A stretch of DNA of 35,201 bases from Bacteriovorax stolpii (GTDB lineage Bacteria > Bdellovibrionota > Bacteriovoracia > Bacteriovoracales > Bacteriovoracaceae): the NCBI GenBank assembly GCA_945860895.1, contig CAMASK010000025.1, positions 1 through 35,201 of the forward strand, written 5' to 3'. Each line of letters begins with the position of its first letter. Position 1 is the first letter of the stretch. Positions 1 through 35,201 of the stretch are shown piece by piece. Below the pieces are notes generated by a model. The model was not told the DNA's origin. It saw nothing but the letters and a program-made list of their open reading frames with translations, and did not search any database. The position numbers were made by a program, and so were the translations under genes.

Positions 1-1094
1 ATGGGATGAATCTTGTGTCCCTGGAATATGTTATTTCACAAAAAGAAAAACATCCAGGAACTTTGCTACTGAGTGAATTTACCGGGGCCCATTCGACTTT
101 AAGTTATGCCATCTCGATTAATCCCTGGAATATTGAGGAAACGGCGGTAAAAATCAAAGAAGCACTTGATCAAAGTCTTGAGCAACGTCAGCGCGAAATG
201 ATGGCCATGCAGAATTTTCTCAAACGCTATACCTCATCAGAGTGGGCCAGGGTTTTCATGCGAGACCTTCACCGTGGCAACAAGCTTATAACTAAAGGTC
301 CAACATTTTCTAAAGATGGGAAATTTGAATGGCTAAAGGAATTAAAAGGCAAGCGCGTCCTTTTCTTCTGTGATCTCGATGGCACACTTGCTCCTATTTC
401 TTCCTACCCTTCACAAGTTAAAATTCAAAATGAAACTCAGGAAATACTGAAGGAGTTGGCAAAGAATCCTAATTGCCAGTTTGTAGTAGTGAGTGGACGA
501 GATAAGGAATTTCTTCAGCATCAATTTATTGAAAATAAATTTAAATTTCCCCTGGCCGCTTGTCATGGGGCCTATTCCTATTCACCTGAGACGCTGGAAT
601 GGAGTAATCTTATTCCCCACGATTCTACCAGATGGAAAGATAACATCCTGGAAGTTTTAAAACTTTATACGTCCCGTACTCCCGGAAGCTTTATTGAAGA
701 CAAGGGACATGCCATAACCTGGCATTACCGAAATTCTCCTCCTGAATTTGCAGACTTTCTGGCCAATAAATTATTCATCGAACTTGAAGAGAGCCTCACT
801 TCTCTTCCGGCACAGGTGACACGTGGAAAAAAAGTGATTGAAGTGAAATCCCTTCATGCCAGCAAGGGTTATTTTGTTCAACATTGGCTCGAAAAACAAG
901 AATACCAACCAGATGTCGTCGTGGCGTTGGGTGATGATACAACCGATGAAGATATGTTTGAGTATCTCCAGCATCAGTCAGTTGTCACTCCTTTTTGTAT
1001 TAAAGTAGGCGCTGATAAGACCTATGCTAAGTACTTCATTAAAGAGCAGCAATCAGTAAATTTATTCTTAAAAAATTTCATACTTAGTGTCTAG
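1..1094 (+). CDS. Bifunctional trehalose-6-phosphate synthase/phosphatase (OtsA-OtsB fusion), 3' part
   Basis: The product should make trehalose-6-phosphate from UDP-glucose and glucose-6-phosphate and then dephosphorylate it to trehalose, a cytoplasmic osmoprotectant. Only the end of the synthase domain is inside the window. The reading frame is open to base 1, and the codon before the first ATG (base 6) gives the GMNLV motif of glycosyltransferase family 20, so that ATG is internal. The C-terminal end of GT20 follows (LLLSEFTGAHSTL, NPWNIEETA, then W..VFMRDL). A trehalose-phosphatase HAD domain starts near residue 110, counted from that ATG: motif I DLDGT at 123-127 with the two catalytic Asp residues, VVSGRD as motif II, and GDDTTDED at 309-316. 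Fusions of this kind are known in bacteria and eukaryotes. The stop codon directly abuts the ATG of the mscS-like gene. The family is clear; the N-terminal extent is unknown. Confidence 0.9.
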   Translation, partial: GMNLVSLEYVISQKEKHPGTLLLSEFTGAHSTLSYAISINPWNIEETAVKIKEALDQSLEQRQREMMAMQNFLKRYTSSEWARVFMRDLHRGNKLITKGPTFSKDGKFEWLKELKGKRVLFFCDLDGTLAPISSYPSQVKIQNETQEILKELAKNPNCQFVVVSGRDKEFLQHQFIENKFKFPLAACHGAYSYSPETLEWSNLIPHDSTRWKDNILEVLKLYTSRTPGSFIEDKGHAITWHYRNSPPEFADFLANKLFIELEESLTSLPAQVTRGKKVIEVKSLHASKGYFVQHWLEKQEYQPDVVVALGDDTTDEDMFEYLQHQSVVTPFCIKVGADKTYAKYFIKEQQSVNLFLKNFILSV

Positions 1095-2144
1095 ATGGAA
1101 AATTTAAAATCTAATCCTTATTTTTTAGGAATCACTGCCGCCATAGTAATGTTTGTCTCGCTGAATTTTTTAAAGAGCATTCTTGTCAATCGACGAGAGA
1201 AATTTAAGCATGATGTCCTTGCTATTTATGTTTTATCTCACACCACAACACTCTTCATGCTCGTAAGCTCACTCTATGTGGGCTTTCAATTTTTGCCTCA
1301 ACATAAAATTTACACCACTCTCTCATGGAGAATCTTTTTTGCCGCCTTAATGATCCAGTTTGGGATCTGGGGTAGTTTTGCCATTAAAAAACGCATGCAA
1401 CTTGCCTTTTCAAGACGCTATAAAAGAGATCCTGCATCGGCAAGTTCCATTAATATTCTGGAGCTAATGCTAAAAGTTTCTTTTTTATCATTACTCATTC
1501 TTTTCACGCTTCATAATATGGGAATTCAAGTAGCCACCATGATAACGGGGCTGGGTGTAGGAGGAATTGCTATTGCTTTAGCGATTCAAAACATTCTGGG
1601 TGATTTATTTTCCTCACTCTCCATTATTCTGGATAAGCCTTTTGTGGTGGGGGATTTCATTATCATTGATGAATGGATGGGAGAAGTTGAGTACATTGGA
1701 CTTAAAACCACGAGAATCAGAAGCCTGCATGGTGAACAAATCATTATTTCTAACTCGGATCTATTAAGATCGCGAATCAGAAATATGAAACGTATGCATG
1801 AACGGCGAAACAGTTTACAGTTTGCTCTACCTCACGAATCATCTCATCAGAGAATAAAACAAGTGGTTGAAATTATCACGGCAGTGGTCAGTTCTAAAAA
1901 TGAAGTCCGCTTTGAGCGCTGTCACTACTATAAAGTTACCCCTACGGCCTTGGAGATTGAGGTGGTCTACTTTATTTTAAGCAACAATCATCAACTTCAC
2001 ATGGATCTGCAACAAACTATCCTGCTGGAAATTCATCAAATTTTTCACGAGGAAGGTGTTATTTATGCCAGCCCCACACAAAAAATGCACCTTCTCAATA
2101 AAGTTCCTCTGGAACAACAAGGAAGTGCACAGATACAAAGTTAG
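1095..2144 (+). CDS. MscS-family small-conductance mechanosensitive channel
   Basis: This 349-residue inner-membrane protein is probably a tension-gated channel that releases solutes on hypo-osmotic shock. Hydrophobic segments lie near residues 10-30, 45-65, 78-96 and 128-148. They are followed by the pore-lining glycine-rich helix (TGLGVGGIAIALAIQN, from about residue 151) and the MscS beta-domain signature (DKPFVVGDFI, then G.VEYIGLKTTRIR and ISNSDLL). A C-terminal cytoplasmic alpha/beta part follows, and the length suits the shorter MscS family members. The ATG comes immediately after the TAG stop of the trehalose gene with no spacer, so the two are very likely co-transcribed and perhaps translationally coupled. 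This pairs synthesis of an osmolyte with a valve that lets osmolytes out. Confidence 0.9.
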   Translation: MENLKSNPYFLGITAAIVMFVSLNFLKSILVNRREKFKHDVLAIYVLSHTTTLFMLVSSLYVGFQFLPQHKIYTTLSWRIFFAALMIQFGIWGSFAIKKRMQLAFSRRYKRDPASASSINILELMLKVSFLSLLILFTLHNMGIQVATMITGLGVGGIAIALAIQNILGDLFSSLSIILDKPFVVGDFIIIDEWMGEVEYIGLKTTRIRSLHGEQIIISNSDLLRSRIRNMKRMHERRNSLQFALPHESSHQRIKQVVEIITAVVSSKNEVRFERCHYYKVTPTALEIEVVYFILSNNHQLHMDLQQTILLEIHQIFHEEGVIYASPTQKMHLLNKVPLEQQGSAQIQS

Positions 2145-2192
2145 GCTCTTTTTTTGCTTTTTATTCCTCGAGCGACGAGCTAACATTATTGA

Positions 2193-2993
2193 ATGTTAAT
2201 CCTTTTTTTCCTGATCACCATGGCCTTTGCCAATACTGATGTCCGTTCGTTGGCAGAAAAAACTTACTCCAGAGATAATTCATTTTGCCAAATCGGCAAA
2301 GAAAAAATTCAAATTCAAATCCGCAGCGCGCTGGCGTTTACTGAAGCAAAAGAAAAAAGATATGGAAATCTTTTCTTTTATTACCCTTCCGAGAAGGCTG
2401 AGCTTCTTCCTATTAATGCTGATGAGTTTCATAGCTATCGGTTTTTTAAGGGAACCGGAACACTTTGTTCAAAATCATTAGGTTTCACTATTTCAGAAAA
2501 TCAGATGGCCATTTTATTTTTGCAAGAAAATAGTCCTGATGATGATAATCTGACTATTTTATTATTCAACACTCAAACCATGCGGCCCGAGAACGTGATT
2601 GAAACGAATTACCCAACATCAAAAGCTCAGGCGACCAAAGATGGCTTTGCATTTGGAACTGTTCAGACTCGACAATCCATTGATATGGGAAAAGTTAAAA
2701 TTAAGGGTGAAGAATTTAACTTCCATGATCACCCCTTCACCGTATGGATAAAATACACAACTCAAGGATTCAGCGTCGTTGATGATCTGACTTTCGAAAA
2801 ATTCCAGTGGAAAAATATTTTCAAGGACTCAAAAGATTTTAACCTTGCCGCAAGCTGGGATAAAAAAGAAAATAAATTTTTAAATACGATGTTCTATCTG
2901 GCCATCAATCATACACTCAAAAAAGAGTGTGTCCTTTTTCTTGCGGCCAAGAAAAAGATTACGGGTGAAGAAGCTGATTGGCATTGTAATTAA
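2193..2993 (+). CDS. Exported protein of unknown function
   Basis: This 266-residue protein is not recognised. The N-terminus has a short hydrophobic stretch (LILFFLITMAFA) followed by NTDV, consistent with a Sec signal peptide cleaved after FA near residue 14; the rest is hydrophilic and probably periplasmic. Cysteines are few (near residues 32, 92, 245 and 265), enough for one or two disulfides. It follows the mscS-like gene after 48 bp on the same strand and may be read through from that unit. Its 3' end overlaps by 4 bp the stop of the convergent methyltransferase gene, so no room exists for a conventional terminator between them. A second in-frame-looking ORF inside it (2227-2481) is an out-of-frame shadow. 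The function remains open. Confidence 0.6.
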   Translation: MLILFFLITMAFANTDVRSLAEKTYSRDNSFCQIGKEKIQIQIRSALAFTEAKEKRYGNLFFYYPSEKAELLPINADEFHSYRFFKGTGTLCSKSLGFTISENQMAILFLQENSPDDDNLTILLFNTQTMRPENVIETNYPTSKAQATKDGFAFGTVQTRQSIDMGKVKIKGEEFNFHDHPFTVWIKYTTQGFSVVDDLTFEKFQWKNIFKDSKDFNLAASWDKKENKFLNTMFYLAINHTLKKECVLFLAAKKKITGEEADWHCN

Positions 2994-3787
2994 TTAATGT
3001 AAGCTGCGTAGACAGAAAAGAACTCTTCCAATTTTCCTTCATATTTTAATTCAAGCCACGGATGGTATTGACCAATAATTTTCTTGGTAAATTTTCCTCT
3101 GGCAACAACTTTGACTGGACGTTTTTTAGCAATCAGTGCAATTTGTTTGAGAGTGTGATCGATGTGTTCAACTTGCCCATAGTCATAGATAAAATAAACA
3201 TCAGCTTCGGGTAGTTCAAAGTTTTGGGCAAATAAATCCTGAGTGACCAGCTGGCAGCGATTAAATCCCAGCTCCTTGTAAATTCTATTGCCTTCATCTA
3301 CTCTTGCCTTTACATACTCAAAACCAATGAATGGGTTTTTAATAAATAATCCACCTAACACAATTCCCATTCGTCCATAGGCCGCCCCCAGATCAATGAT
3401 TTGTTGATAAGGCTTTATTTTTAAGAGCTGAAGAATGCGTAGAATTTCTGAATAAGGAGTCTGAAGAGTTTGCAGGTCAAGGCCAACCCAAGTCTGGGCA
3501 CCCTTGTGAATCTTTGGCCCCCAACTCTCATGAGAGCCATCAGGTTCAAAGTTTCTCGCCTCTGCCACCATCATCTCTTCAATGTATTTAAGTCTGAAGC
3601 CTAAAATTTTATCAATGTGATTTGAATGCTGCCGGCGAATTACATCATTGGCCTTAGGGGTTTGAAAAAAATCGGGATAATTTATCAGCCTTTTTTTATC
3701 AGCAAGTGACAAAGTCACACTTTCCAATTTCTGAAAGTCTGAGAGAGCTTTAAATTCTGTCCGGGGAAAAAAATCTAATTGTAGCAT
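2990..3787 (-). CDS. Class I SAM-dependent methyltransferase-like protein
   Basis: This 265-residue cytoplasmic protein has a Rossmann methyltransferase core in its C-terminal half. Motif I is IIDLGAAYGRMG near residue 135, followed by an acidic strand end (FIGFEYVKARVDEG), where Glu would bind the ribose of S-adenosylmethionine. Next come LVTQDLF and DVYFIYDYGQ, at the places of motifs II-IV. The N-terminal half is helical and not recognised. The substrate cannot be told. The gene sits 7 bp downstream of the CopZ-like gene on the minus strand, so 4292 to 2990 probably forms one three-gene operon. It ends in a 4-bp overlap with the convergent plus-strand gene. Confidence 0.65.
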   Translation of the reverse strand: MLQLDFFPRTEFKALSDFQKLESVTLSLADKKRLINYPDFFQTPKANDVIRRQHSNHIDKILGFRLKYIEEMMVAEARNFEPDGSHESWGPKIHKGAQTWVGLDLQTLQTPYSEILRILQLLKIKPYQQIIDLGAAYGRMGIVLGGLFIKNPFIGFEYVKARVDEGNRIYKELGFNRCQLVTQDLFAQNFELPEADVYFIYDYGQVEHIDHTLKQIALIAKKRPVKVVARGKFTKKIIGQYHPWLELKYEGKLEEFFSVYAAYIN

Positions 3788-3794
3788 TTCACTC

Positions 3795-3992
3795 TTATTT
3801 TAATTTCTCTGCATTATAGCCTATTTCTTTGAGCAAAAAAATGACCCTATCTGCAGGCAAATTTTCGACCGTCACAATTTTATTTTTCAAATCCACCTCG
3901 ACTTTAACTTCCTGATGCCCCTTGGATAGCTCCGTTTTGATAGCTTTTTCACAATGAGAACAGGTCATTTCTTCAACTTTAAATGAGCTCAT
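3795..3992 (-). CDS. Heavy-metal-associated (HMA) domain protein, CopZ-like metal chaperone
   Basis: This 65-residue protein is a single HMA domain of the ferredoxin-like fold that carries Cu(I) or a similar soft metal in the cytoplasm. The metal motif M.C..C is intact as MTCSHC at residues 9-14. The predicted beta-alpha-beta pattern follows (KTELSKGHQEVKVEVDLKN, then VENLPADRVIFLLKEIGY), with the usual GY near the end. The length matches stand-alone CopZ/Atx1 proteins. No copper ATPase is adjacent in this window. The neighbours are a small unknown gene upstream and a methyltransferase downstream, with short gaps, and a His-rich exported peptide is divergently encoded about 350 bp away. That suggests metal handling, but copper specificity is inferred from the family only. 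Confidence 0.85.
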   Translation of the reverse strand: MSSFKVEEMTCSHCEKAIKTELSKGHQEVKVEVDLKNKIVTVENLPADRVIFLLKEIGYNAEKLK

Positions 3993-4004
3993 GTTTTCTC
4001 CGAT

Positions 4005-4292
4005 TTAATGCAAATGATCTTTTGAATTTGGAGCTGCTGCTTGCTGAGTTTTGTCCAAAAAAAGTCGTAATCGCTGGATTCCAGAATTTAGGGCTTCTTC
4101 TGAGCTATGTTGTTGATACAGAATATCCACATGCTTAAAAATCTTATGGGATTCCCGATGAATAATATCAACTTCAGCGTGAAATTCATCTCTCACATGA
4201 TAAATGATAACCCGACCTAATAAGTAAGGGTTATTTTCCAGATCGATATACTTTTCTTGTGGAAACTCTTTCATAATCCTAAATGGAAGCAT
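4005..4292 (-). CDS. Small conserved-looking protein of unknown function
   Basis: This protein has 95 residues, or 89 if it starts at the second Met (MKEFPQEKYI). It is not recognised. It has no signal peptide or membrane segment and is predicted to be a small alpha/beta cytoplasmic protein. His residues are frequent (YHVRDEFHAEVDIIHRES and a DHLH C-terminus), which might be incidental or fit the metal theme nearby. It is the first gene of a tight minus-strand run (12 bp to the CopZ-like gene, then 7 bp to the methyltransferase) and is transcribed divergently from the His-rich peptide gene. The coding call rests on length, operon-like spacing and the absence of a better frame. Confidence 0.5.
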   Translation of the reverse strand: MLPFRIMKEFPQEKYIDLENNPYLLGRVIIYHVRDEFHAEVDIIHRESHKIFKHVDILYQQHSSEEALNSGIQRLRLFLDKTQQAAAPNSKDHLH

Positions 4293-4339
4293 TTAATATG
4301 CCGAAAAGTCAAACAATACACCCAATTGAAGGAGAACTA

Positions 4340-4642
4340 ATGAAAGTACTTTTACTAACTGTTGCCCTGGCCCTCGCTACCACTTCAGCTTTTGCTCATG
4401 AACATAAGAGTCATGCTAAGAAGCTAAAACACGATAAAGAGCACCATCACATTGAAGAAGGCGACCATGAACATGATGATGCTCATCATAAAGATCATGA
4501 TCATAAGGCCCACCATGCGTCTCATGACGAGGATGTGAAGGAACATGGTCACGATAAAGACCATAAGCATGTGGATAAAGATAAAGACCACGATGCAGAT
4601 GAAACACACCATGATGAAGACACAAAGAAAAAGAAGAAGTAA
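4340..4642 (+). CDS. Exported histidine/aspartate-rich peptide, probable metal buffer
   Basis: This 100-residue protein starts at the ATG at 4340, not at the upstream in-frame ATG at 4283. The 4340 start is preceded by AAGGAG (4329-4334) and opens a clean signal peptide (MKVLLLTVALALATTSAFA) cleaved after residue 19. The mature part of about 81 residues contains roughly 23 His plus many Asp, Glu and Lys, arranged as repeated HD, HE and HH pairs, and ends in a Lys run. It has no cysteine. Such composition is typical of periplasmic chelators of Zn, Ni, Co or Cu, but the metal cannot be read from sequence. It is followed by a perfect hairpin terminator. A metal chaperone is encoded divergently and an HvfC-like protein directly downstream. 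The low-complexity codons create long shadow frames on the other strand. Confidence 0.75.
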   Translation: MKVLLLTVALALATTSAFAHEHKSHAKKLKHDKEHHHIEEGDHEHDDAHHKDHDHKAHHASHDEDVKEHGHDKDHKHVDKDKDHDADETHHDEDTKKKKK

Positions 4643-4649
4643 AATTGAA

Positions 4650-4677
4650 TAGGGCCCAATGAGGGCCCTACTCTTTT
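4650..4677 (+). terminator. Hairpin terminator after the His-rich peptide gene
   Basis: A perfect 8-bp GC-rich stem, TAGGGCCC (4650-4657) and GGGCCCTA (4663-4670), closes a 5-nt loop and is followed by CTCTTTT. The T-run is short, so termination may be partial. That would let some transcription reach the next gene at 4686. Confidence 0.65.
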
Positions 4678-4685
4678 GAGGTGAT

Positions 4686-5258
4686 ATGAATCAATTCAAA
4701 ATTTTTCAGGATGCCTTGGAAAAAACTTATTCAAGCTTAACTGTCTTCTCAGACATGAACTGGGATGACGTCGCACGTGAATACATTGCTGCCCATGATG
4801 AGAGACCGAAAGATCTCGATGATTTTATTTTTAATTTCCCCCAGTTTCTTCAGGACAAAGCTTCTGATGGAGATTGCCCGTCTTATATGTTTGAACTGGC
4901 CTATTTTGAATTATTACAAAATCAAATTCTCTCAACTGAGATGGTTCTTCCAACAGTCGTAGGTCTTCACCTCAATCCTTCATTGAGTTTCTTAAATCTA
5001 GAATTTGATATTAATTTAATGATGGATGAAGCCGCTAAGGGAAGTGTTCAAATTTTTGAACGACCACATGTACTCTGTATTTATCGTCACCCGGTTTTGG
5101 GCCTTCACCATGTTGAAATATCTACCCCTTTTCTGGAAATTTTACAGCTTTTGGAAAAGGGATCTATCAGGCGCAAACAAGTGGTAGGGGAAAAAATTAA
5201 AGTACTGGAACAATTAATTGAACTTGGTCTGGTGATTGAAGTTACTTCAAAAATTTAG
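4686..5258 (+). CDS. HvfC/DUF2063-like protein (short form)
   Basis: This 190-residue soluble protein resembles, by motif reading only, the HvfC (DUF2063) family. In that family HvfC partners an MNIO/DUF692 enzyme that modifies Cys-containing copper-binding peptides (bufferins). The N-terminal part has FIFNFPQFLQ followed by PSYMFELAYFELLQ, like the family's P..L.ELA..E pattern. The C-terminal part has LNLEFDINLMM, then LCIYRHP and PFLEILQLLEKG, like the second domain with its v-Y-R core and closing L..L..G helix. It is shorter than the usual length of about 250. No DUF692 gene is in the window. It lies 43 bp after the His-rich peptide and its terminator. The older label for this domain (putative DNA-binding) is an alternative reading. 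Confidence 0.45.
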   Translation: MNQFKIFQDALEKTYSSLTVFSDMNWDDVAREYIAAHDERPKDLDDFIFNFPQFLQDKASDGDCPSYMFELAYFELLQNQILSTEMVLPTVVGLHLNPSLSFLNLEFDINLMMDEAAKGSVQIFERPHVLCIYRHPVLGLHHVEISTPFLEILQLLEKGSIRRKQVVGEKIKVLEQLIELGLVIEVTSKI

Positions 5259-5790
5259 CAATGTAGAGTTTTCCTAGTTGATCTTCTTCTTCATATTTCC
5301 ATTCTTCAGCAAGGTTAAATCCATGGATGCTTATGGGTTTACTGGCTTCAAAACTCACAAAATAAATCAATTGAGCGCTGGATAAATCATGGCCCACTTC
5401 AAATGAATTAAAAAACAGAAATTGCTGGCAAGCTGCTTCGGGAATCTTTTCCATAGGTTTCAATGAATACTCATTCCAATATTGCTCAAGGGCCAGCGAA
5501 GAAAAATTTCCAAGATTAGAGCGCAGAAAAAACACAACCGAGGCCAATTCAGGAACATTGATGAAAGCACTGGTAAGCTTTAAATCCAGAAGCTTAATAA
5601 CTAATGAGAGCCGGGCATCTAAGAGAAAAAATGGCGAAACCTCAATCTGAGAAGACGACTCAAACGCTCTACTAAATTTAAAGTCTTCAAATATCCAATA
5701 GCTATCTGGATCCCAGGTCGTGGAGACTAATCCGTCTGGTTTTTTGGTCAAAGCTATCTCGGGGTTCAATACTAATACTTTGGAGGCCAA
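5242..5790 (-). CDS. Protein of unknown function, TTG start
   Basis: This 182-residue protein is not recognised. It has no signal peptide or clear membrane segment and is rich in aromatic and hydrophobic residues (for example FFLLDARLSLVIKLLDLKL), suggesting a compact cytoplasmic alpha/beta fold. The start is TTG: AAGGA lies about 6 nt upstream on the minus strand, and the ATG just upstream is in another frame. Its 3' end overlaps the end of the convergent HvfC-like gene by 17 bp. It is transcribed divergently from the exported protein gene at 5855, leaving only 64 bp for two promoters. Any link to the neighbouring metal genes is by position only. Confidence 0.5.
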   Translation of the reverse strand: MASKVLVLNPEIALTKKPDGLVSTTWDPDSYWIFEDFKFSRAFESSSQIEVSPFFLLDARLSLVIKLLDLKLTSAFINVPELASVVFFLRSNLGNFSSLALEQYWNEYSLKPMEKIPEAACQQFLFFNSFEVGHDLSSAQLIYFVSFEASKPISIHGFNLAEEWKYEEEDQLGKLYIAKFLK

Positions 5791-5854
5791 AATTTTTCCT
5801 TTTCATATGTAAGATCCTGAAAGAACAATCCGATAAGAGCTTTGGGAGCTTTTT

Positions 5855-6385
5855 ATGAAATTTATCCTTATAGCTTTTATTTTAACAGTATTCTCTTCAA
5901 TCACCCATGCAAAAATTTTGGAATTAAAGAAAAATAATGGAACTATTTTTATTTCGGAAAAAGAAAATTGGAATTTAGGCAAAGATCTTTTTGGAATGCC
6001 CTTCATTTATTTTTCTCCAGAATCAAATGGTCAGCGTTCCAATATTAGTTTTACTGACACAGGTGCTGAATTAGAAATAAATATAAAGGCATTGGCAACG
6101 ACTCAAGATAAATATCAAGCTGGGAAAAAAAAATGGGCGCTCACCGTTGGAGCGGAACCCGTTTCATTTGAACCCTATGAAGTGAAAATCAATCAATTTG
6201 GCCATAAGATCCATAAGATCGGTTTTAATTATGCTCACGATGGTAAAGTCTACGCTGAAAAATCCTATTACATTGAGTGCAAAGGAAAAATTCTTTTCTC
6301 AAAATCTTTGCGATTGCAACAAAATGATGCTCACGAAAAGGACTTTTCCGATCTCTTAAGCACCCTCGATTGCGGAGGAGTTTAA
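5855..6385 (+). CDS. Small exported protein, upstream partner of the giant Fic protein
   Basis: This 176-residue protein has a good Sec signal peptide (MKFILIAFILTVFSSITHA, cleaved near residue 19) and starts after GGGAG at 5844-5848. The mature protein is not firmly recognised. Its pattern (short N-terminal strands, FGMPFIYFSPE, NISFTDTGAELEINIKAL, and a late helix) recalls PsbP/Mog1-like folds seen in small bacterial periplasmic proteins, but that is a weak guess. It has two Cys, near residues 142 and 173, which could form a disulfide. The stop codon is 1 bp before the ATG of the 1453-residue gene, whose ribosome site GGAGGAG lies inside this gene, so the two are one unit. It may help export or folding of the large protein. 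Confidence 0.6.
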   Translation: MKFILIAFILTVFSSITHAKILELKKNNGTIFISEKENWNLGKDLFGMPFIYFSPESNGQRSNISFTDTGAELEINIKALATTQDKYQAGKKKWALTVGAEPVSFEPYEVKINQFGHKIHKIGFNYAHDGKVYAEKSYYIECKGKILFSKSLRLQQNDAHEKDFSDLLSTLDCGGV

Positions 6386-6386
6386 G

Positions 6387-9300
6387 ATGAAAAAAATACT
6401 TACCTTAAATCTCGCTTTTATATTTTTGGTTACATCTTTATCAAGTTCATTTGCCGGTACGAAAAAATCTACTTGTGAAAACGGCGAATGTCTTCCTGCT
6501 CTGGTTGAAAAATTAGAAAACCTTGGCGCCATTTATCAGAAGCAATGTTTACCTAAAAAGATAAAAGACTCGCAAGTTGAGGCCTGGCATGAAAAGAATG
6601 GCTTTAGCGAAGAGTGCTGGAAGTACATCACTGAAATAAATAATCTCGAAGAACAGCTCTCTCATTATCAAAATATTCTTGAATCGAAACTCGGTTGTGC
6701 CAATGGAGATTGCACTCGAAGCTCTGCGGCCGATGAATTTAATTCGCAACTAAATTCCATTTCGAAAGTTGAAAAAGAACTCAGTTGTACGGCCGAGAAA
6801 AAAGCCGCCGTTTCCAAACAATGTCCTGCCGACATGAATTGCGCTTTGATGTCCACTGCCTTGGCCGGTGGAGGCTACATCGCCGAAATGATGATTCCAA
6901 AAAACTGGAAACCCAAAGGTTGTAACCTCGGTGATGATAGTTGCATGGCCCAACTTGCAACAGGCTTTCTCAAACAAGCATTCACATTTTTTGAATCTGT
7001 CTGGGGATTGTTGAAGATTGCTGGTAAAAAAACTCGTCAAGCAGCAAAAAATTTCTGGAACTGGGTGACCGATGCCGAAGACCACTCCTCTACTTCACAA
7101 TTAGCTTTAAGTAAGGCTTCAGAGGATCCGGGTGTTTTCGACATGCTAGTGAAAGATTTCCCTGGCACCATGAAAAAAATCTGGCAAGGTTTAGTGGCTT
7201 CATTAAAAGAGTGGCTTAAAACAGATATTTTTTGTCAAAAATGGTCAGGTGCTCCTCATCTAAGTAAATGTCTCGTTGCCACCGAGACTCTGGATTGCAT
7301 GCCTTGTAAAACCATGGTGAATGGTTTGTGTGCGATAAGTGGAGCTATTATTGCTGAAGTAGTCCCAGCTTTTTTCACTGGTGGATTAACCACTGCCGCT
7401 AAATATGGAGCGCAAGGCGCGGTCAAAATAGCAAAACTTTTTAAAGTTTCAAATGCCACGATAAAAACTCTTAAAGCGTCAAGACTTGCTAAGAATATTG
7501 TAAAAATCAGTTCCAAAGCTGATGAAGTACTAAAAGTCTCTAAAGGACTGCGGGCAACGAAGTACGGATTAGAAGCTGCCATGGCAGCAGTCAAAACTTA
7601 CATGCTTTCTCCAACCCGAAAAATTTTGAAGTCTTCACTCGGATCATTAATAAGTCTTGCAAAAAAAGGCACGGCCTACGTTGCAGTAACCCCGGCCGGA
7701 AAGGTTCTGATCTTCTCGGCCAAAGCCTTAAAAACGACAGGTAAAATTATTCTTTATCCCATCGATAATCCAATGCTCACAGCTTCTTATAAATTAGGTC
7801 AAAGAAGCTTTGATAAAATCTTTAAATTAGGTGCTCCCAAACTGGCGGCCACTGCCGGCGTCAGTGCCAAGATTGTTAAAGCGATTCCAGAGGTTGAGAA
7901 TTCCTTAGTCAAACTGGAAGCAGCGAGAATTGCACCCAAAACAGAAGCTTCCGTGCTAACAAATCTGGAATTAGAATCTTATGCCAAAATCCTTCCACAT
8001 CGTCAGAGTCTTTTAAAAGAAGCTTTAGATGAAGGTGATGATTTAAAAGATATCATCAAAAACCTTTACCCAGAGCTTGAATACTCCAGCCTGGCCAAAA
8101 CTGTTGGAGCAAAAAAAGTTCTTGCGGCCGAAAAAGAATTGTTGCTCGAAATTTCCCAGCTCGCAGATGGTCCAATAAAAGAATCCTTCTCAAAAAAATT
8201 TCATCTAAAAATTGCTCAAGATGCCAACAGAAGAAAAATTATTCCTTCTTCTCATTCTTATGACAAAGTCATCGCCAACTCGAAACTTCCTCAGGAAAAA
8301 CGTTTTCAAGAGGCCATGATTCAAATCAAGCGAGAACCCGCCAATGAGCTGGAAAAAATTAAACTCGCCAGGTCTCTGGAAGAAGCGCATTTGTTTGCTC
8401 CTGATAATGGTGTCTTTGAATATAGCTGGAGAGAATTAAGAGAGAAATATCGTATTCTTACTGAAGGTGGTTTCACTCCGGATGAAGCAGATGAATTAAT
8501 CAGAGTGGGACTTGCCGGTCGTCCACCAGTGAGAGAATTAATTAAACCGGGAAAAACCCTCTTTAGTGGCTTTGCCGAGGACATTCTTGATGGTGACTAC
8601 CTTTCGCGAAGGGAGTTGTTGTTTAAATTGGTTAAACAAAATACTCCAAATACAGGGAATAAACTTGTTCGACTAATTACTAAAAATAATGATGCTCAAA
8701 AGATAATCGATAATTTTGAGTCATTAAATTTCATCGACTACCAACATTCAGTTCCCGAACTCGAGAACATTCTTTCCGGTTCGCAGGTCCTTAAAACAGC
8801 ACCGATGGCTGAAAGATATGAAAAACTCGCCTTTGAAAATTTTAAAAAGAGCAGGGCCTACCTGCTGAAAAATAAGCCTGATTTAAATAAAGAAACACTT
8901 TTAAGTATTCATAAAAAAATGCTTAAAGGAGGAGTGGAAAATGCCAAGGACTCACAGCTTGGAATAATCCGCGATGGCCACTGGTTTGGTAATGTCCCTT
9001 CGAGTAAACCCATCTCATTAGAAATAAAAAATGAGATCGCAAAAAATCCCTATCTTACCTGGATGGAAAGTGGTGAACTTAGGGGCGAAAATTTTCATGG
9101 CAAGATTCTTTATCCAAACTCTCAACATGTAAGAAAAGAAGCGCTGGATCTAATTCGCGAAAAAAATGAAAAATTGGTTCTTCAAATTGAAGAGTATCAG
9201 AATCTGACGAAAGAAATTTCTCTCAGGAAAGCAAAAATTGCCGGCCGAGCGAATAGTCCCCAAATTGTGGCAGAAAAAGAAGCCATCCAGGCATTAGTAA

Positions 9301-10748
9301 ATCGCCACACTGAACTCGATAATATTCGACTGAAAATGACTCATGAACTGGTTGATAGCTTAGTTGATCAGCTGATGGAATGGTTTACCAGAGAGCGCAC
9401 TTTAATCGGTGAGATTAATACACCTGAAAAGCTTGATGAGTTTGTTAACCTTTTAGCAAAATTTCAAAGAGATCTGGTTTCAATTCATCCCCTGGCCAAC
9501 GGAAACGGCCGCTCAAGCCGGGAATTTATGAACTACGCACTCATGAAGGAAGGTTTTCCACCTGCACGAGTAATCGATCCCAATGCAGATATTTATCGCT
9601 CCCTCGAAGACTGGCAGACCATCATCAAACATGGAATTCTTGCCAGCGATTTCTTAATGGATGATCTCATCGAGCGCGTAAAGTTTGGTCTTCCTATTGA
9701 AAACTCGGTTGAACTCATCACCCCCTACTCAAGACCACCAGTCAAAATGCGACTCATAGGAGAAAAGAAAGTTCCCCACATGGAGGGTGTTGAGTACATT
9801 GATCCTCGTTTGTATCGCGAAATTGTGAAAAGAACGCTCGCCCAAGAACCGGTCCTTAGGAGGGAGTTGACTACGAATCCTCTGGAAGCCTGGGATAAAA
9901 TTCATGTGAAAGCAAATGAAGTTTTTAGTAAGAATAATATTTATTACAATCACGCCAAGCACGGCATTGGACGGGTCGAAATTGGCTATGTCGATGATGA
10001 TTTTAAACTTCTTTATGGAAAATCCAGTTATGATAATCAGGAACTCTTCGATTTTAAAATGAAGACTTGGTACTCAGATGATATTAACTGGCGAGGACTT
10101 GCTTCTAAACATAGTGAAAAGTCGGAAGCAGAAATCGTCGACATGTTTAAAGAATTAAATTCTCATATGGCCTCAAACGCGGTTCTAAAAAAAATCCGCG
10201 GGAGTGCTACGCCTGCCACAATAAAAAAAGCGGCACTTGAAGACTTTGATAAATTAAATGAAGATATTTTTGGCGATGGTTTAGTGAAGATGGCAAAAGA
10301 TCATTCTGAAACAGGGCCAATGTATGGTATCAGTTACGGCTACTCGACTTCTAAGAGTCGTGATGTGGGTAAGGCTTTCGCTATGGGTGCAATGGTGGTT
10401 GGAAAATATGGTGAACATAAACTTCCGGAGCTGCAGGCCCTTTTAAAATCCCGAGTTTTGGTGGGTGCAAGAAAATCCATGAAAGACGTGGATCTTGGAA
10501 GATTAAAACAACTTCGTCCGGAATTTAGTTATAAATATGGCCGTCAACAGGAAGTGATGGGAGTTGGGGCCAGTGATCCAGATGCTATAAAAATCATCCA
10601 GACCATCGATGCTGAAGGCGAAGTGATTCTCACCTACTTACGTAATCCTGAAAAAGCAGATGAGATTTGGGTGATTAAGGGTGAAATTGAGCCCAATGCC
10701 ATCCCAGAAAAAAATCAAATTGAGCGAACAATTACCCTCAAGAGATAG
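6387..10748 (+). CDS. Giant exported Fic-domain protein with ART-like C-terminus, candidate effector
   Basis: This protein has 1453 residues and a Sec signal peptide (residues 1-23, ending SSSFA). Residues 24-315 hold 16 Cys in spaced pairs; no Cys occurs in the following ~1140 residues. Hydrophobic, Ala/Gly-rich stretches follow (about 310-345, and again about 410-450), then a long helical region with GGFTPDEADELIRVGLAGR near 695-715. A Fic domain spans about 825-1090: LLSIHKKML, then G.IRDG.WFGNVP, then the catalytic loop HPLANGNGRSSR at 1034-1045 with catalytic His1034. Asn1038 takes the usual Asp/Glu place. Fic enzymes transfer AMP or related groups to proteins. The last 220 residues resemble an R-S-E ADP-ribosyltransferase: WRGL at 1235-1238, YSTSKSRDVGKAFA at 1319-1332, and Q1387-Q-E1389. 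Start ATG follows GGAGGAG (6374-6380). Confidence 0.85.
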   Translation: MKKILTLNLAFIFLVTSLSSSFAGTKKSTCENGECLPALVEKLENLGAIYQKQCLPKKIKDSQVEAWHEKNGFSEECWKYITEINNLEEQLSHYQNILESKLGCANGDCTRSSAADEFNSQLNSISKVEKELSCTAEKKAAVSKQCPADMNCALMSTALAGGGYIAEMMIPKNWKPKGCNLGDDSCMAQLATGFLKQAFTFFESVWGLLKIAGKKTRQAAKNFWNWVTDAEDHSSTSQLALSKASEDPGVFDMLVKDFPGTMKKIWQGLVASLKEWLKTDIFCQKWSGAPHLSKCLVATETLDCMPCKTMVNGLCAISGAIIAEVVPAFFTGGLTTAAKYGAQGAVKIAKLFKVSNATIKTLKASRLAKNIVKISSKADEVLKVSKGLRATKYGLEAAMAAVKTYMLSPTRKILKSSLGSLISLAKKGTAYVAVTPAGKVLIFSAKALKTTGKIILYPIDNPMLTASYKLGQRSFDKIFKLGAPKLAATAGVSAKIVKAIPEVENSLVKLEAARIAPKTEASVLTNLELESYAKILPHRQSLLKEALDEGDDLKDIIKNLYPELEYSSLAKTVGAKKVLAAEKELLLEISQLADGPIKESFSKKFHLKIAQDANRRKIIPSSHSYDKVIANSKLPQEKRFQEAMIQIKREPANELEKIKLARSLEEAHLFAPDNGVFEYSWRELREKYRILTEGGFTPDEADELIRVGLAGRPPVRELIKPGKTLFSGFAEDILDGDYLSRRELLFKLVKQNTPNTGNKLVRLITKNNDAQKIIDNFESLNFIDYQHSVPELENILSGSQVLKTAPMAERYEKLAFENFKKSRAYLLKNKPDLNKETLLSIHKKMLKGGVENAKDSQLGIIRDGHWFGNVPSSKPISLEIKNEIAKNPYLTWMESGELRGENFHGKILYPNSQHVRKEALDLIREKNEKLVLQIEEYQNLTKEISLRKAKIAGRANSPQIVAEKEAIQALVNRHTELDNIRLKMTHELVDSLVDQLMEWFTRERTLIGEINTPEKLDEFVNLLAKFQRDLVSIHPLANGNGRSSREFMNYALMKEGFPPARVIDPNADIYRSLEDWQTIIKHGILASDFLMDDLIERVKFGLPIENSVELITPYSRPPVKMRLIGEKKVPHMEGVEYIDPRLYREIVKRTLAQEPVLRRELTTNPLEAWDKIHVKANEVFSKNNIYYNHAKHGIGRVEIGYVDDDFKLLYGKSSYDNQELFDFKMKTWYSDDINWRGLASKHSEKSEAEIVDMFKELNSHMASNAVLKKIRGSATPATIKKAALEDFDKLNEDIFGDGLVKMAKDHSETGPMYGISYGYSTSKSRDVGKAFAMGAMVVGKYGEHKLPELQALLKSRVLVGARKSMKDVDLGRLKQLRPEFSYKYGRQQEVMGVGASDPDAIKIIQTIDAEGEVILTYLRNPEKADEIWVIKGEIEPNAIPEKNQIERTITLKR

Positions 10749-10829
10749 ACACAGCTGGGAGATTCTACATAAATTAGACAATTTAAAATAGTCCTATGTG
10801 ATTCAGTCAGAATTTGAGAAGATTTGACC

Positions 10830-12203
10830 ATGAAAAACCTCTGCTGGCTCCGTCGAGATTTACGATTGCATGATCATGCCGCCCTTTCGGCCGCTGTAGA
10901 AACTGGCGAAACAACCGTGGCATTTATTTTTGATTCACATATCCTGGATAAGCTTAAAAATAAATCCGATAAACGAGTGACTTTCATCTATCAATCCCTT
11001 CAGGAAATAGAAACTCTGCTTCAAAAAAAAGGCTCTTCCCTTGTGGTTCGCTATGGAAAGCCTGAAGAAGAAATTCCCAAATTATGTGAAGAATTGGGGA
11101 TCGATAAGGTTTTTGCCAATAGAGATTATGAACCCTATGCTAAAAAAAGAGATGCCCTGATTGCCAAGAAAGTTCATCTTGAAACTTTTAAAGACAGCGT
11201 ATTTTATGAAAAACATGAAGTCTTAACCGGCAGTGCGACTCTTTATAAAGTCTTCACTCCCTATAAAAACAAATGGCTGGAAAAATTCAATGATTCCGGA
11301 AAAATTATTTCTAACTTTGAATGTAATTTAAAAAATCTTCGAAAATTTGAAAATAAAAAAAATATCCTTGTAACTGACTGGTATAAAATAATCGGTTTCA
11401 AGGAAAATCTTGCGCTCTTAACTGGTGGAACTAAACAGGCCCTTAAGCGCTTGAATGATTTTCACGATCACATAAGCGAGTATAAAGTTGCCCGGGATTT
11501 TCCTGCTATAGCTGGCACATCACTTCTTTCGGTTTATATCCGCTTTGGCAATCTTTCAGTACGAGATATGATTCGTGCGGGTCTTGAAAAAAAATCTGAA
11601 GGGGCCCAAACCTGGGTTTCAGAAATTATCTGGCGAGATTTTTATCAGATGATTCTTGATTCCCATCCTTATGTTGAAAAGGGTGCTTTCAAAAAAGAAT
11701 ACGATCAAATTAAGTATCTCGGAAATGAAGTTGATTTCAAGGCCTGGTGTGAAGGTCGCACTGGCTTTCCTATCGTGGATGCGGCCATGCGATGCCTAAA
11801 TGAAACAGGTATGATGCATAATCGTCTGCGAATGATTGTGGCCTCGTTTTTGTGTAAAATCCTTTTAGTTGACTGGAAAAAGGGCGAACACTACTTTGCC
11901 GAGCATCTTTTAGATTTTGATCTGGCGGCCAATAATGGTGGATGGCAATGGTCATCGAGTTCTGGTTGTGATGCTCAACCCTACTTTAGAATTTTCAATC
12001 CTTACACTCAGAGTGAAAAGTTTGATTCTAAGGGTGAATTTATAAAACAATGGGTGCCGGAATTGAAAAAAGCTGGCCCTAAGGAAATTCATCGGCCGGA
12101 CACTTTATTATTTCAAGACTATACAGCTCCGATAGTGAGTTATGAGAAGAACAGAGTGCGATGTTTAGCAATGTATTCCGCGGCGCTTCAAAGAGATAAA
12201 TAG
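10830..12203 (+). CDS. phrB: Deoxyribodipyrimidine photolyase (class I cryptochrome/photolyase family)
   Basis: This 457-residue cytoplasmic enzyme repairs UV-induced pyrimidine dimers using blue light, FAD and an antenna cofactor. The N-terminal alpha/beta antenna domain opens with LCWLRRDLRLHDHAAL. The C-terminal FAD domain has VSEIIWRDFYQMIL, then GRTGFPIVDAAMRCL, MHNRLRMIVASFL, and LDFDLAANNGGWQWSSSSGCDAQPYFRIFNP, all class I hallmarks. The ATG at 10830 follows GAGAAG (10816-10821) and gives the expected N-terminus; an in-frame TTG two codons earlier is less likely. It stands alone, with 81 bp after the Fic gene and 128 bp before sdhC. A cyclobutane dimer photolyase is more likely than a cryptochrome or 6-4 enzyme, because the FAD-pocket sequence matches the bacterial PhrB type, but this was judged by eye. 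Confidence 0.92.
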   Translation: MKNLCWLRRDLRLHDHAALSAAVETGETTVAFIFDSHILDKLKNKSDKRVTFIYQSLQEIETLLQKKGSSLVVRYGKPEEEIPKLCEELGIDKVFANRDYEPYAKKRDALIAKKVHLETFKDSVFYEKHEVLTGSATLYKVFTPYKNKWLEKFNDSGKIISNFECNLKNLRKFENKKNILVTDWYKIIGFKENLALLTGGTKQALKRLNDFHDHISEYKVARDFPAIAGTSLLSVYIRFGNLSVRDMIRAGLEKKSEGAQTWVSEIIWRDFYQMILDSHPYVEKGAFKKEYDQIKYLGNEVDFKAWCEGRTGFPIVDAAMRCLNETGMMHNRLRMIVASFLCKILLVDWKKGEHYFAEHLLDFDLAANNGGWQWSSSSGCDAQPYFRIFNPYTQSEKFDSKGEFIKQWVPELKKAGPKEIHRPDTLLFQDYTAPIVSYEKNRVRCLAMYSAALQRDK

Positions 12204-12241
12204 GCTAATAAAAGTCGTATATTTTTCACTTTAATTATCGC

Positions 12242-12269
12242 CTGACAAGTGCCGCAAATCTGCTACTCT
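12242..12269 (+). promoter_or_regulatory. Sigma-70-type promoter for sdhCAB
   Basis: CTGACA (12242-12247) and TACTCT (12264-12269) are separated by 16 bp, with a TG one base before the -10 (extended -10). The predicted start would leave a 5' leader of about 55 nt ahead of sdhC. No other comparably good site is seen in this gap. Confidence 0.5.
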
Positions 12270-12331
12270 AAAGACAATTAATTCTTAGTTTTAAATCTAT
12301 ATTTTTTCAATTCAAAAGGGAGTTCTTTTGT

Positions 12332-13006
12332 ATGGTGACATCTGCTGTTAATCACTACTTCAGATCCTCCATTGGCAGAAAACAATTAGTGGCCGTTACA
12401 GGCTTGCTACTTTGCGGATTTTTAGTAAGTCATCTTACTGGAAATCTTTTGCTCTTGGTGAGTTCCGATGCTTTTAATCTCTACGCCCACAAGCTGGCCT
12501 CATTAGGTGGAGTTCTATACTTGATTGAAGGTGTGCTGACGTTTATTTTCCTTCTTCACATGGGACTTGCCATCAAGCTTACCTCGGAAAATATTCAGTC
12601 TCGTGGAAAGTATGAAATGAAAAAGAAAACTGGTCGTGGGACAACCTTCATGTCTCAGACTATGCCTTTCACTGGACTGATGCTTTTAGTTTTTTTAATC
12701 CTTCACTTGAAGAGCTTAAAATTTGGAACCATGTATGAAGTGACGATTGACGGTATCGTGATGAGAGATCTTACTCGCACGACTATTGAATATTTTGCCA
12801 GTGTTGGAAATACAGTTTGGTATGTTGTAGCTATGGTGGCCGCTGCTCTTCACACTGCCCACGGATTTTCTTCCGCTTTTCAATCTCTGGGTTGGAATCA
12901 TCCAAAGTATTACAGAAACGTAAAATATCTTGGTTACTTATATGCTGTCACTATTGCTGGAGGATTCGCTTTTCTCTCGGTATGGTGTCACATGAAGGGA
13001 GCGTAA
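12332..13006 (+). CDS. sdhC: Succinate dehydrogenase cytochrome b558 subunit
   Basis: This 224-residue inner-membrane protein anchors the SdhAB catalytic part and carries two hemes b for electron transfer between succinate and quinone. It is the single five-helix anchor of the b558 (type B) class, as in Bacillus and Wolinella: [16 protein letters not shown], then HLTGNLLL (His34 as a likely heme ligand), LHMGLAIKL in helix 2, LILHLKSL in helix 3, and [16 protein letters not shown] in helix 4. No separate sdhD exists, as expected for this class. AAGGGAG (12316-12322) lies 9 bp before the ATG. The gene is the first of the sdhCAB operon. This type usually works with menaquinone, which is a family-based expectation. 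Confidence 0.93.
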
Positions 13007-13007
13007 T

Positions 13008-14927
13008 ATGACTATTAATCTCGATCCAAAAACCCCTCAAGGCGATTTAAAAGATAAATGGGATAAGCATAAGTTTGAATCAAAACTTGTGAACCCCGCT
13101 AACAAAAGAAAATTCACTGTCATTGTAGTTGGAACTGGTCTTGCTGGTGGTTCAGCCGCTGCCAGCCTGGCGGAGCTGGGTTACAATGTCCTTTCATTTT
13201 GCATCCAGGATTCTCCCCGTAGAGCTCACTCAATTGCAGCTCAGGGCGGAATCAATGCGGCCAAAAACTATCCAAACGATGGGGACTCAGTTAAGCGTCT
13301 TTTCTACGATACCATCAAAGGTGGAGATTACCGCGCTCGTGAAGCCAACGTTTATCGTCTGGCCCAGGTGTCAAATAACATCATCGATCAGATGGTTTCT
13401 CAAGGTGTGCCTTTTGCCCGTGAGTACGGTGGTTATTTAGATAACCGCTCATTCGGTGGATCTCAAGTATCTCGTACTTTCTATGCTCGTGGACAAACCG
13501 GTCAACAGCTTCTTCTGGGTGCATACTCAGGAATGATGAAGATGGTTTCTAAGGGCAAGATCAAAATTTACAATCGTCGCGAGATGATGGACCTTGTAAA
13601 TATTAACGGAAAGGCACGCGGGATTATCGTTCGCAACTTAATCACTGGTGAACTTGAAAGATATGCAGCTGATGCTGTTCTGCTTTGTACCGGTGGATAC
13701 GGAAACGTATTCTATCTTTCAACTAATGCCATGACTTCAAATGCGTCTGCTGCCTGGAGATGTTATAAGCGTGGAGCCGCGTTTGCGAATCCATGCTTCA
13801 CTCAAATTCACCCGACTTGCATTCCAGTGCACGGTGACTATCAGTCTAAATTAACTTTGATGTCTGAGTCCCTTCGTAACGATGGTCGAGTGTGGGTTCC
13901 TAAAAAACAAAATGATACCCGTAAGCCAGCTGAAATTCCTGATGAAGAAAGAGATTACTATCTTGAGCGCGTTTACCCGTCATTCGGTAACCTTGCTCCA
14001 AGAGACGTTTCTAGTCGTCAGGCAAAATATCGTTATGATGAAGGCAAAGGTGTTGGTCCAACTAAGCAAGCAGTTTATCTGGATTTCCGTGATGCCATTA
14101 AGCGTGAAGGAAAAGATACAATTGCAGGCCGCTACGGAAACTTATTTGAAATGTACGAGCGAATCACGGGATATAATCCCTATGAAACGCCGATGATGAT
14201 TTACCCGGCCGTTCACTACACAATGGGTGGCCTGTGGGTAGATTACAATCTTCAATCAACCGTTCCTGGCCTTCATGTTTTGGGTGAAGCGAACTTCTCC
14301 GATCACGGGGCAAACCGCTTAGGAGCTTCGGCCTTGATGCAAGGTTTAGCTGATGGATATTTTGTTATTCCAAATACCCTTAGTAACTATCTTGCTTCTA
14401 CTCCACTTGAAAAAGTGACAATTGAAGACAATGCCTTCAAAGATGCTGAGCAAGCCGTGAAGCTTCAGACTTCTAAACTTTTAGGAGTGAAAGGTAAACG
14501 CACAGTGGATGATTTCCACAAAGCTCTTGGCCTCATCATGTGGAACCATGTGGGAATGAGCCGTAATGAAACTGGACTCAAGCAGGCCATCGCAGATATC
14601 AGAAAACTTCGTGAAGATTTCTGGAAAGATGTAAACGTTCCAGGCGAAGAAGGAAATTTCAATCTTGAGCTTCATAAGGCCAGCCGTGTGGCCGACTTTA
14701 TTGAGCTGGGTGAATTGATGGCCCTCGATGCACTTGAGCGTAAAGAGTCTTGTGGTGGTCACTTCCGTGAAGAATATCAGACCCCAGATGGTGAAGCTCA
14801 ACGCGATGATGAGAATTTTGCTCACGCTGCTGTTTGGGAATATACCGGAACAAACTCAAGCCCTATCCGTCACAAGGAAGAGCTGAAGTTCGAGTTTGTT
14901 AAACTTGCTACACGTTCGTACAAATAA
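13008..14927 (+). CDS. sdhA: Succinate dehydrogenase/fumarate reductase flavoprotein subunit
   Basis: This 639-residue catalytic subunit oxidises succinate to fumarate in the TCA cycle, at the inner face of the cytoplasmic membrane. It shows the FAD-binding dinucleotide fold GTGLAGG at residues 42-48, and HSIAAQGG at 74-81, where His74 is the covalent FAD site. Active-site signatures include [13 protein letters not shown]-like residues, [20 protein letters not shown] and [14 protein letters not shown]. The ~640 length and extended N-terminus match the subunit paired with the b558 anchor. The ATG lies 1 bp after the sdhC stop, so coupling is likely, and sdhB follows after 9 bp. Codon use looks biased towards common codons, as in highly expressed genes. 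Confidence 0.95.
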
Positions 14928-14936
14928 GGAGAGGCC

Positions 14937-15725
14937 ATGAGCTCACAAAATATGTCTTTAAACCTCAAAATTTGGCGCCAGAAAGGTCCAAAGGCTGAAG
15001 GTAAATTAGTTGATTATAGAGTTGATAATGTTTCTCCTGATATGTCTTTTCTTGAAATGATCGACGTTCTTAATGAACAGCTCGTTCGTAAAGGCGAAGA
15101 CACCATTGCTTTCGATCACGACTGTCGTGAAGGAATCTGTGGAATGTGTTCGATGACGATCGATGGTAAGGCACACGGTGGTTTTAAAAATACGACGACT
15201 TGTCAGGTGCATATGCGCTTGTACAAAAATGGCGACACTATTGTGATAGAGCCATTCCGTGCGATGGCCTTCCCCATCGTTAAAGACTTAACAGTAGATC
15301 GTGGCGCCATTGATAAAGTGATGATTGCCGGCGGATATATCAGTGCGAACACCGGTAATGCCCCAGATGCTAACGCTATGTTAATTCCTAAACCAATCGC
15401 CGATGAGGCCATGGATGCAGCAGCATGTATTGGCTGTGGTGCTTGTGTGGCAAGTTGCCCAAATGGTTCCGGAATGCTTTTTATGGGTGCAAAAATTTCT
15501 CAACTAGCACTCCTTCCTCAGGGTAAAGCAGAAGCTCCTAAGCGTGCATTAAATATGGTTCAAGTTCACGATTCTCTAAATTTCGGAAATTGTACGACTC
15601 ACGCTGAGTGTGAAGCCACTTGTCCGAAGGGAATTTCAATCGAGCACATTGCTCGCATGAACCGCGAGTATATGAAGGCAGCTTTTACTTACTACGAAAA
15701 AAAGAATGCTGGTGGTGGCGTCTAA
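14937..15725 (+). CDS. sdhB: Succinate dehydrogenase iron-sulfur subunit
   Basis: This 262-residue subunit passes electrons from the flavin of SdhA to the heme/quinone sites of SdhC through three Fe-S clusters. The 2Fe-2S ligands are Cys63, Cys68, Cys71 and Cys89 (CREGICGMC). The 4Fe-4S motif is CIGCGACVASCP, from Cys164 to Cys174. The 3Fe-4S region follows as NCTTHAECEATCPKGIS. The order C-A-B is that of the b558-type complexes. An AAGGAGAGG ribosome site precedes the ATG at 14937. The operon ends in a strong terminator just after the stop codon. Confidence 0.95.
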   Translation: MSSQNMSLNLKIWRQKGPKAEGKLVDYRVDNVSPDMSFLEMIDVLNEQLVRKGEDTIAFDHDCREGICGMCSMTIDGKAHGGFKNTTTCQVHMRLYKNGDTIVIEPFRAMAFPIVKDLTVDRGAIDKVMIAGGYISANTGNAPDANAMLIPKPIADEAMDAAACIGCGACVASCPNGSGMLFMGAKISQLALLPQGKAEAPKRALNMVQVHDSLNFGNCTTHAECEATCPKGISIEHIARMNREYMKAAFTYYEKKNAGGGV

Positions 15726-15727
15726 TA

Positions 15728-15757
15728 AAAAGCCCCTCGAAAGAGGGGCTTTTTTTA
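15728..15757. terminator. Bidirectional intrinsic terminator between sdhB and gpsA
   Basis: The stem AAGCCCCTC/GAGGGGCTT encloses a GAAA loop. A run of seven T follows on the plus strand, and A-rich sequence before it gives a T-run on the minus strand. It can therefore serve both the sdh operon and the convergent gpsA gene. Confidence 0.92.
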
Positions 15758-15762
15758 TTCAT

Positions 15763-16791
15763 CTACTCGTCTTCAAATTTTGGGGGAAGAGACATCAGAC
15801 CCTGAATGACTTCTTGCGGATCATGGCCCTCATAAAGAACTTGATAAAGACCGGTAAAAATACGGGCATTGATGTGCTTTCGTTGCGCCAGAAAATGGGC
15901 AGCCTTAGTGGTTTTATAGCCCTCAACAACTGATTTGGTAGCATTGATAATGTCTTCTGCCTTTCTACCTTTGGCAATCTCAATTCCAAAAGATTTATTT
16001 CGGGATAACTCACCAGTTGTGGTGAGAATTAAATCTCCCATCCCGGATGGTCCATAAAATGTTTCAGGTCTTGCTCCAAAAAAGCTACCGAAACGAAGCA
16101 TTTCGACAATCCCCCGAGTGATTAAAGCGGCTCTGGTGTTATGGTTGTAACCAAGTCCTTCCATGATCCCACCGGCAATAGCGATAACGTTTTTAAGTGA
16201 TCCTCCAAGAAGAACACCTTTCACATCTGTGGTAGGAAGTGCTTTAAAGAAATTAGTTCCAAGCATGTCGCAAGCATTCAAGAGATTCACTTTGTCTTCG
16301 CCCGCTATAGAAACAATGGTAATTTGCTTGGCAAGAATCTCTTTAGCAAAAGATGGTCCAGACAAGTACATTAACTGGGAACGATAATTTTCAAAATGTG
16401 TTTTATAAATTTCATCGGGAAGTTTTAATGTCTCATGATCAATACCTTTAGCAAGACTGACCATTAAAATTCCCTCATCCAGTAATTGCCTCAATTCTCG
16501 CTGATTACTCATACAGAAAGAATCAATGGCAGACATCGGCAGGCCTGAAACAATAATCTCAATTTCACCAACCTGCAGAGATCGTACTTCATCCCATGAA
16601 AGAGCAGCTTTAAGGCTTGAGGGAAGTTTTTGGCCGGGAAGATAAGTCGTATTCTCTCCGCCGTTAATTTCGTCGTAGATTTCTTTAGACCTGACCAGGA
16701 TGATCACTTTTTCAAAATTTTCTGCTAAGACAAATCCAATGGAGGTCCCGAAAGCTCCACCGGCCAAAACCAGCGCTGTCTTAAATTTCAT
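15763..16791 (-). CDS. gpsA: Glycerol-3-phosphate dehydrogenase [NAD(P)+]
   Basis: This 342-residue cytoplasmic enzyme reduces dihydroxyacetone phosphate to sn-glycerol-3-phosphate for phospholipid synthesis. The N-terminal Rossmann motif reads AGGAFGT at residues 10-16, where the usual form is GxGxxGT; the first Gly is Ala here. Downstream are the family signatures ISGLPMSAID-like loop, LSGPSFAKEI, then the catalytic lysine segment GSLKNVIAIAGGI with GLGYNHNTRAALITRG, and GPSGMGDLILT. The length and C-terminal domain are normal. It is the second gene of a pair with the DUF493 gene, 9 bp upstream. Activity seems intact despite the changed first glycine. Confidence 0.92.
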   Translation of the reverse strand: MKFKTALVLAGGAFGTSIGFVLAENFEKVIILVRSKEIYDEINGGENTTYLPGQKLPSSLKAALSWDEVRSLQVGEIEIIVSGLPMSAIDSFCMSNQRELRQLLDEGILMVSLAKGIDHETLKLPDEIYKTHFENYRSQLMYLSGPSFAKEILAKQITIVSIAGEDKVNLLNACDMLGTNFFKALPTTDVKGVLLGGSLKNVIAIAGGIMEGLGYNHNTRAALITRGIVEMLRFGSFFGARPETFYGPSGMGDLILTTTGELSRNKSFGIEIAKGRKAEDIINATKSVVEGYKTTKAAHFLAQRKHINARIFTGLYQVLYEGHDPQEVIQGLMSLPPKFEDE

Positions 16792-16800
16792 AGTAAACCT

Positions 16801-17067
16801 TTAAAGATTGAACATTATGCCTTTAATAGTACCTATTACTTGGTAAACATCCAAAACTTCTTGCGAGCTTTTCATGAGTTTGCGGGCACTAATGGCAATA
16901 TAAGTGCCTTTTTTAGAAGGGGTTTCAGTCAGACTAAAACCTTCAAGATTTGAAATGACATTGTCTTTATCCAGAGTTTTTACAATGAACTTAAATTCAT
17001 AATAATCAGGCCATTGATAAGTTTGGTCCAGTAATTCTCTAAATTTTTCAAATTCGTCATTATTCAT
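16801..17067 (-). CDS. DUF493 (YbeD-like) family protein
   Basis: This 88-residue soluble protein matches the YbeD/DUF493 pattern: WPDYYEFKFIVKT near the N-terminus, SKKGTYIAISA in the middle, and EVLDVYQVIGTIKGIMFNL at the end. The family has an ACT-like ferredoxin fold. It is suggested to bind small ligands or act as a regulator, but its role is unknown even in well-studied bacteria. It leads the pair with gpsA (9-bp gap) and is divergent from the large exported protein at 17211, so the promoters of both lie within 17068-17210. Confidence 0.75.
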   Translation of the reverse strand: MNNDEFEKFRELLDQTYQWPDYYEFKFIVKTLDKDNVISNLEGFSLTETPSKKGTYIAISARKLMKSSQEVLDVYQVIGTIKGIMFNL

Positions 17068-17210
17068 CTTTTTCTTCCAATTTAACTCTCTGAAATAAAT
17101 AGGCTAAAAAGCGATATCAGAGAGTTATGCCAGAGGGAGAAATTAAGTATTCCCTCGAGAGCATCCGATTCAGTTTGAGCAATGCCACAGAAGGCTTTGG
17201 GAGGTTCCCC

Positions 17211-19316
17211 ATGATCCAAGTATGGATGATCATTCTTAGTTTGATTGCTTTTGAAGCTGGAGCTTCAGAACTCAATCATATTAAATTAAGTCCTCACTTT
17301 GAACAGTATCTCAGTCAACCTAAATTGGAAAGCCTGAAGCAAGCCTATAAGCCTTTGAATCAATCTACATCTACGGAGGAATACGCCCAAAAAATCAGAA
17401 CGACTCTCTTGGGTGCTACTATTCAGACCAAAGATTTTACCTCCCCTTTTCCTCGGGATGGTGAGGAATCCGCTATTTATGATGAAATAAGAAATCATCT
17501 GGAAGCTGCACATCAGGCAATTGGTTTAAGAGAAGTAACACAACTGGATTTTCTAAACCGCCAATTCAATATGGGAGTAGAAAATCTTTCAGGCTTTAGT
17601 TGGCAGAAACCTTTTGGTGTTGTGCATGTGTTTGCCGATCGACAGGTGACACCCAATTTGTTTGGAAGCAATTGGTTGATCCAGGATACTTTTAGTTTTG
17701 ATATTGAAGCCACCACTTTTTTAGAAGCAACAAATACTGCAGGTATTACTGAAATGAACACTACTGAAATTGGAGCATTTGCAGGAATTACTTTTAAAAG
17801 AGTTCATACATATTATCACTATGCTAATTCCTATAATGAAGGTCTACGTGCTGACTTCTCAAAACTCTTTTTGCCATTTACGAAATTCAATATCAGTGGC
17901 GTGGAAAGAATGACCCACGAAGAAATAATGAAGCGTGAAGATAATTGGACAGTTAGTGCTGGAGGAATAATTAGCTCACCTGCATATTACGGCTTCTCAG
18001 CTTCTGGTGGAATTCTCGCTCAATTTGCTTATCAAAATTTAGTCTCAGTTCAAAACAATGAGGATAAAGAGCAATCTGCGGACAAAATACGTTTGTCAGT
18101 GAAAGGAAAAAAAACTGCCAGTATTGGAGTCAACGCAAGCCTACAAGCAGACTTTTTCAAACTTCTTAAATTTACAATTCTTAGCCATGATTTAAATTAT
18201 GAATATGCCTCGGCCAAGGAATTTAATCTCGCAATGAAAGCTCATGAGTGGGGTCAAATTATCAGCGATGTCACACAAGGTAATGAGCTAAAGGGAATAT
18301 TAAGAGGAACTGCATCGGTCACTTCCCTTGAGCCATATGTGGTAACTTTGAATGAATCAGATTCTTCTGCTTTTGAGCAGAGAGGTAGCTTACTCATCTG
18401 GGGACACCTGGCCAAAAGCAAAACAGAACAAATCAGAATTATAAAAGATGATACGGTAAAAGTTTTCTTCAAAAGTTATGCTCAAAATATGCGGGTCGTT
18501 CAGAATATTTTTAGCCGTTTGTTCTCTGCAGTTATCTACAAAATTTTCAAATTACCATTGGGAGCAAAGAACGCAGCTATATATAACCGTCAAGTCAACA
18601 TGGAGTATGAAGCAACTCATCCTCAAGCGACTGACCCAAATATTATTCGCGTTGAAAATGCAGATCAATTTTCATTTGTTCTTAATCAAAGCTATGAAGC
18701 TGCCAGAACTGATCGATGGTTAGATAAACAATTTAAAAATGACCTGATTGGATTTGTAGATTCATTCACAACTCTACCCAAAGACTACAAAGCAATTATT
18801 CGTCAGGAGCAACTTAAAGGCCCAATGCTTATAGAGACTAATTTAAGAATCGAAAAGGCGGGTTTTGCCTATCTATTGAAGCAGAACGATAATTATGTTT
18901 TCGGTAACATTGCTAAGGTTTGTCATTCAAACAGGGCCGATGAATGGATGAAATCAGATAAAAGGGATCAATTTCTTAGAAAGCTTCAGGTTGGTTCTGA
19001 ACTATGTGTAAAGAAAATTGGAACTCATTTTCTTGAATTCAAGGCAGACTACCAGCAGAACTCTTTGAAACCTTCCTTGGCAAAGTTTAAGAAATTTATT
19101 TCTAAATACTTTAAGCATGCAGAGGGGCTGGATCAGTTAACTGTACTCTTTGGGAACGAAAATACCTTTATTCATGGGCAATTAAAGGCTACAACCAACC
19201 AGAATGCCCAATTCGTTACTTCCTTTTCTACTGGACAATTTCGAGGTCTAGGGGTTATTGATAATTACAAACGTCAGGGCGGCTCTCGAATGCCGGCCAG
19301 TATTGTAAATGAGTAA
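17211..19316 (+). CDS. Large exported protein of unknown function
   Basis: The chosen start at 17211 gives 701 residues with a signal peptide (MIQVWMIILSLIAFEAGA, cut near SELNH). It is preceded by GGGAGG at 17199-17204, 6 bp away. The longer frame from 17127 adds 28 non-signal-like residues and is unlikely. No known domain is recognised. The mature protein is mixed alpha/beta with alternating patterns around residues 210-360 (GISSGGI-type glycine-rich strands, e.g. SAGGIISSPAYYGFSASGGI). Only two Cys are seen, near residues 573 and 606. It might be a large periplasmic or surface protein. The gene is followed 2 bp later by the Sua5 gene, probably in the same transcript. Confidence 0.65.
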   Translation: MIQVWMIILSLIAFEAGASELNHIKLSPHFEQYLSQPKLESLKQAYKPLNQSTSTEEYAQKIRTTLLGATIQTKDFTSPFPRDGEESAIYDEIRNHLEAAHQAIGLREVTQLDFLNRQFNMGVENLSGFSWQKPFGVVHVFADRQVTPNLFGSNWLIQDTFSFDIEATTFLEATNTAGITEMNTTEIGAFAGITFKRVHTYYHYANSYNEGLRADFSKLFLPFTKFNISGVERMTHEEIMKREDNWTVSAGGIISSPAYYGFSASGGILAQFAYQNLVSVQNNEDKEQSADKIRLSVKGKKTASIGVNASLQADFFKLLKFTILSHDLNYEYASAKEFNLAMKAHEWGQIISDVTQGNELKGILRGTASVTSLEPYVVTLNESDSSAFEQRGSLLIWGHLAKSKTEQIRIIKDDTVKVFFKSYAQNMRVVQNIFSRLFSAVIYKIFKLPLGAKNAAIYNRQVNMEYEATHPQATDPNIIRVENADQFSFVLNQSYEAARTDRWLDKQFKNDLIGFVDSFTTLPKDYKAIIRQEQLKGPMLIETNLRIEKAGFAYLLKQNDNYVFGNIAKVCHSNRADEWMKSDKRDQFLRKLQVGSELCVKKIGTHFLEFKADYQQNSLKPSLAKFKKFISKYFKHAEGLDQLTVLFGNENTFIHGQLKATTNQNAQFVTSFSTGQFRGLGVIDNYKRQGGSRMPASIVNE

Positions 19317-19318
19317 AT

Positions 19319-20275
19319 GTGAAAACTGTGGATATCATTCAGGCCAAAGAACTTCTCCTTAAAGGGGAAGTCGTGGCTATTCCCACGGAAACGGTTTATG
19401 GACTTGCAGGCTGGATATATTCAGAGGCGGGACTTAGAAAAATATTCTCTACAAAAGAGCGTCCCTTCTTTGATCCACTCATTGTTCATATTGATTCAAT
19501 TGCAAAGGCCAGGACACTCTCTGGGGACTGGAGCCCACTTCATCAGGCCCTGGCTGAAGTTTGCTGGCCAGGACCACTGACGTTAATCACAAAAAAACCA
19601 GAGGGACTAAACCCACTTATTACTTCTGGTCTTGATTCAGTTGGACTCAGATGTCCTAATCATCCATTGAGCCTTAAGCTCCTTTCTCAAATAGAAGGAG
19701 GCCTGGCGGCACCAAGTGCAAATAAATTTGGAAAAACCTCGCCTACTCTTTCTCAACATGTATTTCAGGAGTTTGGTGAAGAAGTCCCAATCCTGGAAGG
19801 TGGTCCATGTGAGGTTGGAATTGAATCAACCGTGGCAGGAATCGTGAAAGAAAATGAAAAATGGAAGGTTTTAATATATCGCCCGGGATATTTTACGGCA
19901 GCGATGTTGCAAAAAATTCTGTCCGATAAAAATATTGCCGCAACGGTTGAGTATGCAACAAGTCCAGTGGCCCCAGGACAACTTAAACATCACTACATGC
20001 CAAACATTCCCCTGGTTATTACATCAGAGAGCTTTAACTGGGAAAAACAAAAAAATGAAATTGAGAAAAGACTGAATAAGACTTTTACCAAACCAGCCTT
20101 TTGGAAACTTCCCGATGACCCTGCCCAGGCGAGCCGTGAGTTATATCAGGATCTAAGAAAATTCTCCCTGGAAGGTTTTGATTTAATTTTAATTAAACGC
20201 GAATCTCTTCATGATTCTGAACTTTGGTTTGGAATCTGGAATAGACTGGAGAAGGCCAAAACCCTCAAAATTTAA
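19319..20275 (+). CDS. L-threonylcarbamoyladenylate synthase, Sua5 type
   Basis: This 318-residue enzyme makes threonylcarbamoyl-AMP from threonine, bicarbonate and ATP, the first step of the t6A37 modification of tRNAs that read ANN codons. The YrdC domain is shown by AIPTETVYGLAG, KERPFFDPLIVHI, CWPGPLTLI, VGLRCPNHP and SANKFGKTSPT. After residue ~205 the extra Sua5 domain follows, linked by SPVAPGQLKHHYMP, the conserved substrate-lid motif. The start is GTG at 19319: the ATG at 19317 runs straight into TGA, and the GTG is 2 bp after the previous stop. The 3' end overlaps the convergent membrane protein gene by 4 bp. Confidence 0.9.
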   Translation: MKTVDIIQAKELLLKGEVVAIPTETVYGLAGWIYSEAGLRKIFSTKERPFFDPLIVHIDSIAKARTLSGDWSPLHQALAEVCWPGPLTLITKKPEGLNPLITSGLDSVGLRCPNHPLSLKLLSQIEGGLAAPSANKFGKTSPTLSQHVFQEFGEEVPILEGGPCEVGIESTVAGIVKENEKWKVLIYRPGYFTAAMLQKILSDKNIAATVEYATSPVAPGQLKHHYMPNIPLVITSESFNWEKQKNEIEKRLNKTFTKPAFWKLPDDPAQASRELYQDLRKFSLEGFDLILIKRESLHDSELWFGIWNRLEKAKTLKI

Positions 20276-20841
20276 GGATGAAATAGTCCTAATTTTTTAA
20301 AAATAAAGATAAAAACCGTAAAACCAACAACCATCATTAGAAATTTCTTATAATTGCCAAACAATCTCACATAATTATCCTGGGCAAGATCTCCATGAAT
20401 ATTTTGTTGATCCAAAATAGCAATCACCCTTTCAACAGAATTGTCGGCAATAACAAAAATGTCACCATTATTGGCATGAATGGAAATAGCCTTTTTCGGA
20501 TGAAGAAGCTTGTATGTCTTAATATCAGAGTATGGAATAGCCTTATTAAGAAAAGGCAAGCCTCGATTAAAGATAAAACCCTTTTCGTAAAAGCGAACTC
20601 CTCTAATAAAACCATAATAAACAGCAGGAATGATAATGAGGCAAAAGAAGGTAATAAATTCTGCGGGGTAATGATAGTGATAATCAATTACGTCCAAAAT
20701 TCTGAAACGTCGATTAAGTTGAAAATTTTCGTAAGTAAATGTTTCGAGATAAAAGTTGTTGAAGAAAAAAATTACCAAGGCAGCAATGACTAAGCGAAAT
20801 ACATTCAGCATAGAAGTTTTATAAAGTCTTTTCCCTAACAT
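20272..20841 (-). CDS. Membrane protein with PH-like cytoplasmic segment, last gene of the Kdo operon
   Basis: This 189-residue protein has three hydrophobic helices, near residues 12-31, 56-78 and 166-184. Between the second and third lies a soluble part with a PH-like beta pattern (RFYEKGFIFNRGLPF, then IPYSDIKTYKLL, then ISIHANNGDIFVIA), as in small bacterial PH-domain membrane proteins. It is the last gene of the kds operon and starts directly after kdsC. Where the Kdo operons of relatives often continue with lptC, this one has three helices and no LptC-like periplasmic domain. Its role is unknown; LPS or membrane maintenance is a guess from position. Confidence 0.6.
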   Translation of the reverse strand: MLGKRLYKTSMLNVFRLVIAALVIFFFNNFYLETFTYENFQLNRRFRILDVIDYHYHYPAEFITFFCLIIIPAVYYGFIRGVRFYEKGFIFNRGLPFLNKAIPYSDIKTYKLLHPKKAISIHANNGDIFVIADNSVERVIAILDQQNIHGDLAQDNYVRLFGNYKKFLMMVVGFTVFIFIFKKLGLFHP

Positions 20842-21378
20842 TTAGAAATCCTCATGAGTCGGAATAATACCCTGAGCGTAACGAACAAGATCCATCACTT
20901 CTCGAGCGCAACCTTTTCCACTTTCTTTTATCGTAACATAATCGACAATTTCTTTAACTTCTTCACTGCAATTTGGAACTGTAGCCGAGAAGCCCGCCTT
21001 CCTTAAAAGAGGCATATCAAATAGCTCGTCCCCCATGTAGAGAACTTCTTCAGCTTTAACATTATATTTTTTTAATAAATCCATGAAAGCAGTGCGCTTG
21101 TCTTCATTGCCAGCATAGCAAAAATCAAGACCTAGTTGATTTACACGTTTATGAACTGAAACAGAATCTCCACCGGTAATAACACCAACGCGAAGACCGG
21201 CCTTCATTAGCATTTTCATTCCATAACCGTCATAAATACAAAAAGAACGATTGAATCCCACCTCTTCACTGGCCCACCAAACATGAGAATCAGTAAGGAT
21301 GCCATCGAGATCAAAACAAATGACTTTAATCTTTTTTAGTTTGTCTTCAAAACGTTTTGCTGTCTGTCTTAAGCTCAT
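20842..21378 (-). CDS. kdsC: 3-deoxy-D-manno-octulosonate 8-phosphate phosphatase
   Basis: This 178-residue HAD-family phosphatase (C0 type, no cap) removes phosphate from Kdo-8-phosphate in the Kdo pathway. Motif I is FDLDGILTD with catalytic Asp23 and Asp25. It continues with FCIYDGYGMKML and VGVITGGDS (motif II Thr), Lys in KKYNVKAEEVLYMGDELFDMPLL (motifs III and IV), and a GKGCAREVMDLV tail near the end that closes the active site in the tetramer. Its ATG overlaps the stop of kdsA by 4 bp, and the next gene starts directly after its own stop. Gene order and motifs agree. Confidence 0.92.
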   Translation of the reverse strand: MSLRQTAKRFEDKLKKIKVICFDLDGILTDSHVWWASEEVGFNRSFCIYDGYGMKMLMKAGLRVGVITGGDSVSVHKRVNQLGLDFCYAGNEDKRTAFMDLLKKYNVKAEEVLYMGDELFDMPLLRKAGFSATVPNCSEEVKEIVDYVTIKESGKGCAREVMDLVRYAQGIIPTHEDF

Positions 21379-22175
21379 TCGTCTACCGCTCTTCTTATTT
21401 TGAGTAGTTTCTCAACAATATTTTTAACATTAGCCAGAGGTAATGCTGTTGCCGAATCAGAAAGGGCTTGATCAGGATTTGGATGACACTCCATGAAGAT
21501 ACCATCCGCCCCTGCAGCAACGGCGGCTTTTGCGAGAACTAAAATTTGTTCGCGTTTTCCACCTGTGGCCGTACCCAGTCCACCAGGACGTTGGACACAA
21601 TGTGTGGCATCGTGAATAGCTCTAACACCATATGATTTCATAATTTGAAATGAGGCCATATCAACCACCAGATTATTATATCCGAAAGAAGATCCACGCT
21701 CAGTTAATAGAATCTTTTCTTTAGGTAAGAAGTGTGATGCTTTATCTACGATATTCTTTGTTTCTTCTGGTGAAAGGAATTGGCCTTTTTTAACCTTAAG
21801 TTCACGATCGTACTTTTTACATGCCTCTGCTCCAGCAAAAATCATATCAGTCTGACGACATAAGAATGCCGGAACCTGTAAAACGTTGACGTATTTTGCC
21901 ACCTGCTCAGCTTGATCAGGAGTATGAAAATCAGTCAATGTTGGAAGACCGTACTGTTTATTAATCATCTCAAGAATTTTTAAACCTTCATCAATACCAG
22001 GTCCACGATAAGACGTGAAAGAAGAACGATTGGCCTTATCATAGCTTCCCTTAAAATGAAGAGTTATCTCATTTTTGAAAGGTTCGAGATCCTTGAGTAA
22101 TGTCTCTGCAATTTGTCTGGCAAGATCAGCACTTTCAATTACACAAGGGCCAATATAGAAATCCATTTTTTTCAT
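21375..22175 (-). CDS. kdsA: 2-dehydro-3-deoxyphosphooctonate aldolase (Kdo-8-phosphate synthase)
   Basis: This 266-residue cytoplasmic TIM-barrel enzyme condenses phosphoenolpyruvate with arabinose-5-phosphate to Kdo-8-phosphate. Signatures are FYIGPCVIES at the N-terminus, LHFKGSYDKANRSS, LPTLTDFHTPDQA, LQVPAFLCRQTDM, LTERGSSFGYNNLVVDM, and DATHCVQRPGG with GIFMECHPNPDQALSD. The start at 22175 (MKKMDFYIGP) is chosen because AAAGGA lies 9 nt upstream on the minus strand and it avoids overlap with pyrG; an ATG at 22202 would overlap pyrG by 14 bp. Whether it is the metal-dependent class needs alignment of the Cys at the first strand (IGPC). Confidence 0.93.
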   Translation of the reverse strand: MKKMDFYIGPCVIESADLARQIAETLLKDLEPFKNEITLHFKGSYDKANRSSFTSYRGPGIDEGLKILEMINKQYGLPTLTDFHTPDQAEQVAKYVNVLQVPAFLCRQTDMIFAGAEACKKYDRELKVKKGQFLSPEETKNIVDKASHFLPKEKILLTERGSSFGYNNLVVDMASFQIMKSYGVRAIHDATHCVQRPGGLGTATGGKREQILVLAKAAVAAGADGIFMECHPNPDQALSDSATALPLANVKNIVEKLLKIRRAVDE

Positions 22176-22188
22176 AAGATTTTTTCCT

Positions 22189-23781
22189 TTATAGTTTTCC
22201 ACTTGCCTTCACGAATGAGGAAAACAGTGGATGGGGATGAAATGGTCGGGACTTAAATTCTGGATGGTACTGACAAGCTATAAAATAAGGATGATCCTTC
22301 AATTCAATAACTTCCACTAAATTTAATTTTGAATTTGTTCCTGAAACCACTAATCCTTTTTCAATTAATTTCGGTAAGTATTCATTATTCACTTCTAAAC
22401 GATGGCGATGCCTTTCAGAAATATGAGGTGAACCATAAATCTTACTGGCGAGGGTATTATCTTTCAACTCACAATCGTAAGCTCCAAGACGCATGCTCGC
22501 CCCCTTACTTCCCTCTTTACTTTGTCCCTGCATATAATGAACCAGAAATGATCCCTTCTCAGAGAATTCCATTGAAGTGGCATCTTTTATGCCAACAACA
22601 TTTCGGGCGAATTCAACTATTGATAACTGAAGACCCAGACAAATTCCAAAAAATGGTTTTTTATTTTCTCGGGCAAATTGAATTGCTTTTATTTTACCTT
22701 CTGTTCCTCTGGAACCAAACCCTCCAGGAATGAGGATTCCGTCTACTGATTTTAAAAGATCAGTGTTGGCACCTTTCTCAAGATCTTCTGCATCGATGTA
22801 AGTCAGATTAAGTTTGACCTGATTATCAATGGCCGCGTGTCTTAAAGCTTCATCCAGTGACTTGTACGATTCAATGAGCTCAGTATATTTGCCCACGATT
22901 CCGATATTCACCACTTTCAATGGATTTTCAGCGTTATAAATTACTTTGTTAATTTCATCCATCCTGGGCTCAGTTGCCCACATACCAAGAAGTTCGGTAA
23001 TGCGTTTGTCCAAACCTTGATCATGAAAAGCACGAGGAACTTTATAAATCAGATCCAAATCAATAGATTGGAAAACATTTTTCTTAGGCACATTACAGAA
23101 TAAAGAAATTTTATCAATTATGGATTCTTCAATCGGTCGATCAGCACGACAAATAATTATTTGTGGAAAAAGTCCAATGCCTCGCAGTTCTTTGACTGAA
23201 TGTTGGGCCGGTTTGGATTTTAATTCCCCTGCTGCTGCAATATAAGGAATCAGCACGAGGTGGATATAAAGAACATTCTCTGAGCCCACATCCAAAGCGA
23301 ATTGCCTAATGGCTTCCATATAAGGAAGCGATTCAATATCGCCAACAGTTCCACCAATTTCACCTATCAAAAGATCACATTTATCAGCGGCAAGATGGAT
23401 TCGGCGTTTAATCTCATCTGTAATATGCGGAACAACCTGAACAGTCTTGCCCAAATATTTACCTTCGCGCTCATTTTCAATGACCTGCAAATAAACTTTA
23501 CCTGTTGTGAAATTATTTTCGCGAGTCAGAGTGAGAGTTGTGAAACGCTCATAATGCCCCAAATCCAGATCTGTTTCGGCACCGTCATCAGTTACGTAAA
23601 CTTCACCGTGCTGTATAGGACTCATCGTTCCTGGATCAACATTAATGTAAGGATCCATTTTAAGCATATTAATCTTAATGCCTCTTTTTTCAAGCAGGCA
23701 TCCGATACTAGCGGCAGCGAGACCTTTTCCAAGGGAGCTTGTCACTCCTCCTGTAATAAAAATATATTTTTTTGCACTCAC
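22189..23781 (-). CDS. pyrG: CTP synthase
   Basis: This 530-residue enzyme aminates UTP to CTP using glutamine and ATP. CTP is needed at once by the neighbouring kdsB product, which explains the common kdsB-pyrG pairing. The synthase domain opens with YIFITGGVTSSLGKGLAAAS, followed by KMDPYINVDPGTMSP and EIGGTVGDIESLP. The glutaminase domain has ILIPGGFGSRG, the nucleophile in FFGICLGLQ, and the His-Glu pair in ACQYHPEFKSRP. The length is close to the usual 535-545. Its ATG overlaps the kdsB stop by 4 bp. Confidence 0.96.
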   Translation of the reverse strand: MSAKKYIFITGGVTSSLGKGLAAASIGCLLEKRGIKINMLKMDPYINVDPGTMSPIQHGEVYVTDDGAETDLDLGHYERFTTLTLTRENNFTTGKVYLQVIENEREGKYLGKTVQVVPHITDEIKRRIHLAADKCDLLIGEIGGTVGDIESLPYMEAIRQFALDVGSENVLYIHLVLIPYIAAAGELKSKPAQHSVKELRGIGLFPQIIICRADRPIEESIIDKISLFCNVPKKNVFQSIDLDLIYKVPRAFHDQGLDKRITELLGMWATEPRMDEINKVIYNAENPLKVVNIGIVGKYTELIESYKSLDEALRHAAIDNQVKLNLTYIDAEDLEKGANTDLLKSVDGILIPGGFGSRGTEGKIKAIQFARENKKPFFGICLGLQLSIVEFARNVVGIKDATSMEFSEKGSFLVHYMQGQSKEGSKGASMRLGAYDCELKDNTLASKIYGSPHISERHRHRLEVNNEYLPKLIEKGLVVSGTNSKLNLVEVIELKDHPYFIACQYHPEFKSRPFHPHPLFSSFVKASGKL

Positions 23782-24512
23782 AAAAGAGCTCCTTCAACTT
23801 TTTTAATATCTTCAGGGACATCAACTCCCATCAATTTTTGATTTGTCACAATAGCACCGATTGAAAAACCATTCTCAAGAGCTCGCAACTGCTCAAGTCT
23901 TTCAAGTTCCTCAAGTGGACTCATTGGCAAAGTTACGAACTTTAATAGAGCCTCGGGCCGATAACTATAAACACCTATATGCTGAAACCAACTATATTCA
24001 TTCTTTCCATCACGATCATACGGAAGAGACTGACGAGAAAAATACAAGCACTGCTTTGTCTCTTGCGCCCAAACAGCTTTCACTACATTAGGATTCTTAA
24101 AATCTTCTTCAGTATTTTTTCTTTCTCTTAAAAGGGTTGCCACTGGATAGGAAGTCTTGAGATGAAAATCGGCAAGTTCTTTTAAGACGTCACCTTTTAG
24201 AAGAGGTTCATCACCCTGAACATTGATCACAAGATCCGGAGAGCTCTCTTTAAAAAATCTTTGGTAGGCCAAAGCGATTCTTTCGGAACCAGAAGGAACA
24301 TCATCATCCACTCTTACCACTGCTCCACCGAATGACTTGACGTGATTTTCAATTTCATCGTGATCAGTAACCACTGCTGTTTTAAATCCAGCGGCTTCAC
24401 AATTTTTAAAGACACGCTCAATCATTGTAATGCCAAGAATCTTGGCCAGCGGCTTACCTGGAAAACGGGAGGAGCTAAAACGGGCCGGAATGAGAACCAC
24501 AACGGATGCCAT
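23778..24512 (-). CDS. kdsB: 3-deoxy-manno-octulosonate cytidylyltransferase (CMP-Kdo synthetase)
   Basis: This 244-residue cytoplasmic enzyme activates Kdo with CTP to CMP-Kdo for transfer to lipid A. The nucleotide motif IPARFSSSRFPGKPLAKI stands at the N-terminus, followed by TDHDEI, DDDVPSGSERIA, VINVQGDEPLL, and FSRQSLPYDRDG with QHIGVYSYRPEALL. The start at 24512 (MASVVVLIPARF) is preferred; the longer frame from 24551 adds 13 residues that do not belong to the family. It is the first gene of the kdsB-pyrG-kdsA-kdsC run, whose promoter should lie in the 124-bp divergent gap 24513-24636. A TATAAG box is visible there, but no well-spaced -35. Confidence 0.93.
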   Translation of the reverse strand: MASVVVLIPARFSSSRFPGKPLAKILGITMIERVFKNCEAAGFKTAVVTDHDEIENHVKSFGGAVVRVDDDVPSGSERIALAYQRFFKESSPDLVINVQGDEPLLKGDVLKELADFHLKTSYPVATLLRERKNTEEDFKNPNVVKAVWAQETKQCLYFSRQSLPYDRDGKNEYSWFQHIGVYSYRPEALLKFVTLPMSPLEELERLEQLRALENGFSIGAIVTNQKLMGVDVPEDIKKVEGALL

Positions 24513-24636
24513 AAAAATTGATCGCCTTATATGATTTATTTGACCCCTCAACTTACCCTAAAAGCTCTCACTACGACAACATTTACAAAGTGAATTACAA
24601 GTTTGCGTTACCAAGGCAGCATGATAAGATTTGAGT

Positions 24637-24981
24637 ATGCGACTTACTATAACTGTCATTCTTTTGGCGCAAATGTTGAATGTTTATTCTCAGAATGAAT
24701 ATCTGACACAAGACGCCATTACTAAACCAGCACTAAATCTTCGCTGTAAGGAGCTTCTGCGAGAAAGAGCAGAAAAAATAAAAGTTCAGCAACGATTAAA
24801 CGCCCTTTTGCAGAGAAATCAGGACCTAATTAAAAAAAGTCCGAAGGCAAAGCCAAGCATGCATAATCGTCTACTCTCAAGCCAGATTAAAATAAAAAAC
24901 GAATTATATCTCACCAATCTCAACATTGAGACCATGGAAGAGAGTATTGTCCGCTCTGGCTGTCCCGGCATTTCTCTTTAA
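24637..24981 (+). CDS. Small exported coiled-coil protein
   Basis: This 114-residue protein is of unknown function. It has a signal peptide (MRLTITVILLAQMLNVYS, then QNEY) and then an almost wholly helical, charged mature part (LRCKELLRERAEKIKVQQRL, then NALLQRNQDLI, then IKNELYLTNLNIETMEESI), likely a short coiled coil. Two Cys sit near each end of the mature part. The ATG at 24637 is chosen over the TTG two codons upstream. It is divergent from kdsB and about 75 bp upstream of the TolC-like gene, so it may be an adaptor for that envelope system, but this is only positional. Confidence 0.55.
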   Translation: MRLTITVILLAQMLNVYSQNEYLTQDAITKPALNLRCKELLRERAEKIKVQQRLNALLQRNQDLIKKSPKAKPSMHNRLLSSQIKIKNELYLTNLNIETMEESIVRSGCPGISL

Positions 24982-24982
24982 T

Positions 24983-25008
24983 AACTGATTTTACTTCTCA
25001 GTTTTATT
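24983..25008 (+). terminator. Weak hairpin after the coiled-coil gene
   Basis: AACTGA (24983-24988) can pair with TCAGTT (24998-25003), followed by TTATT. The stem is only 6 bp and AT-rich, so it may attenuate rather than stop transcription into the TolC-like gene. Confidence 0.3.
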
Positions 25009-25023
25009 GATGTTACACTTTTT

Positions 25024-25050
25024 CCCGCACACACCTATTTTTTGCGGGAG
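25024..25050 (+). promoter_or_regulatory. Hairpin overlapping the ribosome site of the TolC-like gene
   Basis: CCCGCA (25024-25029) is complementary to TGCGGG (25043-25048). The right arm overlaps the Shine-Dalgarno GGGAG (25046-25050), 7 bp before the TTG start at 25058. In the folded state the ribosome site would be partly hidden. This site also decides the TTG start, since the ATG at 25051 is out of frame. Confidence 0.4.
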
Positions 25051-25057
25051 ATGAGCT

Positions 25058-26566
25058 TTGCTGAAGCCCATAATTTTCTCTATTCTTTTTATGAGCTTTG
25101 CCTTCGGGCAGGATGAGGATTTAACTTTTCTTGAATCCTCCATAAACTCAGATCCTTCTTCAGACAGTACTGACGCCCCAACAGAAACTTCAAAAAAATC
25201 CCGCTGGAATGTTCGTCGCTCACAACCTGGAAATGAAAAAGAAAAAGTTCAGGAGGGTCGTGTTCTTGATTTACGTTCCATTCTCGAGGAAGGCTTCAGA
25301 AGAAATCCTTTTGAACAAATTCGTGGACAACAAAGAGAACAAATTGATTTATCCAAGACTGATGTATTTCAAAAGTTTTGGTACCCAACTCTAGGGTTAG
25401 AAATGAATACTTCTAATCATCTGATAGATCGCTTTAAACAGTCTTCACAAAACACCCCCGGCATGGGAGCTCAACAAGCACCTAACGGAAGTATTGGACT
25501 GGTGTTTGATGAATATACCCTTTTTAACTGGGGTCGTGATTACCTTCAATATTTAAATGAAAAACAAACTTTAAATCGTAGAACGCAACAATTGAGTGAA
25601 GCACGCAGAAGGCTGAAATTTTCACTTATTAATCAATATTTTAATCTCGTTCGATTCAAAGAGATTCTACGAATTAAACAAGAGCAGCTGCGCCAGACAT
25701 CCTTCATTCATCGTCTGGCCCGAGAGAAACTCCAATTAAGAAAAATTCGGACTCAAGAATATTATCAAACTCGTTCTGAATATCTTCGTTCTCAAACAGA
25801 GTACCAACAAACTCAATTTGAGGTGGGACTTGAAGAAGAGAAGATGGCCAACCTTATGGGTGATGAATATCGAGGTACTTATCGCTCAGTTGAGCAACTA
25901 AAATTTCTCAGTGTTAACACCTCCATGAATGAAGCCTTGAAGCTTTCTCAAGATCAAAGTCAGCCTTATAGGGACGCGAAGGTAGCCTATGATGTGACTT
26001 CTCGTGTGTATGAGAAAACGTTGAAGGACAACCTTCCCCTACCAAAGTTTGGATTTAATCTTGGAACGTATGCTACAGATTTTGGACCTCAAGGCAGCAA
26101 CTATTCCTACCAGACCACTCCTGGCAACAGGAACATTGAACTTGTAGCGTCCATCAATATGCGCTGGACTATTTTGGGTGAAGGTGGCTTCTTTAACAGT
26201 CGTGAAAACCAACAGAGTTATCTAGCCAAAAGAATTGCAGAAATTAATTTTTTCAATACTCGCCGAGAATTGGATGTAAAAGTCAGAACGATTTACAAAA
26301 CAATTCGCTATCTGGAGGAGAAAGTTAATATTTCTCAGTATCAACATAAGAATGCTCAGAGTAACTACGACTCTGCCTTAGATAATTATATCGCCGGTCG
26401 GGCCACTTATGCGGACATAAAGCTTGCCATCGACAATTTGGTTTTCTCGCATATTAATACCGAGAATGTAAAATATGAGCATTTAGTTAAAAAACTGGAG
26501 TTAGCTGACTTCATGGGACTTGAAGATTTTCCAGGGGAAAACTTTGAGTCATTGGCATCGAGGTAA
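25058..26566 (+). CDS. TolC-family outer-membrane efflux/secretion protein
   Basis: This 502-residue protein is an outer-membrane channel of the OEP type, which connects to inner-membrane pumps or type I exporters. It has a signal peptide (LKPIIFSILFMSFAFG, cut before QDED), then a Ser/Thr/Asp-rich linker to about residue 60. Two OEP repeats follow: the first starts RVLDLRSILEEGFRRNPF with long helices (e.g. LNRRTQQLSEARRRLKFSLI), the second near SVNTSMNEALKLSQDQ. It closes with the helix containing YDSALDNYIAGRATYADI, a familiar OEP feature. The start is TTG, based on GGGAG 7 bp upstream. No pump genes are adjacent; an outer-membrane protein gene follows with a 1-nt TAATG overlap. Confidence 0.82.
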   Translation: MLKPIIFSILFMSFAFGQDEDLTFLESSINSDPSSDSTDAPTETSKKSRWNVRRSQPGNEKEKVQEGRVLDLRSILEEGFRRNPFEQIRGQQREQIDLSKTDVFQKFWYPTLGLEMNTSNHLIDRFKQSSQNTPGMGAQQAPNGSIGLVFDEYTLFNWGRDYLQYLNEKQTLNRRTQQLSEARRRLKFSLINQYFNLVRFKEILRIKQEQLRQTSFIHRLAREKLQLRKIRTQEYYQTRSEYLRSQTEYQQTQFEVGLEEEKMANLMGDEYRGTYRSVEQLKFLSVNTSMNEALKLSQDQSQPYRDAKVAYDVTSRVYEKTLKDNLPLPKFGFNLGTYATDFGPQGSNYSYQTTPGNRNIELVASINMRWTILGEGGFFNSRENQQSYLAKRIAEINFFNTRRELDVKVRTIYKTIRYLEEKVNISQYQHKNAQSNYDSALDNYIAGRATYADIKLAIDNLVFSHINTENVKYEHLVKKLELADFMGLEDFPGENFESLASR

Positions 26567-27339
26567 TGATGAGATTTATTTTCCTTATACTTTTAGTTTC
26601 TCAAACTCTTTTTGCTGCGGATCCATTTGATTTAACAAATGAAGAGATCAATCCTGATACGGAACAAATTCTCATCAAGAAGCCTGAGAAATATCTTCGC
26701 AATGAAAGCATGATTTATGATCTAAATACTAATCTGGGAATCAAGGATCAACGTCGTTATACTGGTAAAGATAAAAACAAGTTCTCAGTGGCCGGTCACA
26801 TTTCAGCTAACTATGAACACTTGAATGATATCTTAGGATTTGATGTCAACTATATGAGACGTTCGGATCGCTACAACAGAATCTGGTATGGTTTTCAATT
26901 TTTCCAAAACCGAACTTTCTTTGATTCTATAACACAAAACAAAACCGCTGCATCTAGTGATAACGCCAATTCTGATTCTCAGTTTCAGCGTCCAAACAAT
27001 GTGAAGAATAATGTCTTTGCGGGTGGACTGGGTGCTGGTTATCGCTTCAAACTTCTTATGGACTTTTTTCCAACAGAAGATGTTTTCGAAACAGTTGATG
27101 TCTTCGCTAACTTTATTACTCTGGATGAAACATTCATTAAGCGTAAATATAAGGGTTATGGACTGACTACAAACTACTCCATCACCAAGAGATCAAGCAC
27201 AAGTTACTTTTATGGTGCGAAGTTCTCCTATAATGTAGCTGCCGTTACAAGAGATGCTATTGGTACTGAAAGTAAATCAGATCGAACATTCGCTCTTGGA
27301 TGGCTCTCAGCTGCTTTTGAAATGGGATTTTTCTTCTAA
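26566..27339 (+). CDS. Candidate outer-membrane beta-barrel protein
   Basis: This 257-residue protein is not assigned to a family. It has a signal peptide (MMRFIFLILLVSQTLFAA, cut before DPFD). The mature part has repeated alternating aromatic/polar strands (FSVAGHISANYEHL, RIWYGFQFFQN, VFAGGLGAGYRFKLL, SYFYGAKFSYNVAAV, FALGWLSAAFEMGFFF) and ends in Phe, the usual last residue of outer-membrane barrels. That suggests 8-10 strands. Translation is coupled to the TolC-like gene by the TAATG overlap, so the two probably work together in the outer membrane. Confidence 0.6.
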   Translation: MMRFIFLILLVSQTLFAADPFDLTNEEINPDTEQILIKKPEKYLRNESMIYDLNTNLGIKDQRRYTGKDKNKFSVAGHISANYEHLNDILGFDVNYMRRSDRYNRIWYGFQFFQNRTFFDSITQNKTAASSDNANSDSQFQRPNNVKNNVFAGGLGAGYRFKLLMDFFPTEDVFETVDVFANFITLDETFIKRKYKGYGLTTNYSITKRSSTSYFYGAKFSYNVAAVTRDAIGTESKSDRTFALGWLSAAFEMGFFF

Positions 27340-27341
27340 AT

Positions 27342-27956
27342 TTATTTCATTTCAGTGATGACGTAGTCTTGTCCAGAAAATAGAGACTGTTCATCCTTCA
27401 CATAGACCTTAGCTTCTTCCACTGTTCCAAAGAGCCCCAGACTGACGCGATACCATGTTCCCTTACCAATTAGAGTTGTTTCTTTAATAATTGGTGAATA
27501 GCCTCTTACTGTAAAACCTTCGGCAAATTGCTTTGCTTCTTCAACTGTTGGATAAGACCCTAATTGAATCGTATATTTTCCGGCCATGACATCGGAGCTT
27601 TTAGTTTCAATACTTTGATTAAAAGAAACATCTACAGGCGCAACTTTTTCTTCAGATGAAAACTTCTCGAGTTCATCAGATAAACGTGACTTAGACTCAT
27701 CCATTAATTTTTTTAATTTTTCTTCATCAGTAAGTTTGGAATCCTCTTCAACCGTTTTTTCTACATATTCTTCAAGACCAGATTTAAGTTCTACAGTTTT
27801 CTGATCTTGCGGTGTAATGCCAGATTCAGCGAAACTGAGTTTTTTTCCTAGACGAATACCCAGAGTAAAACTTGTAATGATCAAGACCACCACAAAAATT
27901 AAAACGAGAACAATCTCTTTATTTTCAAAAACGATAACTTTGTTATTTTCTTCCAT
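27342..27956 (-). CDS. SPOR-domain membrane protein
   Basis: This 204-residue protein has a short cytoplasmic N-terminus, one transmembrane helix (about residues 14-36, LVLIFVVVLIITSFTLG), a charged Glu/Lys/Ser-rich linker and a C-terminal SPOR domain from about residue 125. The domain reads YTIQLGSYPTVEEAKQFAEG in repeat one and WYRVSLGLFGTVEEAKVYV in repeat two. SPOR domains bind denuded glycan strands of peptidoglycan, often at the division septum, and this layout is like FtsN or DedD. It stands alone on the minus strand, convergent with the barrel gene (2-bp gap) and divergent from the Tad locus. Confidence 0.82.
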   Translation of the reverse strand: MEENNKVIVFENKEIVLVLIFVVVLIITSFTLGIRLGKKLSFAESGITPQDQKTVELKSGLEEYVEKTVEEDSKLTDEEKLKKLMDESKSRLSDELEKFSSEEKVAPVDVSFNQSIETKSSDVMAGKYTIQLGSYPTVEEAKQFAEGFTVRGYSPIIKETTLIGKGTWYRVSLGLFGTVEEAKVYVKDEQSLFSGQDYVITEMK

Positions 27957-28089
27957 TTCATTATTTTAGGGTCTTAGCCCATTTCGCGCAAAGCTTTTCA
28001 TTTCCGAACAAACTGATCGGTTTTTGCCATTTTTAATGCGAAATCTGGCCTCTGGGATTAAAAACCCTTTCGGCCACAAGGAGGCAAAC

Positions 28090-28296
28090 ATGAAATTGAA
28101 TATTTTTAAGCTAGTTCACAATCAAAAGGGCCAGGGAATCATGGAGTACGTCATCATTTCCAGTTTAATCGGGATTTGCTGCTTGGTTGCTGTGAAGCAG
28201 TTCGGAAAGGTTATTCATGAAAGAATCGAGGAAATGAAGGAAAAAGTTACCAAAGAAATCAAAGTGACCTCAAGCAATACCAGAAGTGATTTTTAA
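28090..28296 (+). CDS. flp: Flp-type (type IVb) prepilin
   Basis: This 68-residue protein starts at 28090, after AAGGAGG (28078-28084, 5 bp spacing); the longer frame from 28024 adds 22 unlikely residues. The N-terminus MKLNIFKLVHNQKG is a leader ending in Gly. Cleavage there leaves QGIMEYVIISSLIG, with Glu and Tyr at mature positions 5 and 6, the hallmark of Flp pilins, and then a hydrophobic helix. After processing and assembly such subunits form the Tad pilus used for surface adhesion. The Lys/Glu-rich tail is somewhat longer than in typical Flp pilins. It is the first gene of the plus-strand Tad-like run that ends at 32653. Confidence 0.75.
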   Translation: MKLNIFKLVHNQKGQGIMEYVIISSLIGICCLVAVKQFGKVIHERIEEMKEKVTKEIKVTSSNTRSDF

Positions 28297-28298
28297 CC

Positions 28299-28577
28299 AT
28301 GAACCTACTTGTTTGGGTTCTGGCCCTTACACTCATAGTCTCTTTAATGGTTGAGTCAGTGGTCTTTTATAAGGCCACTGTCTGCCGGCAAAGGGCTTGG
28401 CTTAAAGGAACTGAACTTGTTACCAGAAACTTGCTCCATTCACCCCAGACTTATGAGCGTTTCGTGGATTTATCTTGCAAGGTCTATGTATCGCGAAGTC
28501 ATAAACGTGTTTTGTGGCACAGGCTCCCCCAACTGAATAAACATGAATTCAAATTAGAACTTAAGGGGAAGTTATAA
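28299..28577 (+). CDS. Small membrane-anchored protein of the Tad-like locus
   Basis: This 92-residue protein has an N-terminal hydrophobic helix (residues 2-24, LVWVLALTLIVSLMVESVVF) and a basic remainder (CRQRAWLKG, RSHKRVLWHR). It could be a minor pseudopilin of the TadE kind: the Glu in the hydrophobic helix is reminiscent, but there is no leader or Gly cleavage site at the start. It begins 2 bp after the flp stop, with no clear ribosome site, suggesting translational coupling. It ends in the TAA that overlaps the presumed ATA start of the next gene. The function is inferred from position only. Confidence 0.5.
   Translation: MNLLVWVLALTLIVSLMVESVVFYKATVCRQRAWLKGTELVTRNLLHSPQTYERFVDLSCKVYVSRSHKRVLWHRLPQLNKHEFKLELKGKL
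28563..28576 (+). promoter_or_regulatory. Ribosome site AAGGGG and ATA start codon of the next gene
   Basis: AAGGGG (28563-28568) lies 5 bp before ATA (28574-28576). The ATA overlaps the TAA stop of the previous gene as ATAA, matching the common ATGA overlap except for the third start base. The nearby ATG at 28581 is in another frame and meets a stop after 11 codons. Confidence 0.45.
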
Positions 28578-29176
28578 AAAATGAACGAGGTGAAGCGACT
28601 TTATTTTGTGTTTTGATCCTGGTGGCCTTAAGTGGACTGCTCACACTAGCAGGGCTTGAATTGCAGCGCAACTTTGTACTTCTCCAAAAGAGAACGCAAT
28701 TATTTTTATGTGTTAAAGAGACCAAGGGTGAATTGAACAACTATCTTTCGTCCATAGGAAGAACAAATTGGGTTTTAAAAAATACAAATCGTGCCCAAGC
28801 CGCTGCAGTCTTTATTCCACCACTTTGGCCACATATCGCAAATGCGGAAAAAATAAAAAAAATCATGAAGGCCCATCAGGCGATGAAGCTGAGCCTTTAT
28901 TATAAGACGCTGTTTAAACTAAAAAACAGGGGCTGCCCGATGGATACAAAAATGTTTCTGAATTCCTATCTACCAGGAAATGATTATGGTTTCTCCAGGA
29001 ATATAGATTCATCAGCTAAATTAAGGACAAACAAATGGACCTATTATTTTTTCGACAAGCCTTATCTTCTCACTCTTCATGTGGACGCATCCGGTGCAGA
29101 AAGTCTTGTTCCCAAACTCGACTACCAGGCAAAGGAGAAAATGGGGACATTGTCCTTCCTTTTATCATCACACTGA
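28574..29176 (+). CDS. Pseudopilin-like protein of the Tad-like locus, apparent ATA start
   Basis: Read from ATA at 28574 it has 200 residues. The N-terminus KNERG followed by EATLFCVLILVALSGLLTLAGL is a prepilin-like leader with cleavage after Gly and a single hydrophobic helix. The first ordinary start in this frame, TTG at 28613, would cut the helix in half and remove the leader, so the upstream part is almost certainly coding. The rest is soluble, with three Cys and an alpha/beta mix (LQKRTQLFLCVKETKGELNNYL near the start). The role is probably that of a TadE/TadG-like minor pilin. A single A-to-G change at 28576 would give ATG and a TGA stop for the previous gene, so sequence error is the main alternative. 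Confidence 0.55.
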   Translation: MKNERGEATLFCVLILVALSGLLTLAGLELQRNFVLLQKRTQLFLCVKETKGELNNYLSSIGRTNWVLKNTNRAQAAAVFIPPLWPHIANAEKIKKIMKAHQAMKLSLYYKTLFKLKNRGCPMDTKMFLNSYLPGNDYGFSRNIDSSAKLRTNKWTYYFFDKPYLLTLHVDASGAESLVPKLDYQAKEKMGTLSFLLSSH

Positions 29177-29301
29177 TGAGTGGAGCTTTATTATTTTCCG
29201 GACTTTTTTTTCTTAACAAACTTTACGAGCATCGAACGAAGGAAGAATTGAATGATTTCAAAACTAATTGGCAGAATCTTGAATCAAAATACCAGGACTA
29301 A
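29035..29301 (+). CDS. Small pseudopilin-like protein overlapping the previous gene
   Basis: From the ATG at 29035 (AAGGA at 29023-29027) it has 88 residues and overlaps the previous gene by 142 bp. The informative part is GKGENG followed by DIVLPFIITLMSGALLFSGL, a prepilin-like Gly site and hydrophobic helix, then a charged coiled tail (KLYEHRTKEELNDFK). The first 30 residues are Ser/Cys/Arg-rich and look like an out-of-frame shadow. A start at the ATG at 29176, coupled through TGATG to the previous stop, would give only 41 residues and lose the leader. The true start is unsettled. A minor pilin of the Tad system is likely, but a frameshift in the region is not excluded. Confidence 0.45.
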   Translation: MDLLFFRQALSSHSSCGRIRCRKSCSQTRLPGKGENGDIVLPFIITLMSGALLFSGLFFLNKLYEHRTKEELNDFKTNWQNLESKYQD

Positions 29302-29677
29302 AATATGGTGGATGAAGCTCGGTATAGCTCTTCTATTGTCCAATATTTTCTTTTTTGTCCTCTTCACCGGAAATGAAGCTCCAAAAGTTGCTCAGGCTAC
29401 ACCTGAGGGTTGGGTTGAAATTCAGATCAAGGCAGAATTACTTACTCCATTTCATTCTGGAAAAAAGGTGCTTTTATTACACCGCAATTCCCGCAAACAT
29501 CTAGAGGCCATGTTAGAAAAATCTCCATTAGAACCTGAGGGACGCTTTACTGTTCTGGTTAAAGAGTCACAAGCACAAGCCCTCTTGTCTTACGATAGCT
29601 GGGAAATTATTCCATTTTTAAAAACGCTCAATTTCGCACCAATTTCTAAAGGAGCAGCACATGAAATTCATTATTAG
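29252..29677 (+). CDS. CpaB/RcpC-like Tad pilus assembly protein, short form
   Basis: This 141-residue protein starts at 29252 after AAGGAAG (29239-29245), overlapping the preceding gene by 50 bp. It has an N-terminal basic segment, one membrane helix (about residues 22-40, LGIALLLSNIFFFVLF) and a periplasmic part with WVEIQIKAELLTPFHSGKKVLLL, then FTVLVKESQAQALLSYDSWEIIPFL. The latter recalls the C-terminal half of CpaB/RcpC, including the TL.V...QA..L element. Classical CpaB is about twice as long and has an SAF domain, which is not clear here. Its place directly before the secretin region agrees with the Tad order cpaB-cpaC. Confidence 0.5.
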   Translation: MISKLIGRILNQNTRTKIWWMKLGIALLLSNIFFFVLFTGNEAPKVAQATPEGWVEIQIKAELLTPFHSGKKVLLLHRNSRKHLEAMLEKSPLEPEGRFTVLVKESQAQALLSYDSWEIIPFLKTLNFAPISKGAAHEIHY

Positions 29678-29957
29678 TTTTACTTTTTTAGCTCTTTTGA
29701 GCTTGCCAGTATTTGCCCGACCAATCCATGTTTACTATGAGCAGAATTCAACGGATGCCAAATGGATTAAAGATATTTTTGTTCAAACTTATCATATACC
29801 AGAAGATTTAATTGCTTTGACAGTGACACCAAAATGCGAGGCTTTAAAAGAGCGAGGAAAACTTGACCTGTGCTTAAACAACAACGGAGACCTTTTGATA
29901 GTCTCCGTTGATCATGAATTCATTTCTGAATCACTTAAAATCTTTCAAACCCCGTAA
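29661..29957 (+). CDS. Small exported protein of the Tad-like locus
   Basis: This 98-residue protein has a signal peptide (MKFIISFTFLALLSLPVFA, then RPIH) and follows AAAGGAG (29648-29654). The mature part of 79 residues is alpha/beta with a Cys pair (PKCEALKERGKLDLCLN). It overlaps the CpaB-like gene by 17 bp. No family is recognised; it may be a periplasmic accessory of the secretin, judged by position between cpaB-like and cpaC. Its codons near the end carry a perfect 10-bp inverted repeat that may terminate the antisense transcript from 30229. Confidence 0.55.
   Translation: MKFIISFTFLALLSLPVFARPIHVYYEQNSTDAKWIKDIFVQTYHIPEDLIALTVTPKCEALKERGKLDLCLNNNGDLLIVSVDHEFISESLKIFQTP
29882..29910 (-). 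terminator. Perfect 10-bp hairpin inside a coding region, possible antisense terminator
   Basis: CAACGGAGAC (29882-29891) pairs fully with GTCTCCGTTG (29901-29910) around a 9-nt loop. On the minus strand the stem is followed by TTGTTTAAG, a weak T-tract. It lies about 62 bp past the stop of the antisense basic-protein gene. On the plus strand there is no T-run. Confidence 0.45.
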
Positions 29958-29969
29958 GGAGCTAAAATG
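29955..29969 (+). promoter_or_regulatory. Ribosome site and ATG separated from the secretin signal peptide
   Basis: TAAGGAG (29955-29961) lies 5 bp before ATG (29967). It is placed exactly where the secretin start is expected after the preceding gene. The frame stays open into the secretin but first passes through about 100 codons antisense to the basic-protein gene. Confidence 0.6.
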
Positions 29970-29971
29970 AA

Positions 29972-30229
29972 TTACTTAGTAGCTGTGGCTTTAGCTTTAG
30001 CTTTTGGAGCTGCTGTTTTTGCAGCTTTAGGTGCAGCTATTTTTGCAACTTTAGGTGCAGCTATTTTTGCAACTTTAGGAGCTGCTGCTTTAGCTTTAGG
30101 AGCACCATCTTCATGGATCGCAAACTTAGGTGTAGTACCTTTGTTACGATTAGCAGCTTTTCTCTTAGCGCCTGCTGCTCTTCTGTGTGCCTTACGACGG
30201 TTTTCTGTTACTGCGGTTCTAGAAGCCAT
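29972..30229 (-). CDS. Lys/Ala-rich small basic protein, antisense to the secretin 5' region
   Basis: This 85-residue protein starts at MASRTAVTENRRKAHRRAAG; the longer frame from 30307 is not needed. The N-terminal 45 residues are strongly basic (NRRKAHRRAAGAKRKAANRN) and include KGTTPKFAIHEDGAPK. The C-terminal 40 are Ala/Pro/Lys repeats (AAPKVAKI, twice exactly, then variants), like the tails of bacterial histone H1-like proteins. Nucleic-acid binding is therefore a fair guess. GAGGAG lies 6 nt before the ATG, and a TTGACA-17-TAGATT promoter precedes it. Codons are those of highly expressed genes (GCT, GCA, AAA, CGT, GGT). Opposite-strand coding in the same bases (29967 to the secretin) is long, but much of it is Ala/Leu/Phe runs expected as shadow. 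Confidence 0.72.
   Translation of the reverse strand: MASRTAVTENRRKAHRRAAGAKRKAANRNKGTTPKFAIHEDGAPKAKAAAPKVAKIAAPKVAKIAAPKAAKTAAPKAKAKATATK
30009..30080. repeat. Three tandem 24-bp repeats
   Basis: Units at 30009-30032, 30033-30056 and 30057-30080. The second and third differ by one base; the first differs from them at a few positions; a degenerate partial copy follows to about 30098. On the minus strand each unit codes one Ala/Pro/Lys octapeptide of the basic protein. Confidence 0.85.
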
Positions 30230-30266
30230 AAATATCTCCTCAAGGAATAGTCTTAATCTTTCAGTT

Positions 30267-31547
30267 TTGAAGCTCCTCAATCTAACGAGAAGCATTCTTC
30301 TTGTCAAAGTCTTCTTCTTGTTACCCTCTGCGTCATTCGCTCAAGTTTCGTCTAGTGACGTCATTCTGGCCAAGGGAGAACAAAAAGAACTAGCTTTTGA
30401 TGGCCTAAAAAACTTTTCGGTGGGTAATCCAGAGGTGATTTCCTATAAGTTCATACCAAAAACTGGAAAGCTTCTTTTAAAGGGCAAGAGAGTTGGATTC
30501 ACAGATCTCGTGGTATGGAAGCAAGCAGGCAAAGAAGTCATTAGCATCTACGTTCTTTCCAAACAAAAATTTCTTAAAACTTTCCAGCTGGCAGACGCAC
30601 TTAAGAATCTGAATCTTACCATTGATATTAAAGGCCCCATCATGACTGCTTCTGGAACGTTAACGGACTTCTCTGATTATCTGTATCTTCAGAAAATAAA
30701 GGCACAGTTTCAGGATCAGGTTTTTTTCAAAATCACTCTCGATCCCAAATTACGTAATCACATAGTTGGACAAATTTATAAAAAGCTTTACGGGAACGGG
30801 TTCTCATCAGTCACTTGTCAGGTGGATTGGTTAGACATCCTTTGCTTCTATGAAGGGGTGAGTAATGCTGAATTTCTTAAACAGCTTGCAAGTTTTTATC
30901 GAGTTTCATTTATCCAGCAGGATTCCCGTCTTCGTCATAAAAACTATCGATTAAAACTTAAACTTATTCAGCTTGAAAGAATGGACGGAAGAGAAATTCA
31001 TATGGGTCTAGATAAACTTTCGGCGAATGTATCTGATTTATTTGTGAATGGTATTCGTAATATGATTGATAAAAATGCAGTGTTCTTACAAAAATCGCAA
31101 ATGGATTTGTCATCGCTTGCCGAACCAGAGCTAGTTATCAACCTGAATACGCCACAACTGGTAGAAATTGGCTCGCAAATTCCTTACCAAAACATTGGAG
31201 TTCAGGGCGCCACAGTTATTGCTCCAATTGATTGGAAATTTGCCGGTCTTAAGATTAAAACCAAAGTGACAGAATCATGTGGAAAATTATTACTAGAATA
31301 TGAGACAGAATTCTCACGACCGGCTGAACAGGCCATTAGTGGAAGCAAAGAAATTTCATCTGCACTCCTGGAGGTTGGAGTTCCAATGAAAATATTCCAA
31401 ATTGGCTTTCAAACGAATTCAAAGAGTCGCAAAGGTATTCCTCTGATCTCGGATATACCGATATTAAAGCAGCTCTTTGAATCGAAATCAGATCAAAAAA
31501 CTTATAAACAAATCTATGGCTATGTAGTTCTTGAAACGGTGGAATAA
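30267..31547 (+). CDS. cpaC: CpaC/RcpA-type secretin of the Tad-like locus
   Basis: From TTG at 30267 the product has 426 residues and a textbook signal peptide (KLLNLTRSILLVKVFFLL, then PSASFA before QVSS). The pilus-formation N-terminal domain follows: GEQKELAFDGLKNFSVG, then LLLKGKRVGFTDLVVW. A middle domain and the secretin domain complete it (GSQIPYQNIGVQGATVIAP, then LEVGVPMKIFQIGF, then KGIPLISDIPILKQLF, then YGYVVLE). Secretins form the outer-membrane ring through which the pilus passes. The TTG has only a distant AAGGA (30242-30246). The alternative ATG at 29967 has a strong ribosome site but adds 100 residues read opposite to the basic-protein gene. Excision of exactly 300 bp would join that ATG to the signal peptide. 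Stop and next start overlap as TAATG. Confidence 0.82.
   Translation: MKLLNLTRSILLVKVFFLLPSASFAQVSSSDVILAKGEQKELAFDGLKNFSVGNPEVISYKFIPKTGKLLLKGKRVGFTDLVVWKQAGKEVISIYVLSKQKFLKTFQLADALKNLNLTIDIKGPIMTASGTLTDFSDYLYLQKIKAQFQDQVFFKITLDPKLRNHIVGQIYKKLYGNGFSSVTCQVDWLDILCFYEGVSNAEFLKQLASFYRVSFIQQDSRLRHKNYRLKLKLIQLERMDGREIHMGLDKLSANVSDLFVNGIRNMIDKNAVFLQKSQMDLSSLAEPELVINLNTPQLVEIGSQIPYQNIGVQGATVIAPIDWKFAGLKIKTKVTESCGKLLLEYETEFSRPAEQAISGSKEISSALLEVGVPMKIFQIGFQTNSKSRKGIPLISDIPILKQLFESKSDQKTYKQIYGYVVLETVE
30279..30307 (-). promoter_or_regulatory. Near-consensus sigma-70 promoter of the antisense basic-protein gene
   Basis: On the minus strand TTGACA (30307-30302) and TAGATT (30284-30279) are 17 bp apart. 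The -35 is full consensus; the -10 matches 4 of 6. The predicted transcript starts near 30272, about 42 nt before the ATG at 30229, with GAGGAG (30241-30236) in between. The promoter lies inside codons of the secretin signal peptide. Confidence 0.65.
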
Positions 31548-32653
31548 TGTTAAGTATGTTTAAAGAAAATGAAGCCCCTCTTAATTTGGAAGAAGCGCTT
31601 ATTCAAGCAAGAAGAATTTTAATCTCTAATTTGAATAAGGGCATGATTCCCAAATGGGATCATTTCTTTCAGGAGCTACCAGTATTAAATGCAGCTGAGG
31701 ATCTTCAATCAATAAAAGAGAATTTCATTGAAATCACAAGTTGGCCTTTTTTAGAAGAGATCCTGAATCAACCAGCTACAGAATTTTTCTTTCACTCATT
31801 TAATAAATCTCAAAGAATGACTTTTTCAGGGGAAAAAAAGAACATCAGCTTGCCTCTATTGGCCGAGGACTGGCAATTATGGCTCGAAATCATCTCCATC
31901 AAGTATAAGCAAAATTGGAATGTTCAAAATCCTTTTTGCAGTTTTTATGGAGAACTATTTGGAAAGAATTACCGTTTCAGCATGATCCATGGTTCAACTT
32001 CTCCTAGAGGAATATCTAAATTGGTCCTTCGATGTCTTGCCAATAAGCCTTACCCTATCTCTTCTTTTGGAGAGACTGATCTTTTGGTTGATTTAATAAA
32101 AAATAAAAAAAACATGCTGATTGCAGGTTCAACTGGCTCAGGAAAAACATCCATTCTGGCCAGTTTATTGGATTATGTTAACAAAGAAGAACATATTGTG
32201 GTTTTAGAAGATACCTATGAAATCCTTTCTGAGCTTCCTCATCAGACAAGATTTATTTCAGGAGACAGTGTCCAAACTTCATTAAAGTCCTATCTCTCTT
32301 ATACTCTTCGTTTAAGTCCTGACCGTATTATTTTAGGTGAGATGCGATCACATGAAGTCGTCCCGTTCCTCATGGCCATGAATACAGGTCATAAAGGTTT
32401 GATGGGAACATTGCATGCTTCAAGTGCTCATGATGCTCTTCATCGGGTCGCCCTTTTGTTTACTCTCTATGCTGGTGAAGCGAATTTAGCTTTCGAAAAA
32501 GTCATGGAACTTATTTGCAGGAATTTGGAGTATGTTGTTTTTATGGAAAATAAAAAAGTTAAGGAAATTATCAAAATTCTTGGATCAGATAAAGGTACTG
32601 CATTTTTTGAAGTAGTTGTTGGAAAAAAAGAAGAAAATTTTTTTAAAAATTAA
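31547..32653 (+). CDS. cpaF: CpaF/TadA-type secretion ATPase
   Basis: This 368-residue cytoplasmic ATPase of the VirB11/GspE superfamily powers pilus extension. The N-terminal ~170 residues are divergent. The C-terminal RecA-like domain has Walker A GSTGSGKT at 194-201, the Asp box around VVLEDTYEI, Walker B RIILGEMR at 260-267 with Glu265, and the His box GTLHASS at 287-293. Compared with typical CpaF (about 450 residues) the N-terminal part is shorter. The gene overlaps the secretin stop as TAATG. After it the plus-strand run ends; no tadB, tadC or tadZ follows in this window. Confidence 0.85.
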   Translation: MLSMFKENEAPLNLEEALIQARRILISNLNKGMIPKWDHFFQELPVLNAAEDLQSIKENFIEITSWPFLEEILNQPATEFFFHSFNKSQRMTFSGEKKNISLPLLAEDWQLWLEIISIKYKQNWNVQNPFCSFYGELFGKNYRFSMIHGSTSPRGISKLVLRCLANKPYPISSFGETDLLVDLIKNKKNMLIAGSTGSGKTSILASLLDYVNKEEHIVVLEDTYEILSELPHQTRFISGDSVQTSLKSYLSYTLRLSPDRIILGEMRSHEVVPFLMAMNTGHKGLMGTLHASSAHDALHRVALLFTLYAGEANLAFEKVMELICRNLEYVVFMENKKVKEIIKILGSDKGTAFFEVVVGKKEENFFKN

Positions 32654-32655
32654 AT

Positions 32656-32681
32656 TCTAGATAACCCGAAGGGTATCTAGA
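32656..32681 (-). terminator. Hairpin between cpaF and the convergent lipoprotein gene
   Basis: TCTAGATAACCC (32656-32667) pairs with GGGTATCTAGA (32671-32681), with one bulged A. On the minus strand the loop reads C-TTCG-G, a stable tetraloop, and AATTTAATTTTT follows, so it suits the lipoprotein transcript. On the plus strand there is no T-run. Confidence 0.55.
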
Positions 32682-32691
32682 GAATATAAAT

Positions 32692-33168
32692 TTAACATTT
32701 ACCGCCATTACATCCTTGACCACCACCAGTTGTTCCTCCAGATCTTCTCAAGACACCACATGCAATAGGTAATTCTTCAGGGGACTTATTTGGATCTGCC
32801 GAAGCAACTGAATCTGGCAGAATCGCATTTGCAGCAACACCATGAATCTCCACGACTCTTGCACCGTCAAATCCAATGATATCAGAATCAAAAGGTATCA
32901 GCACATTACCAGAAACTGCGTTAGTCTCTGGTCCATCAATCAAACCGTCACCATTAACAGTCACATCTGCAGTTCCACTAATTCCACCTGAGACTTGAGC
33001 ATTTAGTGGTGTTAATTCGGCCTTAAAACTTCCGCTATCTTGTTCTTGCTGTTGACCTGATTGAACTGATTTATTTGCGCCACTGTTTTCACCGCAACTC
33101 GCTAATGCGATGAACGCTGTAGTAAAAACTAATAACGTTCCTTTTCCACTGTACCATTTCTTTTTCAT
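32692..33168 (-). CDS. Lipoprotein with CHRD-like domain
   Basis: This 158-residue protein has a lipoprotein signal with lipobox LASC, Cys25, followed by Gly at +2, so outer-membrane sorting is probable. After a Gln/Ser-rich linker the segment FKAELTPLNAQVSGGISG, then ADVTVNGDG, then VVEIHGVAANA and ACGVL resembles a divergent CHRD or SOD-like beta-sandwich, seen by eye only. The C-terminus is Gly-rich with a Cys pair (GGGQGCNGGKC). AAAGGAG precedes the ATG, and a promoter with TTGACA lies upstream at 33324-33329. It is monocistronic with its own hairpin terminator. Confidence 0.6.
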   Translation of the reverse strand: MKKKWYSGKGTLLVFTTAFIALASCGENSGANKSVQSGQQQEQDSGSFKAELTPLNAQVSGGISGTADVTVNGDGLIDGPETNAVSGNVLIPFDSDIIGFDGARVVEIHGVAANAILPDSVASADPNKSPEELPIACGVLRRSGGTTGGGQGCNGGKC

Positions 33169-33302
33169 ATAAATCTCCTTTGATCGAAGAGCCTGATGCC
33201 CATACGCAGAAAGAACTGAGCAAGTTTAAGACCATGTTTAAATGACTGAATTCAGAAGATGAATCCTTGCAAATAAACATAAGTCGTATTGAAAAGTGGG
33301 AT

Positions 33303-33329
33303 TTTTTAGCAGAGATTTTATCTTGTCAA
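33303..33329 (-). promoter_or_regulatory. Candidate promoter of the lipoprotein gene
   Basis: On the minus strand TTGACA (33329-33324) is followed after 15 bp by TAAAAA (33308-33303). The -35 is full consensus; spacing is short and the -10 is weak. It leaves a leader of about 130 nt to the ATG at 33168; I see no structure or ORF in that leader that I can name. Confidence 0.4.
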
Positions 33330-33361
33330 AAGAATGTAATGATTAAAGACAAAGAATTTTC

Positions 33362-34090
33362 TTAATTTTTAGAGGCAACAAGTTCAACTATTCTGCCTTG
33401 AACTTTAGTTTTAATAACATCAAAGTCTGCTTTTATTAATAAATCTGAAACAAGCTCCGGTGTGAGTTTGAGTTTCTGGTAAGAATGTCCAGAAACTTTA
33501 AATTCATTGCCTATTTTTGTATGTAAGACATCCGTCGCAGTGATCATTTTTGCGTTTTCGTCTTCGAGTACGCAAGTCATGATGCTCTTTTCATCTTGTT
33601 TGATGATATAAAAACGCTCTGAATCCATGAATGGAATAGTTTGGTAATCACGCCATGAAAGATGCAGTCGTCCATTTTCAGAGACCTGATCTACCAGGGA
33701 TTGAAATAGATCATTAAGCATTTCCAGGGAGGCTAGATCAGTAAGGGTGTCACCAAGGCATAATACATAATCATAATTTTCAGAATGATGACGAAGGAAA
33801 GTGATGAAATCAGACTCAACTGTTTTAACTTTTGAACTGGGATCGAATTTTTTGAGTTCATTCAATAGTTCGGAAGAAAAATCTATCGCAGTAACCGCTA
33901 ACCCGAGCTCGGCTGCAGGAATAGCATGGGAGCCGAAACCAGCTCCCAGATCCAATAACTTTCCTTCAGTAATTCCATTTTGCATTAACCACGCCGCATT
34001 CTTTTGAAAAAGATCGGCCTTATCACCTAGGGTCCATGAATAAACTTTGGAAAGAAAATATTTATAATGGTTGAAAGCTGATGAACTCAT
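33362..34090 (-). CDS. Class I SAM-dependent methyltransferase
   Basis: This 242-residue cytoplasmic protein has the full Rossmann methyltransferase pattern: motif I LLDLGAGFGSHAIPA near residue 42, the acidic strand end VTAIDFSSELLNELKKF, VESDFITFL (motif II), and YDYVLCLGDTLTDLAS (motif III/IV), then GRLHLSWRDYQ. The C-terminal part is a beta sheet of the kind found in the Methyltransf_25 group. The substrate is unknown. It begins 6 bp after the stop of the EttA-like gene and is probably in the same transcript. Confidence 0.8.
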   Translation of the reverse strand: MSSSAFNHYKYFLSKVYSWTLGDKADLFQKNAAWLMQNGITEGKLLDLGAGFGSHAIPAAELGLAVTAIDFSSELLNELKKFDPSSKVKTVESDFITFLRHHSENYDYVLCLGDTLTDLASLEMLNDLFQSLVDQVSENGRLHLSWRDYQTIPFMDSERFYIIKQDEKSIMTCVLEDENAKMITATDVLHTKIGNEFKVSGHSYQKLKLTPELVSDLLIKADFDVIKTKVQGRIVELVASKN

Positions 34091-34096
34091 TAAAAA

Positions 34097-35201
34097 TTAA
34101 TCACGTTTTAATTTTTTGTAAGTCAGACGTTGTGGCACATCGGCTTTATCACCTAAGCGTCGTCTAAGATCTTCATGGTAATCCTGGAAGTTTCCTTCAA
34201 ACCATACCACTTTAGAATCCCCTTCAAAGGCTAACATATGAGTACAAATTCTATCTAAGAAGTAACGGTCATGGGAAATAACTACCGCACATCCAGCGAA
34301 ATCTAAAAGAGCACGCTCAAGGGCCTGAAGTGTATTCACATCGAGATCATTGGTAGGCTCATCCAAAAGAAGAACGTTGCCTTCTTCTTTAAGCATTTTC
34401 GCTAAGTGAACACGGTTTTTTTCACCACCAGAGAGTTCCTTGATGCGCTTGGATTGATCATCACCAGTAAGATTAAATCTCGAAATATAAGCGCGAGCAT
34501 TCATGTCCTTGTTTCCAAGTTTGATCAACTCAAGACCTCCAGAAATTTCTTGAAGCACAGTTGTCTCAGGGTCCATCTCGCGGGATTGATCAATATAGGA
34601 AAGTTTAACTGTTTCACCAACTTTAAAGGATCCCGCATCTTGCTCTAGCTGCTTGGTGATCATTTTAAATAGAGTTGTCTTACCAGCACCGTTAGGCCCG
34701 ATGATTCCCACGATTCCCCCAGGAGGAAGTTTAAACGTGAGGTTTTCATAGAGGAGCTTATCCCCGAAAGCTTTTGAAATTCCGTTGGCATCAATAACAA
34801 TATCCCCAAGTCTAGGACCTGGTGGAATAAAAAGTTCATTGGTTTCATTTCGCGCTTCAGCGGTTGAATCATTTTGCATTTGCTCATAGTTTTGAATACG
34901 GGCCTTGGATTTTGCCTGACGAGCTTTGGGTGACATGCGAATCCACTCAAGCTCTTCTTTCATTTTCTTCTGACGTTTCGATTCAGTTTTTTCTTCTTGG
35001 GCTAAGCGATTTGATTTCTGCTCAAGCCATGAAGAATAATTTCCTTCCCAGGGAATACCGGCACCGCGATCAAGTTCAAGAATCCAGCCAGCAACGTTAT
35101 CCAAAAAGTATCTATCGTGGGTAATGGCAATAACAGTTCCCTTGTACGCGTGAAGGTGACGCTCAAGCCAGAAGACAGTTTCTGCATCCAAGTGGTTGGT
35201 A
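34097..35201 (-). CDS. ettA: EttA-like ABC-F ATPase, C-terminal part (5' end beyond window)
   Basis: The frame is open to the window edge, where it reads TNHLDAETVFWLERHL, the Walker B/D-loop end of the first ABC domain; the gene's 5' part is outside. Then come the H-loop AITHDRYFLD, the linker with GNYSSWLEQK and a charged helical pair (PtIM), and WIRMSPKARQAKSKARI, typical of EttA. The second ABC domain has GPNGAGKTT, LSGGEKNR and LLLDEPTNDLD, then VVISHDRYFLDRI. EttA binds the ribosomal E site and adjusts translation to the ATP/ADP ratio. The visible 364 residues match the family closely, so the EttA subgroup is preferred over Uup or YheS. Confidence 0.9.
   Translation of the reverse strand, partial: TNHLDAETVFWLERHLHAYKGTVIAITHDRYFLDNVAGWILELDRGAGIPWEGNYSSWLEQKSNRLAQEEKTESKRQKKMKEELEWIRMSPKARQAKSKARIQNYEQMQNDSTAEARNETNELFIPPGPRLGDIVIDANGISKAFGDKLLYENLTFKLPPGGIVGIIGPNGAGKTTLFKMITKQLEQDAGSFKVGETVKLSYIDQSREMDPETTVLQEISGGLELIKLGNKDMNARAYISRFNLTGDDQSKRIKELSGGEKNRVHLAKMLKEEGNVLLLDEPTNDLDVNTLQALERALLDFAGCAVVISHDRYFLDRICTHMLAFEGDSKVVWFEGNFQDYHEDLRRRLGDKADVPQRLTYKKLKRD

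Follow-up and report, generated by a model that had tools for sequence, protein, structure and literature searches.

A conserved gene for a small basic protein nested antisense within a pilus-type secretin reading frame in Bacteriovoracia

We analysed a stretch of 35,201 nucleotides from Bacteriovorax stolpii (the window), in which plus-strand genes flank on either side a small minus-strand gene that we call KA. The following features lie at the locus:

28090..28296, plus strand: Flp-type pilin-like gene, heading the plus-strand gene set
29661..29957, plus strand: gene for a 98-aa secreted-type protein, preceding the secretin and matching no Pfam family
29882..29910, minus strand: intrinsic-terminator-like hairpin of KA, within codons of the 98-aa gene
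29956..29961, plus strand: Shine-Dalgarno (SD) motif AAGGAG serving ATG 29967; it overlaps the stop of the 98-aa gene
29967..31547, plus strand: secretin reading frame with N-terminal leader; Pfam Secretin and T2SS-T3SS_pil_N
29972..30229, minus strand: KA, 85 codons from ATG 30229, encoding a very basic protein with a conserved core of about 40 aa
30236..30241, minus strand: KA ribosome-binding site GAGGAG, ahead of ATG 30229
30267..30341, plus strand: secretin signal-peptide-like segment by a home-made motif test, ending near ...SASFA (inferred cleavage site)
30279..30284, minus strand: KA -10 box TAGATT (promoter scan)
30302..30307, minus strand: KA -35 box TTGACA (promoter scan)
31547..32653, plus strand: TadA/VirB11-type ATPase; Pfam T2SSE

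The plus-strand gene set is Tad-like, but has no TadB or TadC beside it. Within the Tad trio the secretin and the ATPase were identified by Pfam and the putative pilin by motif; the gene at 28090..28296 has no Pfam match and carries GQGIMEY..., from which we take it to be pilin-like. Neither TadB nor TadC is found on the window's contig (searched whole, 35,201 bases), and the six T2SSF matches of the genome all lie on other contigs. The FliA-type promoter pattern TAAA-N12..17-GCCGA had three matches in the window (1.8 expected by chance), none of them near 28090. We infer that the plus-strand genes around KA form one operon, co-transcribed across KA.

A sequence-only reading of this DNA had described a promoter, a GAGGAG site, an 85-codon frame and a perfect stem on the minus strand, and all four were located. 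The promoter-like site TTGACA-17-TAGATT (30307-30279, minus strand) scores 10/12 matches in the promoter scan, and the terminator stem was scanned as 11 pairs (6 G-C) with a 7-nt loop and a T-rich tail. Read on the plus strand, the -35 box is part of the codons Val-Lys before the hydrophobic signal segment of the secretin, and the signal-peptide-like reading there agrees with the earlier placing of the promoter among signal-peptide codons. Taken in the window alone, such signals stand at chance level: between 25000 and 35201 there are 19 promoter-like sites against 23.3 in shuffles, and 10 terminator-like sites against 8.3. Relatives were therefore needed to assess the KA promoter and terminator. 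No known structured RNA was found across 29500-30600 up to E 1.

KA belongs to a family of unnamed small basic proteins, nearly always encoded in single copy. In the window's class 113 of 129 genomes carry it (71 of the 73 good ones), and in the class holding Bdellovibrio 125 of 143 do (100 of the 105 good ones); the phylum-level search left 88 of the surveyed genomes without a match, and one set of relatives was thinned to 80 of 122. Beyond the conserved core the tail is made of Lys, Ala and Pro and varies by lineage. A DNA match on another contig of the same genome (C2) encodes a 414-aa Lys/Ala-rich protein that resembles the KA tail only, and it was not counted as a relative. Four loci with no ATG at the profile start (L008, L041, L113 and L046) were omitted. 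Of the 177 left, 128 were unique and had 100 nt or more of upstream sequence; L001 and L002 were also left out. The TPKFxIH type accounts for 94 of these 128 and includes the 78 loci of group A and the 16 of group B, in which metK follows KA. Group B was assigned by hand; L105 was included for its resemblance in sequence, and L143 in spite of having its first long downstream ORF on the opposite strand.

Comparison across these relatives indicates that KA is a conserved protein gene with a conserved promoter and terminator. Among 25 genus-like loci, 3905 of 4178 pairwise single-nucleotide codon differences in the KA frame are synonymous (93%), a count that, like the others given here, comes from relatives that share kinship and are not independent, and is not to be read as a probability. 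Related genomes conserving the plus-strand codons and not the minus frame would have counted against the sequence-only reading; the minus frame proves to be strongly conserved. An exact TTGACA occurs within 200 nt upstream of KA in 83 of 94 relatives. Removal of redundancy reduced 82 promoters to 56, and in 47 of these TA follows TTGACA at a spacing of exactly 17 nt. Of 94 relatives, 60 have a terminator-like hairpin no more than 150 nt from the KA stop, as against 2.7 in shuffled sequence; the promoter and terminator shuffles preserved base composition and nothing more. Relatives thus keep frame, promoter and terminator, in line with the earlier proposal of a complete antisense unit that encodes a basic protein and is directed head-on against pilus-type genes. 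The suggestion that a small gene had landed here does not hold, as the KA family is phylum-wide and appears to be the older gene, with the secretin leader a later layer.

The unit had also been placed across the start of the secretin gene. The overlap is real, but KA lies wholly inside the secretin frame: the in-frame AAGGAG and ATG 29967 are past the KA stop, so that KA (29972-30229, minus strand) is fully contained in the ORF 29967-31547 (plus strand) and the two make a fully embedded antisense pair. A secretin start with an SD motif past the KA stop was found in all 22 genus-like loci (weaker or shifted in L010, L015 and L016), and none of the 22 has such a start between KA and the secretin domain. 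Across group A, an ATG with an SD-like motif past the KA stop was found in 60 of 78 loci only, even with a loose motif. The KA mRNA is most likely also antisense to the secretin start.

Because two internal control groups hold KA without the overlap, selection on both strands could be measured and not just argued. A secretin could be aligned in 77 group A loci, and its phase relative to KA is identical in every one of them; in 14 group B loci the phase is split 5/5/4. The distance from the KA ATG to TTGACA, which takes 19 different lengths, is divisible by 3 in 75 of 76 group A loci (the sole off-frame case is L094, and two further loci lack an exact TTGACA), compared with 1/7 and 1/7 in the controls. 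Stops in the opposite frame are avoided in group A (0 against 15.3 expected and 8 against 50.9 expected) and occur at about the expected number in the controls (11 against 10.3 and 19 against 14.5). Through its synonymous codons KA leaves that frame open in 71 of the 78 loci of group A, whereas 400 shuffles gave a mean of 25.0 and a maximum of 35, and the controls are at chance. In the remaining 7 loci the stop always falls at the same KA junction, and the secretin there must therefore start later. Selection is seen on the KA frame in its codon pattern and on the secretin frame in stop avoidance and multiple-of-3 spacing, the latter two in group A only. These patterns indicate a frame opposite KA that is maintained open and locked in phase with the secretin.

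The codon score of KA is 0.147, like that of ribosomal proteins, compared with -0.21 to 0.003 for 28 other genes of the window; none of 386 stretches of 85 codons scores as high, and 23 genus-like KA genes range from -0.058 to 0.261. From this codon use KA is predicted to be strongly expressed. AlphaFold gave one helix (residues 6-28; mean pLDDT 69, pTM 0.34), and the protein is predicted to be one helix plus disorder. No sequence homology to described ribosomal or nucleoid-associated families was found in Pfam (best E 0.014, below the cut-off), NCBIfam (0.41), PHROGs (0 matches) or the PDB (0 matches at E 10), and the molecular role is therefore argued from composition, codon use and neighbours, which are metK in group B and envelope genes in other places. 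No secretin or ATPase match was found near the KA-type genes of the Bdellovibrio class, where the flanks of most loci reach only 1.5 kb. Pilus control is therefore unlikely as the general role of the protein, and KA appears not to be pilus-specific; within the window's class it may nevertheless exert antisense control of the secretin. We regard KA as most likely a housekeeping protein and consider the chances about even that it binds the ribosome, rRNA or another nucleic acid.

Taken together, it is very likely that KA is a conserved gene with a conserved promoter and terminator, and that the opposite strand retains an open frame locked in phase with the secretin. We propose that KA is old and autonomous, a housekeeping gene whose product is a small, very basic protein and whose transcription runs leftward from a sigma-70-type promoter; in Bacteriovoracia a pilus-type gene set came to enclose it. 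The secretin frame would then have lengthened upstream through KA in one fixed phase, with third codon position opposite third codon position, up to the SD and ATG beside the stop of the preceding gene, so that KA would now be fully nested antisense in a stretch of the secretin gene that is translated. The overlap would be tolerable because the leader lies upstream of the signal peptide and is probably cut off on export. It is possible, and in our view rather doubtful, that at high KA expression the KA mRNA, which is complementary to the ribosome site of the secretin, and head-on transcription together reduce secretin output. Equally speculative is a class-wide, translated-through form of noncontiguous operon, in which the housekeeping gene and the secretin occupy opposite strands of the same DNA with their frames constraining each other, growth-phase transcription of KA shuts off both transcription and translation of the secretin so that the two programmes are mutually exclusive, and the leader serves as a disposable ribosome bridge.

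That the locus holds a chance ORF with a chance promoter and hairpin would fit the signal counts of the window, but is refuted by the phylum-wide conservation, the codon pattern and the promoter logo, and we regard it as extremely improbable. A more serious alternative accepts KA as real and places it in a gap between the 98-aa gene and a secretin that starts downstream of it (for example at TTG 30267), the open opposite frame being an accident of the amino-acid make-up of KA, with few Tyr, His and Gln. Since this composition offers few sites for a stop, and since third positions face each other, the opposite frame would look conserved anyway; it is 73% synonymous, and the secretin domains start far downstream of KA. 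The accident does not explain why synonymous choice shuns stops at the risky junctions in group A only, or why, again in group A alone, the stretch upstream of the KA ATG, non-coding for KA, varies in length by steps of 3. The genus-like starts (22/22 past the KA stop, 0/22 between KA and the domain) also speak against a gap, which we judge unlikely.

Alternatively, KA could primarily be a dedicated pilus regulator, whose RNA or protein exists to repress the secretin, with protein coding secondary. The predicted KA transcript does span the secretin SD and start, and 91 of the 94 TPKF-type loci, with group B among them, have a secretin opposite KA. Against this stand the strong protein-level selection on the KA frame, the pairing with metK in group B, and the Bdellovibrio class, where KA is retained and the available flanks hold no secretin gene. 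We consider a dedicated regulator improbable and favour the older housekeeping gene overlaid by a secretin leader.

To our knowledge, the real retention of long antisense overlapping genes in bacteria is disputed, and coding on both strands can rarely be demonstrated; the dispute arises in part because the described cases tend to be young, laoB being reported as one example. The overlap of KA and the secretin would be that of an old embedded gene, and it is seen in most of the 78 relatives sampled. The analysis also brings to light an unnamed, near-universal small protein of Bdellovibrionota, and the locus would offer a natural test of head-on transcription and antisense pairing at the pilus-type genes of a predator.

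Small basic proteins are familiar among ribosomal and nucleoid proteins, and Lys/Ala-rich tails occur, for example, in histone H1-like proteins. KA resembles such small basic proteins in size, charge, disorder and ribosomal-type codon use, with no sequence match. The secretin and TadA-type genes of the window have counterparts in another predatory bacterium, at the TAD operon and hit locus of Bdellovibrio bacteriovorus (PMC5430801, PMC3818213), where TAD genes are expressed in attack phase (PMC5430801). The consulted parts of these two papers mention no antisense gene at either locus, and among the literature matches listed for antisense genes within Tad or pilus loci no such nested gene is named. 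The window's set differs from that TAD operon in being without TadB and TadC, and the KA homologue of the Bdellovibrio class is located away from the TAD and hit loci. On grounds of size, Bd0108 of the hit locus was considered as a possible homologue of the 98-aa gene.

In the noncontiguous operon, or excludon, menE-menC-MW1733-ytkD-MW1731 of Staphylococcus aureus, an opposing gene lies inside the operon and its mRNA is both message and antisense RNA (PMC7154746). KA would likewise be transcribed against a gene set from within, between genes of a putative operon, and its mRNA is potentially message and antisense, so the locus may work like a noncontiguous operon. However, the antisense mRNA in S. 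aureus pairs with an untranslated stretch of operon mRNA, whereas that of KA faces codons kept open, and the KA promoter and terminator also lie in coding sequence. Because the facing stretch is kept as an open secretin frame, we do not class KA as a member of a noncontiguous operon.

In arrangement KA is like laoB, ano, pop and nog1 of E. coli O157:H7 (nog1: PMC7457138), which are small ORFs embedded wholly or almost wholly antisense in another gene. Expression and phenotype data support those genes, whereas KA is described here from sequence comparison. LaoB is reported to be young, confined to Escherichia and Shigella, and itself the overprint. Conversely, at the KA locus the embedded gene appears to be the old one and the leader of the host secretin the overprint, with the overlap seen in most of the sampled relatives.

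The sequence-only reading had described a complete transcription unit on the minus strand across the start of the secretin gene: a near-consensus promoter TTGACA-17-TAGATT, a GAGGAG ribosome site, an 85-codon Lys/Ala-rich gene (hereafter KA) and a perfect 10-bp stem. All of these elements, the stem as a hairpin followed by a T-rich tail, are found in the window, which is one contig of the 2.79-Mb genome G000 of a predatory Bacteriovoracia member:

28090-32653, plus strand: pilus gene set
29661-29957, plus strand: 98-aa secreted-type gene
29967-31547, plus strand: secretin reading frame
31547-32653, plus strand: TadA/VirB11-type ATPase
30307-30279, minus strand: TTGACA-17-TAGATT
30241-30236, minus strand: GAGGAG
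30229-29972, minus strand: KA
29910-29882, minus strand: KA hairpin, within codons of the 98-aa gene

A protein match to KA occurs in 37 of 58 relatives overall (names in the sample include Bacteriovorax, Halobacteriovorax and Bacteriovoracaceae), including 23 of 25 further genomes from the genus and 9 of 10 from other genera of the family. Profile searches recover KA in 113 of the 129 genomes of the window's class (71 of 73 good ones) and, using a profile with Bdellovibrio-type members added, in 125 of the 143 genomes of the Bdellovibrio class (100 of 105 good ones). An initial search of the whole phylum, made with the narrower profile, had found it in 260 of 368 genomes (183 of 234 good ones). 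Our tables hold one match per genome, except for G005 (two matches on two contigs) and G206 (two adjacent pieces). The core comprises about 40 residues, in which G-x-KRK...N-x-GTT is invariant or nearly so, while a Lys/Ala/Pro tail accounts for the variation in length from 41 to 99 residues in the window's genus. Pairwise comparison of 25 genus-like loci gives 4178 single-nucleotide codon differences, of which 3905 are synonymous when read in the KA frame. Sequence comparison indicates that KA is a real gene. Its family has no name in the libraries searched, with nothing above cut-off in Pfam, NCBIfam, PHROGs or PDB sequences. A 414-aa Lys/Ala-rich protein on contig C2 of the same genome (L002 1370-2614) has an N-terminal part that resembles the KA tail only.

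Scans of the window alone for promoters and terminators do not exceed chance. Among relatives, an exact TTGACA lies within 200 nt upstream of KA in 83 of 94 unique TPKFxIH-type loci (base-shuffled expectation 5.2; opposite strand 0). TA follows exactly 17 nt after TTGACA in 47 of 56 non-redundant KA promoters, with other spacings rare (15 nt, 1; 16 nt, 0; 18 nt, 4; 19 nt, 2), and a terminator-like hairpin is found within 150 nt of the KA stop in 60 of the 94 loci (shuffled 2.7). KA therefore appears to be a real transcription unit. At and just 3' of its -10 box, the partly palindromic TTGAGGAGCTTCAA (minus strand, 30267-30280) is kept in most genus-like loci, possibly as an operator or as a constraint imposed by the secretin codons MKLLN.

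An opposite-strand secretin start lies within 1.2 kb of KA in 91 of the 94 TPKF-type loci, the exceptions being L051 (contig end), L105 and L150 (secretin slightly farther). The other side of KA shows three settings. In group A, the arrangement seen in the window (78 loci), KA is enclosed, because the next long ORF runs in the same direction as the secretin. In group B (16 loci) metK follows KA on the same strand, as assigned by Pfam in both loci tested (L107, L144) and by eye in six; in L144 valS lies beyond metK (Pfam). The Bdellovibrio-type KA adjoins a 275-aa gene without a Pfam family, a TonB_C gene and an M23 peptidase, and no secretin or ATPase match was found nearby, the flank in most of these loci being only 1.5 kb. 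Given these three settings, KA is not a pilus gene by descent and is older than its place. By eye, a GTTGAC-like box upstream of the Bdellovibrio-type KA often seems to reach into the final codons of the 275-aa-type gene before it (L136, L157-L163, L167, L168, L170-L172, L175-L181), which would again place a promoter within coding sequence; in one deep lineage (L169) a KA-type gene lies directly 3' of an apparent tRNA-Cys gene.

Past the KA stop, the plus strand carries an AAGGAG that overlaps the 98-aa gene's stop codon; ATG 29967 follows and shares the secretin frame across all of KA. Such an SD-start lies beyond the KA stop in 22 of 22 genus-like loci (with a weaker or displaced motif in L010, L015 and L016), and in none of the 22 between KA and the secretin domain; with a loose motif, 60 of the 78 group A loci have an ATG with SD beyond the KA stop. 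The phase of the secretin relative to KA is identical in all 77 group A loci yielding a secretin alignment, and takes all three values in 14 group B loci (5, 5 and 4 times). The reading frames indicate that KA is nested within that of the secretin.

The stretch from the KA ATG to the -35 box is non-coding for KA and its length should therefore be free. In group A the distance ranges from 52 to 147 nt, with 19 distinct values, and is divisible by 3 in 75 of 76 loci and for 18 of 19 lengths (the exception is L094, and two further loci have no exact TTGACA). Among control loci with an exact TTGACA, it is divisible by 3 in 1 of 7 in group B and 1 of 7 of Bdellovibrio type, 9 and 27 loci having none. 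Only particular KA codon junctions can give a stop in the opposite frame, depending on the synonymous codon chosen; we observed 0 against 15.3 expected in genus-like loci and 8 against 50.9 in the rest of group A, compared with 11 against 10.3 in group B and 19 against 14.5 in the Bdellovibrio type. The opposite frame is open in 71 of 78 group A loci (synonymous-codon reshuffle mean 25.0, maximum 35 in 400 shuffles), in 7 of 16 in group B (reshuffle 7.1) and in 24 of 34 of Bdellovibrio type (23.1). Because related genomes are not independent, the figures of both tests are not p-values; inheritance alone is nonetheless an unlikely cause of the group A pattern, given how many distinct lengths occur and how the two control groups behave. 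The seven loci of group A in which the frame is closed (L029, L070, L078, L088, L091, L106, L135) have their stop at one shared site, 112 nt from the KA ATG; in five of them an in-frame ATG overlaps KA's own start codon and could serve as the secretin start, which looks as if moved.

The leader from ATG 29967 is hydrophobic and rich in Ala, Leu and Phe, because its codons face the Lys/Ala codons of KA; a signal-peptide-like segment follows, ending near SASFA (home-made motif test positive in 77 of 78). The KA -35 box forms part of the Val-Lys codons just ahead of that segment's hydrophobic part. The leader would be removed on export, so its sequence would hardly matter, and it would keep ribosomes on the operon mRNA across antisense KA. 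The pilus set has a Flp-like pilin, secretin and TadA-type ATPase and lacks TadB/TadC; it resembles an incomplete second Tad-like set, since T2SSF matches (contigs C10, C13, C39, C94) and further secretins (C13, C32, C39) are on other contigs of the genome.

The codon-use score of KA (0.147) falls within the range of 21 ribosomal genes of the same genome (0.011 to 0.170); 28 other window genes score -0.21 to 0.003, and none of 386 85-codon stretches scores as high. Scores of 23 genus-like KA genes run from -0.058 to 0.261, and 22 of these exceed 0. The predicted structure, a single helix with disorder beyond it, together with strong basicity, near-universality and the metK/valS neighbours, suggests a ribosome- or nucleic-acid-binding housekeeping protein.

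Running from about 30272 to 29875, the predicted KA transcript spans the ribosome site and start of the secretin together with the end of the 98-aa gene, and polymerases transcribing KA would collide head-on with those of the plus-strand set. Such an arrangement is described as yielding reciprocal repression in S. aureus (PMC7154746). We hypothesize that KA may act as a brake on the secretin and pilus set. The Bdellovibrio TAD operon is described as FliA-driven and expressed in attack phase (PMC5430801), the opposite of a growth gene; a search ahead of the plus-strand set in the window revealed no FliA-like site. Among the literature matches listed, no antisense gene is named at this locus, which is not proof of absence from print. 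Embedded antisense genes (PMC5810103; PMC7457138) and noncontiguous operons (PMC7154746) are known kinds. Compared with these, what appears new here is that the embedded gene is ancient, that the overlap is common to most of the sampled class, and that the region facing KA is kept translatable.
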